Assembly: GCA_014382585.1 (NCBI GenBank)
Contig: JACNJL010000045.1
Span: forward strand, 1-64,000
Direction of reading: 5' to 3'
From: Limisphaerales bacterium
GTDB lineage: Bacteria > Verrucomicrobiota > Verrucomicrobiia > Limisphaerales > UBA1100
DNA length: 64,000 bases
The notes beneath the pieces are model-generated. The model made no database searches and was not told where the DNA came from. It saw only the letters and a program-made list of their open reading frames with translations. Shown here in pieces: positions 1 to 64,000 of the stretch. Each line of letters starts with the position of its first letter. The stretch's first letter is position 1. The position numbers and the translations under genes are program-made.

Positions 1-1
1 C

Positions 2-3000
2 CAAATCGATGTCGTCTCCAAAGCTTTCCTCGGCCTCACCGTTTCGTGCGCACGCTGTCACCATCATAAGTTCGATGCCATCAGCCAAAAAGATTACCAC
101 GCGTTTTACAGCATCATGACCAGCACGCGGCCGGCGACGATTAATGTCGATTCCCCCGCACGGCAGCAATTAAACGTTCCGGCAATGAAAAAAATGAAAA
201 CCGAGATTCGCGCCGCGCTGGCCGAGCAATGGTTGGCAGAGGCGGATCGGTTCGCCGGGCGTTTACTGAAGCCCGATGGCCCGATGAAAGACGCCCTCAG
301 CAAGGCCGGAGGGAACGCTAACCCGCTCCACGCCTGGCACCGCTTGCAGGCAACGGAGGGCGAAGAGTTTCGGGCCCAGTGGACGCAACTGGAGGTGGAC
401 ATGAAAGCTAGCTTCGAACGTTGGCAAGCGCAGCGCGCGCGACCGTATGCGCAGCATTGGGATTTCCACCGCGGCGCGGCAATGGCGTGGGTGCAGGCGG
501 GCAACGGGATGGGGCACGACCAACCCGCCGGTAGTCTTGCGGGACAGTTTCGCGTGCTGCCCAAGGGCGACCGCCTAATCGGCGACATTTTGCCCACGGG
601 TATTTACACGCATCTATTGTCGGATAAACACACTGGCTGGCTCGGCTCGCCGCGGTTTCGCATCGGGCCGAACGAAACGCTGTGGGTGCGCGTGCGCGGC
701 AGCGGCGGCGTGATGGCGCGGTACGTCGTCCAAAACTACACGCGCAACGGCACGGTGTATCCTGCCACGCGGCTCAATGACGGCAAGTGGCGTTGGCAAA
801 AATGGAGCCTGAAATATTGGGAAGGCGACGACGCGCATCTTGAAATTTCCACCGCCGGCGAACAAGCCGTGCTCACCGCGGGCAACGCCAATTCGTGGTT
901 CGGTGTCACCGGTGCGCTCGTGCAAAAGCCCGGCCAACCCGCGCCGGGCGATGAATCTGTGGAGACCATTTTGCCACTTTTCACCGGTAATGCGCCGGCT
1001 GATCGCGAGGCGTTGGCCGCCAAATATGCCGCCACGCTGCGCGATTGTATCGAGTCGTTTCGCCGCGACAAGATGAGTGATTTTAAGGCGAATTTTCTCA
1101 ATCATTTTGTGCACGCCAATTTGCTTTCCAACACCGCCGCTGCCGCGCCCGCCGCCGCTCAGCTCGCGGCCGCCTATCGCAAGCTCGAGGCCGCCGTGCC
1201 CGTGCCGCAGCGCGCGCCGGGCGTGGTGGAGGGCGACGCGCGGGATATGCCGCTCTTTGTGCGCGGCAGCCACAAGCAACCGGGCGAGGTTGTGCCGCGG
1301 AGATTCCTTGAGGCGTTTGACGCAAAGCCGTTTGACACCAAACAATCCGGCCGGCGCGAATTGGCCGAGGCGATGTTGCGGGCGGACAATCCGCTCGTCG
1401 CGCGCGTGATTGTGAATCGCGTGTGGCATCATCTTTTTGGGCGTGGACTCGTGGGCACACCAGATAATTTTGGCAAGCTCGGTGAACTGCCGACGCATCC
1501 GGAGTTGCTCGACTACCTCGCCACGCGCTTTGTGCGGGAAGGTTGGTCGCTGAAAAAACTCATCCGCGAACTCACCCTCACGCGAACTTTCCAGATTAGC
1601 GCCGTCAGCACCGCCGCCACGCGTGACGCTGATCCCGATAACCGTTTGCTCGCGCGCGCGCACTTGCGGCGGCTTGAAGCCGAGGCCATCCGCGATGCCA
1701 TGCTGCAAGCCAGCGGCGCGCTCGACCGCAATCCGCTCGGTGGATCGGACACGTTTAATACCAATCGCCGCGGTGTTTACGTGAGCGTCATTCGCAACAA
1801 CCTCGACCCATTTCTCACCGTGTTCGACATGCCCGTGCCCGCCACTGCCAAGGGCCGTCGCGATGAAACCAATGTGCCCGCGCAATCGCTCACGCTGATG
1901 AATGACCCCTTCGTTATCAGTCTCGCCGCCCGCCTCGCCCAGCGCGTGACCGGTGAAGAAAAATTTAAAACTGCCGAGGCGCAGATTCGTCGCTTGTTTC
2001 AACTGACCCTCAATCGCAAACCGTCCACGCAAGAAATCGCAAACGCAAAAGCTTTTCTTCAAAACGCCGGCGGTCGTCAGCTGGTGGCGAGGAAAAAAAT
2101 GAACGCCGTGCGCGAACGCCTCAATACCGCCAGCGCAAAGGTTGCCGCCATCCGCGAACCGGTGCGCAAACGGCTCCTCGCCGAACGCAAGCGTGAGCAT
2201 GAGAACCCAAACCCCGTCGGCCCCAAGCCCTTTGCCGCATGGGATTTTGGCAAAGGCACGGACGACCAAATTGGCAAATTGAACTTGAGCCTGCACAGTG
2301 GCGCTAAAGTGGAGAAAGGCGCGCTTGTCCTCGATGGTCGCGCCGCCTTCGCCCGCAGCGCGCCGCTCACTCAACCGCTCCGCGCCAAAACGCTTGAGGC
2401 GTGGGTGCAGTTGAACAACCTCAGCCAACGCGGCGGCGGCGTGATGACCGTGCAAACGCGCAACGGCGTGCTCTTCGACGCCATCGTCATTGGTGAGCAA
2501 CAATCCGGGCATTGGATGGCCGGCAGCAATAATTTCAAACGCACGCAGTCGTTCAATGGCCCTGCCGAAAAAGAATCTCAACCCGTTCAGGTGGCTATCG
2601 TTTACGAAACTGACGGGACCATCCTCGGCTATCGCAACGGCAAACCTTATGGCCGACCGTACAAAACGAGTGTACAACCCTTCGCCGCTGGTAACGCGGA
2701 AATCCTGTTCGGTCTGCGCCACGGCACCGCTGCGGGCAGCGGCCGGATGTTGTCCGGCAAAGTGCTGAAAGCGCGCCTATATGACCGCGCGCTGAATCCC
2801 GCCGAAGTGCTCGCCTCCGCCGGTGGCAATCCGAATTATATTTCAGAAAAAGAAATACTCGCCGAGATGAGCGCTGCGCAACGGAAGCAGCTTGAAGGAT
2901 TGAAAATCTCACTGCAAAAGCTAAACACCGAAATGAGGGTGCTGGAAAAAACCGGGGCCGATGCGCCCGACCCGTGGCGTGATTTGGCGCAGGCGATGTT

Positions 3001-3031
3001 CAACCTTAAAGAATTTATTTACGTGCAATGA
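2..3031 (+). CDS. DUF1549/DUF1553 (PSD1) heme protein with inserted LamG module, 5' end cut by window
   Basis: The open frame enters from the left edge, so the signal peptide and N-terminus lie outside; 1009 residues are visible. Visible residues 16-20 form a CARCH c-type heme motif followed by HHKFD, the hallmark of the DUF1549 core. A DUF1553 domain follows ([32 protein letters not shown], then [12 protein letters not shown] and [14 protein letters not shown]). A LamG/concanavalin-like module (about 741-941) flanked by charged helices sits inside the C-terminal part, before the family tail [11 protein letters not shown]. The family is exported and of unproven function; a redox or glycan-processing role is inferred. 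It overlaps the next DUF1501 gene by 4 bases (ATGA), so the two are probably co-translated. Confidence 0.9.
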
Positions 3032-4443
3032 ATCAAAAATCAATATCACTGACCCGTCGCCAAATGCTCGCGCAGTGTTCCACAGGGTTTGGGCTGATGG
3101 CGTTGCAGGGATTGATGGGGGGGGCGGCGTTTGGCGCAAAGCGGAAGCCGCACTTCACGCCGCGGGCGAAGCATGTGATTCTTTGTTATATGTCGGGCGG
3201 GGCTTCGCAGGTGGATACGTTTGACCCGAAACCGAAGCTCAAGGAACTGCACGGCAAGCCGATGCCGGTGAAAATTTTGCGGACACAATTTAATAATAAC
3301 GGCAACGTGATGGCTTCGCCGTTTGCGTTTAAAAAATATGGTCAGAGCGGTTTGCCGGTGAGCAGTTTGTTTCCGCACGTGGCGGAGAGCGCGGATGAGT
3401 TGGCAGTGATTCGGTCGCTGACGAGCAAGGTGAACGAGCATGCGCAGGGGAATTATGCCTTTCACACCGGCGTGCCGTTCATGGGGCATCCTTCGGCGGG
3501 CGCGTGGATGACTTACGGGCTGGGTACGGAGAATCAAAACCTGCCGGGCTTCGTGGTGTTGCAAGCGGGCGGGGCGACGGTGCCGCACGGCGGGGTGGGG
3601 TTGTTCAGCAATGGCTATTTGCCGGCAGAAAATCAGGGTAGTATTATCGTGGGCGACAAGGCGCCGGCGGTGCGCAACATCCAACCGCGCGAGGCGGACG
3701 CAGCGCAGCGGTCGCGACTGGAGTTTGTGAAGGGGCAGGACACGGATTTTATTAAAAAGATTGGCGGCAATAATGACGTGGAAGCAGCGGTGCGAAATTA
3801 TGAAACCGCTTATCGCATGCAGACAGCAGTGCCGGAGTTGTGCGACTTGCGCGGCGAGACGGCGGCCACCAAAAAAATGTACGGCATGGATTCGCCCAAC
3901 GGCGTCACGGCGGCGTACGGGCACCAAGCTCTGCTCGCGCGACGGCTGGTGGAACGCGGTGTGCGGTTTGTGGAGCTGAGTTGTCTGCCCGAAAAAATGG
4001 GCGGCGGCCAAGCCCCCAATCCGTGGGACCAACACGGCAACCTCAAAGGCGGGCACGAAAACATGGCGCGCCAAGTCGATCAACCCATCGGCGGGTTGCT
4101 CAAGGACCTCAAGGGGCGCGGGTTGCTGAAGGACACGCTTGTCATTTGGGCCGGCGAATTCGGCCGCACGCCCTTCTCGCAAGGCAGCAACGGGCGCGAT
4201 CACAATCCATACGGCTACAGCGTATGGCTCGCCGGCGGCGGCGCGAAAGGTGGAACGGTGTACGGCGCCACCGACGAGCTCGGCTACCACGCCACCGAAA
4301 ACAAATGCGACGTCTACGACCTCTGGGCCACAGTGCTGCACTTGTTGGGCGTGGATCACGAGGAACTCACCTACCGCCACGGCGGCCGTGATTTACGGTT
4401 GACCGATGTGCACGGGAAAGTGATTCGGGACGTGATCAACTGA
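3028..4443 (+). CDS. DUF1501 family protein, Tat-exported
   Basis: This 471-residue protein has a twin-arginine leader (TRRQMLA at about 9-15, then a hydrophobic stretch) and the DUF1501 sulfatase-like alpha/beta fold: [20 protein letters not shown] near the start, [19 protein letters not shown] mid-protein, and [12 protein letters not shown] with GRDHNPYG in the C-terminal metal-site region. DUF1501 proteins usually accompany a DUF1549/1553 partner, as here. The ATG lies in the ATGA overlap with the upstream stop. Biochemical function is unknown; an export-dependent hydrolase or a partner of the heme protein is inference from fold and context. Confidence 0.92.
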
Positions 4444-4518
4444 TGAGCGGAATTGAGCGTGAATGGATGAATCAATCGTTGCTTTTTTCGGTCAAAAATC
4501 AAACTCGGACAAAAGCTA

Positions 4519-5880
4519 ATGAGTATTACTAGGAGAACATTTTTGAAGGCGGGCGGGGCGACGATGGCACTGCCGGTTTTGCACTCGGCGCCGGGGGCGA
4601 TGGCGGCGGCGAAGAAGCCGGGCAAGCCAGACAAAAAGTTGGTGATAATGTACATCCCCAACGGCATCGTGCGGCGGTGTTTTTTCCCAGAGGAGGAGGA
4701 AGGGGTGTTGCCGAATTTTGTGGGCGGTTTTAACGCGGACAAAACGAAGGACCGGCGCAAACAGAACAAACCGGGGATTTATCCGCTGGAGCTGACGGAG
4801 ACGATGCAGCCGTTGAAGGGATACACGAAAGACGTGACGCTGATTACCGGCCTGGACCGCACTTTTAAAAACGGGCAGGACGTGCACGCGCAGGGAGCCT
4901 CGTGCTATCTCACAAGCCTCTCGCCGGTGCAGGCGGCCGCGCAGGGGATTCGGCATCCGAACGGGCGCAGCCTCGACCAAGTAATCGGTGACAAGGTGGG
5001 CCACAAGACGGCGCTCAACACGCTGGAAATTAGTTGCAACGGATTCACCGCCGGCAAGGAGTCGATAGAATTTGACAACATTTCGTGGTATGGGCCGGAT
5101 AAAATTGCGCCGTCCATCCGCGATCCGCGCAAGCTCTACGATCGGTTGTTTGGGAAAAATGATTTGCGTGCGCACGTGAACGATGTGACCGGCCTGGTGC
5201 TTGCGGATGCCAAGTCGCTTTCCAAAAAATTGGCCAGCGAGGATCGTGCGGCGTTGGATGAATTCATGACGATGGTCCGCAACATCGAGGTGCGTATGGC
5301 CAAGCTCGAGAAATTGTTGGCGGGTGCCGATGTGCGCGTGCCAAAAAATGAAGTGCTGCCGCGCGGCAAATACATCCAGTTGCAGGCGGATCTAATGTTG
5401 CTGGCGTTCCAGATGGGCATCACGAATATCGCCACGTTCATGATCGGCCCCGAGCGTTGGGAGGCCACGCTGCGGTACGAGGGCGTGTTTGATAATCCGG
5501 TGAATCATCACACGATGACGCACAATCAAAAGGGCAAAGGCTACCTGTCGGTGGCGAAGATCGACCGCTTCCACATGCAGCAATACGCCTACGTGCTCAA
5601 GCGGATGACGGAAATCAAAGAGTCCGACGGCAGCACGATGCTGGACAATTCGCTGGTCACTTACGGCGCGGCGCTGGGTGATGGTTCGACGCATCAGTAT
5701 TATGATTTGCCGATGATCGTCGCCGGCCGCGGGCAGGGCCAAGTGAAGCAGGGCCGGTTCATCCAAGCCAAGAGTGGCACGCTTAATTCAAACCTGTGGC
5801 TGACGCTGGCGAAATTGATGGGTGTGGAAATGGATTCATTTGCCGACAGCACGGGTGTTATTTCTGATTTGTGGACTTGA
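4519..5880 (+). CDS. DUF1552 family protein, Tat-exported
   Basis: This 453-residue protein begins with a clear Tat leader (ITRRTFLKAGG, then an Ala/Gly-rich hydrophobic stretch ending near APGAMAAA). The body matches DUF1552, a family distantly like DUF1501: KLVIMYIPNGIVRR near residue 40, a TGLDRTFKNGQDVHAQG segment and a late LVTYGAALGDGSTHQYYDLP. DUF1552 genes usually travel with DUF1592/DUF1588 cytochrome-like genes, and that partner starts 6 bases downstream. A 75-base gap separates it from the DUF1501 gene; I see no convincing promoter there. Function is not established; exported hydrolase-like activity is inference. Confidence 0.9.
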   Translation: MSITRRTFLKAGGATMALPVLHSAPGAMAAAKKPGKPDKKLVIMYIPNGIVRRCFFPEEEEGVLPNFVGGFNADKTKDRRKQNKPGIYPLELTETMQPLKGYTKDVTLITGLDRTFKNGQDVHAQGASCYLTSLSPVQAAAQGIRHPNGRSLDQVIGDKVGHKTALNTLEISCNGFTAGKESIEFDNISWYGPDKIAPSIRDPRKLYDRLFGKNDLRAHVNDVTGLVLADAKSLSKKLASEDRAALDEFMTMVRNIEVRMAKLEKLLAGADVRVPKNEVLPRGKYIQLQADLMLLAFQMGITNIATFMIGPERWEATLRYEGVFDNPVNHHTMTHNQKGKGYLSVAKIDRFHMQQYAYVLKRMTEIKESDGSTMLDNSLVTYGAALGDGSTHQYYDLPMIVAGRGQGQVKQGRFIQAKSGTLNSNLWLTLAKLMGVEMDSFADSTGVISDLWT

Positions 5881-5886
5881 TCGCAA

Positions 5887-8826
5887 ATGTTTGTTCGACG
5901 ATTCATTTTTCAAAGTTGCCTTCTTCTTGCGTTATTGGGCATCGCTTCGGCTCAGGCGGCGGAAGAGTTTGAGCAGTTTCTTAAACCGCTCTTTGCCAAG
6001 AGTTGCGTGAAATGTCACGGCGGCGAAAAGGTGAAGGGCAAAATTAATCTCAAGCAAATCACCACCGCCCAGCAGTTCCTCGCCAAGCCGGAGCTGATCC
6101 AGGAACTCATCGAGGTCATCGACGCCGCCGACATGCCGCCCGAGGACGAGCCGCAACTCACCCAAGCGCAGCGCACAAAAATGCTGGCCACCCTGAAGGC
6201 TCAACTGCGCGCGGCGACCGTTGGCATCAAGGCGAGGCCCGTCCGCATCCGGCGCCTCAACCGTTTCCAATACAACAACGCCGTGCGCGATTTGTTCCAG
6301 CTCAACCGCGACGTGTTCGCGCTGCCGGAAAAACTGATGACGCGCGAATCGATTTACCTCAACGCGCCCAAGATGCCCGACCGCGTCAACGTCCGCTCGC
6401 TGGCACTGAACCCTGCGCCCGGCATGCGCGCGGTGCGGGCGTTCCCGAAAGATTTGCGCGCCGCCCACGGGTTCGATAATCAGGCCAACCAACTCACCCT
6501 CTCGCCGCTGCTGCTCGATGCCTTCCTGAGCTTGAGCGTGTCCGTTGTCGAGAGCCCTGATTTCAACGAGCAAACTGTCGGCATTTGGAAAACATTTTTC
6601 CAGCCGCCCGCTGAGGGCGCTGACCTTCCCGCCGAAACACGTAAACGAATCGCGGTCTTTTTAGCGCTCGCCTTCCGCGGCCCCGTCGAGTCGACCACTA
6701 TCGACCGCTACACCGCCTACGCGCTCGGCAAAATAAAGCAGGAAATCCCGTTCACCGCCGCCATGAAAAAAGTCGCCTCCGCCGCGTTGTCCTCGCCGCT
6801 TTTTCTCTATCGCTATCAACTTGCTGACGCGAAGAATTCGCAGCACGCCCTTGCCTCCAACCTCTCATTTTTCCTTTGGGTCAGCGGGCCGGATGCCGAG
6901 CTGCTGCGTCTGGCCGAGGCGGGCAAACTGTCCGAGCCCGCCGTGTTGGAGAAAACCATCGACCGCATGTTGGCCGACCCAAAAATTGAGCGCTTTCTGG
7001 ACACCTTCCCCGCGCAATGGATGCAGCTCGAAAATGTATTGGCCGCCACTCCCGACCCCAGGAAACACCGGTTGTTCGCGCTGGACAAAAACAACCCGGC
7101 CAGTCTGCAAATGTTGATGGAGCCGCTGCTATTATTTGACGCGGTATTCGTCGAGGATCGACCCATCGCGGACCTCATCACACCTAAGTTTGGTTACCAA
7201 AGTGATTTTCTGAAAACATGGTACACCACCGACTTGGAACCGCCGACGGTGGATGTCCGCGAGATTGTGGAGATGAACCGGCGCAACGCGGAACGACGGA
7301 ACGGCCTGGAGAAACTCATCAAAAACACCAAGACCGATCTGGAAGCGATGCTCAAGCCCGTGCGGGCCAAGTTGCTGGCAGAACGCAAAAAAAATACCGG
7401 CGGGAAAAAACCAGTGGACTTGAAGCCCTACGCCGCCTGGGAATTTAATGGCGACCTGAAAAGCTCAGTCAATTCACTCGAGCTCAAGGCGCACGGAAAA
7501 ATTCAATTCAAGGACGGCATGGTCGTGCTCAATCGCGCCTATCTGTTGAGCAATCATTTGCCAATTGATTTACGCGCGAAGAGCCTCGAGATTTGGTGTA
7601 AGGTGGGCAATGTGAACCAACGCGGCGGCGGCGTGATGGGCATCCAAGGTCCGGGCGATTTCTTCGATACCATTGTGCTCGGCGAACGCAAGCCGCGCCA
7701 TTGGATTTCCGGCAGCAACGGATTCAGCCGCACGCTCGACTTTCCCAACTCAACCCCGGAGAACGCGGCCAACGAATTGCTGCACCTCGTCATGGTTTAT
7801 CAGCCCGACGGCACCACTCGGATGTATCGAAACGGCAAACCCTACGGCCAACCCTTCCGACGCAGCTCGGCGACGTTTCCCAAGAATCGCAGTTCGGTTA
7901 TTTTCGGCCTGCGCCATCTGCCGCCGGGCGGAAACAAATACCTCAACGTAAGCATCGACAAAGCCCGCCTGTATAACCGCGTACTCACCGCCGCCGAGGT
8001 CGCCGCTTCCAGCACTGGCACCCATCTTTACATCTCCGAGGCTGATGCGTTGCAGGCCATGCTGCCCGCACAGAAAAAGAAACACATGGCTCTGAACGAT
8101 ACGCTCAAACAGGCGGAGGCTGAATTGAAGAACATTCCCCAGCCTCGGGACACCGGAAAAATTCAGCAGGCCGCCCGCCAGAAATTTGACAACGAAATAC
8201 GCAATAAGCTGCGCGGCAAAACCTTCGAACGTCTGCCGGTGGTTAACCCCCGCTACGGCGGAGTCATCACCAGCGCCGCCATGCTCAGCATGACCGCCGG
8301 GCCCAAGCGCACCCATCCCATCGGGCGCGGCGCCTGGATCATCGAGGTGATTTTTAATGACCCACCACCGCCGCCACCCAACGACGTGCCGCCGCTCAAC
8401 GAGGATGCGTTGGACAAAAACCTGACCATCCGCGAAAAGTTTGCGCAGCACCGAGCCAACCCCAACTGCGCCGGCTGCCATTCCCGCCTCGACCCGCTCG
8501 GCTTCGCGCTGGAGAATTTCGACATCACCGGCCGCTGGCGTGATAAGTATCCCAACGGCCGCACCGTCGATGCCACCGGAACCTTGCTGCGAAAATACAA
8601 ATTCAACGACATCGTTGATTTCAAAAAATCGCTAGTTCAAGAAGATCGACGTTTTGCCAAAGCCTTCACCGCACATTTGCTAAGATTCGCGCTTGCCCGC
8701 GAACTCACCCCTGTTGACACACTGGCGATCGATCGCATCGTCAACCAAACCGAGAACGAAGGCTTTAAACTCAAATCACTAATTAGGAAAGTGGTTCAAG
8801 CCGAGAGTTTCCTCAAATCAAATTAG
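5887..8826 (+). CDS. DUF1587/1592/1588/1585 cytochrome-type protein with inserted LamG module
   Basis: 979 residues with a Sec signal peptide (hydrophobic to about residue 24). An N-terminal planctomycete-type cytochrome motif C40-x2-C43-H44 is followed by DUF1587 (RRLNRFQYNNAVRDLF), DUF1595-like and DUF1592 (NLSFFLWVSGPDAELL) segments. A LamG-like domain (about 513-715) lies between two charged helical stretches. DUF1588 (RYGGVITSAAMLSM; second motif C861-x2-C864-H865 in CAGCHSRLDPLGFALENF) and DUF1585 (AFTAHLLRFALARELTP) complete it. Two CxxCH motifs suggest two c-type hemes, hence periplasmic or surface redox chemistry. The LamG block resembles the one in the first gene of this operon but sits in a different family, which points to module shuffling. 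Confidence 0.92.
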   Translation: MFVRRFIFQSCLLLALLGIASAQAAEEFEQFLKPLFAKSCVKCHGGEKVKGKINLKQITTAQQFLAKPELIQELIEVIDAADMPPEDEPQLTQAQRTKMLATLKAQLRAATVGIKARPVRIRRLNRFQYNNAVRDLFQLNRDVFALPEKLMTRESIYLNAPKMPDRVNVRSLALNPAPGMRAVRAFPKDLRAAHGFDNQANQLTLSPLLLDAFLSLSVSVVESPDFNEQTVGIWKTFFQPPAEGADLPAETRKRIAVFLALAFRGPVESTTIDRYTAYALGKIKQEIPFTAAMKKVASAALSSPLFLYRYQLADAKNSQHALASNLSFFLWVSGPDAELLRLAEAGKLSEPAVLEKTIDRMLADPKIERFLDTFPAQWMQLENVLAATPDPRKHRLFALDKNNPASLQMLMEPLLLFDAVFVEDRPIADLITPKFGYQSDFLKTWYTTDLEPPTVDVREIVEMNRRNAERRNGLEKLIKNTKTDLEAMLKPVRAKLLAERKKNTGGKKPVDLKPYAAWEFNGDLKSSVNSLELKAHGKIQFKDGMVVLNRAYLLSNHLPIDLRAKSLEIWCKVGNVNQRGGGVMGIQGPGDFFDTIVLGERKPRHWISGSNGFSRTLDFPNSTPENAANELLHLVMVYQPDGTTRMYRNGKPYGQPFRRSSATFPKNRSSVIFGLRHLPPGGNKYLNVSIDKARLYNRVLTAAEVAASSTGTHLYISEADALQAMLPAQKKKHMALNDTLKQAEAELKNIPQPRDTGKIQQAARQKFDNEIRNKLRGKTFERLPVVNPRYGGVITSAAMLSMTAGPKRTHPIGRGAWIIEVIFNDPPPPPPNDVPPLNEDALDKNLTIREKFAQHRANPNCAGCHSRLDPLGFALENFDITGRWRDKYPNGRTVDATGTLLRKYKFNDIVDFKKSLVQEDRRFAKAFTAHLLRFALARELTPVDTLAIDRIVNQTENEGFKLKSLIRKVVQAESFLKSN

Positions 8827-8892
8827 TCGCCCCGCCGGAGGTGTTTTTCCATTGGCTTTGGAGGGTTGGGGTGTGTACTTTCGGGGCCAATT

Positions 8893-11442
8893 ATGCTGCG
8901 TATTTTTATTGCTCTTATTGTGTTCACGCTGGGCGTTTCGGCTCGGGCTCAATCAATCTCGGATTCAGCGACGCCCGTGCGAAACATTTCGGCACCCGAA
9001 GGCTTCAAGGTGGAATTGCTGTACTCGGTGCCTAAGCCGCAACAAGGATCTTGGGTGGCAATGTGCAATGACGACAAGGGGCGGATCATTGTGAGCGATC
9101 AGTTTGGAGGGTTGTACCGGTTCACACCGCCAGCACCGGGGAAGTCGTTGAAGCAATCGGATATCGAGCCGGTACCGGCAAAGATCCGAGCCGCGAACGG
9201 CCTGCTCTGGGCGAATGGGGCTTTGTATGTGGGGGTGAATGATTACGAACGAAAATTTCCCAGCGGGTTGTATCGGGTGACGGATTCGGATGGGGACGAC
9301 AAGCTGGACAAGGTGGTGTTGCTGCGTGAGATGTTTGCGCGGGGCGATCACGGCATCCACGCCATTTTGCCCGGACCGCAAAACTCGCTGTATCTGATCA
9401 CCGGCAACAACACCACGCCGCTCCAGACGCAGAAATCGCGCGTGCCGTTGCATTGGGGCGAGGATCATCTACTGCCGCGCATGCCCGATGGGCGCGGGCA
9501 TAACCGCGATCGGCTGGCGCCGGGAGGCATTATTTACAAGGTGTCGCTGGACGGGAAGCAGTGGGAGATTGTGTCGGCCGGCTTTCGGAACATTTATGAT
9601 GGCGGCGTAAACAAGGACGGCGAGCTCTTCACGTATGACGCGGACATGGAATACGATTTCAACACGTCATGGTACCGGCCCACGCGCATCAATCACGTGA
9701 CCAGCGGCAGCATGTGGGGGTGGCGTAATGGCACGGGCAAGCGGCCGGAATTTTATCCGGACACACTGCCGGCCACGATCAACATCGGCCCCGGCTCGCC
9801 CACGGGCACGGTGTTCGGCTACGGCGCGAAGTTTCCGGCTAAGTATCAGAACGCCTTTTACATTCTCGACTGGAGCTGGGGCAAGATTCACGCGGTTCAC
9901 CTCAAGCCAAACGGCTCCAGCTACACGGGCACGAAGGAGACCTTCATCACCGGCAGTCCGTTGCCGGTAACGGATGTGATCATTCATCCCAAAGATGGTG
10001 CGATGTATTTCACCATCGGCGGCCGCAAAGTGCAGTCGGGCGTGTATCGCGTGACCTACACGGGCAAGCAATCCACCGCGCCGGCCGTGAAGCGCACGAT
10101 GCACTATGGCCGCGTCCTCCGGCAGAAGCTTGAGAATTTTCACGGGGTGCAACACAAGGACGCCGTGAACCAGTCGTGGCCGCATCTGGGCGATGACGAT
10201 CGATTCATCCGCTGGGCGGCGATGACCGCGGTGATGCATCAACCCGTTTCGGAGTGGCAGGAACGCGCTTTGCACGAGAAGGATGCGAACAAGCGCGTGG
10301 TGGCGTTGCTCGCCTTGTCCAAGGTGATCGGAGCAGACCCGAAAAACGTTGTGGCCGGAGAAGCCAAGGATGCGCCCAAGATCAGTCCGGCACAGCGCGC
10401 GGCTATTTACAAAGCGCTCGGGCAGGTGAAGTGGAGCCAGCTCACGCACGCAAGCAAACTCACCCTCGTGCGCGCCTACCAAATCGCCCTCATCCGATTA
10501 GGCCAGCCGAACGACCGAATTGCCACCGGCATTATCAAGCACTTGGACCCGCATTTCCCCGCAGCAAATTTCGAGCAGAACTGGCTCCTCTGCGAAACGC
10601 TCGCCTATCTGCAGGCGCCCCACACGGCGGCCAAGGGCATCCAACTGCTGCAGGACGCGGCCACGCAGGAGGAACAGATCGAGTACGCGCGCTCGCTGCG
10701 GATGCTGAAAACCGGCTGGACGCTCGAGCTGCGCACGGCCTATTTCAACTGGTTCCTCAAGGCGGCCAGTTACCGCGGCGGCGCGAGCTTCAGCAAATTC
10801 ATCGAGTTCATCCGACGCGATGCCGAGGCGAGTCTGGACACTAAAAGCCGCGAGCAGCTAAAGGAATTACTGGCGAAAAAGCCCGTTCAGAAATCGCCGT
10901 TTGAGATCATGGCGCAGGCGATGATTGGTCGTAATTTCGTGAAAGAATGGAAGCTTGAAGAACTCAGTACGGCCTCCAAGACCAAGCTCAAGGGCCGTGA
11001 CTTCGAGCGCGGCCGAAAGATGTTCGCCGCGGGCGGCTGCTTTGCCTGCCACCGATTCGCCAATGCAGGCGGCATGACCGGGCCCGATCTCTCCGGCGCC
11101 GGCGGCCGTTATTCGGCGCATGATTTGCTCGAGCAAATCATTCATCCGAGCAAGGAAATCAACGAGCAGTTTGTGCCCGTGATTGTGAAAATGAAATCCG
11201 GCGACACCCTCACCGGCGTAGTCGTGAACATGAACGGCGACCGCGTGACGGTGAACACGGACATGTTTGATCCCAATCAACGCGTCAACGTGAACCGCCC
11301 GGAGGTCGAGAGCATTGAGCCCTCCAAAGTGTCCCCCATGCCTCCGGGCCTGCTCAACCTCATGCGCGAAGATGAGGTCATGGATCTCCTCGCCTACATC
11401 CTTAGCGGCGGCGACCGCGACCACACAGTCTTTAAGAAATAA
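8893..11442 (+). CDS. PVC-type heme-binding beta-propeller protein with C-terminal cytochrome c
   Basis: I place the start at ATG 8893, which gives a clean Sec signal (MLRIFIALIVFTLGVSARAQ); an in-frame TTG at 8866 would only add a non-signal stretch. The N-terminal ~390 residues look like the glucose/sorbosone-dehydrogenase-type beta-propeller common in PVC bacteria (APEGFKVELLYSVP, then repeated blade strands). A helical HEAT-like middle follows. The C-terminal cytochrome c carries C716-x2-C719-H720 in GGCFACHRFANAGG, then TGPDLSGAGGRYSAHDLLEQI and a KSGDTLTGVVV segment typical of the family. A periplasmic sugar-oxidising role is plausible but unproven. The gene stops 2 bases before the sugar-binding lipoprotein gene, tying redox and transport in one transcript. 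Confidence 0.9.
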   Translation: MLRIFIALIVFTLGVSARAQSISDSATPVRNISAPEGFKVELLYSVPKPQQGSWVAMCNDDKGRIIVSDQFGGLYRFTPPAPGKSLKQSDIEPVPAKIRAANGLLWANGALYVGVNDYERKFPSGLYRVTDSDGDDKLDKVVLLREMFARGDHGIHAILPGPQNSLYLITGNNTTPLQTQKSRVPLHWGEDHLLPRMPDGRGHNRDRLAPGGIIYKVSLDGKQWEIVSAGFRNIYDGGVNKDGELFTYDADMEYDFNTSWYRPTRINHVTSGSMWGWRNGTGKRPEFYPDTLPATINIGPGSPTGTVFGYGAKFPAKYQNAFYILDWSWGKIHAVHLKPNGSSYTGTKETFITGSPLPVTDVIIHPKDGAMYFTIGGRKVQSGVYRVTYTGKQSTAPAVKRTMHYGRVLRQKLENFHGVQHKDAVNQSWPHLGDDDRFIRWAAMTAVMHQPVSEWQERALHEKDANKRVVALLALSKVIGADPKNVVAGEAKDAPKISPAQRAAIYKALGQVKWSQLTHASKLTLVRAYQIALIRLGQPNDRIATGIIKHLDPHFPAANFEQNWLLCETLAYLQAPHTAAKGIQLLQDAATQEEQIEYARSLRMLKTGWTLELRTAYFNWFLKAASYRGGASFSKFIEFIRRDAEASLDTKSREQLKELLAKKPVQKSPFEIMAQAMIGRNFVKEWKLEELSTASKTKLKGRDFERGRKMFAAGGCFACHRFANAGGMTGPDLSGAGGRYSAHDLLEQIIHPSKEINEQFVPVIVKMKSGDTLTGVVVNMNGDRVTVNTDMFDPNQRVNVNRPEVESIEPSKVSPMPPGLLNLMREDEVMDLLAYILSGGDRDHTVFKK

Positions 11443-11444
11443 TC

Positions 11445-12449
11445 ATGAAAAAACTCCTCACTCTACTCCCGATAATCTGCCTCACCGCCTGTCTCGGCTG
11501 CGGCGGCGGTGGGGGCGATGCAACGCCCTCCGATAACAACAACAGCGGCGCCGGCACCCAAGGCAAGCCCACTGAAAGCAAGGGCGTGATCGCCTACTCG
11601 CCGCTCACGCTTTCCAACCCGTTTTTCAAGGTGATCGGCGATCACATCAAGGCTGAGGCCGAAAAGAATGGTTACACGGTCCGCATAGTGGATCCGAATA
11701 TGGACGTGAAAAAACAATCCGATCAGATGGACGATTTCATTTCCAGCGGCGTCACCGCCATCATCCTTGTGCCGTGCGACCGCCTGTCTGTCGGCCCGTC
11801 GGTGCAAGCAGCGAACAAGGCCGGTATTCCGGTGTTCACGGTGGATGCCAAGTGTGCGGCGGAGAACGCCAAGATCGAGGGCCACGTGGGCACGGATAAT
11901 TTTCAGGGCGGCGAACTAGCCGGCAAGGCGATGATCACCGCGCTCGGCGATGCCGGCGGCAAGGTGCTGGTGCTTGACTTCAAAAAGGCCAACTCTTGCG
12001 TGTTGCGCGTGGGCGGATTTAAGAAGGTGATTGATGCTCACAACAAGACGGCCACCGGTAAAATCGAGATTGTCTCTGAACTCGACGGCAACGGGGACCG
12101 CACCAAAGGCTATCAATCCACGGCCGATGCCCTGCAGGCGCATGAGGATCTCGATGCCATTTTTGCAATCAATGATCCCTCCGCCCTCGGCGCCTACACC
12201 GCTGTGAAGGAAGCGAAGCGCGATGACAAGATCAAGATCATCGGCTTCGATGGCCAGCTCGACGGCAAACAGGCGATCAAGGACGGCAAGTTGTACGCCG
12301 ACCCCATCCAGCATCCGGACAAGATGGGCCGCCAGATCGTGCAGCTGATCATGAAATATCAGGCCGGTGAGAAATTCGAGTCCGAGACGCTCATTCCCGC
12401 CACGCTCTACACCAAGACCGAGGCGGACCAAGATCCGGCGCTGAAATAA
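11445..12449 (+). CDS. Ribose-type ABC transporter substrate-binding lipoprotein
   Basis: 334 residues. A lipoprotein signal (MKKLLTLLPIICLTACLGCG, candidate lipobox cysteines at 16 and 19) and a Gly/Ser/Asn-rich linker precede a type-1 periplasmic-binding fold: GVIAYSPLTLSNPFFKVIGD, then DDFISSGVTAIILVPCD, GHVGTDNFQGGELAGKAM, LDAIFAINDPSALGAYTA and IKIIGFDGQLDGKQAIKDG. This is the RbsB-like family that delivers a pentose or related sugar to its permease. The ATPase and permease genes follow immediately, so it is the binding component of that importer. The ligand cannot be read from sequence. The 2-base spacing after the heme protein is unusual company for an RbsB gene. Confidence 0.93.
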   Translation: MKKLLTLLPIICLTACLGCGGGGGDATPSDNNNSGAGTQGKPTESKGVIAYSPLTLSNPFFKVIGDHIKAEAEKNGYTVRIVDPNMDVKKQSDQMDDFISSGVTAIILVPCDRLSVGPSVQAANKAGIPVFTVDAKCAAENAKIEGHVGTDNFQGGELAGKAMITALGDAGGKVLVLDFKKANSCVLRVGGFKKVIDAHNKTATGKIEIVSELDGNGDRTKGYQSTADALQAHEDLDAIFAINDPSALGAYTAVKEAKRDDKIKIIGFDGQLDGKQAIKDGKLYADPIQHPDKMGRQIVQLIMKYQAGEKFESETLIPATLYTKTEADQDPALK

Positions 12450-12452
12450 TCC

Positions 12453-13963
<1,511 letters not shown>

Positions 13964-13967
<4 letters not shown>

Positions 13968-15295
13968 AGAACCTCGACTACAGCAAACTGCTTGCCGACT
14001 ACGGTAATGTGCTCGTGCTGCTGGTGTTGTGCGCAGTGGTGAGCTTCGTCACGATGGAGGAGCAATCGCCCCGCAGTGAAGCCGCTGCAGAGCGGTTAGC
14101 GGAGACAATCGCCGGCAACAATCCACCGGACGCCACCGTCGCGATCCTCGTCCGCAGCGGCGAAGGCGCAGAGAAATTTTCCGGCAACCTCGAAACGGCC
14201 CTCACCAACGCCGGGCTCACCGTCACCACCAACGTGATCGGCAATCCCGCCGCTGCCCGGGCTGCGCTGGAGAGCCAAGCCGCGCCGCTGACCGCCATCG
14301 CTGCCGACGAGCACATGATCGTTTTTTGCAACGAGCAGCTACCCAAGCTTGCTGAGGAATCCCCGCACCTCGCCAAGACCGCCGCGTATCAACCCATCAA
14401 ACACAAATGGCCGAATTTCCTCAAGCGGGACAACCTGCTCAACGTGCTCAAGCAAATTTCCATCGTCGCCATCATCGCCATTGGCATGACAATGGTCATT
14501 ATCACCGCCGGCATCGATCTATCCGTTGGTAGCCTCATTGCATTCAGCGGTGTCATCACCGCGCTGACCATCCAGCAACTCGGCGGCAGTGATCCCTCCT
14601 TAACGCATTTTCTGCTCGGCAGCGCCGCGGGCATCCTGGCCTGCGCCGCCATCGGCTTCGGCACCGGCGGCTTAGTCACGCTGTTTAACATCCCCGCGTT
14701 CATCGTCACCCTTGGCGTCATGTTTATTGCGAAAGGCTTGGCGTTCATCTTTTCTGAATCCGCGCCCGTCCCCATCGAAGGCAGCTTCGCTTGGCTGGGG
14801 CGCGGCGCTGATTTTCTCGGCTTGCCAAACTCTGTCGTGCTCATGCTGTTACTCTACGCCATCGCGCACGTGGTGATGACGCACACCTCTATCGGCCGTT
14901 ACATCTACGCCGTAGGCGGCAATCCCGAGGCAGCGCGGCTTTCCGGCGTGCCGGTGAAGTGGGTGCTCGTGTTGGTCTACACCCTATGCGGATTGCTCGC
15001 CGGCTTGGGTGGCGTGATGGAAGCCTCGCTGCACACTACCGGCGATCCCAAGAGCGGCACGCTGGTGGAGCTGCAGGTCATCGCCGCTGTAGTCGTCGGC
15101 GGTACGAGCTTGGCCGGCGGGCAGGGGAAAATTTTCGGCACGCTCGTCGGCGCGCTCATCATCGGCGTCATTCGCAACGGCATGAACCTCACCGGCGTGG
15201 AATCCCACATGCAAAACGTCGTGTACGGCGTGGTCATCCTCATCGCCGTGATGGTGGACCAACTGAAAAACCGCGGCCTGAAAACCGCCGGTTAA
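13964..15295 (+). CDS. Ribose-type ABC transporter permease with an extra ~110-residue periplasmic insert
   Basis: Starting at ATG 13964, inside the ATGA overlap with the ATPase, gives 443 residues against about 320 for E. coli RbsC. A first membrane helix (about 13-30) is followed not by the usual short loop but by about 110-120 soluble residues (SEAAAERLAETI, VAILVRSGEGAEKFSGNLE, ALTNAGLTVTTNV). The standard core then resumes (NNL-type LLNVLKQIS, VAIIAIGMTMVIITAGIDLSVGS, GRYIYAVGGNPEAARLSGV, VVVGGTSLAGGQG). The insert pattern resembles half of a type-1 periplasmic-binding lobe; that reading is inference. The stop overlaps the stop of the opposing PhzF gene by three bases. Confidence 0.93.
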
Positions 15296-16080
15296 ACCAA
15301 GTCCCCGCGCAACATGGTCACCGCTTGGCCGCGCAGTTTCACGCGATCGCCAGCCAGTTCCATGTCCACCACACCGCCGCGACGTGAAGCTTGGTAGGCG
15401 GTCATGTTGGCTTTGCTGAGTTGTTCCGCCCAGTAGGGAGCGAGAGCGCAATGCGCGGAGCCGGTGACGGGATCTTCGTTGATGCCCGCGGCGGGGGCGA
15501 AGAAGCGAGAGAGGAAATCATATTGATCATCCGCGCTGCGCGTGGTGACGATGAACCCGCGCACGGGCAGTTCGCTCAGGGCGGCGAAGTCCGGCGATAA
15601 TTCGTGCAGTTCCTCTTCATCGGTCAATTCCACGAACAGGTCAAACGGCGTGCGCCCGACGTAGCGCGGTACGCTACCGAGCAGATCGGACAAGCCCGGT
15701 GGTGGCTCGATGGGTTCAGGCGGCGTGGCGGGGAAATCCATCTCAATCCAATTGCCGGCCCGCGTGGCGGTAAGCACTCCACTGCGGGTGTGAAACCGGG
15801 CGGGTTCATTCCCGGGCAACCGCTCCGTTTCCCACAGTACATGGGCGCTGGCGAGCGTGGCATGGCCGCATAAATCCACTTCGGTGACGGGCGTGAACCA
15901 CCGCAGATCAAACCCGTCCTTCCGCGGCACGAGGAACGCCGTTTCGGACAGGTTCATCTCGGCTGCGACCGACTGCATCCAGCCAGCGTTCCCTGAAGTT
16001 TCCAGCAGGCACACTGCCGCGGGATTACCGGTGAACGGCCCGGACGCAAAGGCATCGACGATGTAAAGGGGAACGCTCAA
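15292..16080 (-). CDS. PhzF family isomerase/epimerase-like protein
   Basis: The protein has the PhzF/YddE N-terminus (VPLYIVDAF, then GPFTGNPAAVCLL), a central VDLCGHATLASAHVLW and the late EDPVTGSAHCALAPYWAEQL motif that surrounds the active-site cleft. The family is related to diaminopimelate epimerase and catalyses isomerisations on small metabolites; most genomic members have unknown substrates. No ATG fits: the family N-terminus is reached from TTG 16080, and another TTG at 16116 would add 12 residues of non-family sequence. Neither has a strong Shine-Dalgarno. The gene is convergent with the permease and its stop overlaps that gene's stop. Confidence 0.88.
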   Translation of the reverse strand: MSVPLYIVDAFASGPFTGNPAAVCLLETSGNAGWMQSVAAEMNLSETAFLVPRKDGFDLRWFTPVTEVDLCGHATLASAHVLWETERLPGNEPARFHTRSGVLTATRAGNWIEMDFPATPPEPIEPPPGLSDLLGSVPRYVGRTPFDLFVELTDEEELHELSPDFAALSELPVRGFIVTTRSADDQYDFLSRFFAPAAGINEDPVTGSAHCALAPYWAEQLSKANMTAYQASRRGGVVDMELAGDRVKLRGQAVTMLRGDLV

Positions 16081-16152
16081 GGACCCAATAATAGAGTGGG
16101 AAGACTGGTAAACCAACCGTTAACAGGGATCATCGTGATTATTCCTGTTCCA

Positions 16153-17634
16153 TTACTCATACCGCAACGCCGCCACGGGATCGAGCCGTGACGCACGCCA
16201 TGCGGGGTATACGCCCGCGGCGAGGCCGAGCAGCGTGGTGAAGAGGAGCAGTGCGGGAAAGAGCCAGCCAGGCATTACAAATAAATCCGCCGAGCCAATG
16301 ATGTGGCTCCATTTGTAATGTGAAAAGGTGTTGCCGACTTGGGCCATTGCCCAACCGAATAGGCCGCCGAGCAATCCGCCGAGCAACCCGATGGCGGCGG
16401 CCTCGCAGGCGAACATTTTCAGGATGTGCGCACGCGTGGCGCCGAGTGCTTGCAGCACGCCGATCTCGCGCTTGCGCTCCACCACAGCCATCAGCAGCGT
16501 ATTGACGATGGAAAACGTGGCGACAAAAAACGCGATGCTGCCGAAGAGGATCATGATGTTTTGCAGCGTGGCAAAGAACTCGTGAAGTTTGCCGATGAGA
16601 TCCTCCATCGTGTGCGCGCGGAACCCCAATTCCTTCACGGCGGCTTTCACGCGCGGCACGTCTTCCTTGCTTTTGGCCAGCAGCACCATCCCCATGCCCC
16701 AGTTTTTTTCAGTGTACATTTCTTCGTTATTAAATAGCACACGGCCCATTTGCATCGCGAAACCGTCGGGGACATAGACGATGTTGGTGAGTAAACCTTT
16801 TTTGGAAATGCCCACCACTTTGGCGCGGAACTCCACCGGCTCGCCTTCGGGTTCGGCCATTGCCTTGAGTTCCTCAGAGTTGGCGAGGTCGCGCAGCAGA
16901 AAAAACAGGTTGAATACCATCCGTACGCGGTTCTTGGGAGGGTCTTTCAACAGCGTGGCGATGCGCTGAATTTTTTCCAGTGCAGACGAATCCAATCCGC
17001 CGCGTCCTACCAGCGCAAACATGGGATGTTCCGTCACGCGGATGGTTACCATGCGGCCCATCAATTGGCCGGGGCGTTCGAACCCCATCGACTCCAGATA
17101 CGCCTCGGAGATGATGCACTCCCGCGCGTCGATGGACGAAAAGCCCGGGCCGCTAGAAAGCACTTGCGCGCCGGCATCGATCCACGGCACGACGATGGTG
17201 TCAAACTCCCTCGCGTCGTCGTCGAGTTGCACCGAGCGCGCCAGCACAAACACCTTGGGTTGCACGCGTTCCACGCCGTCGATCTGGCGCATTTGCTCCA
17301 CCGTTTCATTGTCGATAGTTTGAATTTTCAGTGTGCCAAAAAATTCGTCCTTCTTGTCCTCTTTAATTTCCTGCGGCGCTTTGCCGATGTTTTTGAACAT
17401 ACCGCGGGCGGCGCGATTGGGGCTGCCGCCTTTCTTGGGCCACGCCTCCACCGTGAGCGGGTTGGTCACCGCACGCACTTGTTGATCGAGAAAAAACGAA
17501 AGGCCGTGCCCCAGCGAAACCGTGGTCACCACCGCCAGCGCGCCGATAATCACGCCCACCATCGTGAGCGCCGTGCGCATTTTTTTGCGCGTGAGATTCA
17601 GGAACACGTCGTGGATCAGATCGCGCGTCCTCAT
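16153..17634 (-). CDS. MacB/FtsX-type ABC transporter permease
   Basis: 493 residues. The N-terminus RTALTMVGVIIGALAVVTTVSLG is the first membrane helix of MacB-type permeases. A long periplasmic domain (about 50-365) follows, then three C-terminal helices: ILFGSIAFFVATFSIVNTLL with VVERKREIGVLQALGATRAH, a Gly-rich helix GLLGGLLGGLFGWAM, and the last helix before the ending DPVAALRYE. This is the mechanotransmission (type VII) ABC class, which moves lipoproteins, toxins or peptides out of the inner membrane rather than importing. Its start overlaps the stop of the ATPase gene by 4 bases (ATGA). The substrate is unknown. Confidence 0.93.
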   Translation of the reverse strand: MRTRDLIHDVFLNLTRKKMRTALTMVGVIIGALAVVTTVSLGHGLSFFLDQQVRAVTNPLTVEAWPKKGGSPNRAARGMFKNIGKAPQEIKEDKKDEFFGTLKIQTIDNETVEQMRQIDGVERVQPKVFVLARSVQLDDDAREFDTIVVPWIDAGAQVLSSGPGFSSIDARECIISEAYLESMGFERPGQLMGRMVTIRVTEHPMFALVGRGGLDSSALEKIQRIATLLKDPPKNRVRMVFNLFFLLRDLANSEELKAMAEPEGEPVEFRAKVVGISKKGLLTNIVYVPDGFAMQMGRVLFNNEEMYTEKNWGMGMVLLAKSKEDVPRVKAAVKELGFRAHTMEDLIGKLHEFFATLQNIMILFGSIAFFVATFSIVNTLLMAVVERKREIGVLQALGATRAHILKMFACEAAAIGLLGGLLGGLFGWAMAQVGNTFSHYKWSHIIGSADLFVMPGWLFPALLLFTTLLGLAAGVYPAWRASRLDPVAALRYE

Positions 17635-18317
17635 GGCTTCACCGTCTCCTCAATTAATTTCCCGCTGCCGAGGCGGAACTGTCGTTGCGCTCGATCGGCC
17701 ACCTCCAAATTATGCGTCACCAACAGCATTGCGATCTGATGCTCCGCATTGAGTTGCACCAGCATATCGGTAATTTCGTGTCCGGTCTTTTCGTCGAGAT
17801 TGCCCGTGGGCTCATCTGCCAGCACCAGCTTGGGCCGATTGGAAAGCGCACGTGCAATCGCCACCCGCTGGCGTTCGCCGCCGGAAAGTTGATTGGGCAA
17901 ATGCCCGCCGCGATGGCCGAGCCCCACAAGCTCGATCAATTCCCGCGCGCGGGCGAGGCGTTCGGTGCGTTCCATTCCGGCGAGCTTGAGCGGCACCTCC
18001 ACATTTTCCTCCGCCGTGAGATGGCCCAATAAAAAGAAATCCTGAAAAATAAACCCCACCGAATCGCGCCGATACGCCGCCAGCTCATCGGCAGATTTCT
18101 TCTCCAATGCCTCACTGTGCACACTCACGCGCCCCGCCGTGGCCGTGTCCAGCCCACCCAACAGCGCCAGCAGCGTGGACTTGCCCGAACCGCTCGGCCC
18201 CACCACCGCCGCCAGTTCACCCTCGGGAACCGAAAGGCTCAAGCCATCCAAAGCCCGCACCTCTTCATCGCCCACTTGATAAATGCGCGTCAAATTTTCC
18301 GCCTCAATGGCTGCCAT
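17631..18317 (-). CDS. LolD/MacB-type ABC transporter ATP-binding protein
   Basis: 228 residues, one nucleotide-binding domain with all motifs: Walker A GPSGSGKST, Q-loop in GFIFQDFFLLGHLTAEENV, signature LSGGERQRVAIARAL, Walker B LVLADEPTGNLD and H-loop LLVTHNLEVA. The N-terminus (NLTRIYQVGDEEVRALDGLSL) is typical of LolD/MacB-family ATPases. It is encoded just upstream of, and overlapping, its permease and probably forms a two-subunit exporter with it. Upstream of its ATG is the third copy of the DUF1553-tail repeat, so this operon borders the polymorphic toxin island. Confidence 0.94.
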   Translation of the reverse strand: MAAIEAENLTRIYQVGDEEVRALDGLSLSVPEGELAAVVGPSGSGKSTLLALLGGLDTATAGRVSVHSEALEKKSADELAAYRRDSVGFIFQDFFLLGHLTAEENVEVPLKLAGMERTERLARARELIELVGLGHRGGHLPNQLSGGERQRVAIARALSNRPKLVLADEPTGNLDEKTGHEITDMLVQLNAEHQIAMLLVTHNLEVADRAQRQFRLGSGKLIEETVKP

Positions 18318-18355
18318 ATGTCGCGGGTACGATGCCGAAACAGAGGGGGTTACGG

Positions 18356-18436
18356 CTAGTTCAAAAACACAAACTCCTTCACATTGAAGAGCGCGAGGCA
18401 GAGATCAGTCCAGGGGTTTTCGTCTCGTGGTGGGCC
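18356..18436 (-). repeat. DUF1553-gene 3'-tail direct repeat, copy 3
   Basis: Read on the minus strand, these 81 bases directly follow the stop codon of the frameshifted immunity gene and stay in its frame. They encode 26 residues ending in WTDLCLALFNVKEFVFLN and then TAG. That is the C-terminal signature of a DUF1553 protein with no gene attached. The copy differs from copy 2 (19308-19388) at roughly nine positions. It marks the outer boundary of the toxin island. Confidence 0.85.
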
Positions 18437-19199
18437 CTAGTCTGATCTCAGACTTCTTAAATGATCATTGAGTGCTTTTGTCTCATCATCTTGGTCATCA
18501 TTAAGAAGTTTCTTAATTTTCTCAAAATTCGCTCTCTTTTCCGCATTTGGATCCACTCCTTCCACCATTTCCCATGGCCTTTCCTTTACATTACAATTGG
18601 ACCATTTTTTGCGTTTGGCAAGCTCAGCCACTTTCTCCGTGCAAAATACGTCCATCACCATTTCATCAGCCCGTTTTCCAAGGAATTTATTTCTGTAACC
18701 GAATAAATCTTTTTGATTCCAGGATGCAAAATCTAAACCATAAAAGGGTTCCCATAACGGATCATCCCCAAGTATATACTCCAAAGGGGGAGTTCCATCT
18801 GCTTCTGGGCTAAAATTACACTTGCTGAAATCCACGCTCACTCCTGGCTCGGGGAGCAGGACATAGTAATCCCGAGGCGGCGGCTTTTTCCATCCATCAA
18901 GGTACTTTTTCAGTTTCAGTTTTTCACATTTCAACCCCGTTATTCCAGCCTTTTCCATATCATCAATGACGCGCTGGGAACAAACAACCGAATTATGCCA
19001 AACTGTAGGCAGGCCAAAACCAACATCCAGAAAATCAGACCACACACTTCCTGATTCAATGCAAACCCATTTCTTTCCCCGCAAAAAATCAGACCTGGAT
19101 TGGCAATGAACACCGGTGCCCCCCCCCGACGCGCACAAAGCGAGCACCTCCCCACGAGCAAGTATTTTTATTAGAGTCCAAGATATAAGCTTTATCCAT
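18437..19199 (-). pseudogene. Second immunity-protein paralogue, frameshifted in a G9 tract
   Basis: The 3' part (from about 19118 down) is a close paralogue of the intact immunity protein at 19389-20156; both share CSQRVIDDMEKA, GWKKPPP, YYVLLPEPGVSVD, KRADEMVMDV and a near-identical C-terminus. The true start is ATG 19199, preceded by GAGG 7 bases upstream. It reads MDKAYILDSNKNTCSWGGAR, aligning with the paralogue's MKPKIFTIKPDALSRSWGGER. The frame then hits nine G's (plus-strand C's 19119-19127) and ends in a nearby TGA. Removing one G restores a 253-residue protein against 255 for the paralogue. This could be a decaying gene, a phase-variable gene or a homopolymer sequencing error. As read, the product is truncated. 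Confidence 0.85.
19119..19127 (-). repeat. G9 homopolymer tract inside immunity gene
   Basis: Nine consecutive C on the plus strand (G on the coding strand) lie about 24 codons into the second immunity gene. The frames on the two sides of the tract differ by one base, and eight G's would join them. Confidence 0.95.
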
Positions 19200-19293
19200 T
19201 ATAATGCCTCATTTTCTCTATGTGTTTTCGGATTAAAAGGTCTGCTTGGTTTTCGGTGATCATTTTTGACTCTAATAGTTTTAATGGGATCAT
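19192..19293 (-). pseudogene. Possible remnant of a toxin C-terminus (33 codons)
   Basis: A short frame from ATG 19293 to TAA 19192 overlaps the start of the second immunity gene by 8 bases, just as the intact toxin's end overlaps its immunity gene. Its translation (KMITENQADLLIRKHIEK in the middle) resembles the end of the intact toxin (GTISERQARDQIELFISQ) in length, spacing to the stop and a few residues (I-[TS]-E-x-Q-A). I read it as the leftover 3' end of a second toxin gene whose body was lost. The similarity is weak and short, so this is tentative; it could be random sequence. Confidence 0.35.
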
Positions 19294-19300
19294 TTAGGTT

Positions 19301-19388
19301 ATCAAACCTAGTCCAAAAACACAAACTCCTTCACGTTGAAAAGCACGTGGCAGAGATCAGCCCAGGGGGGTTCGTCTCGTGGTGGGCC
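19301..19388 (-). repeat. DUF1553-gene 3'-tail direct repeat, copy 2
   Basis: Positions 19301-19358 match 22658-22715 at 57 of 58 bases by eye; the latter is the true 3' end of the DUF1553 gene. On the minus strand the copy begins right after the immunity gene's stop, stays in its frame, and encodes a DUF1553 tail (WADLCHVLFNVKEFVFLD, TAG). The two near-identical copies bracket the toxin and its immunity gene like the left and right ends of an inserted cassette. Confidence 0.92.
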
Positions 19389-20156
19389 CTAGTCTGATCT
19401 TAGACTTCTTAAATGATCATTGAGTGCTTTTACTTCCTCATCTTGGTCATCATTAAGAAGTTTCTTCATTTCCAAAAATTCTGCTCTCTTTTCCGCATTT
19501 GGATCCACTCCTTCCACCATTTCCCATGGCCTTTCCTTCACACTACAATTCGACCATTTCTTGCGCTTGGCCAGTTCCGCCACTTTTTCCGTGCACAACA
19601 CATCCATCACCATTTCATCCGCGCGTTTACCTCCATACTTGTTGCGATACCCAAACAGATCCTTGCCATTCCACGAATCGTAATTCAGACCAAAAAACGG
19701 TTGCCAAATAGGATCGTCCCCGGTCGGCCCGCCATAAGGTGCTTCTCCGTTTCTGTCCGGGGTATAGTTACACTTGTCAATGTCTACACTAACCCCCGGT
19801 TCTGGGAGCAGAACATAGTAATCTTTGGGTGGCGGCTTTTTCCATCCAGATAGGTATTTTTTCAGTTCTACCTTCCGATAGTTTAAGCCGGTGATGGCAG
19901 CTTTCTCCATATCATCAATTACGCGCTGAGAACAAATGACTGAATGACGCCAGCAAAATGGATCTGTAAATCCTATGTCTAGAAAGCAGCACCATACACT
20001 CCCTGTTTCAATAGAAATCCAATGATCATTTTTCAAAAATGCATCTCTTTTCTGACCCATTTGGCCTGATGCGTCATCTCCCGTTTGGGCGTATCTCTCA
20101 CCACCCCACGAACGAGATAACGCATCTGGTTTTATAGTAAATATTTTCGGTTTCAT
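19389..20156 (-). CDS. Immunity protein partner of the AHH toxin
   Basis: 255 residues from ATG 20156, which overlaps the toxin stop by 4 bases (ATGA); an earlier ATG at 20168 would add four residues. There is no signal peptide, so it should stay in the cytoplasm, as immunity to a nuclease requires. Recognisable blocks are VICSQRVIDDMEKAAITGL, GWKKPPPKDYYVLLPEPGVS and DLFGYRNKYGGKRADEMV. The 'serine/cysteine-x-R-hydrophobic ... GLTG' pattern recalls the DUF1629/Imm11/Imm43-like immunity families, but I cannot assign one. A frameshifted paralogue lies just downstream. The assignment rests on position after the toxin, overlap and duplication. Confidence 0.75.
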   Translation of the reverse strand: MKPKIFTIKPDALSRSWGGERYAQTGDDASGQMGQKRDAFLKNDHWISIETGSVWCCFLDIGFTDPFCWRHSVICSQRVIDDMEKAAITGLNYRKVELKKYLSGWKKPPPKDYYVLLPEPGVSVDIDKCNYTPDRNGEAPYGGPTGDDPIWQPFFGLNYDSWNGKDLFGYRNKYGGKRADEMVMDVLCTEKVAELAKRKKWSNCSVKERPWEMVEGVDPNAEKRAEFLEMKKLLNDDQDEEVKALNDHLRSLRSD

Positions 20157-22645
20157 TTGCTGATCCATTGCGAAATAAATAGTTCAATTTGGTCACGAGC
20201 TTGACGTTCTGAAATTGTTCCTTTTTGCAAGGCTTCATCTATTTCATCAAGCATGGATTTCCATTTCAAATTGTATTTATGATGATTATGTAGTCTCCGG
20301 TGGATCGATGGAGAGAGCCATTTACCATATGCCGGATTATTCACATCAAATCCATGGGCCGCAAACTTATTTCTGAATTGATAAGGCAGGACGTGATGAG
20401 CCTGTTTGTTCTTGGGTATCGTTTTACCACTTGCACGCGCGGATTTTATCATTTCATCTCGAAGTTGGCCGTGATGTCCAACCCGCAAGATCCCTATTTC
20501 ATACAGTTTTTTGCGGATGTTGAATTTCAGCCCAGCTTTGGCCATCAATTCACGTCCTAGCTTAATGCTCAGCTTTTGGGCACCTCGAATGGCATTCACC
20601 ACCCTTTTGCGTTGCGTTGCGGCCAATCCCTTAAAAAGAGTGAATTCCGTTCCATCCGGCAATTTGAATTTAATCCCCCGAGCTTTGGTGCTGGCAGTCA
20701 CGATAAATGGCAAATATGCTGCGGCAGCATAATAGTTGCCGTCTAATATTTCCGATGTCGCCAGCACCCAATCCAACGGCTCACTGGCTAAAGTGATGCC
20801 TGCCAGATAGAGATTAGCTACCAATGATGTACGCTGGGCTACTATTTTAACCGCTCCAAATCGAGCCAGCTGAAATGCAGAGTGCCTGTCATAATCGATC
20901 AATTCTTTTTGAATGGTCGGCAGAATTTGATGGATTTGGGTAAAGAGTTCCTGAGCGGCATCAACAACATTAGCATCTCTTAGGCCTATTTCAATGAAAT
21001 GCTGGTTGTCCTTGAACCCTTGCCTGGAGTTGGCTTCTGCATTATTGAAAGTGAAACGCACTAAATCGTTTTCTTCCAGTTCACCGAGTACCTTTTCCGC
21101 AATATGTCCATATATAAAATAATACGCACTGATTACTTGGTGTTCTGTGGGTGTCTGACTTTTTCTGTTTGCATCAGAGGGAGGGCGGGGTAGGGAATCA
21201 TCTGAAAGGGGGAAGAAGGTATAGTCGCTTCTGTCTACCATCTGGCCATCACTAATTACTTTTATTTCTACTTTGGAATGAGACCATGACTCCTTGGCAT
21301 CTGGGGAATGTTTTTTTGCAGTGGGCAGCTTCAGGATTTCGGGAGCATATCGATAAAAAAGAAAGAGATTTGGTGTTCCTTTTTGTGTAGGATTTTCAGG
21401 GTAATAATAGCTTTTTTTTCCGTCAGGGCCTTTGATGTTGATGAGGTTGAATTCTGTTCCATCAATCAACATCTTTGGATTCTTCGGAATCCCAGCTGTT
21501 TTGCGGGCACGTGGAATGACTAAATTCCACTTTGGATTTTCGGTCATTTTTGCAATATTCGAAGTTAAGTTGACCACACACTCAAAACCGGTAACTTTCC
21601 CAATTTGGAAATATGTGCTCCCATTCACTGTGCGTTGTCCCCGTTCGCCGTGAATACACGTGCTCATTTTGTTTGTGAAAACAAAATGCAAATCACATTC
21701 AAAACTTTTCAGGTTTGAATTGTCTTTCATCGGTTCCAGTGCTTTGGTTGGAACCACTGCCAAGTGGGTTAGCGGCCCATGGCTGGGATTTCCACGCCAC
21801 TCATATGGAAAAGGTGAATTTGGGAAAACCCATGTTTGCAAATTCATAAGTCCAACACTGTTATCAAATGCTGTAACCCGAACGTCAGGGCCTTTGTTGC
21901 CTCCAAAATTGGTGTAGTCAAATACGATGTTATCTTGTTTGATTGGGAATATATCCGGCTTTTCAATGGTATGCAGAATGATAGTTGCGTACGCTCGACT
22001 GGATAATCCCGCTGCATTCGTAGCCGAGTGAAAGGATACAACTCTGCTGCCGCCCTTTGGTCTTGGAATGCGAATGGAACTGCGAAATTTAAAACGATGA
22101 TCAGAAGGCTTGAATGGTGTTGGTGTGAAACTTTTATTTACCTTGTTGGTCAGTGTAATGGAACTAGTTGCTTTGCCATCCACATATACGAATAGTTTAG
22201 TAACTTTGTCTCTTGAGTATTGTGATAAATGGTCTGCAAACTGCCCTCCAATATCGGCGGACAGCACTTGGTAGCGTGAGTTTTGGTCTGATTCCCAATA
22301 CAATTTGGGAAGAATTGAAGTGATTTTAAGTGATGAAATTGGCGGCTGTTCGTACTCAGGCAATCTTGTGAATTGTCCACTGACTGGGTCAAACCCTATC
22401 ATCTCAATTTCAAAAATGGCAGGTGGGGACTCAGGGAGCGTTTCATTATGCGGGACTTGGGGTTTCGGGGGGATTGGAGTTTCTTTGGGAGGCAATGGAA
22501 TCCCCAACCGAAGCGCCTGCCGCAATTCAGCCAATGTATATCCCTCAGGTGATGGAGGTATGGAATTGTCTGATTGGGCGCTCAGTGTGTTTAGAACCCA
22601 AAGGAGTGCGGCGAAAGTAGCGGTTAGGACGGGTTTGTTGCTCAT
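20153..22645 (-). CDS. Exported polymorphic toxin with C-terminal AHH-type HNH nuclease domain
   Basis: 830 residues. A Sec signal peptide (about 1-23, ending LSAQ) is followed by a proline-rich segment and a long beta-rich region without recognised domains. A helical pre-toxin segment comes next (DWVLATSEILDGNYYAAAAYLPFIV, then LPDGTEFTLFKG). The last ~85 residues hold an AHH motif (QAHHVLPYQF, H750-H751), HGFDVNNPAYGKWLS and IHRRLHNHHKYN (H782, H786). This matches the AHH/endonuclease-VII-like toxin domains of polymorphic toxin systems, so DNA or RNA cleavage in a competitor is the likely role. The immunity gene overlaps by 4 bases. Base composition is visibly AT-richer than the flanks, suggesting transfer. 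The secretion route beyond Sec is not visible. Confidence 0.82.
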   Translation of the reverse strand: MSNKPVLTATFAALLWVLNTLSAQSDNSIPPSPEGYTLAELRQALRLGIPLPPKETPIPPKPQVPHNETLPESPPAIFEIEMIGFDPVSGQFTRLPEYEQPPISSLKITSILPKLYWESDQNSRYQVLSADIGGQFADHLSQYSRDKVTKLFVYVDGKATSSITLTNKVNKSFTPTPFKPSDHRFKFRSSIRIPRPKGGSRVVSFHSATNAAGLSSRAYATIILHTIEKPDIFPIKQDNIVFDYTNFGGNKGPDVRVTAFDNSVGLMNLQTWVFPNSPFPYEWRGNPSHGPLTHLAVVPTKALEPMKDNSNLKSFECDLHFVFTNKMSTCIHGERGQRTVNGSTYFQIGKVTGFECVVNLTSNIAKMTENPKWNLVIPRARKTAGIPKNPKMLIDGTEFNLINIKGPDGKKSYYYPENPTQKGTPNLFLFYRYAPEILKLPTAKKHSPDAKESWSHSKVEIKVISDGQMVDRSDYTFFPLSDDSLPRPPSDANRKSQTPTEHQVISAYYFIYGHIAEKVLGELEENDLVRFTFNNAEANSRQGFKDNQHFIEIGLRDANVVDAAQELFTQIHQILPTIQKELIDYDRHSAFQLARFGAVKIVAQRTSLVANLYLAGITLASEPLDWVLATSEILDGNYYAAAAYLPFIVTASTKARGIKFKLPDGTEFTLFKGLAATQRKRVVNAIRGAQKLSIKLGRELMAKAGLKFNIRKKLYEIGILRVGHHGQLRDEMIKSARASGKTIPKNKQAHHVLPYQFRNKFAAHGFDVNNPAYGKWLSPSIHRRLHNHHKYNLKWKSMLDEIDEALQKGTISERQARDQIELFISQWISK

Positions 22646-22657
22646 TAATTCGAGGGG

Positions 22658-22715
22658 ATCAAACCTAGTTCAAAAACACAAACTCCTTCACGTTGAAAAG
22701 CACGTGGCAGAGATC
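22658..22715 (-). repeat. DUF1553-gene 3'-tail direct repeat, copy 1 (inside the intact gene)
   Basis: This is the last ~50 coding bases plus the stop of the intact DUF1549/1553 gene (DLCHVLFNVKEFVFLN) and seven bases beyond it. It matches copy 2 at 19301-19358 with one difference. It forms the proximal boundary of the toxin cassette, whose toxin ATG lies 19 bases past the stop. Confidence 0.92.
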
Positions 22716-25541
22716 GCTCCAGGCTTTTTCGGCGGGTTGTTTTTCGCCGTGGGCTTTGGCTTGCGTTTGGAGGAAAGTGAAGGCGGCGTTTTTTTCGTTG
22801 GCATTGGGTGGGCGACCGAAGGCGGTTTCGTAGGCGGCGTCGATGCGGTCGGGTTCGTTTACTGTGAGTATGCGTTTGGCCCAGAGTTTGGATTGCTCCA
22901 CCACGAAGGGGTCGTTCATCAGGATGAGTGCTTGGGCGGGAACGTTTGACGAAGTGCGGCGGCCGAAGGTGGTGAGCGGCAGCGGGAGGTCGAAGGCGAG
23001 CATCATCGGCGAAAGAAAATTGCGGCGCACCTCCTGATAAATTGTGCGGCGGCCCGCGCCATCGAGCGGCCCTTTGCGCCCCGGACGGCCGCGGCCTTCC
23101 ATAAATGGCGTGAGGTGCACAGCCACGGGCGGGCCGTACATTTTTTTGTCCAACCGGCCGGACACCGCGAGGATGGCATCGCGGATGGCTTCGCCTTGCA
23201 GCCGCCGCACGCGCATTCGGTGCAGCAGTGTGTTGGCGGGGTCTTTGGTTTCGTTGGCAGCGTTGGATGGTTTGCTGCTCATTTGGTAGGTGCGCGAGAG
23301 CATAATTTCACGGATGAGTTTTTTGGTGGACCATCCGTTTTTCACCAGCCGTTGCGCCAGCCAATCGAGCAATTCCGGATGTGTCGGCGCTTCGCCGAGC
23401 ACACCAAAATTATCCGTGCTCGGTACAATGCCGCGTCCTAAAAGATGATGCCAAATGCGATTGGCATAAACGCGGGCGGTCAGCGGATTTGCCGCATCGG
23501 CGATGTGATTGGCCAGCGTGATGCGGCCAGAACCGGCGGGCACCGGTGGATGTTCGCCCACGAGTGCGGTGAGGAAACGGCGCGGCACTTCCGCGCCAAG
23601 ATTTCCGTGCCCGCCGCGAATGAACACTTTTTCATTCCGAGCCGTGCCCTCCAGCATCACCGGTACCGTGGCCGGAGCCGACACAGCGTTGGCACGTTGC
23701 AGATATTTTTTTAGCATCGTTGTCGCTTTGGGGTCGCTCAACTTAACGATCGGCGCCAATCGGGGTACCGCGCTGGTGGGGGGCTTGCCGTTATCAGATA
23801 TCCAAAGCTCGCGCACCGCCGCGTAGCCATCGGGCTTCAATCCTTTGCCGTTGTGAATTGGGCTGGAGAGATCGGCAAATTCCAAATAGCAGTGGTGCCC
23901 TTTCCACATCGCCACGTTAAAGGTCACCCAATGCGGCTGCTCGTTGTTGAGCGTGCGGGTGTTGCCACCGTAAATTGGATTTTGAATGATTTTGAAATTA
24001 TCAATCACCACATTCACGCGCACATCGCGCCCAAGTGCCAAAAGGTGGATATGGTTTTCGGAAATCTCAAATGTCTGCGACCGTAGCGTGCCCTGAAATT
24101 TTCTGCCCAACAATCCGCTGTGCAGCCAACCTGCCGGCACGCCACGGAGGCCATCGGTTTCCACGGTGAACTCGCCGGGCGTTGTCAGCGCATTCGTCCA
24201 CGCCGCGCCGTCGGCAAACCAATCTTTTCCCACGCTGCGGCGAATGTCGGAAATCAAACGGTAGTCCTTCGGGGCGTCAGCAGCTTTGAGAACGGCAACG
24301 GGTTTGAGTTGTGCCTCGAACATTTTTTTCAATACTTCTTTCATTTTCGCCAACGCCTTCTGCGTGTCGCCGAACTTCGCGGGACCATCCACCGAACCGT
24401 GCGAAAAACTGCCGCTCTCAATCATCCCGTAGAGCGCATAAAAATCGCGGGTGCTGATGGCGTCGAATTTATGATCGTGACAGCGCGCGCAGGCGATGGT
24501 CATTCCTTGAAACGCTTTGCCGATGACGTCGATTTGGTTGTCGATGATTTCGGCTTGGTACGCGCGGATGTCCACCGGCGAATGGCAATGCTGCCCCATC
24601 CACCACCATGCGGTGGCGAGGCGGCTCTCGTTCCAGCCGCCGTCCTTGTCAAAGCGCGGTTTGATTTGGTCGCCGGCGATGTGTTCCTTCACGAAACGAT
24701 CGTAGGGCACATCGTCATTGAAGGCGCGGATCACATAATCACGATAGCGCCACACTTCCTGATTCATAAAATCGAACTCGTGCCCGAACGTCTCCGCGTA
24801 GCGCATCAGGTCGAGCCAATGGCGCGCCCAGCGTTCACCGAATTGCGGCGCGGCAAGCAGTTCGTCCACCACCTTCTCAAAGGCCTTGGGCGAGTTGTCC
24901 GCCATAAACGCCTCCACCTGCGCCGGCCTGGGCGGCAGGCCGATGAGATCAAAATACGCGCGGCGAATGAGCGCGCGTTTATCGGCCGGACCGGTAGGCT
25001 TGAGCCCGGCAGCTTCCAGCTTGGCGAGGATGAATTGATCGATCGGCGACGCGGGCCAGTCGGCCTGTTTCACCTTGGGCGGGGCGCCGGCCTGAACCGG
25101 TTGCCAAGCCCAATGCTCGGCCTTGCGCTTGGCGAGGTCGAACTGCTCCCGAGCGCCCGGCCCCACAGCCGCTTCCTTGGGCCACGGCGCACCGCGCTTT
25201 ACCCACTCTGTGAAGTCGGCAATCTGCTGATCACTTAACTTGCCGCGTGGCGGCATTTCGAGATCCACGTTGTCGTACTCGATGGCTTCGATGAGCAGGC
25301 TCTGTGCTGGCTTGCCGGAAACTATCGCCGGCCCGGTATCGCCGCCCTTGAACACGCCGGCGCGATGATCGAGCATCAGATCGCCCTTCAGTTTCTTGGC
25401 GTCAGCGCTGTGGCATTTGTAGCAATGCTCAGCCAGCACGGGGCGGATTTTCTTTTCAAAGAACTCGAGGTCCGCCGCGGTGAATTCAGCAGCGGCTAAC
25501 GGCCAAGCCGTCAAAAAAAACAAAGTGAACAGTCGTCTCAT
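22665..25541 (-). CDS. DUF1549/DUF1553 (PSD1) heme protein, full length
   Basis: 958 residues. Sec signal (RRLFTLFFLTAWPLAAAE), then an N-terminal planctomycete-type cytochrome motif C40-x2-C43-H44 (CYKCHSADAKKLKG). DUF1549 follows (PIDQFILAKLEAAGL, AYFDLIGLPPRPAQVEAF, FGERWARHWLDLMRYAET), with a second heme motif C351-x2-C354-H355 (CARCHDHKFD), a beta-rich middle, and DUF1553 (PRRFLTALVG, ANRIWHHLLGRGIVPSTDN, GEAIRDAILAVSG, NVPAQALILMNDPF). Two c-type hemes and export suggest periplasmic redox function; the substrate is unknown. The ankyrin lipoprotein gene upstream overlaps its start by 4 bases. Its 3' end is duplicated twice downstream around the toxin genes. Confidence 0.93.
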   Translation of the reverse strand: MRRLFTLFFLTAWPLAAAEFTAADLEFFEKKIRPVLAEHCYKCHSADAKKLKGDLMLDHRAGVFKGGDTGPAIVSGKPAQSLLIEAIEYDNVDLEMPPRGKLSDQQIADFTEWVKRGAPWPKEAAVGPGAREQFDLAKRKAEHWAWQPVQAGAPPKVKQADWPASPIDQFILAKLEAAGLKPTGPADKRALIRRAYFDLIGLPPRPAQVEAFMADNSPKAFEKVVDELLAAPQFGERWARHWLDLMRYAETFGHEFDFMNQEVWRYRDYVIRAFNDDVPYDRFVKEHIAGDQIKPRFDKDGGWNESRLATAWWWMGQHCHSPVDIRAYQAEIIDNQIDVIGKAFQGMTIACARCHDHKFDAISTRDFYALYGMIESGSFSHGSVDGPAKFGDTQKALAKMKEVLKKMFEAQLKPVAVLKAADAPKDYRLISDIRRSVGKDWFADGAAWTNALTTPGEFTVETDGLRGVPAGWLHSGLLGRKFQGTLRSQTFEISENHIHLLALGRDVRVNVVIDNFKIIQNPIYGGNTRTLNNEQPHWVTFNVAMWKGHHCYLEFADLSSPIHNGKGLKPDGYAAVRELWISDNGKPPTSAVPRLAPIVKLSDPKATTMLKKYLQRANAVSAPATVPVMLEGTARNEKVFIRGGHGNLGAEVPRRFLTALVGEHPPVPAGSGRITLANHIADAANPLTARVYANRIWHHLLGRGIVPSTDNFGVLGEAPTHPELLDWLAQRLVKNGWSTKKLIREIMLSRTYQMSSKPSNAANETKDPANTLLHRMRVRRLQGEAIRDAILAVSGRLDKKMYGPPVAVHLTPFMEGRGRPGRKGPLDGAGRRTIYQEVRRNFLSPMMLAFDLPLPLTTFGRRTSSNVPAQALILMNDPFVVEQSKLWAKRILTVNEPDRIDAAYETAFGRPPNANEKNAAFTFLQTQAKAHGEKQPAEKAWSDLCHVLFNVKEFVFLN

Positions 25542-25960
25542 TTTAGGTTTTTATTTTCTGTTTTTGTGATGCCGCCGTGTTGGCGCAGGAAATTAGAAAC
25601 GTCGCGATGTTCCGCTGCAAGATCGAGTGGTCGATCACCGGCGCGGTCTTTTGTGTTCACCTTCGCGCCATGAGCCACTAGCAGTTTGACCACCGCCAAA
25701 TGCCCGTCGCGCGCGGCCAAGTGCAGAGGCGTCCACGCGGGGCCGTACGCGGTGGCGTTCAAGTTTGCGTCGGCGGCGATGAGTTCTTCGGCGGCGGCGA
25801 TGTCGCCGGATTGGGCGGCTTGGTGGAGGGGTTTGGGGTCGTTGATGAACGGGCGAATGATGATGTACTGAATCCCCGTGGAAACAGCGGTGCAACCGGC
25901 CAACAACGCCGTGGCCACAATGAGTGGTGTAAACAATTTGAACCGCGTGAGCATCTGCAT
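25538..25960 (-). CDS. Ankyrin-repeat lipoprotein
   Basis: From ATG 25960 the protein is 140 residues and starts with a lipoprotein signal (hydrophobic run ending LLAGC, cysteine 23); an upstream ATG at 25990 would put ten extra residues before the signal. The mature part contains about three ankyrin units: PLHQAAQSGDIAAAEELIAADANLN, TPLHLAARDGHLAVVKLLVAHGAKVN and PLDLAAEHRDVSNFLRQHGG. It probably binds a protein partner at the outer or inner membrane. It overlaps the following DUF1549/1553 gene by 4 bases, so that heme protein is the obvious candidate partner. Confidence 0.86.
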   Translation of the reverse strand: MQMLTRFKLFTPLIVATALLAGCTAVSTGIQYIIIRPFINDPKPLHQAAQSGDIAAAEELIAADANLNATAYGPAWTPLHLAARDGHLAVVKLLVAHGAKVNTKDRAGDRPLDLAAEHRDVSNFLRQHGGITKTENKNLK

Positions 25961-26043
25961 CGAGTGTACGACATGGCGCACAAAAATCAATTCACCGTTT
26001 GCTTGGATTGTGGGGAATTTTTGCGCATCGTCGCGGGCCGTTT

Positions 26044-27543
26044 ATGAGTAGTTCCAAACATATTGAAAATCCGGATGTGGTTTTGATCGGCAGCGGCGTG
26101 ATGAGTGCCACGCTGGGAGGCGTGCTGAAAAATCTACAACCGGACCTGAAAATTCAGCTCTATGAGGTCACCCCCGAGCTGGCCGCGGAAAGCTCCAACG
26201 GCTGGAACAACGCCGGCACCGGGCACGCGGGCATTTGTGAACTGAGCTACACGCCCAATCGCGGCGCGGACGGCGAGGTGGATGTGAGCAAGGCGATTGA
26301 GATTTTTGACCAGTTCGAGCAGTCCAAGTATTTCTGGGGCTACGCCGTCCGCAGCGGGATGATTGAGGATCCCAGCCAATTCGTGAATCCCGTGCCGCAT
26401 ATCGCTTTCGTGTATGGGCAGGAACAGGTGGACTTCCTCCGCTCGCGGCACAAGGGCATGAGTGCCCATCATTTTTTCAGCAGCATGGAATACACCGCGG
26501 ACCGCGACACGGTCCGCGAATGGGCGCCGCTCCTGTTGGCCGGACGCGATGAGACGCCCATTGCCGCCACCAAGATGGATCGCGGCACGGATGTGAATTT
26601 CGGCGCGCTCTCCGAGTTGCTCGTGCAATGGCTCGGCAAACAGGACGGTGGCGGTTACGCCACTGAACATCGCGTAACCGATCTGACCCGCACGAAGGAC
26701 GGCTGGGATGTGGAGGTGAAAGATCTGCAAAGTGGCCGTACCTTTACCAACTCAGCAAAGTTTGTCTTCATCGGCGCCGGCGGCGGAAGTTTGCCCTTGC
26801 TGCAAAAGAGCGGCATCGCCGAGAGTAAAGGCTTCGGCGGATTTCCCATCGGCGGCCAATGGCTCGTCTGCCACAAACCGGAGATCGTGGAGCAACACGT
26901 CGCCAAAGTGTACGGCATGTCGCCCGGCGCCGCACCCACCATGGCCGTGCCGCACTTGGATACGCGCATCATCGACGGCAAAAAAGCGCTGCTCTTCGGT
27001 CCGTACGCCGCGTGGACCACAAAATTTCTCCACGGCGGCGGCAGTTTCTGGGATTTGCCCGGGTCCATCCGGATGGACAACATCGCCTCGCTGATCAAGG
27101 TCGGTCTGCACAACATCCCCCTCGTCACGTATCTGATGCAGCAAGGCACCCAAAGCATGAACACGCGCATGAAAGAGCTGCGCAATTTTTATCCCGACGC
27201 CAGCACGGATGATTGGGAACTCATCGACGCCGGCATCCGCGTGCAGGCCATTAAGAAGGAAGACGGCGATGCTGGCATCGTGCACTTCGGCACCGAGGTC
27301 ATTTCCGACCAAGACAAAACCCTCTCCGCCCTGCTCGGCGCCTCACCCGGGGCGTCCGTCTCCACCAACATCATTTTGGAAATTGTGCAGGATTCCTTCG
27401 GTGACCTGCTCAAGACCGACGCTGGCCACGAGCGCATGAAGGCGATGATCCCGTCCTACGACGAAAATCTCATCGACCCCAAAAACGCCGCCCGCCAAGC
27501 CGCTCTCAGCGAAGAAGCCGAGCAATCACTGCAGTTAATTTGA
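26044..27543 (+). CDS. mqo: Malate:quinone oxidoreductase
   Basis: 499 residues from ATG 26044; an upstream frame to 25999 adds residues that do not fit the family. The N-terminus has the FAD-binding pattern DVVLIGSGVMSATLGGVL, followed by the Mqo signature ESSNGWNNAGTGHAGICELSYTP and later FIGAGGGSLPLLQKSGI and FPIGGQWLVC. The enzyme is a peripheral membrane flavoprotein that oxidises malate to oxaloacetate and passes electrons to quinone, bypassing NAD-dependent malate dehydrogenase in the citric acid cycle. It is divergent from the ankyrin lipoprotein gene and shows no operon partner. Confidence 0.95.
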   Translation: MSSSKHIENPDVVLIGSGVMSATLGGVLKNLQPDLKIQLYEVTPELAAESSNGWNNAGTGHAGICELSYTPNRGADGEVDVSKAIEIFDQFEQSKYFWGYAVRSGMIEDPSQFVNPVPHIAFVYGQEQVDFLRSRHKGMSAHHFFSSMEYTADRDTVREWAPLLLAGRDETPIAATKMDRGTDVNFGALSELLVQWLGKQDGGGYATEHRVTDLTRTKDGWDVEVKDLQSGRTFTNSAKFVFIGAGGGSLPLLQKSGIAESKGFGGFPIGGQWLVCHKPEIVEQHVAKVYGMSPGAAPTMAVPHLDTRIIDGKKALLFGPYAAWTTKFLHGGGSFWDLPGSIRMDNIASLIKVGLHNIPLVTYLMQQGTQSMNTRMKELRNFYPDASTDDWELIDAGIRVQAIKKEDGDAGIVHFGTEVISDQDKTLSALLGASPGASVSTNIILEIVQDSFGDLLKTDAGHERMKAMIPSYDENLIDPKNAARQAALSEEAEQSLQLI

Positions 27544-27625
27544 AAAAAAGACCGCCCTCCTCATCATCGATTCAGACTAGGAAATAAGATTGGTTTCACA
27601 ACTCCATTTCAATTAGCCTATTCCT

Positions 27626-27814
27626 ATGACAGGCATTTCGTATATGGTGGATGAAGAAGGCCGCAAGACGGCGGCGGTGGTTGACCTGCGGCGGCACGGC
27701 AGTGCTTGGGAGGATTTTTATGATGGACTCATGGCCGATTCCCGCGCCAAGGAACCGCGCGAAAGCCTCGCCTCAGTGAAGCGCCGCCACGCCCGCCGCA
27801 AGGCCAATGGCTGA
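27626..27814 (+). CDS. Antitoxin of a RelE/ParE-type pair
   Basis: A 62-residue protein: a short beta-like start (ISYMVDEEGRKTAAVVDL), an acidic helix (WEDFYDGLMADSR) and a basic tail (VKRRHARRKANG). Size and layout match small Phd/RelB-like antitoxins that fold on their toxin. It overlaps the RelE-like gene by 8 bases, the usual antitoxin-first order. It likely neutralises that toxin and represses their shared promoter; I did not recognise a defined DNA-binding motif. Confidence 0.75.
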   Translation: MTGISYMVDEEGRKTAAVVDLRRHGSAWEDFYDGLMADSRAKEPRESLASVKRRHARRKANG

Positions 27815-28073
27815 TTTCACAGTCAGCTTCGCACGCTCGGCCCGCAAGGAGTTGGAGAATCTTCCGAACGCCATCGCGGATCGCGCTTTGGGACGCATCG
27901 AAAAACTTGCCACCGATCCTCGCCCACGTGGCGCAACCAAACTTCGTGGCCAGAAAAATCTTTGGCGAATTCGAACCGGCGACTATCGCATCATCTTTTC
28001 AATCGATGACAAAGTGGAGGAAATTGATATCACCCACATCCGCCACCGAAGAGATGTCTATCGAGACATTTAG
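27807..28073 (+). CDS. RelE/ParE-family toxin
   Basis: 88 residues with the RelE-fold pattern: FTVSFARSARKELENLP, GRIEKLATDPRPRGATKLRG, LWRIRTGDYRIIFSIDDK and a final HIRHRRDVYRDI. The conserved LWRIR...YRI(I/V)F strand and basic C-terminal residues are those of ribosome-dependent mRNA interferases of the RelE group. The 8-base overlap with the upstream antitoxin supports a type II toxin-antitoxin module. A ROK kinase gene begins 3 bases after its stop, an unusually tight junction that suggests read-through transcription. Confidence 0.88.
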   Translation: MADFTVSFARSARKELENLPNAIADRALGRIEKLATDPRPRGATKLRGQKNLWRIRTGDYRIIFSIDDKVEEIDITHIRHRRDVYRDI

Positions 28074-28075
28074 TT

Positions 28076-28984
28076 ATGACTTCCCCTCTTCGCATCGGCA
28101 TCGAGATTGGCGGCACGAAACAGCAAATCGTGGTGGGCGATGCGGAGGGGCGCATTATTGATCGTTGCCGATTCAGCGTGGATCCCAGCGGCGGCGGCCC
28201 CGCTATTCGCGAACGGATCGCCGAAGAGCTGCCCCCGATTTTGGCGGATCATCATCCCGAACGCATCGGCGTGGGCTTTGGCGGGCCGATCGATATCACC
28301 ACCGGCACCGTTGCCGTTTCACACCAGATCGAAGGCTGGAGCGGGTTCCCCTTGCGCGATTGGCTCAACGAACTTTTCCAACTGCCCGTGGTGGTGGAAA
28401 ACGACGCCAACACGGCCGCCCTTGCCGAGGCGATGCGCGGAGCCGGGCGCGGCTTCGATCCCGCCTTTTACATGAACATGGGCAGCGGCGTCGGCGGCGG
28501 GCTCATCATCGACGGGAAGATTTATCACGGCGACACGCCCGGCGAAGTGGAGGTCGGCCATCTGCGTCTGGATCCGGACGGCACCACCGTGGAAGATCGC
28601 TGCTCCGGCTGGGCCGTTGACCGCGCCATCCGCACCGCCTTGAGCACGCACCCCCAAAGCCTCCTCCACACCCTCTGCGACGACACGCCCGGCGGCGAAG
28701 CCAAGCATCTCCCCGAAGCCTTGGCGCAAAACGATTCCTTGGCTCAGGACATCCTCGCCACCACCACCCGCCAGCTCGCCTTTGCGTTATCGCACGTGAC
28801 GCACTTGTTCCACCCCCAAGTCATCACCCTCGGCGGCGGCTTATCCCTGATTGGGGTTCCCCTTCGCAAAAGCATCGAACAACAACTGCCCGATTCCCTG
28901 ATGGAGATTTACGGCAACGGCCCCCAAATCAAACTCGCCGAACTCGACGAAGACGCCGTGCCGGCGGGGGCGTTACTCCTCTGA
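28076..28984 (+). CDS. ROK family sugar kinase-like protein
   Basis: 302 residues. The N-terminal phosphate-binding motif is [15 protein letters not shown], and [23 protein letters not shown] carries the catalytic aspartate (END). [17 protein letters not shown] and the C-terminal [13 protein letters not shown] fit the ROK fold. The usual zinc motif CxCGxxGCxE is missing; after [10 protein letters not shown] comes only [12 protein letters not shown]. There is no N-terminal helix-turn-helix, so it is an enzyme-type ROK protein (glucokinase or amino-sugar kinase are possibilities), not an NagC/XylR-type repressor. The substrate is uncertain. The 3' end overlaps the opposing queH stop by about 12 bases. 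Confidence 0.85.
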
Positions 28985-29668
28985 ACAGGACTCACCGTCC
29001 ACGTCGGCTTTGCCGTAGAACTTCACGCCGCGCTCGATTTTTTCGCGGCTGTTTTGTTGGCGCCAGTCGTTGGTGTCGCGGAGGCTATAGACGCAGCCGC
29101 AGTATTCCTGCTGGTAAAACTCCTCGCGCTTGGAGAGTTCGATCATGCGGGCTGCCCCGCCTTGCTTGCGCCAGTTGAAGGTCCAGTAGGTCATGTCCTC
29201 CCAACGCGCAGCGGCGCGGGTACCGCTGGCGTTGATTTGATCCATGTTTTTCCAACGGGAAATGCCCAGAGTGCTGCTGATTAAATTAAATCCGTTTTCA
29301 GCCGCATACAAAGCCGTCCGCTCGAAGCGCATATCAAAGCACACGGTACAGCGCGCGCCGCGCTCGGGTTCCTGCTCCAGGCCGCGTACGCGCTCGAACC
29401 AGTTGTCCGTGTCGTAATCCGCATCCACAAACTCCATACCAAGCTTCTCGGCGTACCGGATATTCTCCTCCTTGCGCAGCTCGTACTCGGTGCGCGGGTG
29501 GATGTTGGGGTTGTAGAAAAAAATCGTGGTCTCAATCCCGCTCGCGGCCATGGCGTCCATCACCTCGCCTGAGCACGGCGCGCAGCACGAGTGCATGAGA
29601 ATGCGCTGCTCCCCGTTAGGAGTTTCCAATGTCGGCCGCGCGTAATTCTCTAGCGTAAAGTCAGCCAT
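28973..29668 (-). CDS. queH: Epoxyqueuosine reductase QueH
   Basis: 231 residues from ATG 29668, one base after the stop of the upstream gene. The cysteine set is characteristic of Que[11 protein letters not shown] near the N-terminus, [14 protein letters not shown] mid-protein, and [12 protein letters not shown] near the C-terminus. [16 protein letters not shown] and [11 protein letters not shown] are also family blocks. QueH replaces QueG and performs the last step of queuosine synthesis, reducing epoxyqueuosine in the anticodon of tRNAs with GUN anticodons, using an iron-sulfur cluster. Other queuosine genes are not in this window. Confidence 0.92.
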
Positions 29669-29669
29669 A

Positions 29670-30725
29670 TTAGTGCTGCCGTGTTTTGAATGTCTGCTGG
29701 TGGTTGTTACGCGGATTGAAAATGGTATAGCTTTTGCCATCGGCGGCCACGGACATTTTCAGCGCAATGGCCTTGCAATCCTTGGGTTCGCCAAGGTTGG
29801 CGATGTGATCTTCGGCCGTGTTGTTTTGTTTGCCATCCGCTCGAAGATTTTTATGCACTTGATACATGGCCTGAATGGATTTGGTGGAGGTCAGGGCGGC
29901 AAAGGCGGTGGGCGAGCAGCCTTTGGTGTGGCCGTTGTTCATCACGCTCACGGTCGGAGCCACGCTCTTGATCAGCACGGGGTTGTTGCTGGTGGCGAGG
30001 CCATGATGGTTCACCTGATACACATCCACGGTGCCCACGCGATTGACTGGCTCCACCAGCTTGGCCTCCATGTTCCAGGTAAGATCACCGCAATCCAGAA
30101 AGCGGAAGCCACCTACCGTGATCAGCGATGCCACGCTGTTGGCATTGTCGGATAAATCCTCGGACTTGGCGGGCACGGAGCCGGCCAGCGGATTCTTCTT
30201 TGCCCCTTTCGGAGCGGCGATGAATTTCCGGGCCGCCGCCACGAAGGTGAGTTCCACCGGGAGCGCGCCTACTAATTGCTGCAACGGCAGTTTCGCGCCG
30301 GGCTGCACGATTTCGCGGCCATCGACTTTCATGTTTTTGTATGGGCGCACTTTGAGAATGAACGCCGGATCCCGCCGGTTGCGGTCCGGGCTGCGCACGG
30401 GAATCCCATTATCATACACCATGCCGATGGGCATCAACTGGCTGAGTGGTGCGGCGCCGCCAAAATGATCCCCGTGAAAATGAGTGGTAATCAGAAAATC
30501 GATCTTCTTGAGCTTGGCCTGCTGAGTCGCCACCGCATGAATCCGCTCGGCATCGCGGGTGCCCGGGTTGCCCGTATCGATGAGAATCGATTCGCCGGCC
30601 GGCGTCACAATCAATGTGGCCGCCCCGCCTTCCACATCCACCCAATAAATGTCCAAGCCCCTTGTTTCCCGTGCGGAGGCATTCCAATTCAACAAGACCA
30701 CCAAAGCCAAAAGCATGCGTTTCAT
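29670..30725 (-). CDS. Secreted metallo-beta-lactamase-fold hydrolase
   Basis: 351 residues from ATG 30725, which gives a signal peptide ([18 protein letters not shown]). The fold starts [18 protein letters not shown], then [10 protein letters not shown] and the metal motif [12 protein letters not shown] (H-x-H-x-D-H). Later ligands are plausible in [11 protein letters not shown] and [15 protein letters not shown]. This layout resembles the ComEC/Rec2-type MBL proteins that occur as free exported enzymes; the reaction is not predictable. queH begins one base after its stop, so the two are co-transcribed without an obvious functional link. Confidence 0.87.
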
Positions 30726-30817
30726 TGCGGCCATCTTCCACATCTGGCGCAAAAATGCAATGGGATTGGCCTGATAAAAGGCTGGCTTTAAATGTCTGGT
30801 TCGGTCACATTTTCCTG

Positions 30818-31282
30818 ATGAAGATGCCCTTTATATTGAAACTCATTCCTGTCACCTTTGTTGCCGCCGGATTATTTCTTGGCTGCGGAGAAGCTCACGA
30901 CCACGATCACGACCACGATCACGATGGTGACGGCAAACCGGACCACGGCCCGGGCGAGCACGGCGCCTCGGCCAAAGGCGATGATTACCCGCTCAAAACC
31001 TGTCTGGTGTCCGATGAGGATCTCGAAAGCATGGGCGGCGCCTTCGTCCACAAGCACGAAGGTGTGACCGTGAAGTTTTGCTGCGAAGGCTGCGTGGAGG
31101 ATTTCCAAAAGGATCCCAAGAAATTCCTGGCCAAACTCGAGGCCGCCAAGAAGGGCGAACTGCCCAAGCCCACCACGGAAACTCCTGATGAAGGGGAGAA
31201 GCCGAAAGAACCAGGCGAATCCAGTGAGGAAACCGAGGGCGGCGAAAAACCCGCGCCGACTCCCCAAGAATCCTCCGAGTAA
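30818..31282 (+). CDS. His/Asp-rich metal-binding lipoprotein
   Basis: 154 residues. A lipoprotein signal (MKMPFILKLIPVTFVAAG, then LFLGCG, cysteine about 22) is followed by a run of alternating His-Asp (AHDHDHDHDHDGDGKPDHG), a clear metal-chelating stretch. A compact cysteine region follows: CLVSDEDLESMGG, then VKFCCEGCVEDFQKDPKKFL, which is YHS/TRASH-like (copper or other soft-metal binding). The tail is a Pro/Glu-rich low-complexity linker. Likely outer-membrane or periplasmic metal handling; perhaps it serves the cytochrome-like proteins encoded downstream, but that is inference from position. Confidence 0.82.
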   Translation: MKMPFILKLIPVTFVAAGLFLGCGEAHDHDHDHDHDGDGKPDHGPGEHGASAKGDDYPLKTCLVSDEDLESMGGAFVHKHEGVTVKFCCEGCVEDFQKDPKKFLAKLEAAKKGELPKPTTETPDEGEKPKEPGESSEETEGGEKPAPTPQESSE

Positions 31283-31334
31283 ACTCGGCGCCCGTTGAAC
31301 ACGGGCCACTGGGGAAACGTCTCACAACAAGCTG

Positions 31335-32933
31335 ATGCGTGCCCTGCTGATTATTTGCCTCTTGCAGCCCGTCTTCACCGGACGGGCTGCGGAGCATTTA
31401 CCCCAAGCTATTGATCGACTGATTGCCTCCAAGGCTGGGGACCAACCGCTGGCCGGGCCGGCTTCGGATGCGGAATTCCTTCGGCGCGCCACGCTGGATT
31501 TTACCGGGCGCATTCCCACAAGGGAGCAAGTGCAGCAGTTCCTCACGGATCCGGCGAAAGATAAGCGGACGCGTTTGATCGACCGGTTGTTCGCGGATCC
31601 GCTCTGGGCCGAAACGATGGCGGAACGGTTTCACGTGATGCTGATGGAGCGGCGCGGCGAGGACGGAGAATGGCGCCAGTGGCTTGCCAAATCGTTTGCT
31701 ACAAATAAACCGTGGGATGCGATGGTGGGCGAAATGGTCGCGCCGGAATTTTCGAACGAGGCAAAACGCGGCGCCGGATTTTTTCTCACCAAGCGACTGG
31801 AGAAATACGGGCAAAATCCCACCGACTATCCGGGCCTCACGCGCGATGTGGGGCGGATGTTTATGGGCGTGGATCTCCAATGCGCGCAATGTCACCGTCA
31901 CCTTTCGGTGAAGGATTACAAGCAGGTGGATTTTCAGGGGCTGTACTCCGCTTTTTCAAACGTTCGTCTGCAGCGAACCAACGAAACCATTCGAGTGGCC
32001 TGGGCGTCGGAGGGGTTGCTAAATAAGAAACTGGAATACAGCTCGGTGTTTAGTGAAACAAAAAAAATGACCGGCCCACGGGTGCCTTTCGGCGAGGAGA
32101 TTACAATCCCGGTTTTTGAAAAAGGCAAGGAGTGGTCGGTAAAAGAGGACCGCAAATTGAAAATTACCGGCGTGCCGGCGTTTAGCCCGCTTCAGGAAAT
32201 CGCTTCGCGGATGGCTACGCCAGACAACCCATTTTTCGCACGCAACATCGCCAATCGCGCGTGGTTTCTGATGATGGGCCGCGGCCTCATCGAGCCGCTG
32301 GATCTTGCCCACTCGAAAAATCCGCCCTCGCATCCGGAGTTGCTCGATCTGTTGGCCAAGGAATTGGTGGCGAACAAGTTCGATCTCAAGTGGCTTTTTC
32401 GCGAACTGGCCCTTACGCAAACATATCAGCGCAGTAGCGTTTTGCCCAAAGGCGGGGTGTCAGAAAATTTATTTGTCGCGGCAAAAGAACGCCCAATCGC
32501 GGCGGAGGTGCTGCTGCGCAATGTGCTACTTGCCACGGGTGAGCGCGAACGTGTGGCCAAGCTGGAAGAGGAAAATGAGCATTCGCTAAAAAATTTCAAG
32601 GAGCTATTCCAGGCCACATTCGCCAACGCCCCGCGCGAGCCGGAACTGGCTGTCAACGCTACACTCAAGGCGGCGCTTTTTCTTCGCAATAATGATACGC
32701 TGCTGTGGCTGGTGAAAAGGCGTGACGGCAATCTCGTCGATCGGTTGGTTCAATTGAAGGAACCGGCGAAGATTGCCGATGCCGTTTTCCTAAACGTCCT
32801 GTCGCGCATGCCGACGAAGGAGGAACAGTCGATGGTGAAATCGTTCCTAAAAAAACAAACCAATCGCGACCGCGCGCTGGGCGACTTGGTGTGGGCGTTG
32901 TTGTCGTCCACGGAATTTTTTGTGAACCACTGA
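31335..32933 (+). CDS. Short DUF1549/DUF1553 protein
   Basis: 532 residues with a short signal-like start (RALLIICLLQPVFTGRAAEH). DUF1549 is recognisable (AIDRLIASKAG, LRRATLDFTGRIPTREQVQQFL) with a single heme motif C183-x2-C186-H187 (CAQCHRHLSVKDYKQ). DUF1553 follows (NPFFARNIANRAWFLMMGRGLIEP, SHPELLDLLAKELV, LKWLFRELALTQTYQRSS). Compared with the ~950-residue members here it lacks the N-terminal cytochrome and the central beta-rich region, so it belongs to a compact subfamily. It is followed by DUF1501 and WD40 genes on the same strand, a common three-gene set in PVC genomes. Confidence 0.9.
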   Translation: MRALLIICLLQPVFTGRAAEHLPQAIDRLIASKAGDQPLAGPASDAEFLRRATLDFTGRIPTREQVQQFLTDPAKDKRTRLIDRLFADPLWAETMAERFHVMLMERRGEDGEWRQWLAKSFATNKPWDAMVGEMVAPEFSNEAKRGAGFFLTKRLEKYGQNPTDYPGLTRDVGRMFMGVDLQCAQCHRHLSVKDYKQVDFQGLYSAFSNVRLQRTNETIRVAWASEGLLNKKLEYSSVFSETKKMTGPRVPFGEEITIPVFEKGKEWSVKEDRKLKITGVPAFSPLQEIASRMATPDNPFFARNIANRAWFLMMGRGLIEPLDLAHSKNPPSHPELLDLLAKELVANKFDLKWLFRELALTQTYQRSSVLPKGGVSENLFVAAKERPIAAEVLLRNVLLATGERERVAKLEEENEHSLKNFKELFQATFANAPREPELAVNATLKAALFLRNNDTLLWLVKRRDGNLVDRLVQLKEPAKIADAVFLNVLSRMPTKEEQSMVKSFLKKQTNRDRALGDLVWALLSSTEFFVNH

Positions 32934-32949
32934 ATGATGATGGTTTTTA

Positions 32950-33037
32950 TTTTTAACACAGAGACACAGAGAGCACCGCGGAACGAAAAATATTCTCTCT
33001 GTGGAACTCTGTATCCCTGTGCCCTCAGTGTTAAAAA
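32950..33037. repeat. CACAGAG-type imperfect inverted repeat
   Basis: Between two genes, a segment starts with TTTTTAACACAGAGACACAG and ends with GTGTTAAAAAA, with internal arms ACAGAGAG and CTCTCTGT. It can fold into a long interrupted hairpin ending directly at the DUF1501 start codon. A similar element is at 50798-50856 and a half-element at about 58266-58284, so this looks like a dispersed repeat family. Confidence 0.7.
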
Positions 33038-34321
33038 ATGAACCATCCACTCTGCAACGCCACCGAGCACGCACTGTCCCGCCGGCAGTGGCTCGGCGGT
33101 ATGGGAGGGGCGGCCGCGGCGGGAGCGTTGGGCGGATTGATTTCTCCAGCCTCGGGCGAGATGCTCAAGAATAAAGAAAAACAGGTGCTCTTCATTTGGC
33201 TCGATGGCGGAATGAGCCAGCTCGAGAGTTGGGATCCCAAGCCGAACACGCAGTTTGGCGGGCCGTTCCGCAGCATTCCCACCAATTTGCCGGGCGTGCA
33301 CGTGAGCGAGTTGATGCCGCGGATGGCAAGGAAAATGGACAAGATTTGCCTCGTGCGCGGCATTTGCACGAAGGACAATTCGCACTCGCGGGGCGTGGCC
33401 CGCATTCAACGTGGGGATCCAAAAAACCGCGGCGTGATTTATCCGTACATTGGTTCGGCGATCGCCAAGCTGATGGGGCCGACCGCCAGCGGCTTGCCGC
33501 CCTACGTTTGGGTGAAGCCCGGCAGCGGCGGGTTCAAGCCCTCGGACGCTGGTTTCCTTGGTCCCAAATTTGGTGCGCTGGCGTTTGGCGACGGACAGCC
33601 GCCACCGAATTTTGTCCGGCCCAAATCACTCTCGGCGGAGCAGGACGCCTCCCGCAATGAACTGCGCCGTGCGTTAAATCTCAACTACGCTCAACCGCGT
33701 CGCAAGGCAAACACCGAGGCCAACTCGTTTGTGTTCGACTCCGCCGATGCGCTGCTTGCGCGCAGCGATATTTTTGATACCACCCAATATCCGCGCAAAG
33801 AAAAGGAACGCTACGGCGAGCACTTGCTTGGTGAGCATATGTTGATCGGCCGCAAACTGCTCGAGGCCGGTTGCCGGTTTGTGAAGGTCAACAGCTACGG
33901 CTGGGATACGCACGGCGATAATTTTAACGGCAGCACCTCACTCGTCGGTAGATTTGATCAAGCATTTGCCGCCGTACTCGAAGACCTCGAGGCGACCGGC
34001 CGGCTCGATCACACACTGGTGATTGCGATGAGCGAATTTGGCCGCACCCCGCGCATTAACGGCCACGCTGGGCGCGATCATTGGCCCGAAGCCTGGTCCA
34101 TCGCCATGACCGGCTGCGGCCTCAATCGTGGGGTGGTGCTCGGCGAAACCAACGCCACTGGGACGTTTGTCAAAGGCGACGCGTGGGACATCGGCCATCT
34201 TTTTCACACATGGTTCCACGCGCTCGGTATCAACTCGCACGGCATTGAATTTGACAACGGCGGGCAACCCCTGCCCATTGCCCACGACGATATGGGCGTC
34301 ATCCCCGGAGCGCTCGCCTAA
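33038..34321 (+). CDS. DUF1501 family protein, Tat-exported
   Basis: 427 residues. The Tat leader is LSRRQWLGGMGG followed by an Ala/Gly-rich stretch. The DUF1501 body shows KQVLFIWLDGGMSQLESWDPK, VSELMPRMARKMDKICLVRGI, SKGVARIQ-type HSRGVARI, and late MSEFGRTPRINGHAGRDHWP, the putative metal-binding end. The stop and the WD40 start share one base (TAATG), indicating translational coupling. The start codon lies at the edge of the CACAGAG inverted repeat, which may affect its translation. Function is unknown, presumably a periplasmic partner of the preceding DUF1549/1553 protein. Confidence 0.9.
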   Translation: MNHPLCNATEHALSRRQWLGGMGGAAAAGALGGLISPASGEMLKNKEKQVLFIWLDGGMSQLESWDPKPNTQFGGPFRSIPTNLPGVHVSELMPRMARKMDKICLVRGICTKDNSHSRGVARIQRGDPKNRGVIYPYIGSAIAKLMGPTASGLPPYVWVKPGSGGFKPSDAGFLGPKFGALAFGDGQPPPNFVRPKSLSAEQDASRNELRRALNLNYAQPRRKANTEANSFVFDSADALLARSDIFDTTQYPRKEKERYGEHLLGEHMLIGRKLLEAGCRFVKVNSYGWDTHGDNFNGSTSLVGRFDQAFAAVLEDLEATGRLDHTLVIAMSEFGRTPRINGHAGRDHWPEAWSIAMTGCGLNRGVVLGETNATGTFVKGDAWDIGHLFHTWFHALGINSHGIEFDNGGQPLPIAHDDMGVIPGALA

Positions 34322-35427
34322 TGGCTGATTCAACAAAACAACCCGAGCCGAAGCAGATGCAGGAATTGAAGGCCGACCGACAACTGCTTTGCACGCGCTT
34401 CAGTCCCGACGGCACCCACCTCATCGCTGGCGGCATGGATGGCAACGTTCACCGCTGGCACGAAGCCGAGCTGGTGATGGAAAAAAAAGAGAAAACCAAG
34501 GACAGCGAACAAACGGTCACTGAAAAGAAAATCGAGTGGCAACCTTTACCCGCGATGAACGGGCACCGCGCGTGGGTTGGCGCGCTGGAATTCCATCCGA
34601 AAGCCAAACAGATTTTTACCGGCGACAGCTGGGGCCAACTGCGCTGCACCGATTACGAAGGCGAAAAACCGAAAGAACACTGGAGCATTACGGACGCTCA
34701 CGACGGCTGGCTGCGGCAGCTCGCTGTGGACGAAAAGCATCTGGCCACCGTTGGCCGCGATGGTGCGGTGCGGGTATGGACCCACACAGGCAAACGCATC
34801 GCGGAATGGAAAGGCGCGGAGGAAATTTTTGCCGTGACCATCCAGCCCGATGGTAAGCGGGTCGTTTTCGGCGATGCAAAAGGTGTGGTGCGTGTGTGGG
34901 ATTTCGCCGCGAAAAAAATTGAACGCGAATGCTCACTCGAAGGATTTTACAAACTTGCGCGCATTCAGGATGTGTGCGGTTTGAGGCGGTTAATGTTTCT
35001 TGACGGCGGCAAAACACTTCTCGCCGTCGGCTGCGCGCCCACTGACGGAGGCACGATGCAAGGCATCCCCACGCTCGACTGGCTCGATTACACCTCCGGT
35101 AAATCAAAACACCGCTACCAATTTGGCGTCGAAAACGATGCCTTCATCAACGATGTCGCCGAGCATCCTGACGGTTATCTCCTCTGCGGCACCAGCGGCG
35201 TGACCGGTCGCGGCACCACATTTTTCATTCGCCCCGGTGAGAACGAGTCGTTTTATTCAAACACCAAAATTGCCAATATCCACGCCCTCGCTCTGCACCC
35301 GGATAAAAAACGATTCCTCCTCACCAGCACCAATCGGGGCAGCAACGGTAACGGTCGACGTCTCGACAAAGAGGGAAATTACGTGGGCAACTACTCGCCG
35401 GTGCACGTGATGGAATTGCCCGCTTAA
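34321..35427 (+). CDS. WD40-repeat protein
   Basis: 368 residues without a signal peptide. WD40-like blades are visible: CTRFSPDGTHLIAGGMDGNVHRW, LEFHPKAKQIFTGDSWGQLRCTD, LAVDEKHLATVGRDGAVRVW, VTIQPDGKRVVFGDAKGVVRVWD and ALHPDKKRFLLTSTNRGSN. It should form a beta-propeller binding scaffold. It is translationally coupled to the DUF1501 gene, yet unlike that protein it has no leader, so the two may not meet unless it is exported otherwise. Its stop codon lies in the first unit of a decamer repeat shared with the convergent gene. Confidence 0.87.
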   Translation: MADSTKQPEPKQMQELKADRQLLCTRFSPDGTHLIAGGMDGNVHRWHEAELVMEKKEKTKDSEQTVTEKKIEWQPLPAMNGHRAWVGALEFHPKAKQIFTGDSWGQLRCTDYEGEKPKEHWSITDAHDGWLRQLAVDEKHLATVGRDGAVRVWTHTGKRIAEWKGAEEIFAVTIQPDGKRVVFGDAKGVVRVWDFAAKKIERECSLEGFYKLARIQDVCGLRRLMFLDGGKTLLAVGCAPTDGGTMQGIPTLDWLDYTSGKSKHRYQFGVENDAFINDVAEHPDGYLLCGTSGVTGRGTTFFIRPGENESFYSNTKIANIHALALHPDKKRFLLTSTNRGSNGNGRRLDKEGNYVGNYSPVHVMELPA

Positions 35428-35467
35428 GCCCGCTTAAGCCCGCTTAATTCAAGCCCGCTTAATTCAA
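35418..35467. repeat. Decamer tandem repeat spanning two convergent stop codons
   Basis: GCCCGCTTAA occurs four times (35418, 35428, 35438, 35453); the last two are each followed by TTCAA. The WD40 stop (TAA 35425-35427) is in unit 1, and the stop of the opposing DUF1549/1553 gene is in unit 4. Confidence 0.95.
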
Positions 35468-38275
35468 AAAGCGAAAATCCAAACTGGCATAAAGGCCGTG
35501 AAAGAATTGAGTCCAGGCATGGATGGGATCTGTTTTATGAGCTAGAAATTTCAACACAATTTCACGTTCGCGCGCGGTGGGACTGCGGCCGAGGGTTTGG
35601 CGGTAGGCTTGGCGGATGCGGGCGGGGTCGTTGGGGAGTTTTTCGGTGAGCAGGCGCTGCGCCGCGGCGGCGGCCTGGGTGCGGACGAAGGGGCTGTTCA
35701 TCAGGAAGAGCGCTTGCGTCGGAACGCTGCTGGTGGTGCGTTCGCCGACGACAAGGTTGGGGTCGGCAAAGTCGAATACGGCTAGAATTTCCAATGGCGT
35801 GTTCCGGAACACGGGCGCGTAAAGGCTGCGGCGGGTGTCCTCGAATTGGTAACCGTATTCGGTGGTGGTGCCGGGTTTGATCGTGTTCCCGCCCGATTTC
35901 GTATCCAGCTGGCCGCTGACGGACAGCACCGCATCGCGAATGGCCTCGGCTTGAAGGCGGCGGCGGTTTTGCCGCCAGTGCAATTTATTTTCAATGTCCA
36001 CCTGTTCTTGATTTGAGTCTCCTGATTCAGAGCTCAATTGATACACCCGCGAGAGGACAATTTCGCGGATGAGTTTTTTCACCGACCAACCTTCATCGAC
36101 GAAGCGCGCAGCGAGGTGATCGAGCAAGGCTTGATCGGTAGGAAGCCGACCGCTGTGGCCAAAGTTATCCATGCTCGGCACGATGCCTTTGCCGAAAAGA
36201 TGATGCCACACGCGATTCACAAACACGCGTGAGGTGAGTGGATGATTCGCGCTGGCGAGCCAGTTGGCAAGTTCGGCGCGGCCGCTGGTTTTGGCGTCGA
36301 TTATTGGCTCGGGGCCACGGTTCAGCACGCGGATAAAACTGCGCGGGGTTTTGGGTCCGGCGTTGTGCGCGTTGCCGCGAATGGCAATTTGGATGTCGCC
36401 AGGGTTCTCGCCCTCATCAGCGGCGATGATTTGTGGTTGCTTCACGGCCGTTTTTTGCAGCGCCTTCAATTCCGCCTCCATTTTTTTCAACATTGCCTGC
36501 GCGGCCTTGCCTTCCGGCTTGGGCGCGGGCTTCGCCACTGCCGGCGCGTTCTTCGATAACATTTGCACTGCATCGGCAATCACGTGCGCGGTGGTTCCCT
36601 TTGTGGAAATCACCACTGCTTCCCATTCGCCCACGAGAAAATCAAACGTCCCCAGCGAAATGAAATGGCCGTCAATCGGTGGCCGCTTGGTTTGGTCGAT
36701 GAACTTCGTCACCTCGCCGTCCGCATGCCGAATGAGCACCGGCACTTTGGCATCACGATTGGTGCCGTGCGTGTACGCCACCCGCACCTCAAATTTTCCG
36801 TCGCCGGGAATCTTCACCCGATACGTCACCGACTTGTCGCCTTTGCCCACCGCGCCGTCATGAATGTAATTCGCGCCCACGTATCCTTGATTGGAAGTCG
36901 ATCGCGTCCAATCGCCCTTCAGCTTCGCCTGCAAATCGTCCACCACAATGCCGGGCAAACTCGCCACCGGAACCGGCCCGCCGGTTTTTCCGCCGAGCTG
37001 TTTCTTTAGCGCGGCGATTACCTTTTGCTTCGCGCCAATCGCCGCTGCATGTTTCTCGGCCAAAGCCGCCTCCTTTGCCGACATCGGCAGCGGACGTTTG
37101 TTCCACGTGGACACATTACTGTGAATCACCACCTTCGTGCTTTTGAAAATGCCCGCCATTCCGTAGTAGTCCTCCGTGCGGATGGGATCAAATTTGTGGT
37201 CGTGACAGCGCGCGCAGCCGATGGTGAGCCCCATAAACGCCTTGCCCATCGTGTCGAGCTGCTCGTCCACGATGTCCATCTCCAGAATGGTCTTGTCCTG
37301 CAGCTCGTAATTCGTTGGGCCGAGCAGCAGAAATGCCGTGGCCGTGAGCCGCTCGCGCTGCTGCTCCAGCGTGCCGCCGGGGATGAGGTCGCCCGCGATT
37401 TGTTCGCGAATGAATTCCGTGAATGGCTTGTCGGCGTTGAAGGCGTTCACCACATAATCGCGATACCGCCACGCGTCTTTCATTAGCAACGTGCGGCCGC
37501 CACCGGTGGATTCGGAAAAGCGCACCACGTCCAGCCAATGCCGTCCCCAGCGTTCGCCGAAATGCGGGCTGGCCAACAGGGTGTCGACGGTGTTTTCGAT
37601 TGCGGCTTGGCGATTGACGATTGCCGCTCTTTCGAATGCCGCCATTTGTGCCGGAGTGGGCGGCAGGCCGATGAGGTCGAAATAAATACGGCGTAACAAG
37701 GTGAGGTCATCTGCGTCGCGCACCGGCTTGATGCCTTTTGCCTCCAGCGCGGAGAGCACAAAACGGTCTGTGTCTGTGCGTGGCCAATCAGTTTGCTTCA
37801 CTTTGGGTGCCGGAAGTTTGCGGACGGCTTGGAAGGCCCAAAACGTTCGTGCGGCGGTAAGGTTGAGTTTCTTTTCCTCATTTGTGGATTTGCTGGAAGT
37901 GCGGGGGTCAGGCGCGCCCATGGCTACCCATTTTTCGAAATCCGCAATCTGAGCCGCCGTCAGCTTTTTTTTTGGCGGCATTTTCAAATCCGCATCCGCA
38001 TGCCGGATGGCTTGGATCAACAAACTCTTCCCCACGCGCCCCGGAATGATCGCCGCACCGCTTTCGCCGCCCTTCTGCCATCCGCCCCGCCAATCCAGCC
38101 GCAGCTCGCCCTTTATTTTCTTTTCCGCGCTGTGGCATTTGTAACACTCACTCACAAGCACGGGCCGGATTTTCTTTTCAAAAAACTCAATGCCGGCCAA
38201 GTCGGCAGAATCCGCCGCGCCCACAGCTCCGCCCAAAACCAATAGCGAAATAATTATAGCGCGTGTAAAATTCAT
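35459..38275 (-). CDS. DUF1549/DUF1553 (PSD1) heme protein, full length
   Basis: 938 residues. Signal peptide to about residue 22 (IIISLLVLGGAVGAADS), then the cytochrome motif C44-x2-C47-H48 (CYKCHSAEKKIKGELRLD). DUF1549 (TDRFVLSALEAKGIKP, YFDLIGLPPTPAQMAAFE, FGERWGRHWLDVVRFSES) includes C354-x2-C357-H358 (CARCHDHKFDPIR). A central beta-rich domain (about 455-590) resembles a xanthan-lyase/golvesin-type carbohydrate-binding module (YRVKIPGDGKFEVRVAYTHG). DUF1553 ends the protein ([39 protein letters not shown]). No DUF1501 partner is immediately adjacent on this strand; a DUF1080 gene lies 81 bases upstream. Exported, presumably heme-binding, substrate unknown. Confidence 0.92.
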   Translation of the reverse strand: MNFTRAIIISLLVLGGAVGAADSADLAGIEFFEKKIRPVLVSECYKCHSAEKKIKGELRLDWRGGWQKGGESGAAIIPGRVGKSLLIQAIRHADADLKMPPKKKLTAAQIADFEKWVAMGAPDPRTSSKSTNEEKKLNLTAARTFWAFQAVRKLPAPKVKQTDWPRTDTDRFVLSALEAKGIKPVRDADDLTLLRRIYFDLIGLPPTPAQMAAFERAAIVNRQAAIENTVDTLLASPHFGERWGRHWLDVVRFSESTGGGRTLLMKDAWRYRDYVVNAFNADKPFTEFIREQIAGDLIPGGTLEQQRERLTATAFLLLGPTNYELQDKTILEMDIVDEQLDTMGKAFMGLTIGCARCHDHKFDPIRTEDYYGMAGIFKSTKVVIHSNVSTWNKRPLPMSAKEAALAEKHAAAIGAKQKVIAALKKQLGGKTGGPVPVASLPGIVVDDLQAKLKGDWTRSTSNQGYVGANYIHDGAVGKGDKSVTYRVKIPGDGKFEVRVAYTHGTNRDAKVPVLIRHADGEVTKFIDQTKRPPIDGHFISLGTFDFLVGEWEAVVISTKGTTAHVIADAVQMLSKNAPAVAKPAPKPEGKAAQAMLKKMEAELKALQKTAVKQPQIIAADEGENPGDIQIAIRGNAHNAGPKTPRSFIRVLNRGPEPIIDAKTSGRAELANWLASANHPLTSRVFVNRVWHHLFGKGIVPSMDNFGHSGRLPTDQALLDHLAARFVDEGWSVKKLIREIVLSRVYQLSSESGDSNQEQVDIENKLHWRQNRRRLQAEAIRDAVLSVSGQLDTKSGGNTIKPGTTTEYGYQFEDTRRSLYAPVFRNTPLEILAVFDFADPNLVVGERTTSSVPTQALFLMNSPFVRTQAAAAAQRLLTEKLPNDPARIRQAYRQTLGRSPTAREREIVLKFLAHKTDPIHAWTQFFHGLYASLDFRFLN

Positions 38276-38356
38276 CGCTCAATTCTAGGCAAAATGGACG
38301 CCCCGTACGAGTAGAACCTTCAGGTTAATCCAAAGTCTGTCCGGCACAAACATACC

Positions 38357-38965
38357 TTACTTCAACTCCCGCACGCGGAGGTTGCGGAACTTCACCGTGC
38401 CGCCTTTGCCGTGGTGCTGGATGCCGAACCGGCCTTTGAGCGATTGCTTATGCTCGACCTCGGCAATGAGTTTGCCGTTGAGAAAGGTGCGGATGCGCGG
38501 TCCCTTGGCTTCCACGCGGAAATGATTCCAAGCCTCGGGCTTGAACAGATCCTTGGTGGCCTTTTTGTACGCGGCGGTTTGCTCCGGCCCTTTGGGAAAC
38601 AGCCAGCCGCCCATGCCGATGCCGTACACGCCGGCCGGTTTACCGCGGTCAATCTCGCATTGATAGCCCTTGGGCTTGCCTTGGTCGCCGATGAGCCGAA
38701 AGCCGAGCCCGGAATTGAAGCCCTTGTTTTCCTGCGGGATCATCACCTCGGTCTCCACCTCGAAATCGCCCATTTGCAGTTCGCTCACCACCCAGACGTT
38801 GACCTGGGAAGACAAATGCAGCTCGCCATCCACCGCCTTGAAGGTCTCCACCTTGGCGCGCGGCTCCCAGCCCTGGGTGCTCTTGCCGTCAAACAGCGGG
38901 GTCCATTTTTCCTCAGCCATCAGCGACAGGGAAACCGTCATTAAAACCAGTGCGGCACGAATCAT
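38357..38965 (-). CDS. DUF1080 (3-keto-disaccharide hydrolase-like) protein
   Basis: 202 residues from ATG 38965, giving a signal peptide (MIRAALVLMTVSLSLMAEE). The DUF1080 fold is clear: WTPLFDGKSTQGWEPR at the start, then FEVETEVMIPQENKGFNSGLGFRL, GMGGWLFPKGPEQT, WNHFRVEAKGPRIRTFLNGK and RFGIQHHGKGGTVKFRNLRV at the end. The family has a LamG-like beta-sandwich and includes enzymes cleaving 3-keto-glycosides, abundant in Planctomycetes and Verrucomicrobia. An exported glycan-acting role fits the neighbouring genes. Upstream (38966-39099) I see only a short GC-rich stretch resembling the palindrome at 58285 and no gene. Confidence 0.88.
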   Translation of the reverse strand: MIRAALVLMTVSLSLMAEEKWTPLFDGKSTQGWEPRAKVETFKAVDGELHLSSQVNVWVVSELQMGDFEVETEVMIPQENKGFNSGLGFRLIGDQGKPKGYQCEIDRGKPAGVYGIGMGGWLFPKGPEQTAAYKKATKDLFKPEAWNHFRVEAKGPRIRTFLNGKLIAEVEHKQSLKGRFGIQHHGKGGTVKFRNLRVRELK

Positions 38966-39099
38966 GTCCGCAGCATACGGACGTTCCAAATTTTTTGAAA
39001 CGAAGAAATTTTGGGCCACCGATGGAGGGACGAGCCAGCGAGTCCGAGGTCGCTCCGGCATGAGGGAGGGCGCGCTTGGAGAGCCCGCCTTACCTTATT

Positions 39100-40503
39100 C
39101 TACGCCAGAATTTCCTTCACCACATGTCCCTCCACATCCGTTAGGCGGAAGTCGCGGCCGTCGTGGAAGTGCGTGAGGCGCTCGTGGTCGAGGCCGAGGA
39201 GGTGCAGGAGGGTGGCGTGGAAATCGTGGGTGTGCACGGGGTGATCGACGGCCTTGAGGCCGATCTCGTCGGTGGCGCCGTGGGTGATGCCGCCTTGCAC
39301 GCCGCCGCCGGCGAGGAAGGTGGTGAAAGCCCAGTTATGATGCTCGCGCCCGGGTGCATCGGCTTTATTATTAAACGGCGTGCGGCCGAACTCGGTGGTC
39401 CAGACCACGAGTGTGTCGTCGAGCAGGCCGCGGCTCTTGAGGTCGGTGAGCAGACCGTAGATCGGGCGGTCCACCTGCTTGGCGAGGCGTTCGTGATCCA
39501 TCATGTTGCCGTGGCTGTCCCAGTTGCCGGATGAGCCGGTGTGAATCAGCTCGATGAACCGCACCCCGCGCTCGGCCAATCGCCGGGCCGCAAGGCATTG
39601 CCAGCCAAAGCCATTGGTCTGGCCGCGCTTCAGTCCGTACAACGCGTGGGTGGCGTCGGTTTCAGCTTTGAATTCAAACGCCTCGGGCACGGCCATCTGC
39701 ATGCCAAACGCCGTTTCAAACGCACGCATGCGGGTGGCTAGTTCCGGATGGGCCGGGCGCGTGTTGAGCTGCCGCGCATTGCGCCGGCGCAGGGCGGCCA
39801 GCTCCAGTTCCTGTAAGTTGCGCGACACGCGCGGGGTGATGTTCGGCACCGGGCTGGCCCCGGGCTGCACGCGGGTGCCCTGATGCGCGCCGGGCAGGAA
39901 ATCCGAGCCCCACACCTGGCCGCCGGCGTAGGGCGACTGCGGCGCCAGCACCATGAACGACGGCAGGTTTTGGTTTTCCGTGCCCAACCCGTAGCTCACC
40001 CACGCGCCGAGGCTCGGCCGGCTGACGGTGAATGAGCCGGTGTGCATGCCCAGCGTGGCGTTGTAATGGTTCGAGTGGCTGGTGTGCATGCTGTTGATGA
40101 ACGCAATGTCATCCACGCACCGCGCCACCTCGGGAAACAGCGCGCTCACCGCCTTGCCGCATTGTCCGTACTTTTTAAAAGCCCACTGCGTGCGCTTCAG
40201 AAAAATGCGCTCGTAGCCCGGCCGATTTTGAATCTCCGGATGGTCGCCCTTGGCAATCTCCTTGCCGTGGTTTTTGATCAGCTCCGGTTTGGGATCAAAC
40301 GTGTCAATATGCGACACGCCGCCGCTGAGATTAATAAAAATCACCCGCTTGGCCTTGGGCGAAAAATGCGGCCGCCGCGGCGCCAACGGATTGGCCGGCT
40401 CCGCTCCCAGCATCTCCGAAACCAACGCCGGCAACAACACCGAGCCCGCGGCCATGGAGCGCAGAAACTGTCGGCGATGCGGGTGGGGGTGAAAGGGATT
40501 CAT
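39100..40503 (-). CDS. DUF1501 family protein, Tat-exported
   Basis: 467 residues. Tat leader HRRQFLRSMAAGSVLLPAL. The DUF1501 body shows [75 protein letters not shown] and VVWTTEFGRTPFNNKADAPG with a following REHHNWAF. It is close in length and motifs to the copy at 3028. It follows the DUF1549/1553 gene at 40506-43109 with a 2-base gap, so the two form an operon, the usual pairing. Its function is unproven. Confidence 0.92.
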   Translation of the reverse strand: MNPFHPHPHRRQFLRSMAAGSVLLPALVSEMLGAEPANPLAPRRPHFSPKAKRVIFINLSGGVSHIDTFDPKPELIKNHGKEIAKGDHPEIQNRPGYERIFLKRTQWAFKKYGQCGKAVSALFPEVARCVDDIAFINSMHTSHSNHYNATLGMHTGSFTVSRPSLGAWVSYGLGTENQNLPSFMVLAPQSPYAGGQVWGSDFLPGAHQGTRVQPGASPVPNITPRVSRNLQELELAALRRRNARQLNTRPAHPELATRMRAFETAFGMQMAVPEAFEFKAETDATHALYGLKRGQTNGFGWQCLAARRLAERGVRFIELIHTGSSGNWDSHGNMMDHERLAKQVDRPIYGLLTDLKSRGLLDDTLVVWTTEFGRTPFNNKADAPGREHHNWAFTTFLAGGGVQGGITHGATDEIGLKAVDHPVHTHDFHATLLHLLGLDHERLTHFHDGRDFRLTDVEGHVVKEILA

Positions 40504-40505
40504 GA

Positions 40506-43109
40506 TTACTCCACAAACAAAAACTCATTGCTCCCGAGCAGCACGCGGCACCAGGCGGCCCAGGCTTTGGGGGCATCGGCGGCGGCGGTGTAGGCGGTGA
40601 TGAAGTCGCGGGCTTCGGTCAGTTCGGCATGGGTGGCGGGGCGGCCGAGGGCGAGGGTGTGGGCGCGGCGGATGCGAGCATCGGGATCAGGCGTGGCGGC
40701 CAGTTGCCGGGCAAAGCCGGCGGCGTGGGTGTGCAGGAATTCGTTGTTCAAGAAATAGAGCGCCTGCGTGGGCACATTGCTGAGGCGACGCTGGCCGGTG
40801 CTGGCGTTGGGATCGGCGCCGTCAAAGATGGCCATCAACGGACGCCGCTGGATGCGCTGTACCATGAGGTACACACTGCGGTGGGCGTGGTCGTAATTCG
40901 CGCGAAACGGATTGTGCTGGCTGAAACCGCGCCCCTTCGGGAAGGGATGCCCCTCGGGTATGGTGAGGTTTAGCGTGCCGCTGAGGGTGAGCAGCGTGTC
41001 GCGCAGTTCTTCGGCGCTGAGCCGGCGCGGGGTGAAGGCGCCGTAGAGCTTTTGTGCGGGCCCCTCGACGGCGGCGGTTTGGTAGGTGGCCGAGAGCATG
41101 ATGGTGCGGTGCAGCGCCTTGAGCGACCACTTGTGGCGGATCAGCTCGGTGGCCAGCCAATCGAGCAACGCCGGATGCGTGGGCGGCTGGCCCTGTGTGC
41201 CAAAGTCATTGGGCGTGGACACCAATCCGCGCCCGAAATGATTCAGCCACACGCGATTGGCAATCACGCGCGCTGTGAGCGGGTTTTTTTCTGTGGCAAT
41301 CCACTGGGCCAGCTCCAAACGGCCGCTGCCGCGCGTCACGGGTTGGCCGCCGAGCAGGTCGAGATTTTTGCGCGGCACCACGGCGCCGGGTTGCTTGGGA
41401 TCGCCGCGCTTGTGCAGGGCCACGTGCTTCACGTTGGCGGGCATCTCCTCGCTCACCGCGTAGGCGTGCGGCCTGTTCATTTCCGTGGCCCCATGCGTTT
41501 TCAGCGCGGCCTCGGCGGCGGCAAGTTGTTTCGTCAGGACTCCCGGTTGGGGAAACACTTTGCGGAAATCGCCTTTGAGATGTTCGAGTTTCCAGTCCAC
41601 GCCGTCGCCAAAGGCGTGCCCATCCTTGACCTTGCCCTTCAGCGAAATTTTGCCGGTAACCGGGCTGGTCCACGCGACCGCCACGGGCCCGTCCGCTGCG
41701 GGGTGCACATAAAACGTGCGCGGCGGCAGGGCGGTCCACGCCTGCACGGCTGCGTTTCCGGAATTCACCATCACATGCGGCAGCCCGCCAACGGCGGCTT
41801 TCCACGCCTGTAACGGTTTGTGTTTATCGACTGCGGCCTCCGGTGCGGTGAGCAACACGCCCGGCTTGCGGGCATCGAGAAAGCTCCACGCAAAGGCGTT
41901 GCCGTGCCGGTCGGGATGCGGATTGGCGGCGAGCAGGTTGTCCAGCGTGTCGGCGGTGAGATCCCATTTCAGTTTGCCCTCGTTGCCGTCGGTGGATTCC
42001 AGTTCCCACTCGATCATGGCCGTGTCCGCGCCGTGATTGGCGCGCGGGCCGATGGTGAGTTGCAACAGGTCACCGGCTTTGACCTCCAACGCGGCCGCAA
42101 AGGTTTGCTCCGTTTTGATCGGCACGATGCCCTTGGCCAGTTCGGTGCGCGGTTGCGAGGCGAGCTTGATGAACGCCGCGGATTGTGTGGTGATTTCTTT
42201 TTTGATCGCCGCCACCTGGCTTTCCAGCTCCGTCTTGCGCGTTTTCCACTTGGCGATGCGTTCGGCCAGATCGCCGGTAGGATTCAGTGGAACCAGATCG
42301 GTAATCGGCCGGTTGCCTTCCGAGCCGGGATAGGCGTAGCGCGTGCTGGCGAAGATGCCGTACAGCCCGTAGTAATCCGCCGCCGAAATGGGATCGAACT
42401 TGTGATCGTGACAGCGCGCGCAGGCGATGGTGAGACCGAGGAAGGATTTGCCGAGCGTGTCGATGGTGTCCTCGATGGTCAGGTAATGATCCTTCTTCGC
42501 ATCATGCCCGTGCCGCCGCGAGATGGCCAGATACCCCGTGGCGGTGATCAGTTCGCTGTAGCGTTCGGTCGATACGGTCGCCGCCGTCTTGGCTATGATA
42601 TCGCCGGCCAACTGCTCGCGAATGAAGCGGTCAAACGGTTTGTCCGTATTGAAGGCGTGGACGACGTAATTGCGATAGCGCCACGCGTCGTCCACCGGCA
42701 TATCGGAATTCTCCCCGGCCGTGTCCGCGTACCGGACCACATCCAACCAATGCCGTCCCCACCGCTCCCCGTACCGCGGCGAAGCCAGCAACCGATCCAC
42801 CACTTTGGCGAATGCCTCAGGCGAATCATCCGCCAAGAACGCGGCAATCTCCTCCGGCGTCGGCGGCAAGCCGGTCAGGTCAAACGTGGCGCGCCGAATC
42901 AGGCTGGTCTTAGAGGCGCGCGGCGCCGGGGTCATCTGTTGGGATTCCAGTCGGCCCAAGACAAAGCGATCCAGCGGAAGTTTGACCCAGTCGGAATGGT
43001 TGACGACCGGCAAGGGCGGGGCGGTCGGAGGCTGAAAGGCCCAGTGACCGTCGGCCGCCGACAGACGTATCCCGCAAATCACCAACAGCCAAAGCGGACT
43101 CAAACGCAT
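40506..43109 (-). CDS. DUF1549/DUF1553 protein lacking the N-terminal cytochrome domain
   Basis: From ATG 43109 it is 867 residues, with signal MRLSPLWLLVICGIRLSAAD; an upstream ATG at 43145 would precede the signal by twelve residues. The mature protein begins at once with DUF1549 (HWAFQPPTAPPLP, LDRFVLGRLESQQMTP, FDLTGLPPTPEEIAAFL), so the CYKCH-type cytochrome domain of its paralogues is absent. One heme motif remains, C230-x2-C233-H234 (CARCHDHKFDPIS). The beta-rich middle is followed by DUF1553 (ARVIANRVWLNHFGRGLVST, NVPTQALYFLNNEFL). It heads a two-gene operon with a DUF1501 gene. With only one CxxCH it would carry at most one heme. Confidence 0.92.
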   Translation of the reverse strand: MRLSPLWLLVICGIRLSAADGHWAFQPPTAPPLPVVNHSDWVKLPLDRFVLGRLESQQMTPAPRASKTSLIRRATFDLTGLPPTPEEIAAFLADDSPEAFAKVVDRLLASPRYGERWGRHWLDVVRYADTAGENSDMPVDDAWRYRNYVVHAFNTDKPFDRFIREQLAGDIIAKTAATVSTERYSELITATGYLAISRRHGHDAKKDHYLTIEDTIDTLGKSFLGLTIACARCHDHKFDPISAADYYGLYGIFASTRYAYPGSEGNRPITDLVPLNPTGDLAERIAKWKTRKTELESQVAAIKKEITTQSAAFIKLASQPRTELAKGIVPIKTEQTFAAALEVKAGDLLQLTIGPRANHGADTAMIEWELESTDGNEGKLKWDLTADTLDNLLAANPHPDRHGNAFAWSFLDARKPGVLLTAPEAAVDKHKPLQAWKAAVGGLPHVMVNSGNAAVQAWTALPPRTFYVHPAADGPVAVAWTSPVTGKISLKGKVKDGHAFGDGVDWKLEHLKGDFRKVFPQPGVLTKQLAAAEAALKTHGATEMNRPHAYAVSEEMPANVKHVALHKRGDPKQPGAVVPRKNLDLLGGQPVTRGSGRLELAQWIATEKNPLTARVIANRVWLNHFGRGLVSTPNDFGTQGQPPTHPALLDWLATELIRHKWSLKALHRTIMLSATYQTAAVEGPAQKLYGAFTPRRLSAEELRDTLLTLSGTLNLTIPEGHPFPKGRGFSQHNPFRANYDHAHRSVYLMVQRIQRRPLMAIFDGADPNASTGQRRLSNVPTQALYFLNNEFLHTHAAGFARQLAATPDPDARIRRAHTLALGRPATHAELTEARDFITAYTAAADAPKAWAAWCRVLLGSNEFLFVE

Positions 43110-43192
43110 AGGACAGAGCCTTTTATAACCGAGAATTGACGTCAACCCCTTTTTTCTAGATTGAAATGGCCTAACGAATCGTGAATAACCTC

Positions 43193-43221
43193 TTGACCCG
43201 CGAGCGGGAGAGTGTTATCAT
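43193..43221 (+). promoter_or_regulatory. Sigma70-type promoter of the sulfate assimilation operon
   Basis: TTGACC (43193-43198) and TATCAT (43216-43221) are separated by exactly 17 bases and lie about 35 bases before the sulfite reductase ATG. The untranslated leader is AT-rich and has no obvious Shine-Dalgarno sequence. I saw no S-adenosylmethionine riboswitch. Confidence 0.65.
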
Positions 43222-43256
43222 TACAAACATAATCAATTTACTAAACATTAAGCACC

Positions 43257-44918
43257 ATGTCTGAATCGGAGCCGAAATTGACGAAAAACGAGATTATCAA
43301 AGCGGAAAATCCGTCTTTGGCGGGGAATATTGGGGTGACACTGCATAATCCGGAGGCGGAGATGTTTGATGCGGATGATCAGCAGTTTCTTAAGTTTCAC
43401 GGGATTTATCAGCAGGACGATCGCGATGTGCGCAAGCAGGGGAAGCATTTTATGTTTATGATCCGCGGCGTGAATCCGGGTGGGTTGATGACGCCGGATT
43501 TGTATCTGACGTACGACCGGCTCGCGGATGAGTGCGGCAACCAAACGCTGCGCATCACGTCACGGCAGAGTTTTCAATTTCACGGCGTGGTGAAGGGCGG
43601 TTTGGGCGCGTTGATGAAGGGCATCAATGACGCGCTGGCGACGACGCTTGCCGCGTGCGGCGATGTAAACCGTAACGTAATGGCGCCGCCCACGCCCGCG
43701 CGCAACGGCTTGGCCACGCGGGTGCTGAAGGATTGCGATCGCGTGGCGCAGGCGTTACTGCCGCAAACGGCGGCGTACCATCAAATCTGGGTGGAAGGCG
43801 TGAAGCTGAAACTGGACGATTCGGATTACGTGGATCCGTTGTACGGCAAAACTTATTTGCCGCGAAAATTCAAAGTCGGCTTTGCCACGCCGCCGCACAA
43901 TGACACGGATGTGCTGACCAATTGTTTGGGCTTCGTGGCCATCGAGGAAGGCGGCGAATTGGCCGGATACAATCTCACCGCGGGCGGCGGGATGGGGATG
44001 ACGCACAACAACACGAAAACGTATCCGCGCGTGGCGGATGTGATTGGATTTTTTACGCCAGAACACATTGAGGCTGTGGCGAAGGCGGTGCTGATGATCC
44101 ATCGCGACTTTGGCGACCGCACGGATCGAAAACACGCGCGATTGAAATACGTGTTGGCCGAGCGCGGTGTGGAATGGTTTCGCAATGAATTGGAGCAGCG
44201 CACGGGTCTGCAGTTGGAAGAGCCCAAGCCGTTTGCGTTCGATCAGCAAGGCGATGTGTTTGGCTGGCACGAGGCGGCGGATGGTTCGTGGTTTCTCGGA
44301 CTGCACGTGTTGTCGGGGCGCGTTCAAGGCGAACTGAAAACGGCACTGCGCAGCATCGTGGAGAAACATCGCCCCGAAGTGCGACTGACGCCTTCTCAAA
44401 ATCTTTTGCTGTGTGGCGTGGCCGAAGCGGACAAAGAAAAAATTGATTCCATTCTATCTGAAAACGGTTTGGCGGTGGACGAAACAAGTCAGGGCACGGT
44501 GCTGGAACGCGCGGCGATGGCCTGCCCGGCACTGCCCACGTGCGGCTTGGCGTTGGCGGAGAGCGAGCGTTATGTGCCGGAATTTCTCGGATTGGTGGAT
44601 AATTTATTGGATGACGCCGGTTTGGGCGGCGAAGAAATCATCGTGCGGATGACCGGCTGCCCCAACGGCTGCGCGCGGCCGTATATGGCGGAGTTGGGCG
44701 TCGTGGGCAAGTCGCCGGGCAAATACGCGGTGTATCTCGGCGGCAATGTCGCCGGCACGCGCTTGGCGCGCTTGTACAACCAATCCGTGCCGGCCACGGA
44801 AATGGCTGATCAACTCCGCCCCTTGCTTGAACGCTACGCCCGCCACCGGCACGAAGGCGAACGCTTCGGCGATTATTGCGCGCGCGAAGTGTGGCCGGAA
44901 ATCGAAGCTGAATTATGA
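43257..44918 (+). CDS. Ferredoxin-type assimilatory sulfite (or nitrite) reductase
   Basis: 553 residues. The nitrite/sulfite reductase half-domains are recognisable (FMFMIRGVNPGGLMTPDLYL, TLRITSRQSFQFHGVVKG, then a repeat around DVFGWHEAADGSWFLGLHVL). The siroheme/4Fe-4S ligands are C423, C429, C468 and C472 (CPALPTCGLAL and TGCPNGCARPYMAELG), the family spacing. It reduces sulfite to sulfide, or nitrite to ammonia in relatives, using six electrons from ferredoxin. It sits directly upstream of cysH, cysD and cysN with 4-base overlaps, so sulfite is the likely substrate. The product is cytoplasmic. Confidence 0.93.
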   Translation: MSESEPKLTKNEIIKAENPSLAGNIGVTLHNPEAEMFDADDQQFLKFHGIYQQDDRDVRKQGKHFMFMIRGVNPGGLMTPDLYLTYDRLADECGNQTLRITSRQSFQFHGVVKGGLGALMKGINDALATTLAACGDVNRNVMAPPTPARNGLATRVLKDCDRVAQALLPQTAAYHQIWVEGVKLKLDDSDYVDPLYGKTYLPRKFKVGFATPPHNDTDVLTNCLGFVAIEEGGELAGYNLTAGGGMGMTHNNTKTYPRVADVIGFFTPEHIEAVAKAVLMIHRDFGDRTDRKHARLKYVLAERGVEWFRNELEQRTGLQLEEPKPFAFDQQGDVFGWHEAADGSWFLGLHVLSGRVQGELKTALRSIVEKHRPEVRLTPSQNLLLCGVAEADKEKIDSILSENGLAVDETSQGTVLERAAMACPALPTCGLALAESERYVPEFLGLVDNLLDDAGLGGEEIIVRMTGCPNGCARPYMAELGVVGKSPGKYAVYLGGNVAGTRLARLYNQSVPATEMADQLRPLLERYARHRHEGERFGDYCAREVWPEIEAEL

Positions 44919-45580
44919 CATCAGAATCCATTGATCAATCCAACAAACAACTGCGTGATAAATCTGCGCGGGACGTAGTCGAGTGGGCCATCGCGCAGGC
45001 GGATGGGCGCGCAATTGTGTCGACAAATTTTCGTCCGTACGAGGCGGTGATTTTGCATTTGGTGACGCAAGCGCAGCCGGACATTCGCGTGCTGTGGGTG
45101 GACCACGGATATAACCGCGAAGCAACTTACAAACACGCGGAGGAATTGAAGGCGCGACTGAATTTGAACATTCAAGCCTTCGTGCCCAAACTCACCGCGG
45201 CACATTACGATGCCGCGCACGGCGGAATGCCGGAGCCAACGGAAGAGAACGAGGAAGCCATCAAAGCCTTCAGTACGGTAATGAAGCTGGAGCCGTTCCA
45301 GCGCGGGATGAAGGAATTGGCGCCGACGGTATGGTTCACCGCGCTGCGCAAAGTGCAGAATCCAAACCGCGCAGAACTGGATGTGGTGAGCGCCGACAAC
45401 AATTTTGGTTCATTAAAAGTAAGCCCCGTTTTCAATTGGAGCGATGAGGAGATGGAAGCTTATTTGGAGCAGTACGACCTCCCGAATGAATGGGATTATT
45501 TCGATCCCGCAAAGGCCGATGAAAAACGCGAATGCGGGTTGCACGCGGCGTGGGGCGGGGAGGCGGTAGCGGACAAATGA
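44915..45580 (+). CDS. cysH: Phosphoadenylyl-sulfate (PAPS) reductase
   Basis: 221 residues. N-terminal adenine-nucleotide alpha-hydrolase fold (AIVSTNFRPYEAVILHLV, VLWVDHGYNREATYKHAEEL) and a C-terminal ECGLH motif with catalytic C207. The paired cysteines that hold a 4Fe-4S cluster in APS reductases are absent, which points to the PAPS-dependent, thioredoxin-linked type. It makes sulfite for the neighbouring reductase. Overlaps of 4 bases on both sides show tight coupling. No APS kinase (cysC) is present in this cluster, so either it lies elsewhere or the enzyme has different specificity. Confidence 0.88.
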   Translation: MTSESIDQSNKQLRDKSARDVVEWAIAQADGRAIVSTNFRPYEAVILHLVTQAQPDIRVLWVDHGYNREATYKHAEELKARLNLNIQAFVPKLTAAHYDAAHGGMPEPTEENEEAIKAFSTVMKLEPFQRGMKELAPTVWFTALRKVQNPNRAELDVVSADNNFGSLKVSPVFNWSDEEMEAYLEQYDLPNEWDYFDPAKADEKRECGLHAAWGGEAVADK

Positions 45581-46515
45581 GTTCGTATCATCTCGACCAT
45601 CTTGAGTATTTGGAGACGGAGGCAATTCATGTGCTGCGGGAAGTGGCGTCGGAATTCGAACGGCCGGCGGTTTTGTTTTCGGGCGGCAAAGATTCCATCT
45701 GCATTTTGCGGTTGGCGGAAAAGGCATTTCGGCCTTCGGAGATTCCGATGCCGTTTTTGAATGTGGAAACGGGGCACGAGTTTCCTGAGTTGATTGAGTT
45801 TCGCGATCGGCGTGCAGAGGAACTTGGCGCGAAACTGATTGTGCGCACGGTGGATGAAGCGATTGAAAACGGGTCCGCCACTCAAACTCCGGGACAGACC
45901 AGTCGCAATAAATTACAAATCCCCGTGCTGCTCGGTGCGATTGACGAATTTCAATTCGACTGCTGCATCGGCGGCGCACGGCGCGATGAGGAAAAGGCGC
46001 GCGCGAAGGAGCGGTTCTTTAGTTTCCGGGATTCGTTCGGCCAATGGGATCCCAAAAACCAGCGGCCGGAAATTTGGAATCTGTACAACGGTCGCATCAA
46101 TCCCGGTGAAAATATGCGCGTGTTTCCGCTGTCCAACTGGACCGAAACTGATGTGTGGGAGTACATCCAAAAAGAAAACCTGGAAGTGCCAAACATCTAT
46201 TTCAGTCACGAGCGCGAGTGTTTTTTCCGCAGTGGCCAATGGCTGCCCATTCCACCGGCGCACGAAGAAAACGGCAAGCCCGATCCGTACGAAGGTGCGC
46301 GCCCGAAGGAGCAAGAGGAACATCGCACGATGACGTGTCGCGTGCGAACGATCGCCGATATGATTTCCACGGGCATGATCGAGAGTCCCGCGGAGTGCAT
46401 CGATGACATCATCGCCGAAGTCGCTGCCGCCCGAGTGACCGAGCGCGGCACACGCGCCGATGACAAAGCAAGCGAGGCTGCGATGGAAGACCGGAAGAAA
46501 GCGGGGTATTTTTAA
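45577..46515 (+). CDS. cysD: Sulfate adenylyltransferase subunit 2
   Basis: 312 residues from ATG 45577 in the ATGA overlap with cysH. The PP-loop is AVLFSGGKDSICILRLA. Other family blocks are PFLNVETGHEFPELIEFRD, CCIGGARRDEEKARAKERFF, NWTERDVW-type NWTETDVWEYI, and MTCRVRTIADMISTGMIES near the C-terminus. With CysN it forms ATP sulfurylase, making adenosine 5'-phosphosulfate from sulfate and ATP. Length matches the ~300-residue family. It is followed 3 bases later by cysN. Confidence 0.96.
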   Translation: MSSYHLDHLEYLETEAIHVLREVASEFERPAVLFSGGKDSICILRLAEKAFRPSEIPMPFLNVETGHEFPELIEFRDRRAEELGAKLIVRTVDEAIENGSATQTPGQTSRNKLQIPVLLGAIDEFQFDCCIGGARRDEEKARAKERFFSFRDSFGQWDPKNQRPEIWNLYNGRINPGENMRVFPLSNWTETDVWEYIQKENLEVPNIYFSHERECFFRSGQWLPIPPAHEENGKPDPYEGARPKEQEEHRTMTCRVRTIADMISTGMIESPAECIDDIIAEVAAARVTERGTRADDKASEAAMEDRKKAGYF

Positions 46516-46518
46516 TCC

Positions 46519-47841
46519 GTGAAATCCGTGTCCCAACATCCCGTCGAGCTGCTGCGTTTTAATACGTGCGGGTCAGTTGATGACGGCAAGAGCACGTTGA
46601 TCGGGCGGCTGCTTTATGATTCGAAATCGATCATGGAGGATCAGATGGAAGCGCTGGAGCGGTCGGCGGATATCACCGGCGGCGGCCAAGTGAATCTCGC
46701 TAACCTCACCGATGGCCTGCGTGCAGAGCGCGAGCAGGGAATTACCATCGACGTGGCATACCGCTTTTTCGCCACACCGAAGCGCAAGTTCATCGTCGCC
46801 GACACGCCGGGCCACGTGCAGTACACGCGCAATATGGTGACGGGCGCGAGCACGGCGAATTTATCAATCGTGCTGGTGGATGCGCGCCACGGGGTGATCG
46901 AGCAGACGCGTCGGCACAGTTATATCTCTGCGCTGCTCGGCATTCCGCACATTGTGTTTGCGGTAAACAAAATGGATCTTGTGGACTGGAGCGAGGAACG
47001 CTTCCGCGAAATTCGCGATGACATTGAAGATTTTCTGCCCAAGCTCGATACATTTAAGGATGTGAAATTCCTTCCGCTGAGTGCGCTGGACGGAGGCAAT
47101 GTGGTCGATCCCTCCGAACACACTCCTTGGTACGAAGGGCCTACGCTAATGGGGCATCTTGAATCCGTGCACATCGCCAGCGATTGGAATTTGAACGCGT
47201 TTCGGTTTCCCGTGCAATGGGTGAATCGGCCGAACAATCCCACCGATAAAACGCTGCACGATTTCCGCGGGTTCTCCGGTCAAATAGCCGGCGGGATTGT
47301 CAAAGCAGGGCAGGAGGTGTTGGCGCTGCCCAGTGGCCGGAAAAGCGCGGTGAAAGAAATTTGGACGTTGGATGGCAAGCTTGAGGAAGCGTTTTCGCCG
47401 CAATCGGTGACGCTGGTTTTGGAGGATGACCTCGACATCAGCCGCGGCGATATGATCGTGGGTATGGATTCATTGCCCGGCCACAGCGCGGATATTTCCG
47501 CGCGCGTGTGCTGGATGGAGCAACGCCCGCTGCAGCCCGGCCAAAAATATTTTCTCAAACACGGAACACAAACTGTGCAGGCAAAAGTCATCAGTCTCGA
47601 CAGTCGAATCAATATCCAAACCTACGAGCCCGAGCCGCATCCGGCCGAGCTGACCATGAATGACATTGGCGAAGTCCGGCTGCGCACCGCCAAGCCGTTG
47701 GTGTTTGATGGCTACACCACCAATCGCCTCACCGGCTCAATCGTTTTAGTGGAGCCCAGCACCAACGCCACCGCCGCCGCCGGAATGCTACGCGGCCCCG
47801 AAAAAGTTTATCAGCCGGAGTATGACGACTTTATGATTTAG
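46519..47841 (+). CDS. cysN: Sulfate adenylyltransferase subunit 1 (GTPase)
   Basis: 440 residues from GTG 46519, three bases after cysD. EF-Tu-like GTPase motifs: P-loop CGSVDDGKSTLIGRLL, EREQGITIDVAYRFF, DTPGHVQYTRNM and VNKMDLVDW. Translation-factor-like beta-barrels follow. CysN couples GTP hydrolysis to the energetically unfavourable adenylation of sulfate by CysD. The protein ends after the barrel domains and carries no fused APS kinase, unlike the CysNC fusions of many bacteria, so PAPS synthesis is not explained by this cluster. Confidence 0.96.
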   Translation: MKSVSQHPVELLRFNTCGSVDDGKSTLIGRLLYDSKSIMEDQMEALERSADITGGGQVNLANLTDGLRAEREQGITIDVAYRFFATPKRKFIVADTPGHVQYTRNMVTGASTANLSIVLVDARHGVIEQTRRHSYISALLGIPHIVFAVNKMDLVDWSEERFREIRDDIEDFLPKLDTFKDVKFLPLSALDGGNVVDPSEHTPWYEGPTLMGHLESVHIASDWNLNAFRFPVQWVNRPNNPTDKTLHDFRGFSGQIAGGIVKAGQEVLALPSGRKSAVKEIWTLDGKLEEAFSPQSVTLVLEDDLDISRGDMIVGMDSLPGHSADISARVCWMEQRPLQPGQKYFLKHGTQTVQAKVISLDSRINIQTYEPEPHPAELTMNDIGEVRLRTAKPLVFDGYTTNRLTGSIVLVEPSTNATAAAGMLRGPEKVYQPEYDDFMI

Positions 47842-47849
47842 CAATATGC

Positions 47850-48245
47850 TTACGGTTGCCAAATCGGCACGGCACCGGACTTGATGAGGTCACTGTCGTG
47901 CGTTGCAAGAGGCACTCCCAAAACCCGGGCAGTGGCGGCGATGATTCGGTCGGCGGGGTCTTTGTGAAACGGAATCAGGTTATTAATTTCCACCACCACT
48001 TCCGAGGTAATCCGTTGTAAATCTACCACCGATGGGTTTGTTGCTTTTTGAAACCATTCATTCAGTGTTAGTGGCAAGGTCATACCACCGCAGGCCACTG
48101 CGGTTTGAATCTCCCAAAGAGAAATATCGCTCACCATCAATGGGGCGTTTTGGATTTCCAACTCCAATGATCGCCGATAATCAAGGTTTAATCGTGAATC
48201 CTGATTGGCCAGCCAAACCCAAATGTGGGTGTCGATCAAGATCAT
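47850..48245 (-). CDS. PIN-domain toxin (VapC family)
   Basis: 131 residues. The PIN acidic set is present: D5 (LIDTHIWVWL), E45 (DISLWEIQ), D96/D99 (HKDPADRIIAATA) and D117/D119 (ATHDSDL). VapC toxins are Mg-dependent ribonucleases, often cutting tRNA or rRNA. It overlaps the antitoxin gene by 4 bases and is convergent with cysN, ending 8 bases from its stop. It is the second toxin-antitoxin pair in the window. Confidence 0.9.
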   Translation of the reverse strand: MILIDTHIWVWLANQDSRLNLDYRRSLELEIQNAPLMVSDISLWEIQTAVACGGMTLPLTLNEWFQKATNPSVVDLQRITSEVVVEINNLIPFHKDPADRIIAATARVLGVPLATHDSDLIKSGAVPIWQP

Positions 48246-48505
48246 TGCTTGAGGGGATCAGACGTCGAACCATCCTCTTCCCAAAAGCTCATTTCAGGCG
48301 GGCCATTCCACTGGATTCCACTGCTAATGCTGCGCAGCCCTTCCAAAGCACGTCGCACTTTTTCGAGTCGATTGGGGTCCATCGGTTGAGAAACCTCAGT
48401 TTCCAAAGCCCGGGCCACGATTGTTTTCAACGGCACCCCTTCTTCAACAGCCATCATTTTAGCCATTTTCATTACTCTATCGGGAATATCCAATGTCGTT
48501 CGCAT
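48242..48505 (-). CDS. Ribbon-helix-helix antitoxin (VapB family)
   Basis: 87 residues from ATG 48505, giving the typical start MRTTLDIPDRVMKMAKMMA; an ATG at 48523 adds six residues that do not fit. The N-terminal strand plus two helices form a ribbon-helix-helix DNA-binding fold that would repress its own promoter. The C-terminal, tryptophan-containing tail (QWNGPPEMSFWEEDG) would wrap the PIN toxin, whose gene overlaps by 4 bases. Confidence 0.85.
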   Translation of the reverse strand: MRTTLDIPDRVMKMAKMMAVEEGVPLKTIVARALETEVSQPMDPNRLEKVRRALEGLRSISSGIQWNGPPEMSFWEEDGSTSDPLKQ

Positions 48506-48543
48506 AAAGGCACATTCACACATTTATGCTTTTATGTCAATGT

Positions 48544-48577
48544 GCGAAAAAAACGGCGCTGGGGGTCAGCGCCGTTT
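48544..48577 (-). terminator. Rho-independent terminator of the peroxiredoxin gene
   Basis: AAACGGCGCTG (48551-48561) and CAGCGCCGTTT (48567-48577) form a perfect 11-base stem with a 5-base loop. On the minus strand the stem is followed by a run of T, and it lies 20 bases after the peroxiredoxin stop codon. Confidence 0.93.
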
Positions 48578-48597
48578 GCGGGTTGATTTTGTCGGGT

Positions 48598-49233
48598 TTA
48601 GCCGTTTAGGGCTTCGTAGACGTTGCCGACCATTCCTTCATTTGGCGTCAGCGTTTTGTCGCCGGGGGTCCATTTGGCGGGGCAGGCTTCGGCGGGGTTG
48701 GCGGCGCAGTGGGCGTTGGCTTCCATCACGCGGGTCAGCTCTTCCATGTTGCGGCCGACGTTGTAGAAGTTGACCGTGGCGCTCACGAGCTTGCCTTCGG
48801 GGCTGATGATGAAAGTGCCGCGCAGCGCGAGGCCAGTGGCGTCGTCGTACACGCCGAAGAGGCTGGAGACCACGCCGGTGGTGTCGGCGGCGAGCGTGTA
48901 TTTCACGTCGGCCATCAACTTCTCTTCACGGCACCAGGCGAGGTGGGCAAATTTTGTGTCGGTGGAAACCCCGATCACTTTCGCGCCCAGTCCGGTGAGC
49001 TTGGCATCCTGCGCGGCGAGGTCGGCCAGTTCGGTGGGGCACACGAAGGTAAAGTCCGCCGGATAAAAAACGAGGATCGTCCACTTGCCGGCTGCTTTGA
49101 GGTCGGCAAGATTCACCTCGCCGAATTGGCCGGTGGCCGGCTCGTAGGTTTCCATTTTAAAATTCGGCACCTCTTCGCCCACGCTAAGCGTTGGGAGGTC
49201 GCCGCACAATTCACAACCCAGTTCATCTGACAT
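48598..49233 (-). CDS. 2-Cys peroxiredoxin (AhpC/TSA family)
   Basis: 211 residues from ATG 49233; a longer frame to 49299 adds a non-family leader. The peroxidatic site is FYPADFTFVCPTELADL (C65), and the resolving cysteine is in EACPAKWTPG near the C-terminus. The N-terminus also has CELCGDLP, an additional CxxC pair whose role is unclear. The enzyme reduces hydrogen peroxide and alkyl hydroperoxides. The gene stands alone with a perfect intrinsic terminator downstream. Confidence 0.93.
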   Translation of the reverse strand: MSDELGCELCGDLPTLSVGEEVPNFKMETYEPATGQFGEVNLADLKAAGKWTILVFYPADFTFVCPTELADLAAQDAKLTGLGAKVIGVSTDTKFAHLAWCREEKLMADVKYTLAADTTGVVSSLFGVYDDATGLALRGTFIISPEGKLVSATVNFYNVGRNMEELTRVMEANAHCAANPAEACPAKWTPGDKTLTPNEGMVGNVYEALNG

Positions 49234-49306
49234 AGTTATTCTTTCTGTTGAGGTTAAAAAGTCGGGGAGTTGGATGCCTGAAGCGGCGCGGGAAGTCAAC
49301 TCTTGT

Positions 49307-50788
49307 TCAATTTTCCCAATCCTTCGCGCGCGCGAGGGCTTTGGTCCAGCCGGTGATGAGTTGGCGGCGGGCGGCGGGTTTCATTTTGGGCGCGAAGCGG
49401 CGGGCTTGTTGCCATTGTTTGGCGATGTCGTTTTTAGAGTCCCAATAACCGACTGCCAAACCGGCCAAGTACGCTGCGCCGAGCGCGGTGGTTTCGGTGA
49501 CGCGTGGGCGCACGACGGGGACGTTTAACAAATCGCTTTGGAATTGCATCAGCAAATTATTTGCGCTGGCGCCGCCGTCCACGCGCAATTCTTTTAGCCG
49601 CACACCCGCGTCGGCTTCCATTGCGGTAAGCACATCGCGGACTTGATGGGCGATGCCTTCAAGCGCGGCGCGGGCGATGTGGGCTTGGGTGGCGCCGCGG
49701 GTGAGTCCGCAGATGGTGCCGCGCGCGTGTTGATCCCAATGCGGCGCGCCGAGTCCGGCAAAGGCGGGGACGAGGTACACGCCGCCGTTGTCCTTCACGC
49801 TGGCGGCTAGTTTTTCGATGTCGGCGGCGTTCTTGAAAAAATTCAGTCCATCACGCAGCCATTGCGTTACCGCGCCGGCGATGAAGATGCTGCCTTCGAG
49901 CGCAAACTCTGTGCGCCCGTCGATGCGCCACGCCACGGTGGTGAGTAAATTATTTTTTGACGACATCGGTTTTGTGCCGGTGTGCATCAGCATAAAGCAA
50001 CCCGTGCCGTAGGTGTTTTTCACCATACCGGGCCGTGTACAACATTGACCGAAAAGGGCGGCTTGTTGATCGCCCGCGATGCCCGCGATGGGAAGGGTTT
50101 TGCCGAAGAGTTTTGTTTCTCCGACCACTTCGCTGGAGCCTCGAACTTCGGGTAACACGCTGCGGGGCACATTGAAAATTTTCAAAAGCTCTTTGTCCCA
50201 ATCGCCGGTACGAAGGTTGTAAAGCATGGTGCGCGAGGCGTTGCTCGCGTCGGTGACGTGCGTGGTGCCGCCGGTGAGTTTCCAAATGAGCCACGAATCC
50301 ATCGTGCCAAAGGCGAGCCGGCCTTGGCGGGCAAGGGCGCGCGCGCCATTTACATTCTTGAGCAGCCACGCAATTTTGGTGGCGGAAAAATAAGCATCAA
50401 TGACGAGCCCGGTTTTGCGGTGGATGGCAGGGGCGTGGCCGGCGGCTTTGAGTCGGTCACAGTTTTTGGCGGTGCGTCGGTCCTGCCAGACGATGGCGTT
50501 GGCGATGGGCTGGCCGGTTTGGCGATCCCACAGCAGGGTGGTCTCGCGTTGGTTGGTGATGCCGATGGCGGCGACATTGGCGGCAGTGAGCTTGGCTTTT
50601 TTGAGCGCCGCCTTGGCGGTGGCGAGTTGGGTTTTCCAAATGGCTTCCGCATCGTGCTCTACCCAGCCGGGTTTGGGGAAAATTTGCGGAAACTCTTTCT
50701 GCGCCATCGCTTTCACGCGCCCCGCGTGGTTGAAAATAATCGCGCGCGAACTGGTGGTGCCCTGATCGAGTGACAGGATATATTTCAT
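49307..50788 (-). CDS. glpK: Glycerol kinase
   Basis: 493 residues, the usual GlpK length. The N-terminal phosphate motif is [28 protein letters not shown] and [21 protein letters not shown] follow; FGGY-family blocks include [14 protein letters not shown] and [11 protein letters not shown] near the end. It phosphorylates glycerol to glycerol 3-phosphate in the cytoplasm, trapping glycerol that enters through the facilitator encoded just upstream. The 79-base gap between the two genes holds a CACAGA inverted repeat. No glycerol-3-phosphate dehydrogenase gene is nearby. Confidence 0.96.
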
Positions 50789-50797
50789 TTTTTATTT

Positions 50798-50856
50798 AAC
50801 ACAGATATTTACGATGTTCAGGATTTTTTATCTTAAAAATCGTGTCTATCTGTGTT
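50798..50856. repeat. CACAGA-type inverted repeat between glpF-like gene and glpK
   Basis: AACACAGATA (50798-50807) and TATCTGTGTT (50847-50856) are exact inverse copies; extending to 18 bases gives three mismatches. The segment fills the gap before glpK and ends 12 bases from the upstream gene's stop. It resembles the element at 32950-33037. Confidence 0.75.
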
Positions 50857-50867
50857 CGTAAACGGTT

Positions 50868-51638
50868 TCACATCCAGAGCATCTTGTAAACGAGCGCGCC
50901 AAGGACGCCACCGATGCACGGGCCGATGACGGGAATCCACGCGTAGCCCCAATTGGATTTGCCCTTGCCGTGGATGGGCAGCAGCGCGTGGGCGATGCGT
51001 GGGCCAAGATCGCGGGCGGGGTTGATCGCGTAGCCGGTTGGCCCGCCAAGCGAAAGGCCGATTGAAAAAACGAGCAGGCCGACAAGCAAGGGTTTAAGGC
51101 CGAAGGCCCATTCTTCTTGCAATCTTTTCGACTCATCAGTACCTCCCAAATTTTCCTGTACTGGCGTGAGGGCGTCTGGTGAAAAGATTGCGAGGACGCC
51201 GAAAACCAGGACGAAGGTTCCAATTATCTCGCAGAGCAGGTTGGCAAACGGTTTGTGAATAGCAGGTGCATTCGAGAATACGCCAAGCTTGGTGGCGGGA
51301 TCCTCGGTAACTTCCCAATGAGGCAGATAGGCCAGCCATACGGTGGTTGCGCCGAGGATGGCGCCGAGGAATTGGGCTGCGACATATTTGGGCACATCGC
51401 TCCAAGGCAATCCGCCGATGCTCGCGAGGCCAAGTGTGACGGCGGGGTTGATGTGTGCGCCACTGAAATTTACCACCGCGTAAATGGCCATAGTCACGGC
51501 AAGGCCCCAGCCGGCGGTGATGACAATCCAGCCCGAGTCGTGCCCGCAGGTTTTTTTTAGGCTGACATTAGCGCACACGCCTCCGCCCAATAGAATGAGG
51601 AGGAAGGTGCCTACCAGTTCCGCAGTAAATTCATTCAC
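50868..51638 (-). CDS. glpF: MIP-family glycerol facilitator / aquaglyceroporin
   Basis: 256 residues with six hydrophobic helices and the two pore half-helix motifs, GAHINPAVTLG and GYAINPARDLGPR. The aspartate after the second NPAR is the mark of glycerol-conducting members rather than strict aquaporins. A longish charged loop (TPVQENLGGTDESKRLQEE) precedes the fifth helix. It lets glycerol cross the inner membrane passively. Encoded just upstream of glpK on the same strand, it forms a standard uptake-and-trap pair. Confidence 0.92.
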   Translation of the reverse strand: MNEFTAELVGTFLLILLGGGVCANVSLKKTCGHDSGWIVITAGWGLAVTMAIYAVVNFSGAHINPAVTLGLASIGGLPWSDVPKYVAAQFLGAILGATTVWLAYLPHWEVTEDPATKLGVFSNAPAIHKPFANLLCEIIGTFVLVFGVLAIFSPDALTPVQENLGGTDESKRLQEEWAFGLKPLLVGLLVFSIGLSLGGPTGYAINPARDLGPRIAHALLPIHGKGKSNWGYAWIPVIGPCIGGVLGALVYKMLWM

Positions 51639-51695
51639 GCGGCGGAGTGTAGCGAGCGGGTAGCGGACTAAAAGGAAAGAATGCGGTCCGAGCGG

Positions 51696-53207
51696 TTACT
51701 TTCCCTCGCGCATGATATCCACAGAGCAGCCGACGGCTTCAAGTTCACCACCGACGCGAATGGCTTCATCGTGGTCGTAGCCGGTGAGCGCAGTAGGGCG
51801 CTCCTGTTCCAGCAGCTCAAAAATATCAAAGGTGCTCAGCATGGGCTTGATTCGGCGCATCACTTGTACGGCTTCATAGGAATCAGTGGGCACACGGCGG
51901 ATAAGCACGCGTGTGCCTTGAGGCAGTTGGGGCTCAAGGATTTCCGGCTGCGGCTCGGGTGTGGGGAGCATCGGTGGCAGTTCCTCTACTTCAAGTTTTG
52001 GTTCGGGCTCATTTTCCAAAACATCCGGGTTGATGATTTTACCCAGCGCAATTGCGTAGCGTTCGTTGATGCCCATCGGGCTGAGGTTCACATGATTGCC
52101 CACTTGCTCCACGGATGCGGGATCGAAATAAATCACGGCTAGTTTGCCGCTGTTGTGGGTGTAAATCAATTCGGATCCTGAAGAGTCGCCCAGTTCCAGC
52201 ATTTTGGGCTCTAAGACAGGAGGCTCTTCCCCTTTCGTTGGCATCTCGCTGATGTCTTTTAATATTAAAACGCTTGAGTTGAGAATTTGTTCCCGCTTTA
52301 GCACAAGGGTGCCATTGGAGTCGACGAGGTAACAATGAATCATGCTGTTTTCATCTGTGTAAGCATTGGCCTCCACTCGAACCTCTCGTTTCTGGCCGCG
52401 CCGATTGAGGTATTGTAGTAATACCACCACGGGCTCTCCCTCGTCCTCTGGCGTTTTAATGCGAAAATTCGGATTCAATATCTTCAGGTCTTCGGGGTTG
52501 ATGATCCGTTCCAGATTCAAAACGATGATGTCCCCCGTATCCGCCCGGACACATTGCACGTTGTTATTTTCGTTCCAGCATGCTTCGGGCTTCACCGCGA
52601 GCTTACGTATGTCGGTGTTTTCCCAGTACTCCAGCAGCACGAATTCCCCTGAGGGCAGAACCGGGGGCAAAGGCTCCTGTTTAATCGCTTTCAACACATG
52701 CCCGCAATTCCAACAACGCATTTCACCTTCCCATGCCCGCACGTGGCCGTTGGAACAATTCGGGCAATCTCTGCTGGCAACGTTATCCTTGTTTTGTGGG
52801 TTCTTCGATAGCCCGAGCACTTCGGGGTTTTTGATGCGCTCAAACACCAGTTCCATTTTGCCTCGGCTGTTCGCAAGATTTACTTTTACCTTGTTATGAT
52901 TTCGAAATGCCGAGGCGGGATCCACATAAGCGGTGCGATGTTCTCCCGATGAATTGACGTACTGGAGCAGGACTCGTTTTCCGAATGGCTTTGAGCGGGT
53001 GGCTTTTCTGTTTTCAATTTTATCTCCAACGTAATTGCCAGTTTTTGATCCTATCCAAACAAAAAAAACTATAGATGCAATCATTGCCAAGCCTCCGATG
53101 TCAGTACCAAAACCGATTTCATCCAGCACCGCAATAACCAGAATCCCTCCAATAAGGCCCACAAAGGAACCAACTATCATGAATAAGCAGCTACAGGCTT
53201 TCTTCAT
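51696..53207 (-). CDS. Membrane protein with four copies of an unfamiliar ~55-residue repeat, zinc ribbon and L7/L12-like C-terminus
   Basis: From ATG 53207 (sharing one base with the upstream stop, TAATG) it is 503 residues. Two N-terminal membrane helices (about 8-55) are followed by repeats starting LLQYVNSSGEHRTAYV, LLEYWENTDIRKLAV, LLQYLNRRGQKREVRV and LIYTHNSGKLAVIYF, each ending near an ERI(I/K)NPE(D/V)L-like motif. A zinc ribbon (CPNCSNGHVRAW, then CWNCG) lies between repeats 1 and 2. A Pro/Glu linker leads to a C-terminal region with a VL.RRVPTDSYEAVQVMRRIKP pattern and a GGELEAVGCSVDI ending, like the ribosomal L7/L12 C-terminal domain. I do not recognise the family. The repeats faintly resemble WYL-type small barrels. 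Function unknown. Confidence 0.8.
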   Translation of the reverse strand: MKKACSCLFMIVGSFVGLIGGILVIAVLDEIGFGTDIGGLAMIASIVFFVWIGSKTGNYVGDKIENRKATRSKPFGKRVLLQYVNSSGEHRTAYVDPASAFRNHNKVKVNLANSRGKMELVFERIKNPEVLGLSKNPQNKDNVASRDCPNCSNGHVRAWEGEMRCWNCGHVLKAIKQEPLPPVLPSGEFVLLEYWENTDIRKLAVKPEACWNENNNVQCVRADTGDIIVLNLERIINPEDLKILNPNFRIKTPEDEGEPVVVLLQYLNRRGQKREVRVEANAYTDENSMIHCYLVDSNGTLVLKREQILNSSVLILKDISEMPTKGEEPPVLEPKMLELGDSSGSELIYTHNSGKLAVIYFDPASVEQVGNHVNLSPMGINERYAIALGKIINPDVLENEPEPKLEVEELPPMLPTPEPQPEILEPQLPQGTRVLIRRVPTDSYEAVQVMRRIKPMLSTFDIFELLEQERPTALTGYDHDEAIRVGGELEAVGCSVDIMREGK

Positions 53208-54427
53208 TATTTTAACTCCACCGTGCAACCGGCGGATTCGAGGTCTTGTTTAATTTTCTCCGCCTCAGCCCGTGGGAGGTTTTCCGCCGCCACCTTGGGA
53301 AAATCGCGGAGCATGCCGTACACGTCAAACGCGCCCAAATCCGGCCGCGCGGCCTGCAGCACTTTTGTGGCTTCGTACGAGGTCATCCCAATGGCGGTGA
53401 TAACGACATTCACCGTGGCCGGTTCTGTGGTCACTGGTTCGGGTTCCGGCTCCACAGGCTCTTCCAACACCGGTGTGATTGGTTCTTCAGTGAGCGGTGG
53501 TGCTGCCGTTTGCAAATCGCGTTGCTCTAAAATGTTATCCTGTTTCAGCGCGATGCGCGTGAAGGTGGGGGCCACCCAAACATTCATGTGCGCGTTCGAC
53601 GGCTGCATGGAACAGGCGAGGGCCTCGAATTCTTTTTCCTCGCCGCGAAAGTTGCGATAGCGGATGGCCTTGTCAGCGATCATCCGTTCGCGCGTGAGCG
53701 TGATGCGCTGGAAAGTGGGCTCCACGCGCACGCTGATGGTGTTGCCTTTGGAGGTGATGGAATTCCACACGGCGTTGAACACCTTGTGTTCGCCTTCGTG
53801 ATTGCGGTAGCCGATGGCCGCGTCCCCGCTCCAGCCGAGTTGTTGCGGGGTGAAATCTTGTTTGCAATAGGGGCAGTGCTGTTTTTCGTTTTGCTCAACG
53901 AGAAACAGATACGCGCATTCAGGACACCGCTCCGCTTCCGGACCGCGATAGCGGAAGAGGGAGTGATCGTAATCGGATCCTTCTTCGAAGTCTTTCCCGG
54001 GTTCCGGGAGGGGGCCCAATTCATCCTGATTGAGAATACGATCCTGATTGAGCGCAATGCGGATCTTGTCCGGTGCCACCAAAATGTTCATGTGATTGCC
54101 CGTCACCTCAATCGTTTTGCGCCAGCCCTCAAAGGTTTTTTCCTCCCCTTTGGAATTGTGGTAGCGGATGGACATATCGGGCGGACCGGTGACTTTTTGC
54201 TCCCAGTTGCGCTTACGTTTGGGTTTGGGTTGGTTTTGGTCGTCGCAGTAATTGCCTAGTTTTATGCTGTAACGCATAATTACAAAAAAACCAATCAGGC
54301 CGATGGCTTGCACGACTATGTTGTCCGATGCGGATATGGTAGCCCCGGAAATAGTGCACGCAAGCGGGCCGCCAATCAGTAGTACTATCGCCCACGTACA
54401 ACCTCGGCTTTTTACTTGTTCTTCCAT
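53207..54427 (-). CDS. Paralogue: membrane protein with three repeats, zinc ribbon and L7/L12-like C-terminus
   Basis: 406 residues from ATG 54427; the frame continues upstream through the hairpin region but that part is not protein-like. Two membrane segments (about 10-50) precede repeats beginning IRYHNSKGEEKTFEGW, IGYRNHEGEHKVFNAV and IRYRNFRGEEKEFEAL, each ending in a strand like RIALNQDRIL or RIALKQDNIL. A zinc ribbon (CPECAYLFL, CPYCKQDF) again sits between repeats 1 and 2. The C-terminal ~70 residues (VVITAIGMTSYEATKVLQAA, then EAEKIKQDLESAGCTVELK) closely follow the ribosomal L7/L12 C-terminal consensus. Same architecture as the next gene, so tandem paralogues. Function unknown; a membrane-bound sensor or adaptor is a guess. 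Confidence 0.82.
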   Translation of the reverse strand: MEEQVKSRGCTWAIVLLIGGPLACTISGATISASDNIVVQAIGLIGFFVIMRYSIKLGNYCDDQNQPKPKRKRNWEQKVTGPPDMSIRYHNSKGEEKTFEGWRKTIEVTGNHMNILVAPDKIRIALNQDRILNQDELGPLPEPGKDFEEGSDYDHSLFRYRGPEAERCPECAYLFLVEQNEKQHCPYCKQDFTPQQLGWSGDAAIGYRNHEGEHKVFNAVWNSITSKGNTISVRVEPTFQRITLTRERMIADKAIRYRNFRGEEKEFEALACSMQPSNAHMNVWVAPTFTRIALKQDNILEQRDLQTAAPPLTEEPITPVLEEPVEPEPEPVTTEPATVNVVITAIGMTSYEATKVLQAARPDLGAFDVYGMLRDFPKVAAENLPRAEAEKIKQDLESAGCTVELK

Positions 54428-54481
54428 TTCAGTTTTTCCAGTTCTTTGATTTCGCAGAAGCGAAGGCGGCTCGGTACTCGA

Positions 54482-54529
54482 CCGTCCGCATACTGCTGGA
54501 CGGCTTGCCGTCCCGCAGTATGCGGACGG
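54482..54529. repeat. Strong 22-bp hairpin downstream of the reverse transcriptase gene
   Basis: CCGTCCGCATACTGC pairs exactly with GCAGTATGCGGACGG; inside, after one T/C mismatch, GGACGG pairs with CCGTCC around a CTTG loop. The hairpin lies 37 bases after the reverse transcriptase stop and 55 bases before the next gene's start. There is no T-run on either side, so it is not a typical intrinsic terminator. A smaller hairpin TTCGC-AGAA-GCGAA lies at 54451-54464. Confidence 0.9.
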
Positions 54530-54565
54530 GCTTCCATAACATCTGTCCACAGGTGGCCCTCTCCC

Positions 54566-56038
54566 TTACGAGGCCGTTTCCGGTAATGCCACTGCTTTCA
54601 GCTTCGGAGGGAACCGGTCCACGCGCGTTTGCCCGTAGCCCGGTGGCAGCCGCCTCCGCTTCTGCTCAATCAATTTCTCGGTGCGTAAAGTAAAGAACGA
54701 TGATTCCAAATGCCCGTGCCGCAGCAATCGCCGCCGATGGCGCAAACTGGGCAGCCTCATCGCGCGTAATTTGGCAAAGGGCATTTTTTTGAAGTGACCT
54801 TTTTTGTGACTCTTCTTTTTGCCGTAACTAAAGGCAATGGCCAGCACTTCCTCGGCCAACCAACGGTCGAGCCGCCGCAGTTGCTGCTCGTCGTCCACGT
54901 GTTTCAAATAATAATCGATGATGGCGATGGAGCGATAGCCGTGCTCGAGCACATCGTTGGCCACCTCGATGGCCTTCCGCGCGCGGCCCTTGGGTGAGCG
55001 CAGCTTGCCGAGCTTGTGCGCGTAACGCCGCCACGCGAAGCGAAACAGGTTTTGGATCTTGCGCGATTTATCACGCGAAAGTCCCACGCCCCCGTCGGCG
55101 CGAAATTCCAGCCCGAGATGCCGGAACTTCTCACACGGTTCAAAATGTTCATCCACTTGGCTGCAATCAGCCTCCGCCGTGAAATAAAAATTCCGGTGAT
55201 GCTTTGGCTTGCTGCGAAGGCGCAGGGATTCAAAGGATTCGCTGATGATCTCCTCCGCATGCGCCGTTGCGGCACGGTCGCCCGAGAATGCCAATAAATC
55301 ATCGGCATAACGATAGTAGCGCAACCCCGGTACGCTCGCGAGGCGGCGGTCCAGCGGCGTTAAATATAAGTTGGCGAAGAAACACGCGATGGCCGTGCCG
55401 AAGGCTACGCCGCATTGGTTGGTGGTCACGGTGCCGTGTGTTTTGATTCCAAACTCAATCCGTTGGCGTAGCAGTTCGAAGAGGATGTCATCCGGCTCCA
55501 CCCATTCCGCCAACATCGTCAGCAAGCGCTCGTGGTCGAGGCTGGGGAAATAATCCTGCACATCGCGTTTTACAAAATAAATTGGGCGCGGCAATTGACG
55601 CAGTCGCGCGTTAAGGCTGCGCTGGCATTGGTCCACGCCAAAGCCGCCCATCCGATACGCGTGGCAGTTCGGCTCGAATACGCCGTGAAAATAGTGCGTG
55701 AGCACACGGTACAGCAGCAGATCCACAATTCGCTCTTCCCACGGGAACAGGTTGATGGTGCGATGTTTGCCATTGAAGTTATAGTGCAACGCAATGCCCG
55801 GGCGAAACTGGAATGTCCCGTCTGTCAATTGCTGGTGCAGCTTGTGGATGTTTTTCAACGAATGCCGCGCGAAATCGTACAGCGTGCGGCCGTCGTGCGA
55901 CATCCCCAGCGCCTTGCGCCACGTGAAGAGCGGTTTGGAATAGGCACGAATCACTGCCTGATGCAGCGCGAGCTCCGAATACACCCGCGCAAAGGTAGCT
56001 TTGCGATGCGTCGACGGTAATGGGCAATGGAGATTCAT
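54566..56038 (-). CDS. Stand-alone reverse transcriptase of uncertain class
   Basis: 490 residues from ATG 56038. RT motifs are visible: RTINLFPWEERIVDLLLYRV, YFVKRDVQDYFPSLDHERLL with the first catalytic aspartate, GVAFGTAIACFFANLYLTPLD in place of the usual PQG-x-SP loop, YYRYADDLLAF (YADD at 244-247), and FRHLGLEFRADGG. The last ~110 residues are very basic (GKKKSHKKGHFKKM, RHRRRLLRHG). I see no maturase-type X domain or HNH endonuclease of a group II intron, and no retron-style RNA upstream. It may belong to the unclassified or defence-related bacterial RTs. Neighbours give no partner beyond the hairpin just downstream. Confidence 0.88.
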   Translation of the reverse strand: MNLHCPLPSTHRKATFARVYSELALHQAVIRAYSKPLFTWRKALGMSHDGRTLYDFARHSLKNIHKLHQQLTDGTFQFRPGIALHYNFNGKHRTINLFPWEERIVDLLLYRVLTHYFHGVFEPNCHAYRMGGFGVDQCQRSLNARLRQLPRPIYFVKRDVQDYFPSLDHERLLTMLAEWVEPDDILFELLRQRIEFGIKTHGTVTTNQCGVAFGTAIACFFANLYLTPLDRRLASVPGLRYYRYADDLLAFSGDRAATAHAEEIISESFESLRLRSKPKHHRNFYFTAEADCSQVDEHFEPCEKFRHLGLEFRADGGVGLSRDKSRKIQNLFRFAWRRYAHKLGKLRSPKGRARKAIEVANDVLEHGYRSIAIIDYYLKHVDDEQQLRRLDRWLAEEVLAIAFSYGKKKSHKKGHFKKMPFAKLRAMRLPSLRHRRRLLRHGHLESSFFTLRTEKLIEQKRRRLPPGYGQTRVDRFPPKLKAVALPETAS

Positions 56039-56123
56039 CCCGATAAACAATCTTCGGGCGCGCAGGGTTTGTGGAGGATACCCAAATGCTATGAAATAGA
56101 AAACACAAATTATCCACGCGAAA

Positions 56124-56152
56124 TTGACGGCGCGTCTCCTGGGCGTTATGCT
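56124..56152 (+). promoter_or_regulatory. Sigma70-type promoter of nadA giving a leaderless mRNA
   Basis: TTGACG (56124-56129) and TATGCT (56147-56152) are spaced by 17 bases. Only seven bases separate the -10 hexamer from ATG 56160, so transcription should begin at or next to the start codon. This supports the choice of 56160 over the earlier ATG at 56148, which would overlap the -10 element. Confidence 0.6.
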
Positions 56153-56159
56153 TGGCGCG

Positions 56160-57101
56160 ATGTCAGTCGCCACACCCACGGACGCGTTGTCGCAGGAAAT
56201 CGCTGAGCTAAAGCAACAGCTCAACGCCATCATCCTCGTGCACAATTATCAAGTGCCGGAAATTCAGGATATCGGCGATTACGTGGGCGATTCGCTGGGG
56301 CTCGCGCAACAGGCGGCCGATACGGATGCGGACGTTATCGTGTTCTGCGGCGTGCATTTTATGGCTGAGACGGCCAAGATACTTTCGCCCGAAAAAACCG
56401 TGGTGCTGCCCGATCGCGATGCGGGCTGTTCGTTGGAAGAAAGTTGTCCGCCCAACAAACTGCGCGAGCTGCAGGCCACAAATCCAAATTTTTTCACCGT
56501 CACTTATGTAAACTGCAGCGCCGAAGTGAAGGCGCTCTCCGATGTCATTTGCACCAGCGGCAACGCCCAAAAAATCGTCGAGCAATGTCCGCCCGAAAAA
56601 GATTTGCTGTTTGTGCCCGACGAAAATCTCGGCCAATGGGTGATGGAACAAACCGGTCGTCCGATGACCTTGTGGCAGGGCAACTGTTACGTGCACGTCG
56701 AGTGGACGCACGCCGCCATCACCAAAATCCGAAACGAATATCCAGACGCCCCCGTTGTCGCCCATCCTGAGTGCACCAAAGCCGTCCGCATCCTTGCCGA
56801 CGAAGTGTGTTCCACCGAAAAAATGGTGCACTACTGTCGCGCCGCCGAGAGCGACGCGGTCATCATCGCCACCGAAGCCGGGATGCTGCATCGTTTGCAA
56901 AAGGAATGCCCCGACAAAAAATTCATCCCCGCTCCCACCGAAAAATGCGCCTGCAACGAGTGCCACTTCATGAAAATGAACACCCTCGAAAAAGTAAGAA
57001 ACTGCATGCGCGACCTCACCCCGCAAGTCGAGCTTTCCCCCGAAATCATCCAACGCGCCAAGCTCCCCATCGAGCGGATGCTGGAGTGGACGGCGCGGTA
57101 A
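56160..57101 (+). CDS. nadA: Quinolinate synthase
   Basis: 313 residues. NadA blocks: LNAIILVHNYQVPEIQDIGD, GDSLGLAQQAADTDADVIVFCGVHFMAETAKIL, VLPDRDAGCSLEESC, YVNCSAEVKALSDVICTSGNA and the C-terminal CACNECHFMKMNTLEKV. Cysteines for the oxygen-sensitive 4Fe-4S cluster are present. It condenses iminoaspartate with dihydroxyacetone phosphate to quinolinate in NAD synthesis. nadB and nadC are not in the window. The gene is divergent from the reverse transcriptase gene. Confidence 0.95.
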   Translation: MSVATPTDALSQEIAELKQQLNAIILVHNYQVPEIQDIGDYVGDSLGLAQQAADTDADVIVFCGVHFMAETAKILSPEKTVVLPDRDAGCSLEESCPPNKLRELQATNPNFFTVTYVNCSAEVKALSDVICTSGNAQKIVEQCPPEKDLLFVPDENLGQWVMEQTGRPMTLWQGNCYVHVEWTHAAITKIRNEYPDAPVVAHPECTKAVRILADEVCSTEKMVHYCRAAESDAVIIATEAGMLHRLQKECPDKKFIPAPTEKCACNECHFMKMNTLEKVRNCMRDLTPQVELSPEIIQRAKLPIERMLEWTAR

Positions 57102-57170
57102 CGTGCAACCGGTAGGATGCCGGAAGCACAATTCGCCTTGCCAGCATTTTGGCGCGTGCCACACTTGGGC

Positions 57171-58256
57171 ATGAACCGTTATTTGATTTTCTTCGCGGCA
57201 CTGTACCTTTCAACAACCCTCTTCGCCGCCGAGCGGTTGGACCGGTTAAATCTTTTGCAATTCCGTGATGCCAAGGGTGTAGTGCAGCCGGTGAAGACTC
57301 CGGCGGATTGGGAGCTGCGGCGGACGGAAATTTTGAAGGGGATGGTGGCAGTGATGGGGCCGGTGCCGGGGAAAGCGCGGCGGGTTCGATTGGAGGTGAA
57401 GGTGGAGGAGGAAGTGGATGCGGGGAAATATTTTCGGCAGCTCATCACGTTTCAATCCGAGCCGGGCTCGCGCACGCCGGCTTATCTTTGCATTCCGAAA
57501 TCTGTTTTCATCATCAAGGGCGGCAAGGCACCGGCGGTGCTGTGTTTGCATCCGACGGATAACAAAGTGGGCCACAAAGTAGTGGTCGGACTCGGCGGGC
57601 GCGAGGGGCGGGCGTATGCGGCGGAATTGGCGGAGCGCGGTTACGTGACCCTTTCACCGGCGTACACGCATCTCGCCAACTACTGGCCCAACCTCGGCAA
57701 GCTCGGCTACGTGAGCGGCACGATGAAGGCGATTTACGACAACACGCGCGCGCTGGATTTGCTGGAAACGCTGCCGTATGTTGACGCCAAGCGCGGCTTC
57801 GGCGCGATCGGCCATTCGCTTGGCGGGCACAATGCTATTTATACAGCGGTGTTAGATAAACGAATCAGCGTGCTGGCGAGCAGTTGCGGTTTTGATGCGT
57901 ATCCGGATTACTACGATGGCGCGGAGCGCAACTGGTTTTTCGGCCGTGGCTGGTGCCAAATCCGTTACATGCCGCGCTTGTCGGATTACCGCGGGCGCAC
58001 AAAGGAAATCCCCTTTGACTTTCCCGAACTGCTCGGCGCACTGGCCCCTCGCCCACTCTTCGTGCACGCGCCTTTGCGCGATTCAAATTTCCGCTGGAAA
58101 AGTGTGGACGTTTGCGCCAAGGCAGCCCTGCCCGTTTACAAATTGTTGGGCAACGAAAACGGACTGACCATCAAGCACCCAGATTACAATCACAACTTCC
58201 CCAAGGACATGCGCGAATCGGCTTACAAATTGATTGATTCAGTTTTGAAGAAATGA
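57171..58256 (+). CDS. Exported alpha/beta hydrolase (acetyl-xylan-esterase/dienelactone-hydrolase-like)
   Basis: 361 residues from ATG 57171, with signal peptide MNRYLIFFAALYLSTTLFAAE. The hydrolase core has KAPAVLCLHPTDNKVGHK, a nucleophile elbow AIGHSLGGHNAI (Ser216), a loop PDYYDGAERNWFFGRGWCQ and a late APRPLFVHAPLRDSNF. An acidic/histidine pair near HPDYNHNFP would complete the triad. Such exported esterases in PVC bacteria often deacetylate or de-esterify polysaccharides; the substrate is not readable. It stands alone between nadA and a repeat-bearing gap. Confidence 0.85.
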   Translation: MNRYLIFFAALYLSTTLFAAERLDRLNLLQFRDAKGVVQPVKTPADWELRRTEILKGMVAVMGPVPGKARRVRLEVKVEEEVDAGKYFRQLITFQSEPGSRTPAYLCIPKSVFIIKGGKAPAVLCLHPTDNKVGHKVVVGLGGREGRAYAAELAERGYVTLSPAYTHLANYWPNLGKLGYVSGTMKAIYDNTRALDLLETLPYVDAKRGFGAIGHSLGGHNAIYTAVLDKRISVLASSCGFDAYPDYYDGAERNWFFGRGWCQIRYMPRLSDYRGRTKEIPFDFPELLGALAPRPLFVHAPLRDSNFRWKSVDVCAKAALPVYKLLGNENGLTIKHPDYNHNFPKDMRESAYKLIDSVLKK

Positions 58257-58284
58257 AAACCAATTCACCACAGAGGCACAGAGA

Positions 58285-58338
58285 GGTAGGGCGTGCTCTC
58301 CGAGCGCGCCAAGGCGGTTTCGGAGAAACCGCCCTACC
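58285..58338. repeat. REP-like palindrome between convergent genes
   Basis: GGTAGGGCG (58285-58293) is inversely repeated as CGCCCTACC (58330-58338), and inside it GGCGGTTTC-GGA-GAAACCGCC (58313-58333) is a perfect 9-base hairpin. A CACAGAGGCACAGAGAG stretch precedes it. The position between converging 3' ends is typical of REP or bidirectional terminator elements; there is no T-run. Confidence 0.85.
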
Positions 58339-58358
58339 ATTCAAGTGCTGCCAAATCA

Positions 58359-59303
58359 TTAAATTTTGAACAACTTCTTTGCATTTTCAAACAGCAACTT
58401 GCGTTCGATTTTTTTGGTTTTGCTGTTGCGGCGGACGGCGGCAATCGTGCGGCTGCCTTGACAGCCGGGGCCGCGGCCGATGGTGTCGGCGCAGTCGCTG
58501 CCGTAGAGGAGTTGGTTTTGGTGGCGGTCGAAAAATTCCTTGGTGTGCGCCTCGTCTCGGATGAGTGCATTAAGGCCGGAACCGGCGGAGAGATCGCCAA
58601 ACATGTTTTCATGATTTGAAAGCAGCTTGTCGGTGATGCCGCCGGGGGTGACTTTGCCTTGCGGGTAATTGATTTTTTGAACGTGTTTTTTGTCGATGTT
58701 GCCCCACCACGCTTGGGCGTGGCCGATGAAGTTGACTTTCGGGAATTTCTCCAGCGTCCGATGAAAATTATCGATGCCGAGGTTGTAGGTGTTGTGCTGG
58801 AAATGCAGCAGCATCGGCACGCCGAATTCCTGCGCGACCTCGGCCACGGCCCACACGAATTTTGAATCGCACGGCACCTTGAATTTCTGCTCGCCTATAA
58901 TTACCGCGCCGGCCTTGAGATATTTTTCCAACTCCTTTTGCATATCCGGCAAATCCGGCACTTCATTGGCTCCAAACAAAAACTCCTTTGGATGCTGCCT
59001 GGCCATCGCATGCACCGTTGTGTTGCCACCGGTCTTGGCCGCGAGTCCGTTGCTTTTGCCATTGTGGGTGGAAGGGCGATTCACGGGCTTGCCCGAAGGC
59101 AACAGAATAGTCGTGGTCACTCCCATGGCCCGCTGATGCTTGAGCATCTTTTCGTCCGTGCGCCCGTGATAATGCGTATGCTGGTGAATATCAATAATTG
59201 GCTCCGGCGCATCCGCAGCGGCAATGTCGCGCAGCGCACAACCGGCGGCGAGGGTAGTGGTGGAGGAGGTCAAAAAACGTCTGCGGGAAAGAGCGGAGTT
59301 CAT
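58359..59303 (-). CDS. Amidohydrolase-family protein, Tat-exported
   Basis: 314 residues. Tat-type leader SRRRFLTSSTTTLAAGC. The TIM-barrel metal motif appears as IIDIHQHTHYHGRT just after the leader, followed by FGVPMLLHFQHNTYN (metal/substrate histidine), KVNFIGHAQAWWGNID and LLYGSDCADTIGRGPGCQG with the catalytic aspartate. This matches the amidohydrolase-2 group (decarboxylases and lactonases among them); the reaction is not predictable. The cysteine at the end of the leader could also be a lipobox, so lipoprotein anchoring is possible. Convergent with the esterase gene. Confidence 0.87.
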   Translation of the reverse strand: MNSALSRRRFLTSSTTTLAAGCALRDIAAADAPEPIIDIHQHTHYHGRTDEKMLKHQRAMGVTTTILLPSGKPVNRPSTHNGKSNGLAAKTGGNTTVHAMARQHPKEFLFGANEVPDLPDMQKELEKYLKAGAVIIGEQKFKVPCDSKFVWAVAEVAQEFGVPMLLHFQHNTYNLGIDNFHRTLEKFPKVNFIGHAQAWWGNIDKKHVQKINYPQGKVTPGGITDKLLSNHENMFGDLSAGSGLNALIRDEAHTKEFFDRHQNQLLYGSDCADTIGRGPGCQGSRTIAAVRRNSKTKKIERKLLFENAKKLFKI

Positions 59304-59407
59304 CTCTCCAGTGTGCGGGGTGAACGTAAAAAGTCAAAACGCAAAAACCTAAACCACAACTAAAAAGGCAAAAGCAACAACATCAAAATATCAGAGCTTT
59401 CGATTTT

Positions 59408-61591
59408 TTACTTTTCAAAAACCACTTTCAATTCGAAGGCGGGGCCGATGGTTTTGGATTCGGCGTGGTGGGCGGTGGAGTAAGTGGCGTCGGGGGGGAG
59501 GTTGGTGGTGAGCATTTGCACGCGCAGCCAGAGGTTGGTGCCGCCGAGGGTTTCGGCAGGGAGGTCCTCAAAGTAAAATGCCGCGCCGCCCCACTTCGGT
59601 TGCGGGCGGAGTTGGTCGTGCAGCCACGTCCAGTTTTTGCCATCGCGGCTGGCGGCGAGGGCTATGGCGCCGCGTCCGTTGCCGCGTTGACTGGCCTCGA
59701 AATCCCAGCTGTGGCTCCAGCAACTGAAATGCGCCCGCCGCACCCGTCGCGGGCCGAAGGGGAAGCGGTAAGTCAGTGTGCCCACTTCGCGATCACGCGC
59801 GGGGGCCCAGTAGGTGATGCCCTTGCCGTCATCTTCCGTAATGCGTTTTACGTTGTTGGTGGCGGCGAGGTAGCGCAGGGCGATGGGGTTTTGCACGGAT
59901 TGAAACTGGTAGTTGAAATCCCAATCTACGGAGCGTGGGCTGGCGGGCGGGGCGGACTCGGCCTGGTGCAGGGCTTTCATTTCCGGGGCGTCGAGTGCGC
60001 GGTTGTAAATGCGCAGGTTTTCCAGCAAGCCTGCGTAGCCGGGCGGTTGTGCGCCGAGAGTGAGCGGGTGGGGCGAGGCGCCGATGCGACCGGTGGCGGG
60101 CGAGCGGGCGATGGCTTGGCCGTTGAGCCACGCAACGGCTTCGCCGTTTTCGCCGGGGGTGAAAGTAAAGGCCACGTGTTGCCACGCGTGCGAGCGGATG
60201 GTTTCGATGGTGACTTCGTGCTCGCCGTCGTCGGATCGGAAGGAACCGGTCAGTCGGCCGTTGCGCAGTTCGGCTTTGAAGGCACCGCCGTTGGCCCAGT
60301 TATGGCTGACGAGTTGATGGTTAAAACAAATCGTGTCGAAGGGATGCAGCCAAAAACAGAAGCTCAAGCCCGGGCCGTTCACTGGAAATGAGGACACGTC
60401 CACGCGGGAAATTTTCCGGCCGGTCATTTGCAGCGCGCCGTGGGCGATGCCGAGGCGGTCGGTGGCCCACGTGATGTGCTGCGCCACGGCGTGGTGGCCG
60501 TGGCGGGAGTGGTCGCGGGTGTCGCCGTGGAAGGGGTAATAGCCGATTAGATTTTTTGCCAACGTCGCCGGGCCCGCATGGGGAGCGTCGGGAGCGGGGA
60601 GTTTGGCGGCTGGTGCGGCTGGTGCGGCTGGTGCGTCGTGGGAGTTTTCGGGTGGGGAATCATTGAGCACGCTCCAAGCCACGGCGGTGAACAGGAGAAT
60701 CCCTGCCGCGATAGCCCAAAGCGCAGGGCGGCGTTGCGGGGCGAGCGGCCGGCCTTGGGCGAGGCGGCGGAGGTCTTCGGCCATGGCTTCGGCGGAGGGA
60801 TAGCGGCGGGTGGGCTCGGGATGGCAGGCGCGCACGATGACTTCATTGAGGGCGAGCAGTTGGTCGGTGCGTTCTTCGCCGGAGAGCGTGGGGAAGCTCG
60901 GAAACTCCATGCGATCTCGGCCGGTGGCCATTTCATAAAGGGCCACGCCGAGGGCGAAGAGGTCGCCGGCGGGCCGTCCCACGCCTTCGGGCGGCACGTA
61001 GCCCGCCGTGCCCACGGCGGTGGCGGCGCTGCTCTCGGTGCGCACGAGGCCCACGTCAGCGAGGCGCGGTTGGCCGGCGATATAAATGATGTTGGAGGGT
61101 TTCACATCGCAATGCACCAAGCCGCGCGCGTGCAGTGCGCCCAGCGCGGTGGCGAGGGTTTCGGCGATGTGCAAACAGTCGGCGAAGGGCAGCCGGTCGT
61201 GGGTGTCGAGTTGCTGGGCGAGGGTGCGGGGGGTGTAATTTTCCGGATTGAAATCCTCCGAATTGGAATCGAGGTCGTCGGCAATGGCGTTGTCCGCGAG
61301 GTCGAGAGTGCAGTAAAACCAGCCATCGCCTTCGCCGGTTTCGTGAAGGGTGGCTAGCTCGGGCGTCTCTCGCGCAACGGGCGCGGCGGCCTGCACGGCA
61401 CGGAGTTCGCGGAGGTACGGCTTGTCACTGCCGAAGGCGTCGCGCCGGACCACTTTGATTGCGCGCCACACACCGGTGTCAGTACCGGCATTGGATTGCG
61501 CCAGCCACACCGTGCCGTAGCCACCCGCGCCGATTTGTCGGTGCAGCGTGTGCCCGGGGATTTCAGGCGGTGTGGGGGTTGGCTTGGGCAT
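59408..61591 (-). CDS. Membrane Ser/Thr protein kinase with extracytoplasmic LamG domain
   Basis: 727 residues. The kinase domain (about 14-275) has the Gly loop IGAGGYGTVWLA, Lys46 (AIKVV), catalytic loop LVHCDVKPSNIIY (Asp162, Asn167) and ADVGLV where most kinases have DFG; HCD instead of HRD makes it a non-RD kinase. APE is replaced by PPEGVGRPAGDLFALGVALYEM. A single membrane helix (about 288-306, AIAAGILLFTAVAWSVL) and an Ala/Pro linker lead to a LamG domain (about 350-545) and a further beta-rich region. It probably senses a glycan or surface signal and phosphorylates cytoplasmic targets. The ECF sigma gene upstream on the same strand is a likely regulatory partner. Confidence 0.9.
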   Translation of the reverse strand: MPKPTPTPPEIPGHTLHRQIGAGGYGTVWLAQSNAGTDTGVWRAIKVVRRDAFGSDKPYLRELRAVQAAAPVARETPELATLHETGEGDGWFYCTLDLADNAIADDLDSNSEDFNPENYTPRTLAQQLDTHDRLPFADCLHIAETLATALGALHARGLVHCDVKPSNIIYIAGQPRLADVGLVRTESSAATAVGTAGYVPPEGVGRPAGDLFALGVALYEMATGRDRMEFPSFPTLSGEERTDQLLALNEVIVRACHPEPTRRYPSAEAMAEDLRRLAQGRPLAPQRRPALWAIAAGILLFTAVAWSVLNDSPPENSHDAPAAPAAPAAKLPAPDAPHAGPATLAKNLIGYYPFHGDTRDHSRHGHHAVAQHITWATDRLGIAHGALQMTGRKISRVDVSSFPVNGPGLSFCFWLHPFDTICFNHQLVSHNWANGGAFKAELRNGRLTGSFRSDDGEHEVTIETIRSHAWQHVAFTFTPGENGEAVAWLNGQAIARSPATGRIGASPHPLTLGAQPPGYAGLLENLRIYNRALDAPEMKALHQAESAPPASPRSVDWDFNYQFQSVQNPIALRYLAATNNVKRITEDDGKGITYWAPARDREVGTLTYRFPFGPRRVRRAHFSCWSHSWDFEASQRGNGRGAIALAASRDGKNWTWLHDQLRPQPKWGGAAFYFEDLPAETLGGTNLWLRVQMLTTNLPPDATYSTAHHAESKTIGPAFELKVVFEK

Positions 61592-61628
61592 TGAGTGGGG
61601 ATCAGTGTTTAGTGCTAACCCTCAACCC

Positions 61629-62267
61629 TCAACTCTTTTCCTCTTCAATCACCTTGGCCACCTCGGCGCGGATCAGCTTGGCCACGCGAGTGCGCGCGAG
61701 GTACACTTGCATCTTGCTCACGCCCAGCTTCGCCGCCACCTTTTCCACCGGCCAATCGCGGTTCACGTACAGGTCGAACATCTGAAACTGTTTCGGCGCG
61801 GCGGTTCGTTGCACGCGTTTTTGGGCCACGTCCAGCAGGTCTAGCTGCGCGGCTTCCCAGTCGCGCAGCGGGTCGATGCTTTCGGGGTCGGGCAGTTGCT
61901 CGATGGCGTCGGTCTCGCCCGCGCCCGCGCGTTGGCGGGTCGGCTGGCGGGAGTCGCGCCGGAAATGGTCGATGATCCGCGAGCGCGCCAGCAGCAGCAG
62001 CCACGTCTTGAACGAGGCCCTATCCGGATCGTACTGGAACCGGTGGATTGCCCGCGCCACCTGCACGAACGTCTCCTGCGTCACATCCGCCGCATCCTCC
62101 TCCTCCAGCCCCGCCTTCAGGCAAAACCGCCACACCACCTCCTGATACAACTCCATAAACTCCCGCCACCCCTCGAAATCCTCCGAATCCCGCAACCGCT
62201 CCAGCAACGCCACCGGCGTGGAGACCCGATCCGCCCGGCGCGATCTTTTCTTTTTCGGCTTCGCCAT
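61629..62267 (-). CDS. ECF-type RNA polymerase sigma factor
   Basis: 212 residues from ATG 62267, which has AAGGGG six bases upstream; the TTG codons just before it are poorer starts. Region 2 is recognisable (WREFMELYQEVVWRFCLKAG, DAADVTQETFVQVARAIHRF, FKTWLLLLARSRIIDHFRRD), as is region 4 (FDLYVNRDWPVEKVAAKLGV, MQVYLARTRVAKLI). There is no anti-sigma gene next to it; instead the kinase gene follows 37 bases downstream, an arrangement seen for phosphorylation-controlled ECF groups in PVC bacteria. The upstream region carries an inverted-repeat motif shared with the divergent gene, possibly its own target site. Confidence 0.92.
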   Translation of the reverse strand: MAKPKKKRSRRADRVSTPVALLERLRDSEDFEGWREFMELYQEVVWRFCLKAGLEEEDAADVTQETFVQVARAIHRFQYDPDRASFKTWLLLLARSRIIDHFRRDSRQPTRQRAGAGETDAIEQLPDPESIDPLRDWEAAQLDLLDVAQKRVQRTAAPKQFQMFDLYVNRDWPVEKVAAKLGVSKMQVYLARTRVAKLIRAEVAKVIEEEKS

Positions 62268-62276
62268 CAACAACCC

Positions 62277-62370
62277 CTTTTACCCTTCAACGCTCGCGGC
62301 CGCCAATTTTTTTCAAAAAAAAGTATTTTGATGAAAAAAAAGCAATCGTCTCAGCGTTTAAGGGTAAAAG
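62277..62370. promoter_or_regulatory. Mirrored 18-base motif in the divergent region between sigma factor and GYF_2 gene
   Basis: AGCGTTTAAGGGTAAAAG (62353-62370, plus strand) and AGCGTTGAAGGGTAAAAG (62294-62277, minus strand) differ at one base and point toward the two divergent genes. The 58-base spacer is A/T-rich. A regulator site, a promoter element recognised by the adjacent sigma factor, or an RNA hairpin are all possible. Confidence 0.6.
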
Positions 62371-62419
62371 ACCGTATCGGTCCAGCAATCGGCCAAGCCC
62401 CTGAATAGCAGTCTTTTCA

Positions 62420-63196
62420 ATGACCATCCACCTGAGCAGAAAGGGCCAACAATACGGGCCGTACACCTTGGTGCAGGTCAACCACTACTTGGAGGACGGC
62501 ACGGTACTGCCCACTGATGATGCTTGGGCCGAGGGGATGGCTGGCTGGGTGCCGGTGGGGCAAATCCCCGGAGTGGAGCTGCCCGGGAGCATTGCAGCCA
62601 ACAGCATCCCGCCCCCGCCGCCACCGATGATGGCGGCGCCTTTTGCGCCCATAGGCGCACCCATGCCGGCCCCCCGCACACGGCGAACTGGATTGATCGT
62701 GGGCATCGTGCTGGGCGTGCTGGGAGTTGTGCTGGTGGTGGGGCTGGGGCAGGGGGACGAGGGTGTGGAGTTTGGCAAGATGCACCGAGCGTACCATTCG
62801 CGGATTTTTCCTATGGAGATGGAAACGCTCAAGGAATTGCAGCGCCTGGAGAATGTGCGGTCGGACCGCGAGGTCTTGGCCATCGCTCGCGACGTCGAAA
62901 ACAACCTTTCGATGCGGATTTTGGCCCTGAAAACCATCGACCTGAACCATAATGAAATTGAGGGGTTGAATGACGATTATATCAAAAACTGCGAGCGCGG
63001 ATTGGAGAGCTGGGGCGAGACGATCCGCGCCCTTGAAGCCGGGAACGATCGCGAAGCCGAAGCCATTCTGGAAAGGCTCACCAAGCGCGAGTTGGACGGC
63101 ATGATCGAATGGGTCAAGCGTTTCAACCGCCTTTGTGCCAAGCACGACCTGCCAGATCTGGAGACGATCATGGAGGGAATCGCTGAGGGCATGTAA
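62420..63196 (+). CDS. GYF_2-domain single-pass membrane protein
   Basis: 258 residues. The N-terminal GYF_2 (DUF4339) domain reads GQQYGPYTLVQVNHYLEDGTV, then DAWAEGMAGWVPVGQI. A Pro/Ala/Met-rich linker and one membrane helix (about 90-110, GLIVGIVLGVLGVVLVVGLG) follow, then a charged helical domain (EMETLKELQRLENVRSDREV, ALEAGNDREAEAILERLTKR) with no recognised family. GYF-like domains bind proline-rich peptides, so it may interact with its own or a neighbour's proline-rich segment. It is followed 16 bases later by a second GYF_2 gene on the same strand. Confidence 0.82.
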   Translation: MTIHLSRKGQQYGPYTLVQVNHYLEDGTVLPTDDAWAEGMAGWVPVGQIPGVELPGSIAANSIPPPPPPMMAAPFAPIGAPMPAPRTRRTGLIVGIVLGVLGVVLVVGLGQGDEGVEFGKMHRAYHSRIFPMEMETLKELQRLENVRSDREVLAIARDVENNLSMRILALKTIDLNHNEIEGLNDDYIKNCERGLESWGETIRALEAGNDREAEAILERLTKRELDGMIEWVKRFNRLCAKHDLPDLETIMEGIAEGM

Positions 63197-63212
63197 CGCC
63201 CGGATCGCTGTC

Positions 63213-64000
63213 ATGACGGTGGAATTGAAACAATACTGCCCGTATTGCAGTGGCAAGATTGCCTATCCGCAGGCCTTGGCAGGCACCGCCACCCATTGCC
63301 CGCATTGTCGGCGCGAAGTGGAGTTGGCAAAAGATGTGCTGCAGGATTGCCGCTCATGCGGGGAAAAAATGGTATTTTCTGAATCGATGGTGGGCGAGCA
63401 GGTGCGCTGTCCGGGCTGTGGGCGAACACTAAAACTGCACCGGCCCGCGAAGGATGCCCTGTGGCGCTCAGGCAATACAGAGGAGACTGCCTTGGCCAAG
63501 AGTCAGTTTTTCCTAGTCATGCGCGGGCAAACGGAGGGCCCGTTCACCGAGGCGGAGGTGTGCAATTATATTGAGAAAGACTGGGTGCGCGCGGACACGC
63601 GGGTGCAAATGGGCGCGGGCGGGGCGTGGCTTATCATTGGTCAAGTGCCGCAGTTTGCCGCGAGCTTTGCCCAGCAGCGGGCGCCCAAGATGGCGGTGGA
63701 GGAGGAGTTTACCGACTCAGGTCCCCCGGAAATTACCGTGCAGCTGGGCGACCAGAATTATGGCCCGTACACCGTCGGTCAAGTGCGTCACGCGCTCAAG
63801 ATTGGTTCATTCGACGGGTACGCCAAGGCGCATCGTCCCGGAATGCCCGGCTGGCTGCCGCTAAAAAAATGGGGAGAATTCAAAAATCTAGAAGTGGTCA
63901 AGGCGCTGGGCGCTGGCTCCAAAAGCTCGAAAAACCAAGGGTTCCCGTGCGCCATAGAGTGTTTGTTGACGGGACTTATCTTCTGGGTCGTCGCTTTGTT
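63213..64000 (+). CDS. Double zinc-ribbon, double GYF_2 protein, 3' end cut by window
   Basis: ATG 63213 opens a frame that runs through the right edge (262 codons visible). It starts with two zinc-ribbon knuckle pairs: YCPYCSGKIAYP with CPHCRREVEL, then CRSCGEKMVF with CPGCGRTLKL. Two GYF_2 domains follow: FFLVMRGQTEGPFTEAEVCN and VQLGDQNYGPYTVGQVRHAL with GMPGWLPLKKW. A hydrophobic stretch (CLLTGLIFWVVAL) at the edge suggests a membrane segment. It is a larger relative of the preceding gene product and probably co-transcribed with it. Function unknown; a membrane adaptor recognising proline-rich partners is inference. Confidence 0.82.
   Translation, partial: MTVELKQYCPYCSGKIAYPQALAGTATHCPHCRREVELAKDVLQDCRSCGEKMVFSESMVGEQVRCPGCGRTLKLHRPAKDALWRSGNTEETALAKSQFFLVMRGQTEGPFTEAEVCNYIEKDWVRADTRVQMGAGGAWLIIGQVPQFAASFAQQRAPKMAVEEEFTDSGPPEITVQLGDQNYGPYTVGQVRHALKIGSFDGYAKAHRPGMPGWLPLKKWGEFKNLEVVKALGAGSKSSKNQGFPCAIECLLTGLIFWVVAL

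Follow-up and report, generated by a model that had tools for sequence, protein, structure and literature searches.

The window, i.e., the whole 64,000-nt stretch of DNA analyzed here, harbors on its minus strand a reverse transcriptase (RT) gene, a structured RNA element and two tandem genes encoding proteins P0001 and P0002 (the array), followed on the same strand by glpF (51638) at a distance of 58 bases from the array end (Table 1). Both array reading frames are open and share a single base at 53207, where P0001 ends and P0002 starts. Two hydrophobic N-terminal helices, seen in the structural models as well as in the hydropathy profiles, and a CxxC...CxxC ribbon located after repeat 1 had been described for both proteins in the earlier note, and both elements were indeed found in P0001 and P0002.

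Table 1. Coordinates of the array genes, their domains and the upstream RT and RNA features within the window.
Feature	Position	Strand	Basis or content
P0001, 406 aa	53207..54427	-	2 TM helices, 3 barrel repeats, zinc ribbon, L12-type CTD
P0001 two N-terminal membrane helices, res. 9-64	54236..54403	-	model helices 9-33 and 37-64; hydropathy
P0001 repeat 1, res. 87-137	54017..54169	-	iterated repeat HMM
P0001 zinc ribbon CPEC...CPYC, res. 168-188	53864..53926	-	sequence
P0001 repeat 2, res. 205-254	53666..53815	-	iterated repeat HMM
P0001 repeat 3, res. 255-305	53513..53665	-	iterated repeat HMM
P0001 L12-type CTD	53210..53410	-	PF00542 over cut-off; 1ctf TM 0.90, Z 12.7
P0002, 503 aa	51696..53207	-	2 TM helices, 4 barrel repeats, zinc ribbon, L12-type CTD
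P0002 two N-terminal membrane helices, res. 2-72	52992..53204	-	model and hydropathy
P0002 repeat 1, res. 81-131	52815..52967	-	iterated repeat HMM
P0002 zinc ribbon CPNC...CWNC, res. 148-168	52704..52766	-	sequence
P0002 repeat 2, res. 192-241	52485..52634	-	iterated repeat HMM
P0002 repeat 3, res. 264-314	52266..52418	-	iterated repeat HMM
P0002 repeat 4, res. 346-397	52017..52169	-	iterated repeat HMM
P0002 L12-type CTD	51699..51923	-	1ctf VIA Z 11.6, rmsd 1.3 over 67 residues; Pfam: not detected
Reverse transcriptase, 490 aa, YADD motif	54566..56038	-	RVT_1; single copy in genome, syntenic; homologue alignment
Structured RNA element, 228 nt	54446..54673	-	fold z -9.35; covariation in relatives; frozen third codon positions
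5' arm of closing helix	54648..54673	-	predicted structure
3' arm of closing helix	54446..54471	-	predicted structure
Hypervariable hairpin, compensated stem	54482..54529	-	comparison of relatives; sole copy in genome

Mean pLDDT values of the full-length models were low (53.8 for P0001 and 55.5 for P0002), with only the L12 domain being well supported. The soluble part of both proteins is predicted to be cytosolic, as suggested by a Lys/Arg-rich stretch that follows helix 2. Searches with the whole proteins against Pfam, NCBIfam, PHROGs and PADLOC returned no family beyond L12 and weak zinc ribbons, in line with the notion that this combination of elements corresponds to no described family. 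None of the PADLOC defence-family models matched convincingly, and a SLATT model was absent among the Pfam, NCBIfam and PADLOC matches. A sequence search of the PDB essentially returned bL12 for P0001 and nothing useful for P0002; relatives of P0001 were not found in viral contigs, and a phage search with this protein yielded two weak L12-domain matches, but no more. By the tests made, P0001 and P0002 are not members of the bL12, WYL or SLATT families, and they represent a real and unusual architecture limited to one lineage among the sampled genomes.

The iterated repeat HMM identified four repeats in P0002 and three in P0001, the copy numbers originally proposed, and these seven were the only ones genome-wide; each scored E < 1e-14 with an HMM whose training set includes these same copies. 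The proposed start motif [IL]xYxNxxGEx[KR] held in its strict form for four of the seven (repeats 1 to 3 of P0001 and repeat 1 of P0002), the other three conforming loosely. The repeats had been considered unfamiliar, and they remained so in the profile search, where no Pfam family was matched and WYL was not retrieved at E up to 10 with either the proteins or the repeat consensus. Structure prediction, suggested as a check for SH3/WYL-like barrels, returned low-confidence models of the SH3/Sm/WYL-like barrel type, with structural matches to DUF903-type 2ra2 (Z 7.9), the WYL domains of PafBC (9fnd, Z 7.2) and CapW (Z 6.5), SHD1 (2hbp, Z 6.1) and BrxR (Z 5.9). In a Foldseek search with P0002, tandem Tudor chains ranked first (SETDB1 tandem Tudor). 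Going by these models, the repeats would share their fold class with the SH3/Sm-like barrels of WYL, SHD1, DUF903 and Tudor proteins. We take this likeness to define a fold class rather than a family. Z scores below 8 may indicate no more than a common small barrel. From WYL regulators, the array proteins further differ in that the usual partner domains are absent and no sequence match to the Pfam family was obtained.

The C-terminus had been likened to that of ribosomal L7/L12, and here the evidence is firmest. PF00542 matched P0001 with 31.0 bits (gathering cut-off 25.9) and was absent from the Pfam match list of P0002; the CTDs of both proteins were nevertheless modeled as L12 CTDs, and a departure from this fold was seen in neither. 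The P0001 CTD superimposed on the E. coli L7/L12 CTD (1ctf) with a TM score of 0.90, an rmsd of 1.3 and a VIA Z score of 12.7; for the P0002 CTD, Z was 11.6. ClpS was the next-best fold, with Z up to 10.9. The earlier idea that the domain could bind translation-factor-like partners was weakened. Among the factor contacts of bL12, which we take to include K65, I69, R73 and K84, all four of these positions are replaced in the array CTDs (K70 is kept in P0001), whereas the genome's own bL12, encoded elsewhere, keeps most of its factor-contact positions. Because the bL12 contact positions are mostly replaced, docking of EF-G or EF-Tu onto the array CTDs appears unlikely, judging from the sequences. 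The findings are compatible with a putative protein-adaptor role, the other function that had been considered. Thus, the array proteins resemble bL12 in the CTD fold and, in the case of P0001, in a sequence match above the Pfam cut-off, but they are membrane-anchored, have largely lost the factor-contact residues and lack the L10-binding/dimerisation domain: no match to this N-terminal L12 domain was found, the N-terminus consisting of two membrane helices and barrels instead. Weak P0001 matches from further genomes were discounted as ribosomal bL12, those in G008 and G017 being located in ribosomal protein/rpoBC clusters.

A precedent for the use of this fold outside the ribosome is given by the L12/ClpS domains reported as insertions within the vWA components of certain conflict systems (PMC7159879). 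These have the fold in common with the array CTDs and illustrate its use as a module of putative immunity proteins; they differ in being part of vWA proteins in MoxR-vWA systems of Bacteroidetes, whereas the domain described here resides on membrane proteins encoded beside an RT. An extra C-terminal L12-type domain was also noted in ABC-transporter ATPases of genus g5 (L076 6175-7170, with PF00542 at 33 bits and over cut-off; L079 444-1436 and L080 1174-2223, both found by similarity to P0001). Likewise, ribbons resembling those of the array proteins (WxxxxRCWxCG) occur in the absence of barrels at L081 5399-6055 (G000:C55) and L077 3785-5113.

Relatives of the array are confined, among the sampled genomes, to two genera (g1 and g5) of one Verrucomicrobiota family; the repeat profile gave no match in 387 other sampled Verrucomicrobiota genomes. 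The largest number of copies on one contig was four (G003, L065), the outermost being cut by the contig end, and G010 carries three. Members contain zero to four barrels, with membrane helices, zinc ribbon and an ankyrin tail each being optional. Modules have evidently been exchanged between members: the positional counterpart of P0002 in G004 is ~90% identical over repeats 3 and 4 and the CTD, but shares only ~30% identity over the N-terminus and repeat 1, and in a 320-aa member from G003, repeat 1 and the ribbon are P0002-like (75%) and the CTD is P0001-like (86%). The dN/dS ratios of 0.15-0.19 for P0001 and 0.20-0.28 for P0002 indicate purifying selection, compared with 0.08 for the neighboring glpK and 0.02 for nadA. 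Paralogue number, variable barrels, optional ankyrins, chimeric modules and dN/dS taken together suggest that the arrays resemble conflict genes. In G005 (L067), both the counterpart of P0002 and the RT fall into two frames (7235-8579 and 10635-12102), owing either to decay or to an assembly error.

The active site of the RT is intact, with the YADD motif (YSDD in L070) and the motif A aspartate conserved in the seven RTs aligned. Among the UG models, UG26 scored best (114 bits), ahead of the generic RT model (109) and UG17 (86), and UG26 was likewise the top-scoring model for the RTs of L069, L128 and L129; these scores give the RT no clear place among the known classes. A group II intron was rejected, as TIGR04416 scored 95.9 against a cut-off of 300 and Rfam intron families were absent at E up to 1 in the interval 50000-57500. 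The same applies to a retron: the best retron-type RT model, St85, reached 41 bits against a cut-off of 235, and the Rfam search returned no retron RNA. Distant homologues of the RT, with 42 and 41% identity, were found in other families (G304 and G282). Both retain the conserved C-terminal region and terminate close to the point at which the RNA starts in the window. Each is directly followed by a structured RNA that combines a long closing helix with two hairpins in tandem (z -9.03 and -8.38); array proteins were found with neither. Two further homologues, on viral contigs (L152 and L153; 33-34% identity), have no such hairpins downstream.

The RNA element in the window lies between the RT gene and P0001, covers the last ~111 nt of the former, and consists of a long closing helix, inner helices and one strong hairpin. 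Including relatives, the length of the RNA ranges from 228 to 343 nt, and the RNAs of g5 and G005 contain two such hairpins each. Comparison of four g1 sequences revealed that the scaffold differs at no more than 6 of 180 columns and the hairpin at up to 27 of 50, with the hairpin fold being kept in each. For the RNAs with two hairpins, both partners are exchanged in 20 of the 91 base pairs, relative to a shuffle mean of 7.2 and with none of 500 shuffles reaching 20, and the covariation signal was abolished by sliding the alignment. In addition, none of 37 third codon positions differ in the part overlapping the RT gene, versus 19 of 59 just upstream. Shuffles, slides and third codon positions together rule out a chance origin of the structure. 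The RNA is a previously unlisted structured element. The pair of RT and RNA with its hypervariable yet compensated hairpins, which lies outside the coordinates covered by the earlier note, is more striking than the array proteins themselves. It raises the question of what replaces both stem arms at once, and whether the RT is the agent. A dispersed REP-like repeat was rejected, as no second instance of the palindrome was found in the genome when up to two mismatches were allowed, and the hairpin arm was absent from viral contigs. That each hairpin arm is itself palindromic applies to only some hairpins (p 0.0005 to 0.66) and is therefore not claimed.

Copies of the RNA standing free of RT and array were detected in two other genomes, L147 (G013:C532), where the copy adjoins a sulfatase gene, and L148 (G017:C79), along with a weaker match at G019:C30:14424-14506. 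The RNA might thus exist independently of the RT gene, and, since free-standing copies exist, it might be mobile or regulatory in nature. We have considered that it acts in cis as a regulatory leader for the array genes, or is an RT-mobilised element, rather than being the template for a signalling product. The free-standing copies and the position directly before the first array gene would fit such a role, which we nonetheless regard as distinctly unlikely: structured RNA also accompanies the RTs of G304 and G282, which are not followed by an array, and only one copy was found in the window's genome.

The order nadA, RT, RNA, array, glpF, glpK and prx is kept in g1 and g5; several genomes show it on a single contig, and in others it is split at contig ends. 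All array-bearing genomes also have the RT, except for G006, whose contig ends before the RT position; in G014, where the array seems to lie apart from the RT, the contig was probably misassembled as a chimera at the duplicated RNA. On the basis of this synteny, which is what would link RT and RNA to the array proteins, we tentatively propose, short of calling it probable, that P0001 and P0002 serve in the inner membrane as sensor or effector partners of the upstream RT and RNA. The proposal draws on the conserved order from nadA to prx, the presence of the RT with the arrays, the covariation of the RNA, the distant RT-RNA pairs, the conflict-like character of the arrays and the published parallels discussed below. 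Against it stand the RT-RNA pairs of G304 and G282, from which it follows that the pair does not need array proteins, the lack of a convincing defence-family match for the membrane proteins, the free-standing RNA copies, and the neighbors, which are metabolic genes rather than a defence island. Since synteny is conserved for the whole neighborhood, metabolic genes included, proximity says little about function.

According to the main competing explanation, the array encodes membrane scaffolds or regulators unrelated to RT and RNA, perhaps acting on the neighboring glycerol genes. In its more general form, the array proteins would be lineage-specific membrane scaffolds or adaptors unlinked to the RT, their adjacency resulting from vertical inheritance of a neighborhood in which nadA, glpF, glpK and prx have kept their order as well. 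The restriction of the array to two genera and the existence of RT-RNA pairs lacking it in G304 and G282 lend this some weight; however, the genomes sampled from genera g2-g4 of this family lack RT, RNA and array alike, and the shuffled modules and the number of paralogues suggest that the role is variable and of the conflict type. We judge this explanation rather unlikely overall. The more specific form, in which the array proteins regulate or scaffold glycerol uptake by the downstream GlpF aquaporin and GlpK, seems very improbable to us. The short distance to glpF and the array-glpF-glpK order kept in both genera speak for it, but a variable paralogue number and shuffled modules would be odd for a dedicated transporter regulator, and we know of no need for such a partner of glpF and glpK elsewhere.

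Returning to a partnership with RT and RNA, retrons combine an RT and an RNA closed by an inverted repeat and bearing variable hairpins with partner proteins. The locus described here has an RT, such an RNA and putative partner proteins but departs from retrons in that its RNA lies downstream of, and overlaps, the RT gene, and in the St85 score far below cut-off. Closest in plan, although this is mostly inference by analogy, is DRT10, which comprises a UG17 RT, a SLATT gene and an ncRNA located upstream of the latter; phage defence requires the three of them (PMC12632851). SLATT is predicted to form pores, other DRTs co-occur with membrane proteins, and the authors proposed that cDNA controls the membrane effector (PMC12632851). 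The DRT10 ncRNA, 137 nt in length, has a central stem with side hairpins and takes variable template sequences (PMC12632851). Common to both loci are an RT, a structured ncRNA in the intergenic region preceding a membrane-protein gene, and a third component consisting of membrane proteins. Yet, RT, RNA and membrane genes follow each other in this order here, the RNA extending into the 3' end of the RT gene, a SLATT match is missing, the best UG model is UG26 and not UG17, and the RNA is 228-343 nt instead of 137 nt long and contains hypervariable compensated hairpins. The arrangement thus resembles, but is not, one of the known RNA-RT defence systems. If RT, RNA and membrane proteins act jointly, they would add to the known RT-ncRNA modules one that has membrane partners and belongs to none of the DRT and retron types described so far, and the ribosomal-stalk/ClpS fold would have been reused on membrane proteins.

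In such a module, the RT would bind the RNA and copy it into DNA or generate an RNA-DNA product. P0001 and P0002 might then bind this product or the RT complex through their multivalent barrels and zinc ribbons, the L12-type domain would recruit a further protein, and the membrane hairpins could subsequently act, e.g., by membrane permeabilisation. We infer from the parallels above that the RT uses this RNA, that its product would reach the membrane proteins, whose topology is likewise predicted, and that the purpose would be defence against phages or other invaders. An even more specific version, which we consider doubtful, is a new RT-RNA system in which the frozen RNA scaffold displays fast-replaced self-complementary hairpins to be copied into DNA by the RT, the multivalent barrels reading the product and the L12/ClpS-type adaptor triggering a membrane response.

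Some minor observations concern the surroundings of the RT genes. In G282 (L129 5292-7034), a 580-aa protein composed of ADKCDKWNEF-type repeats, without a matching Pfam family, is encoded directly before the RT, and in G304 (L128 4967-6067) a WYL-type regulator, assigned by eye, is divergent from the RT gene. In the window itself, the minus-strand genes at 47850-48245 and 48242-48523 look, again by eye, like a PIN-like toxin/antitoxin-like pair.
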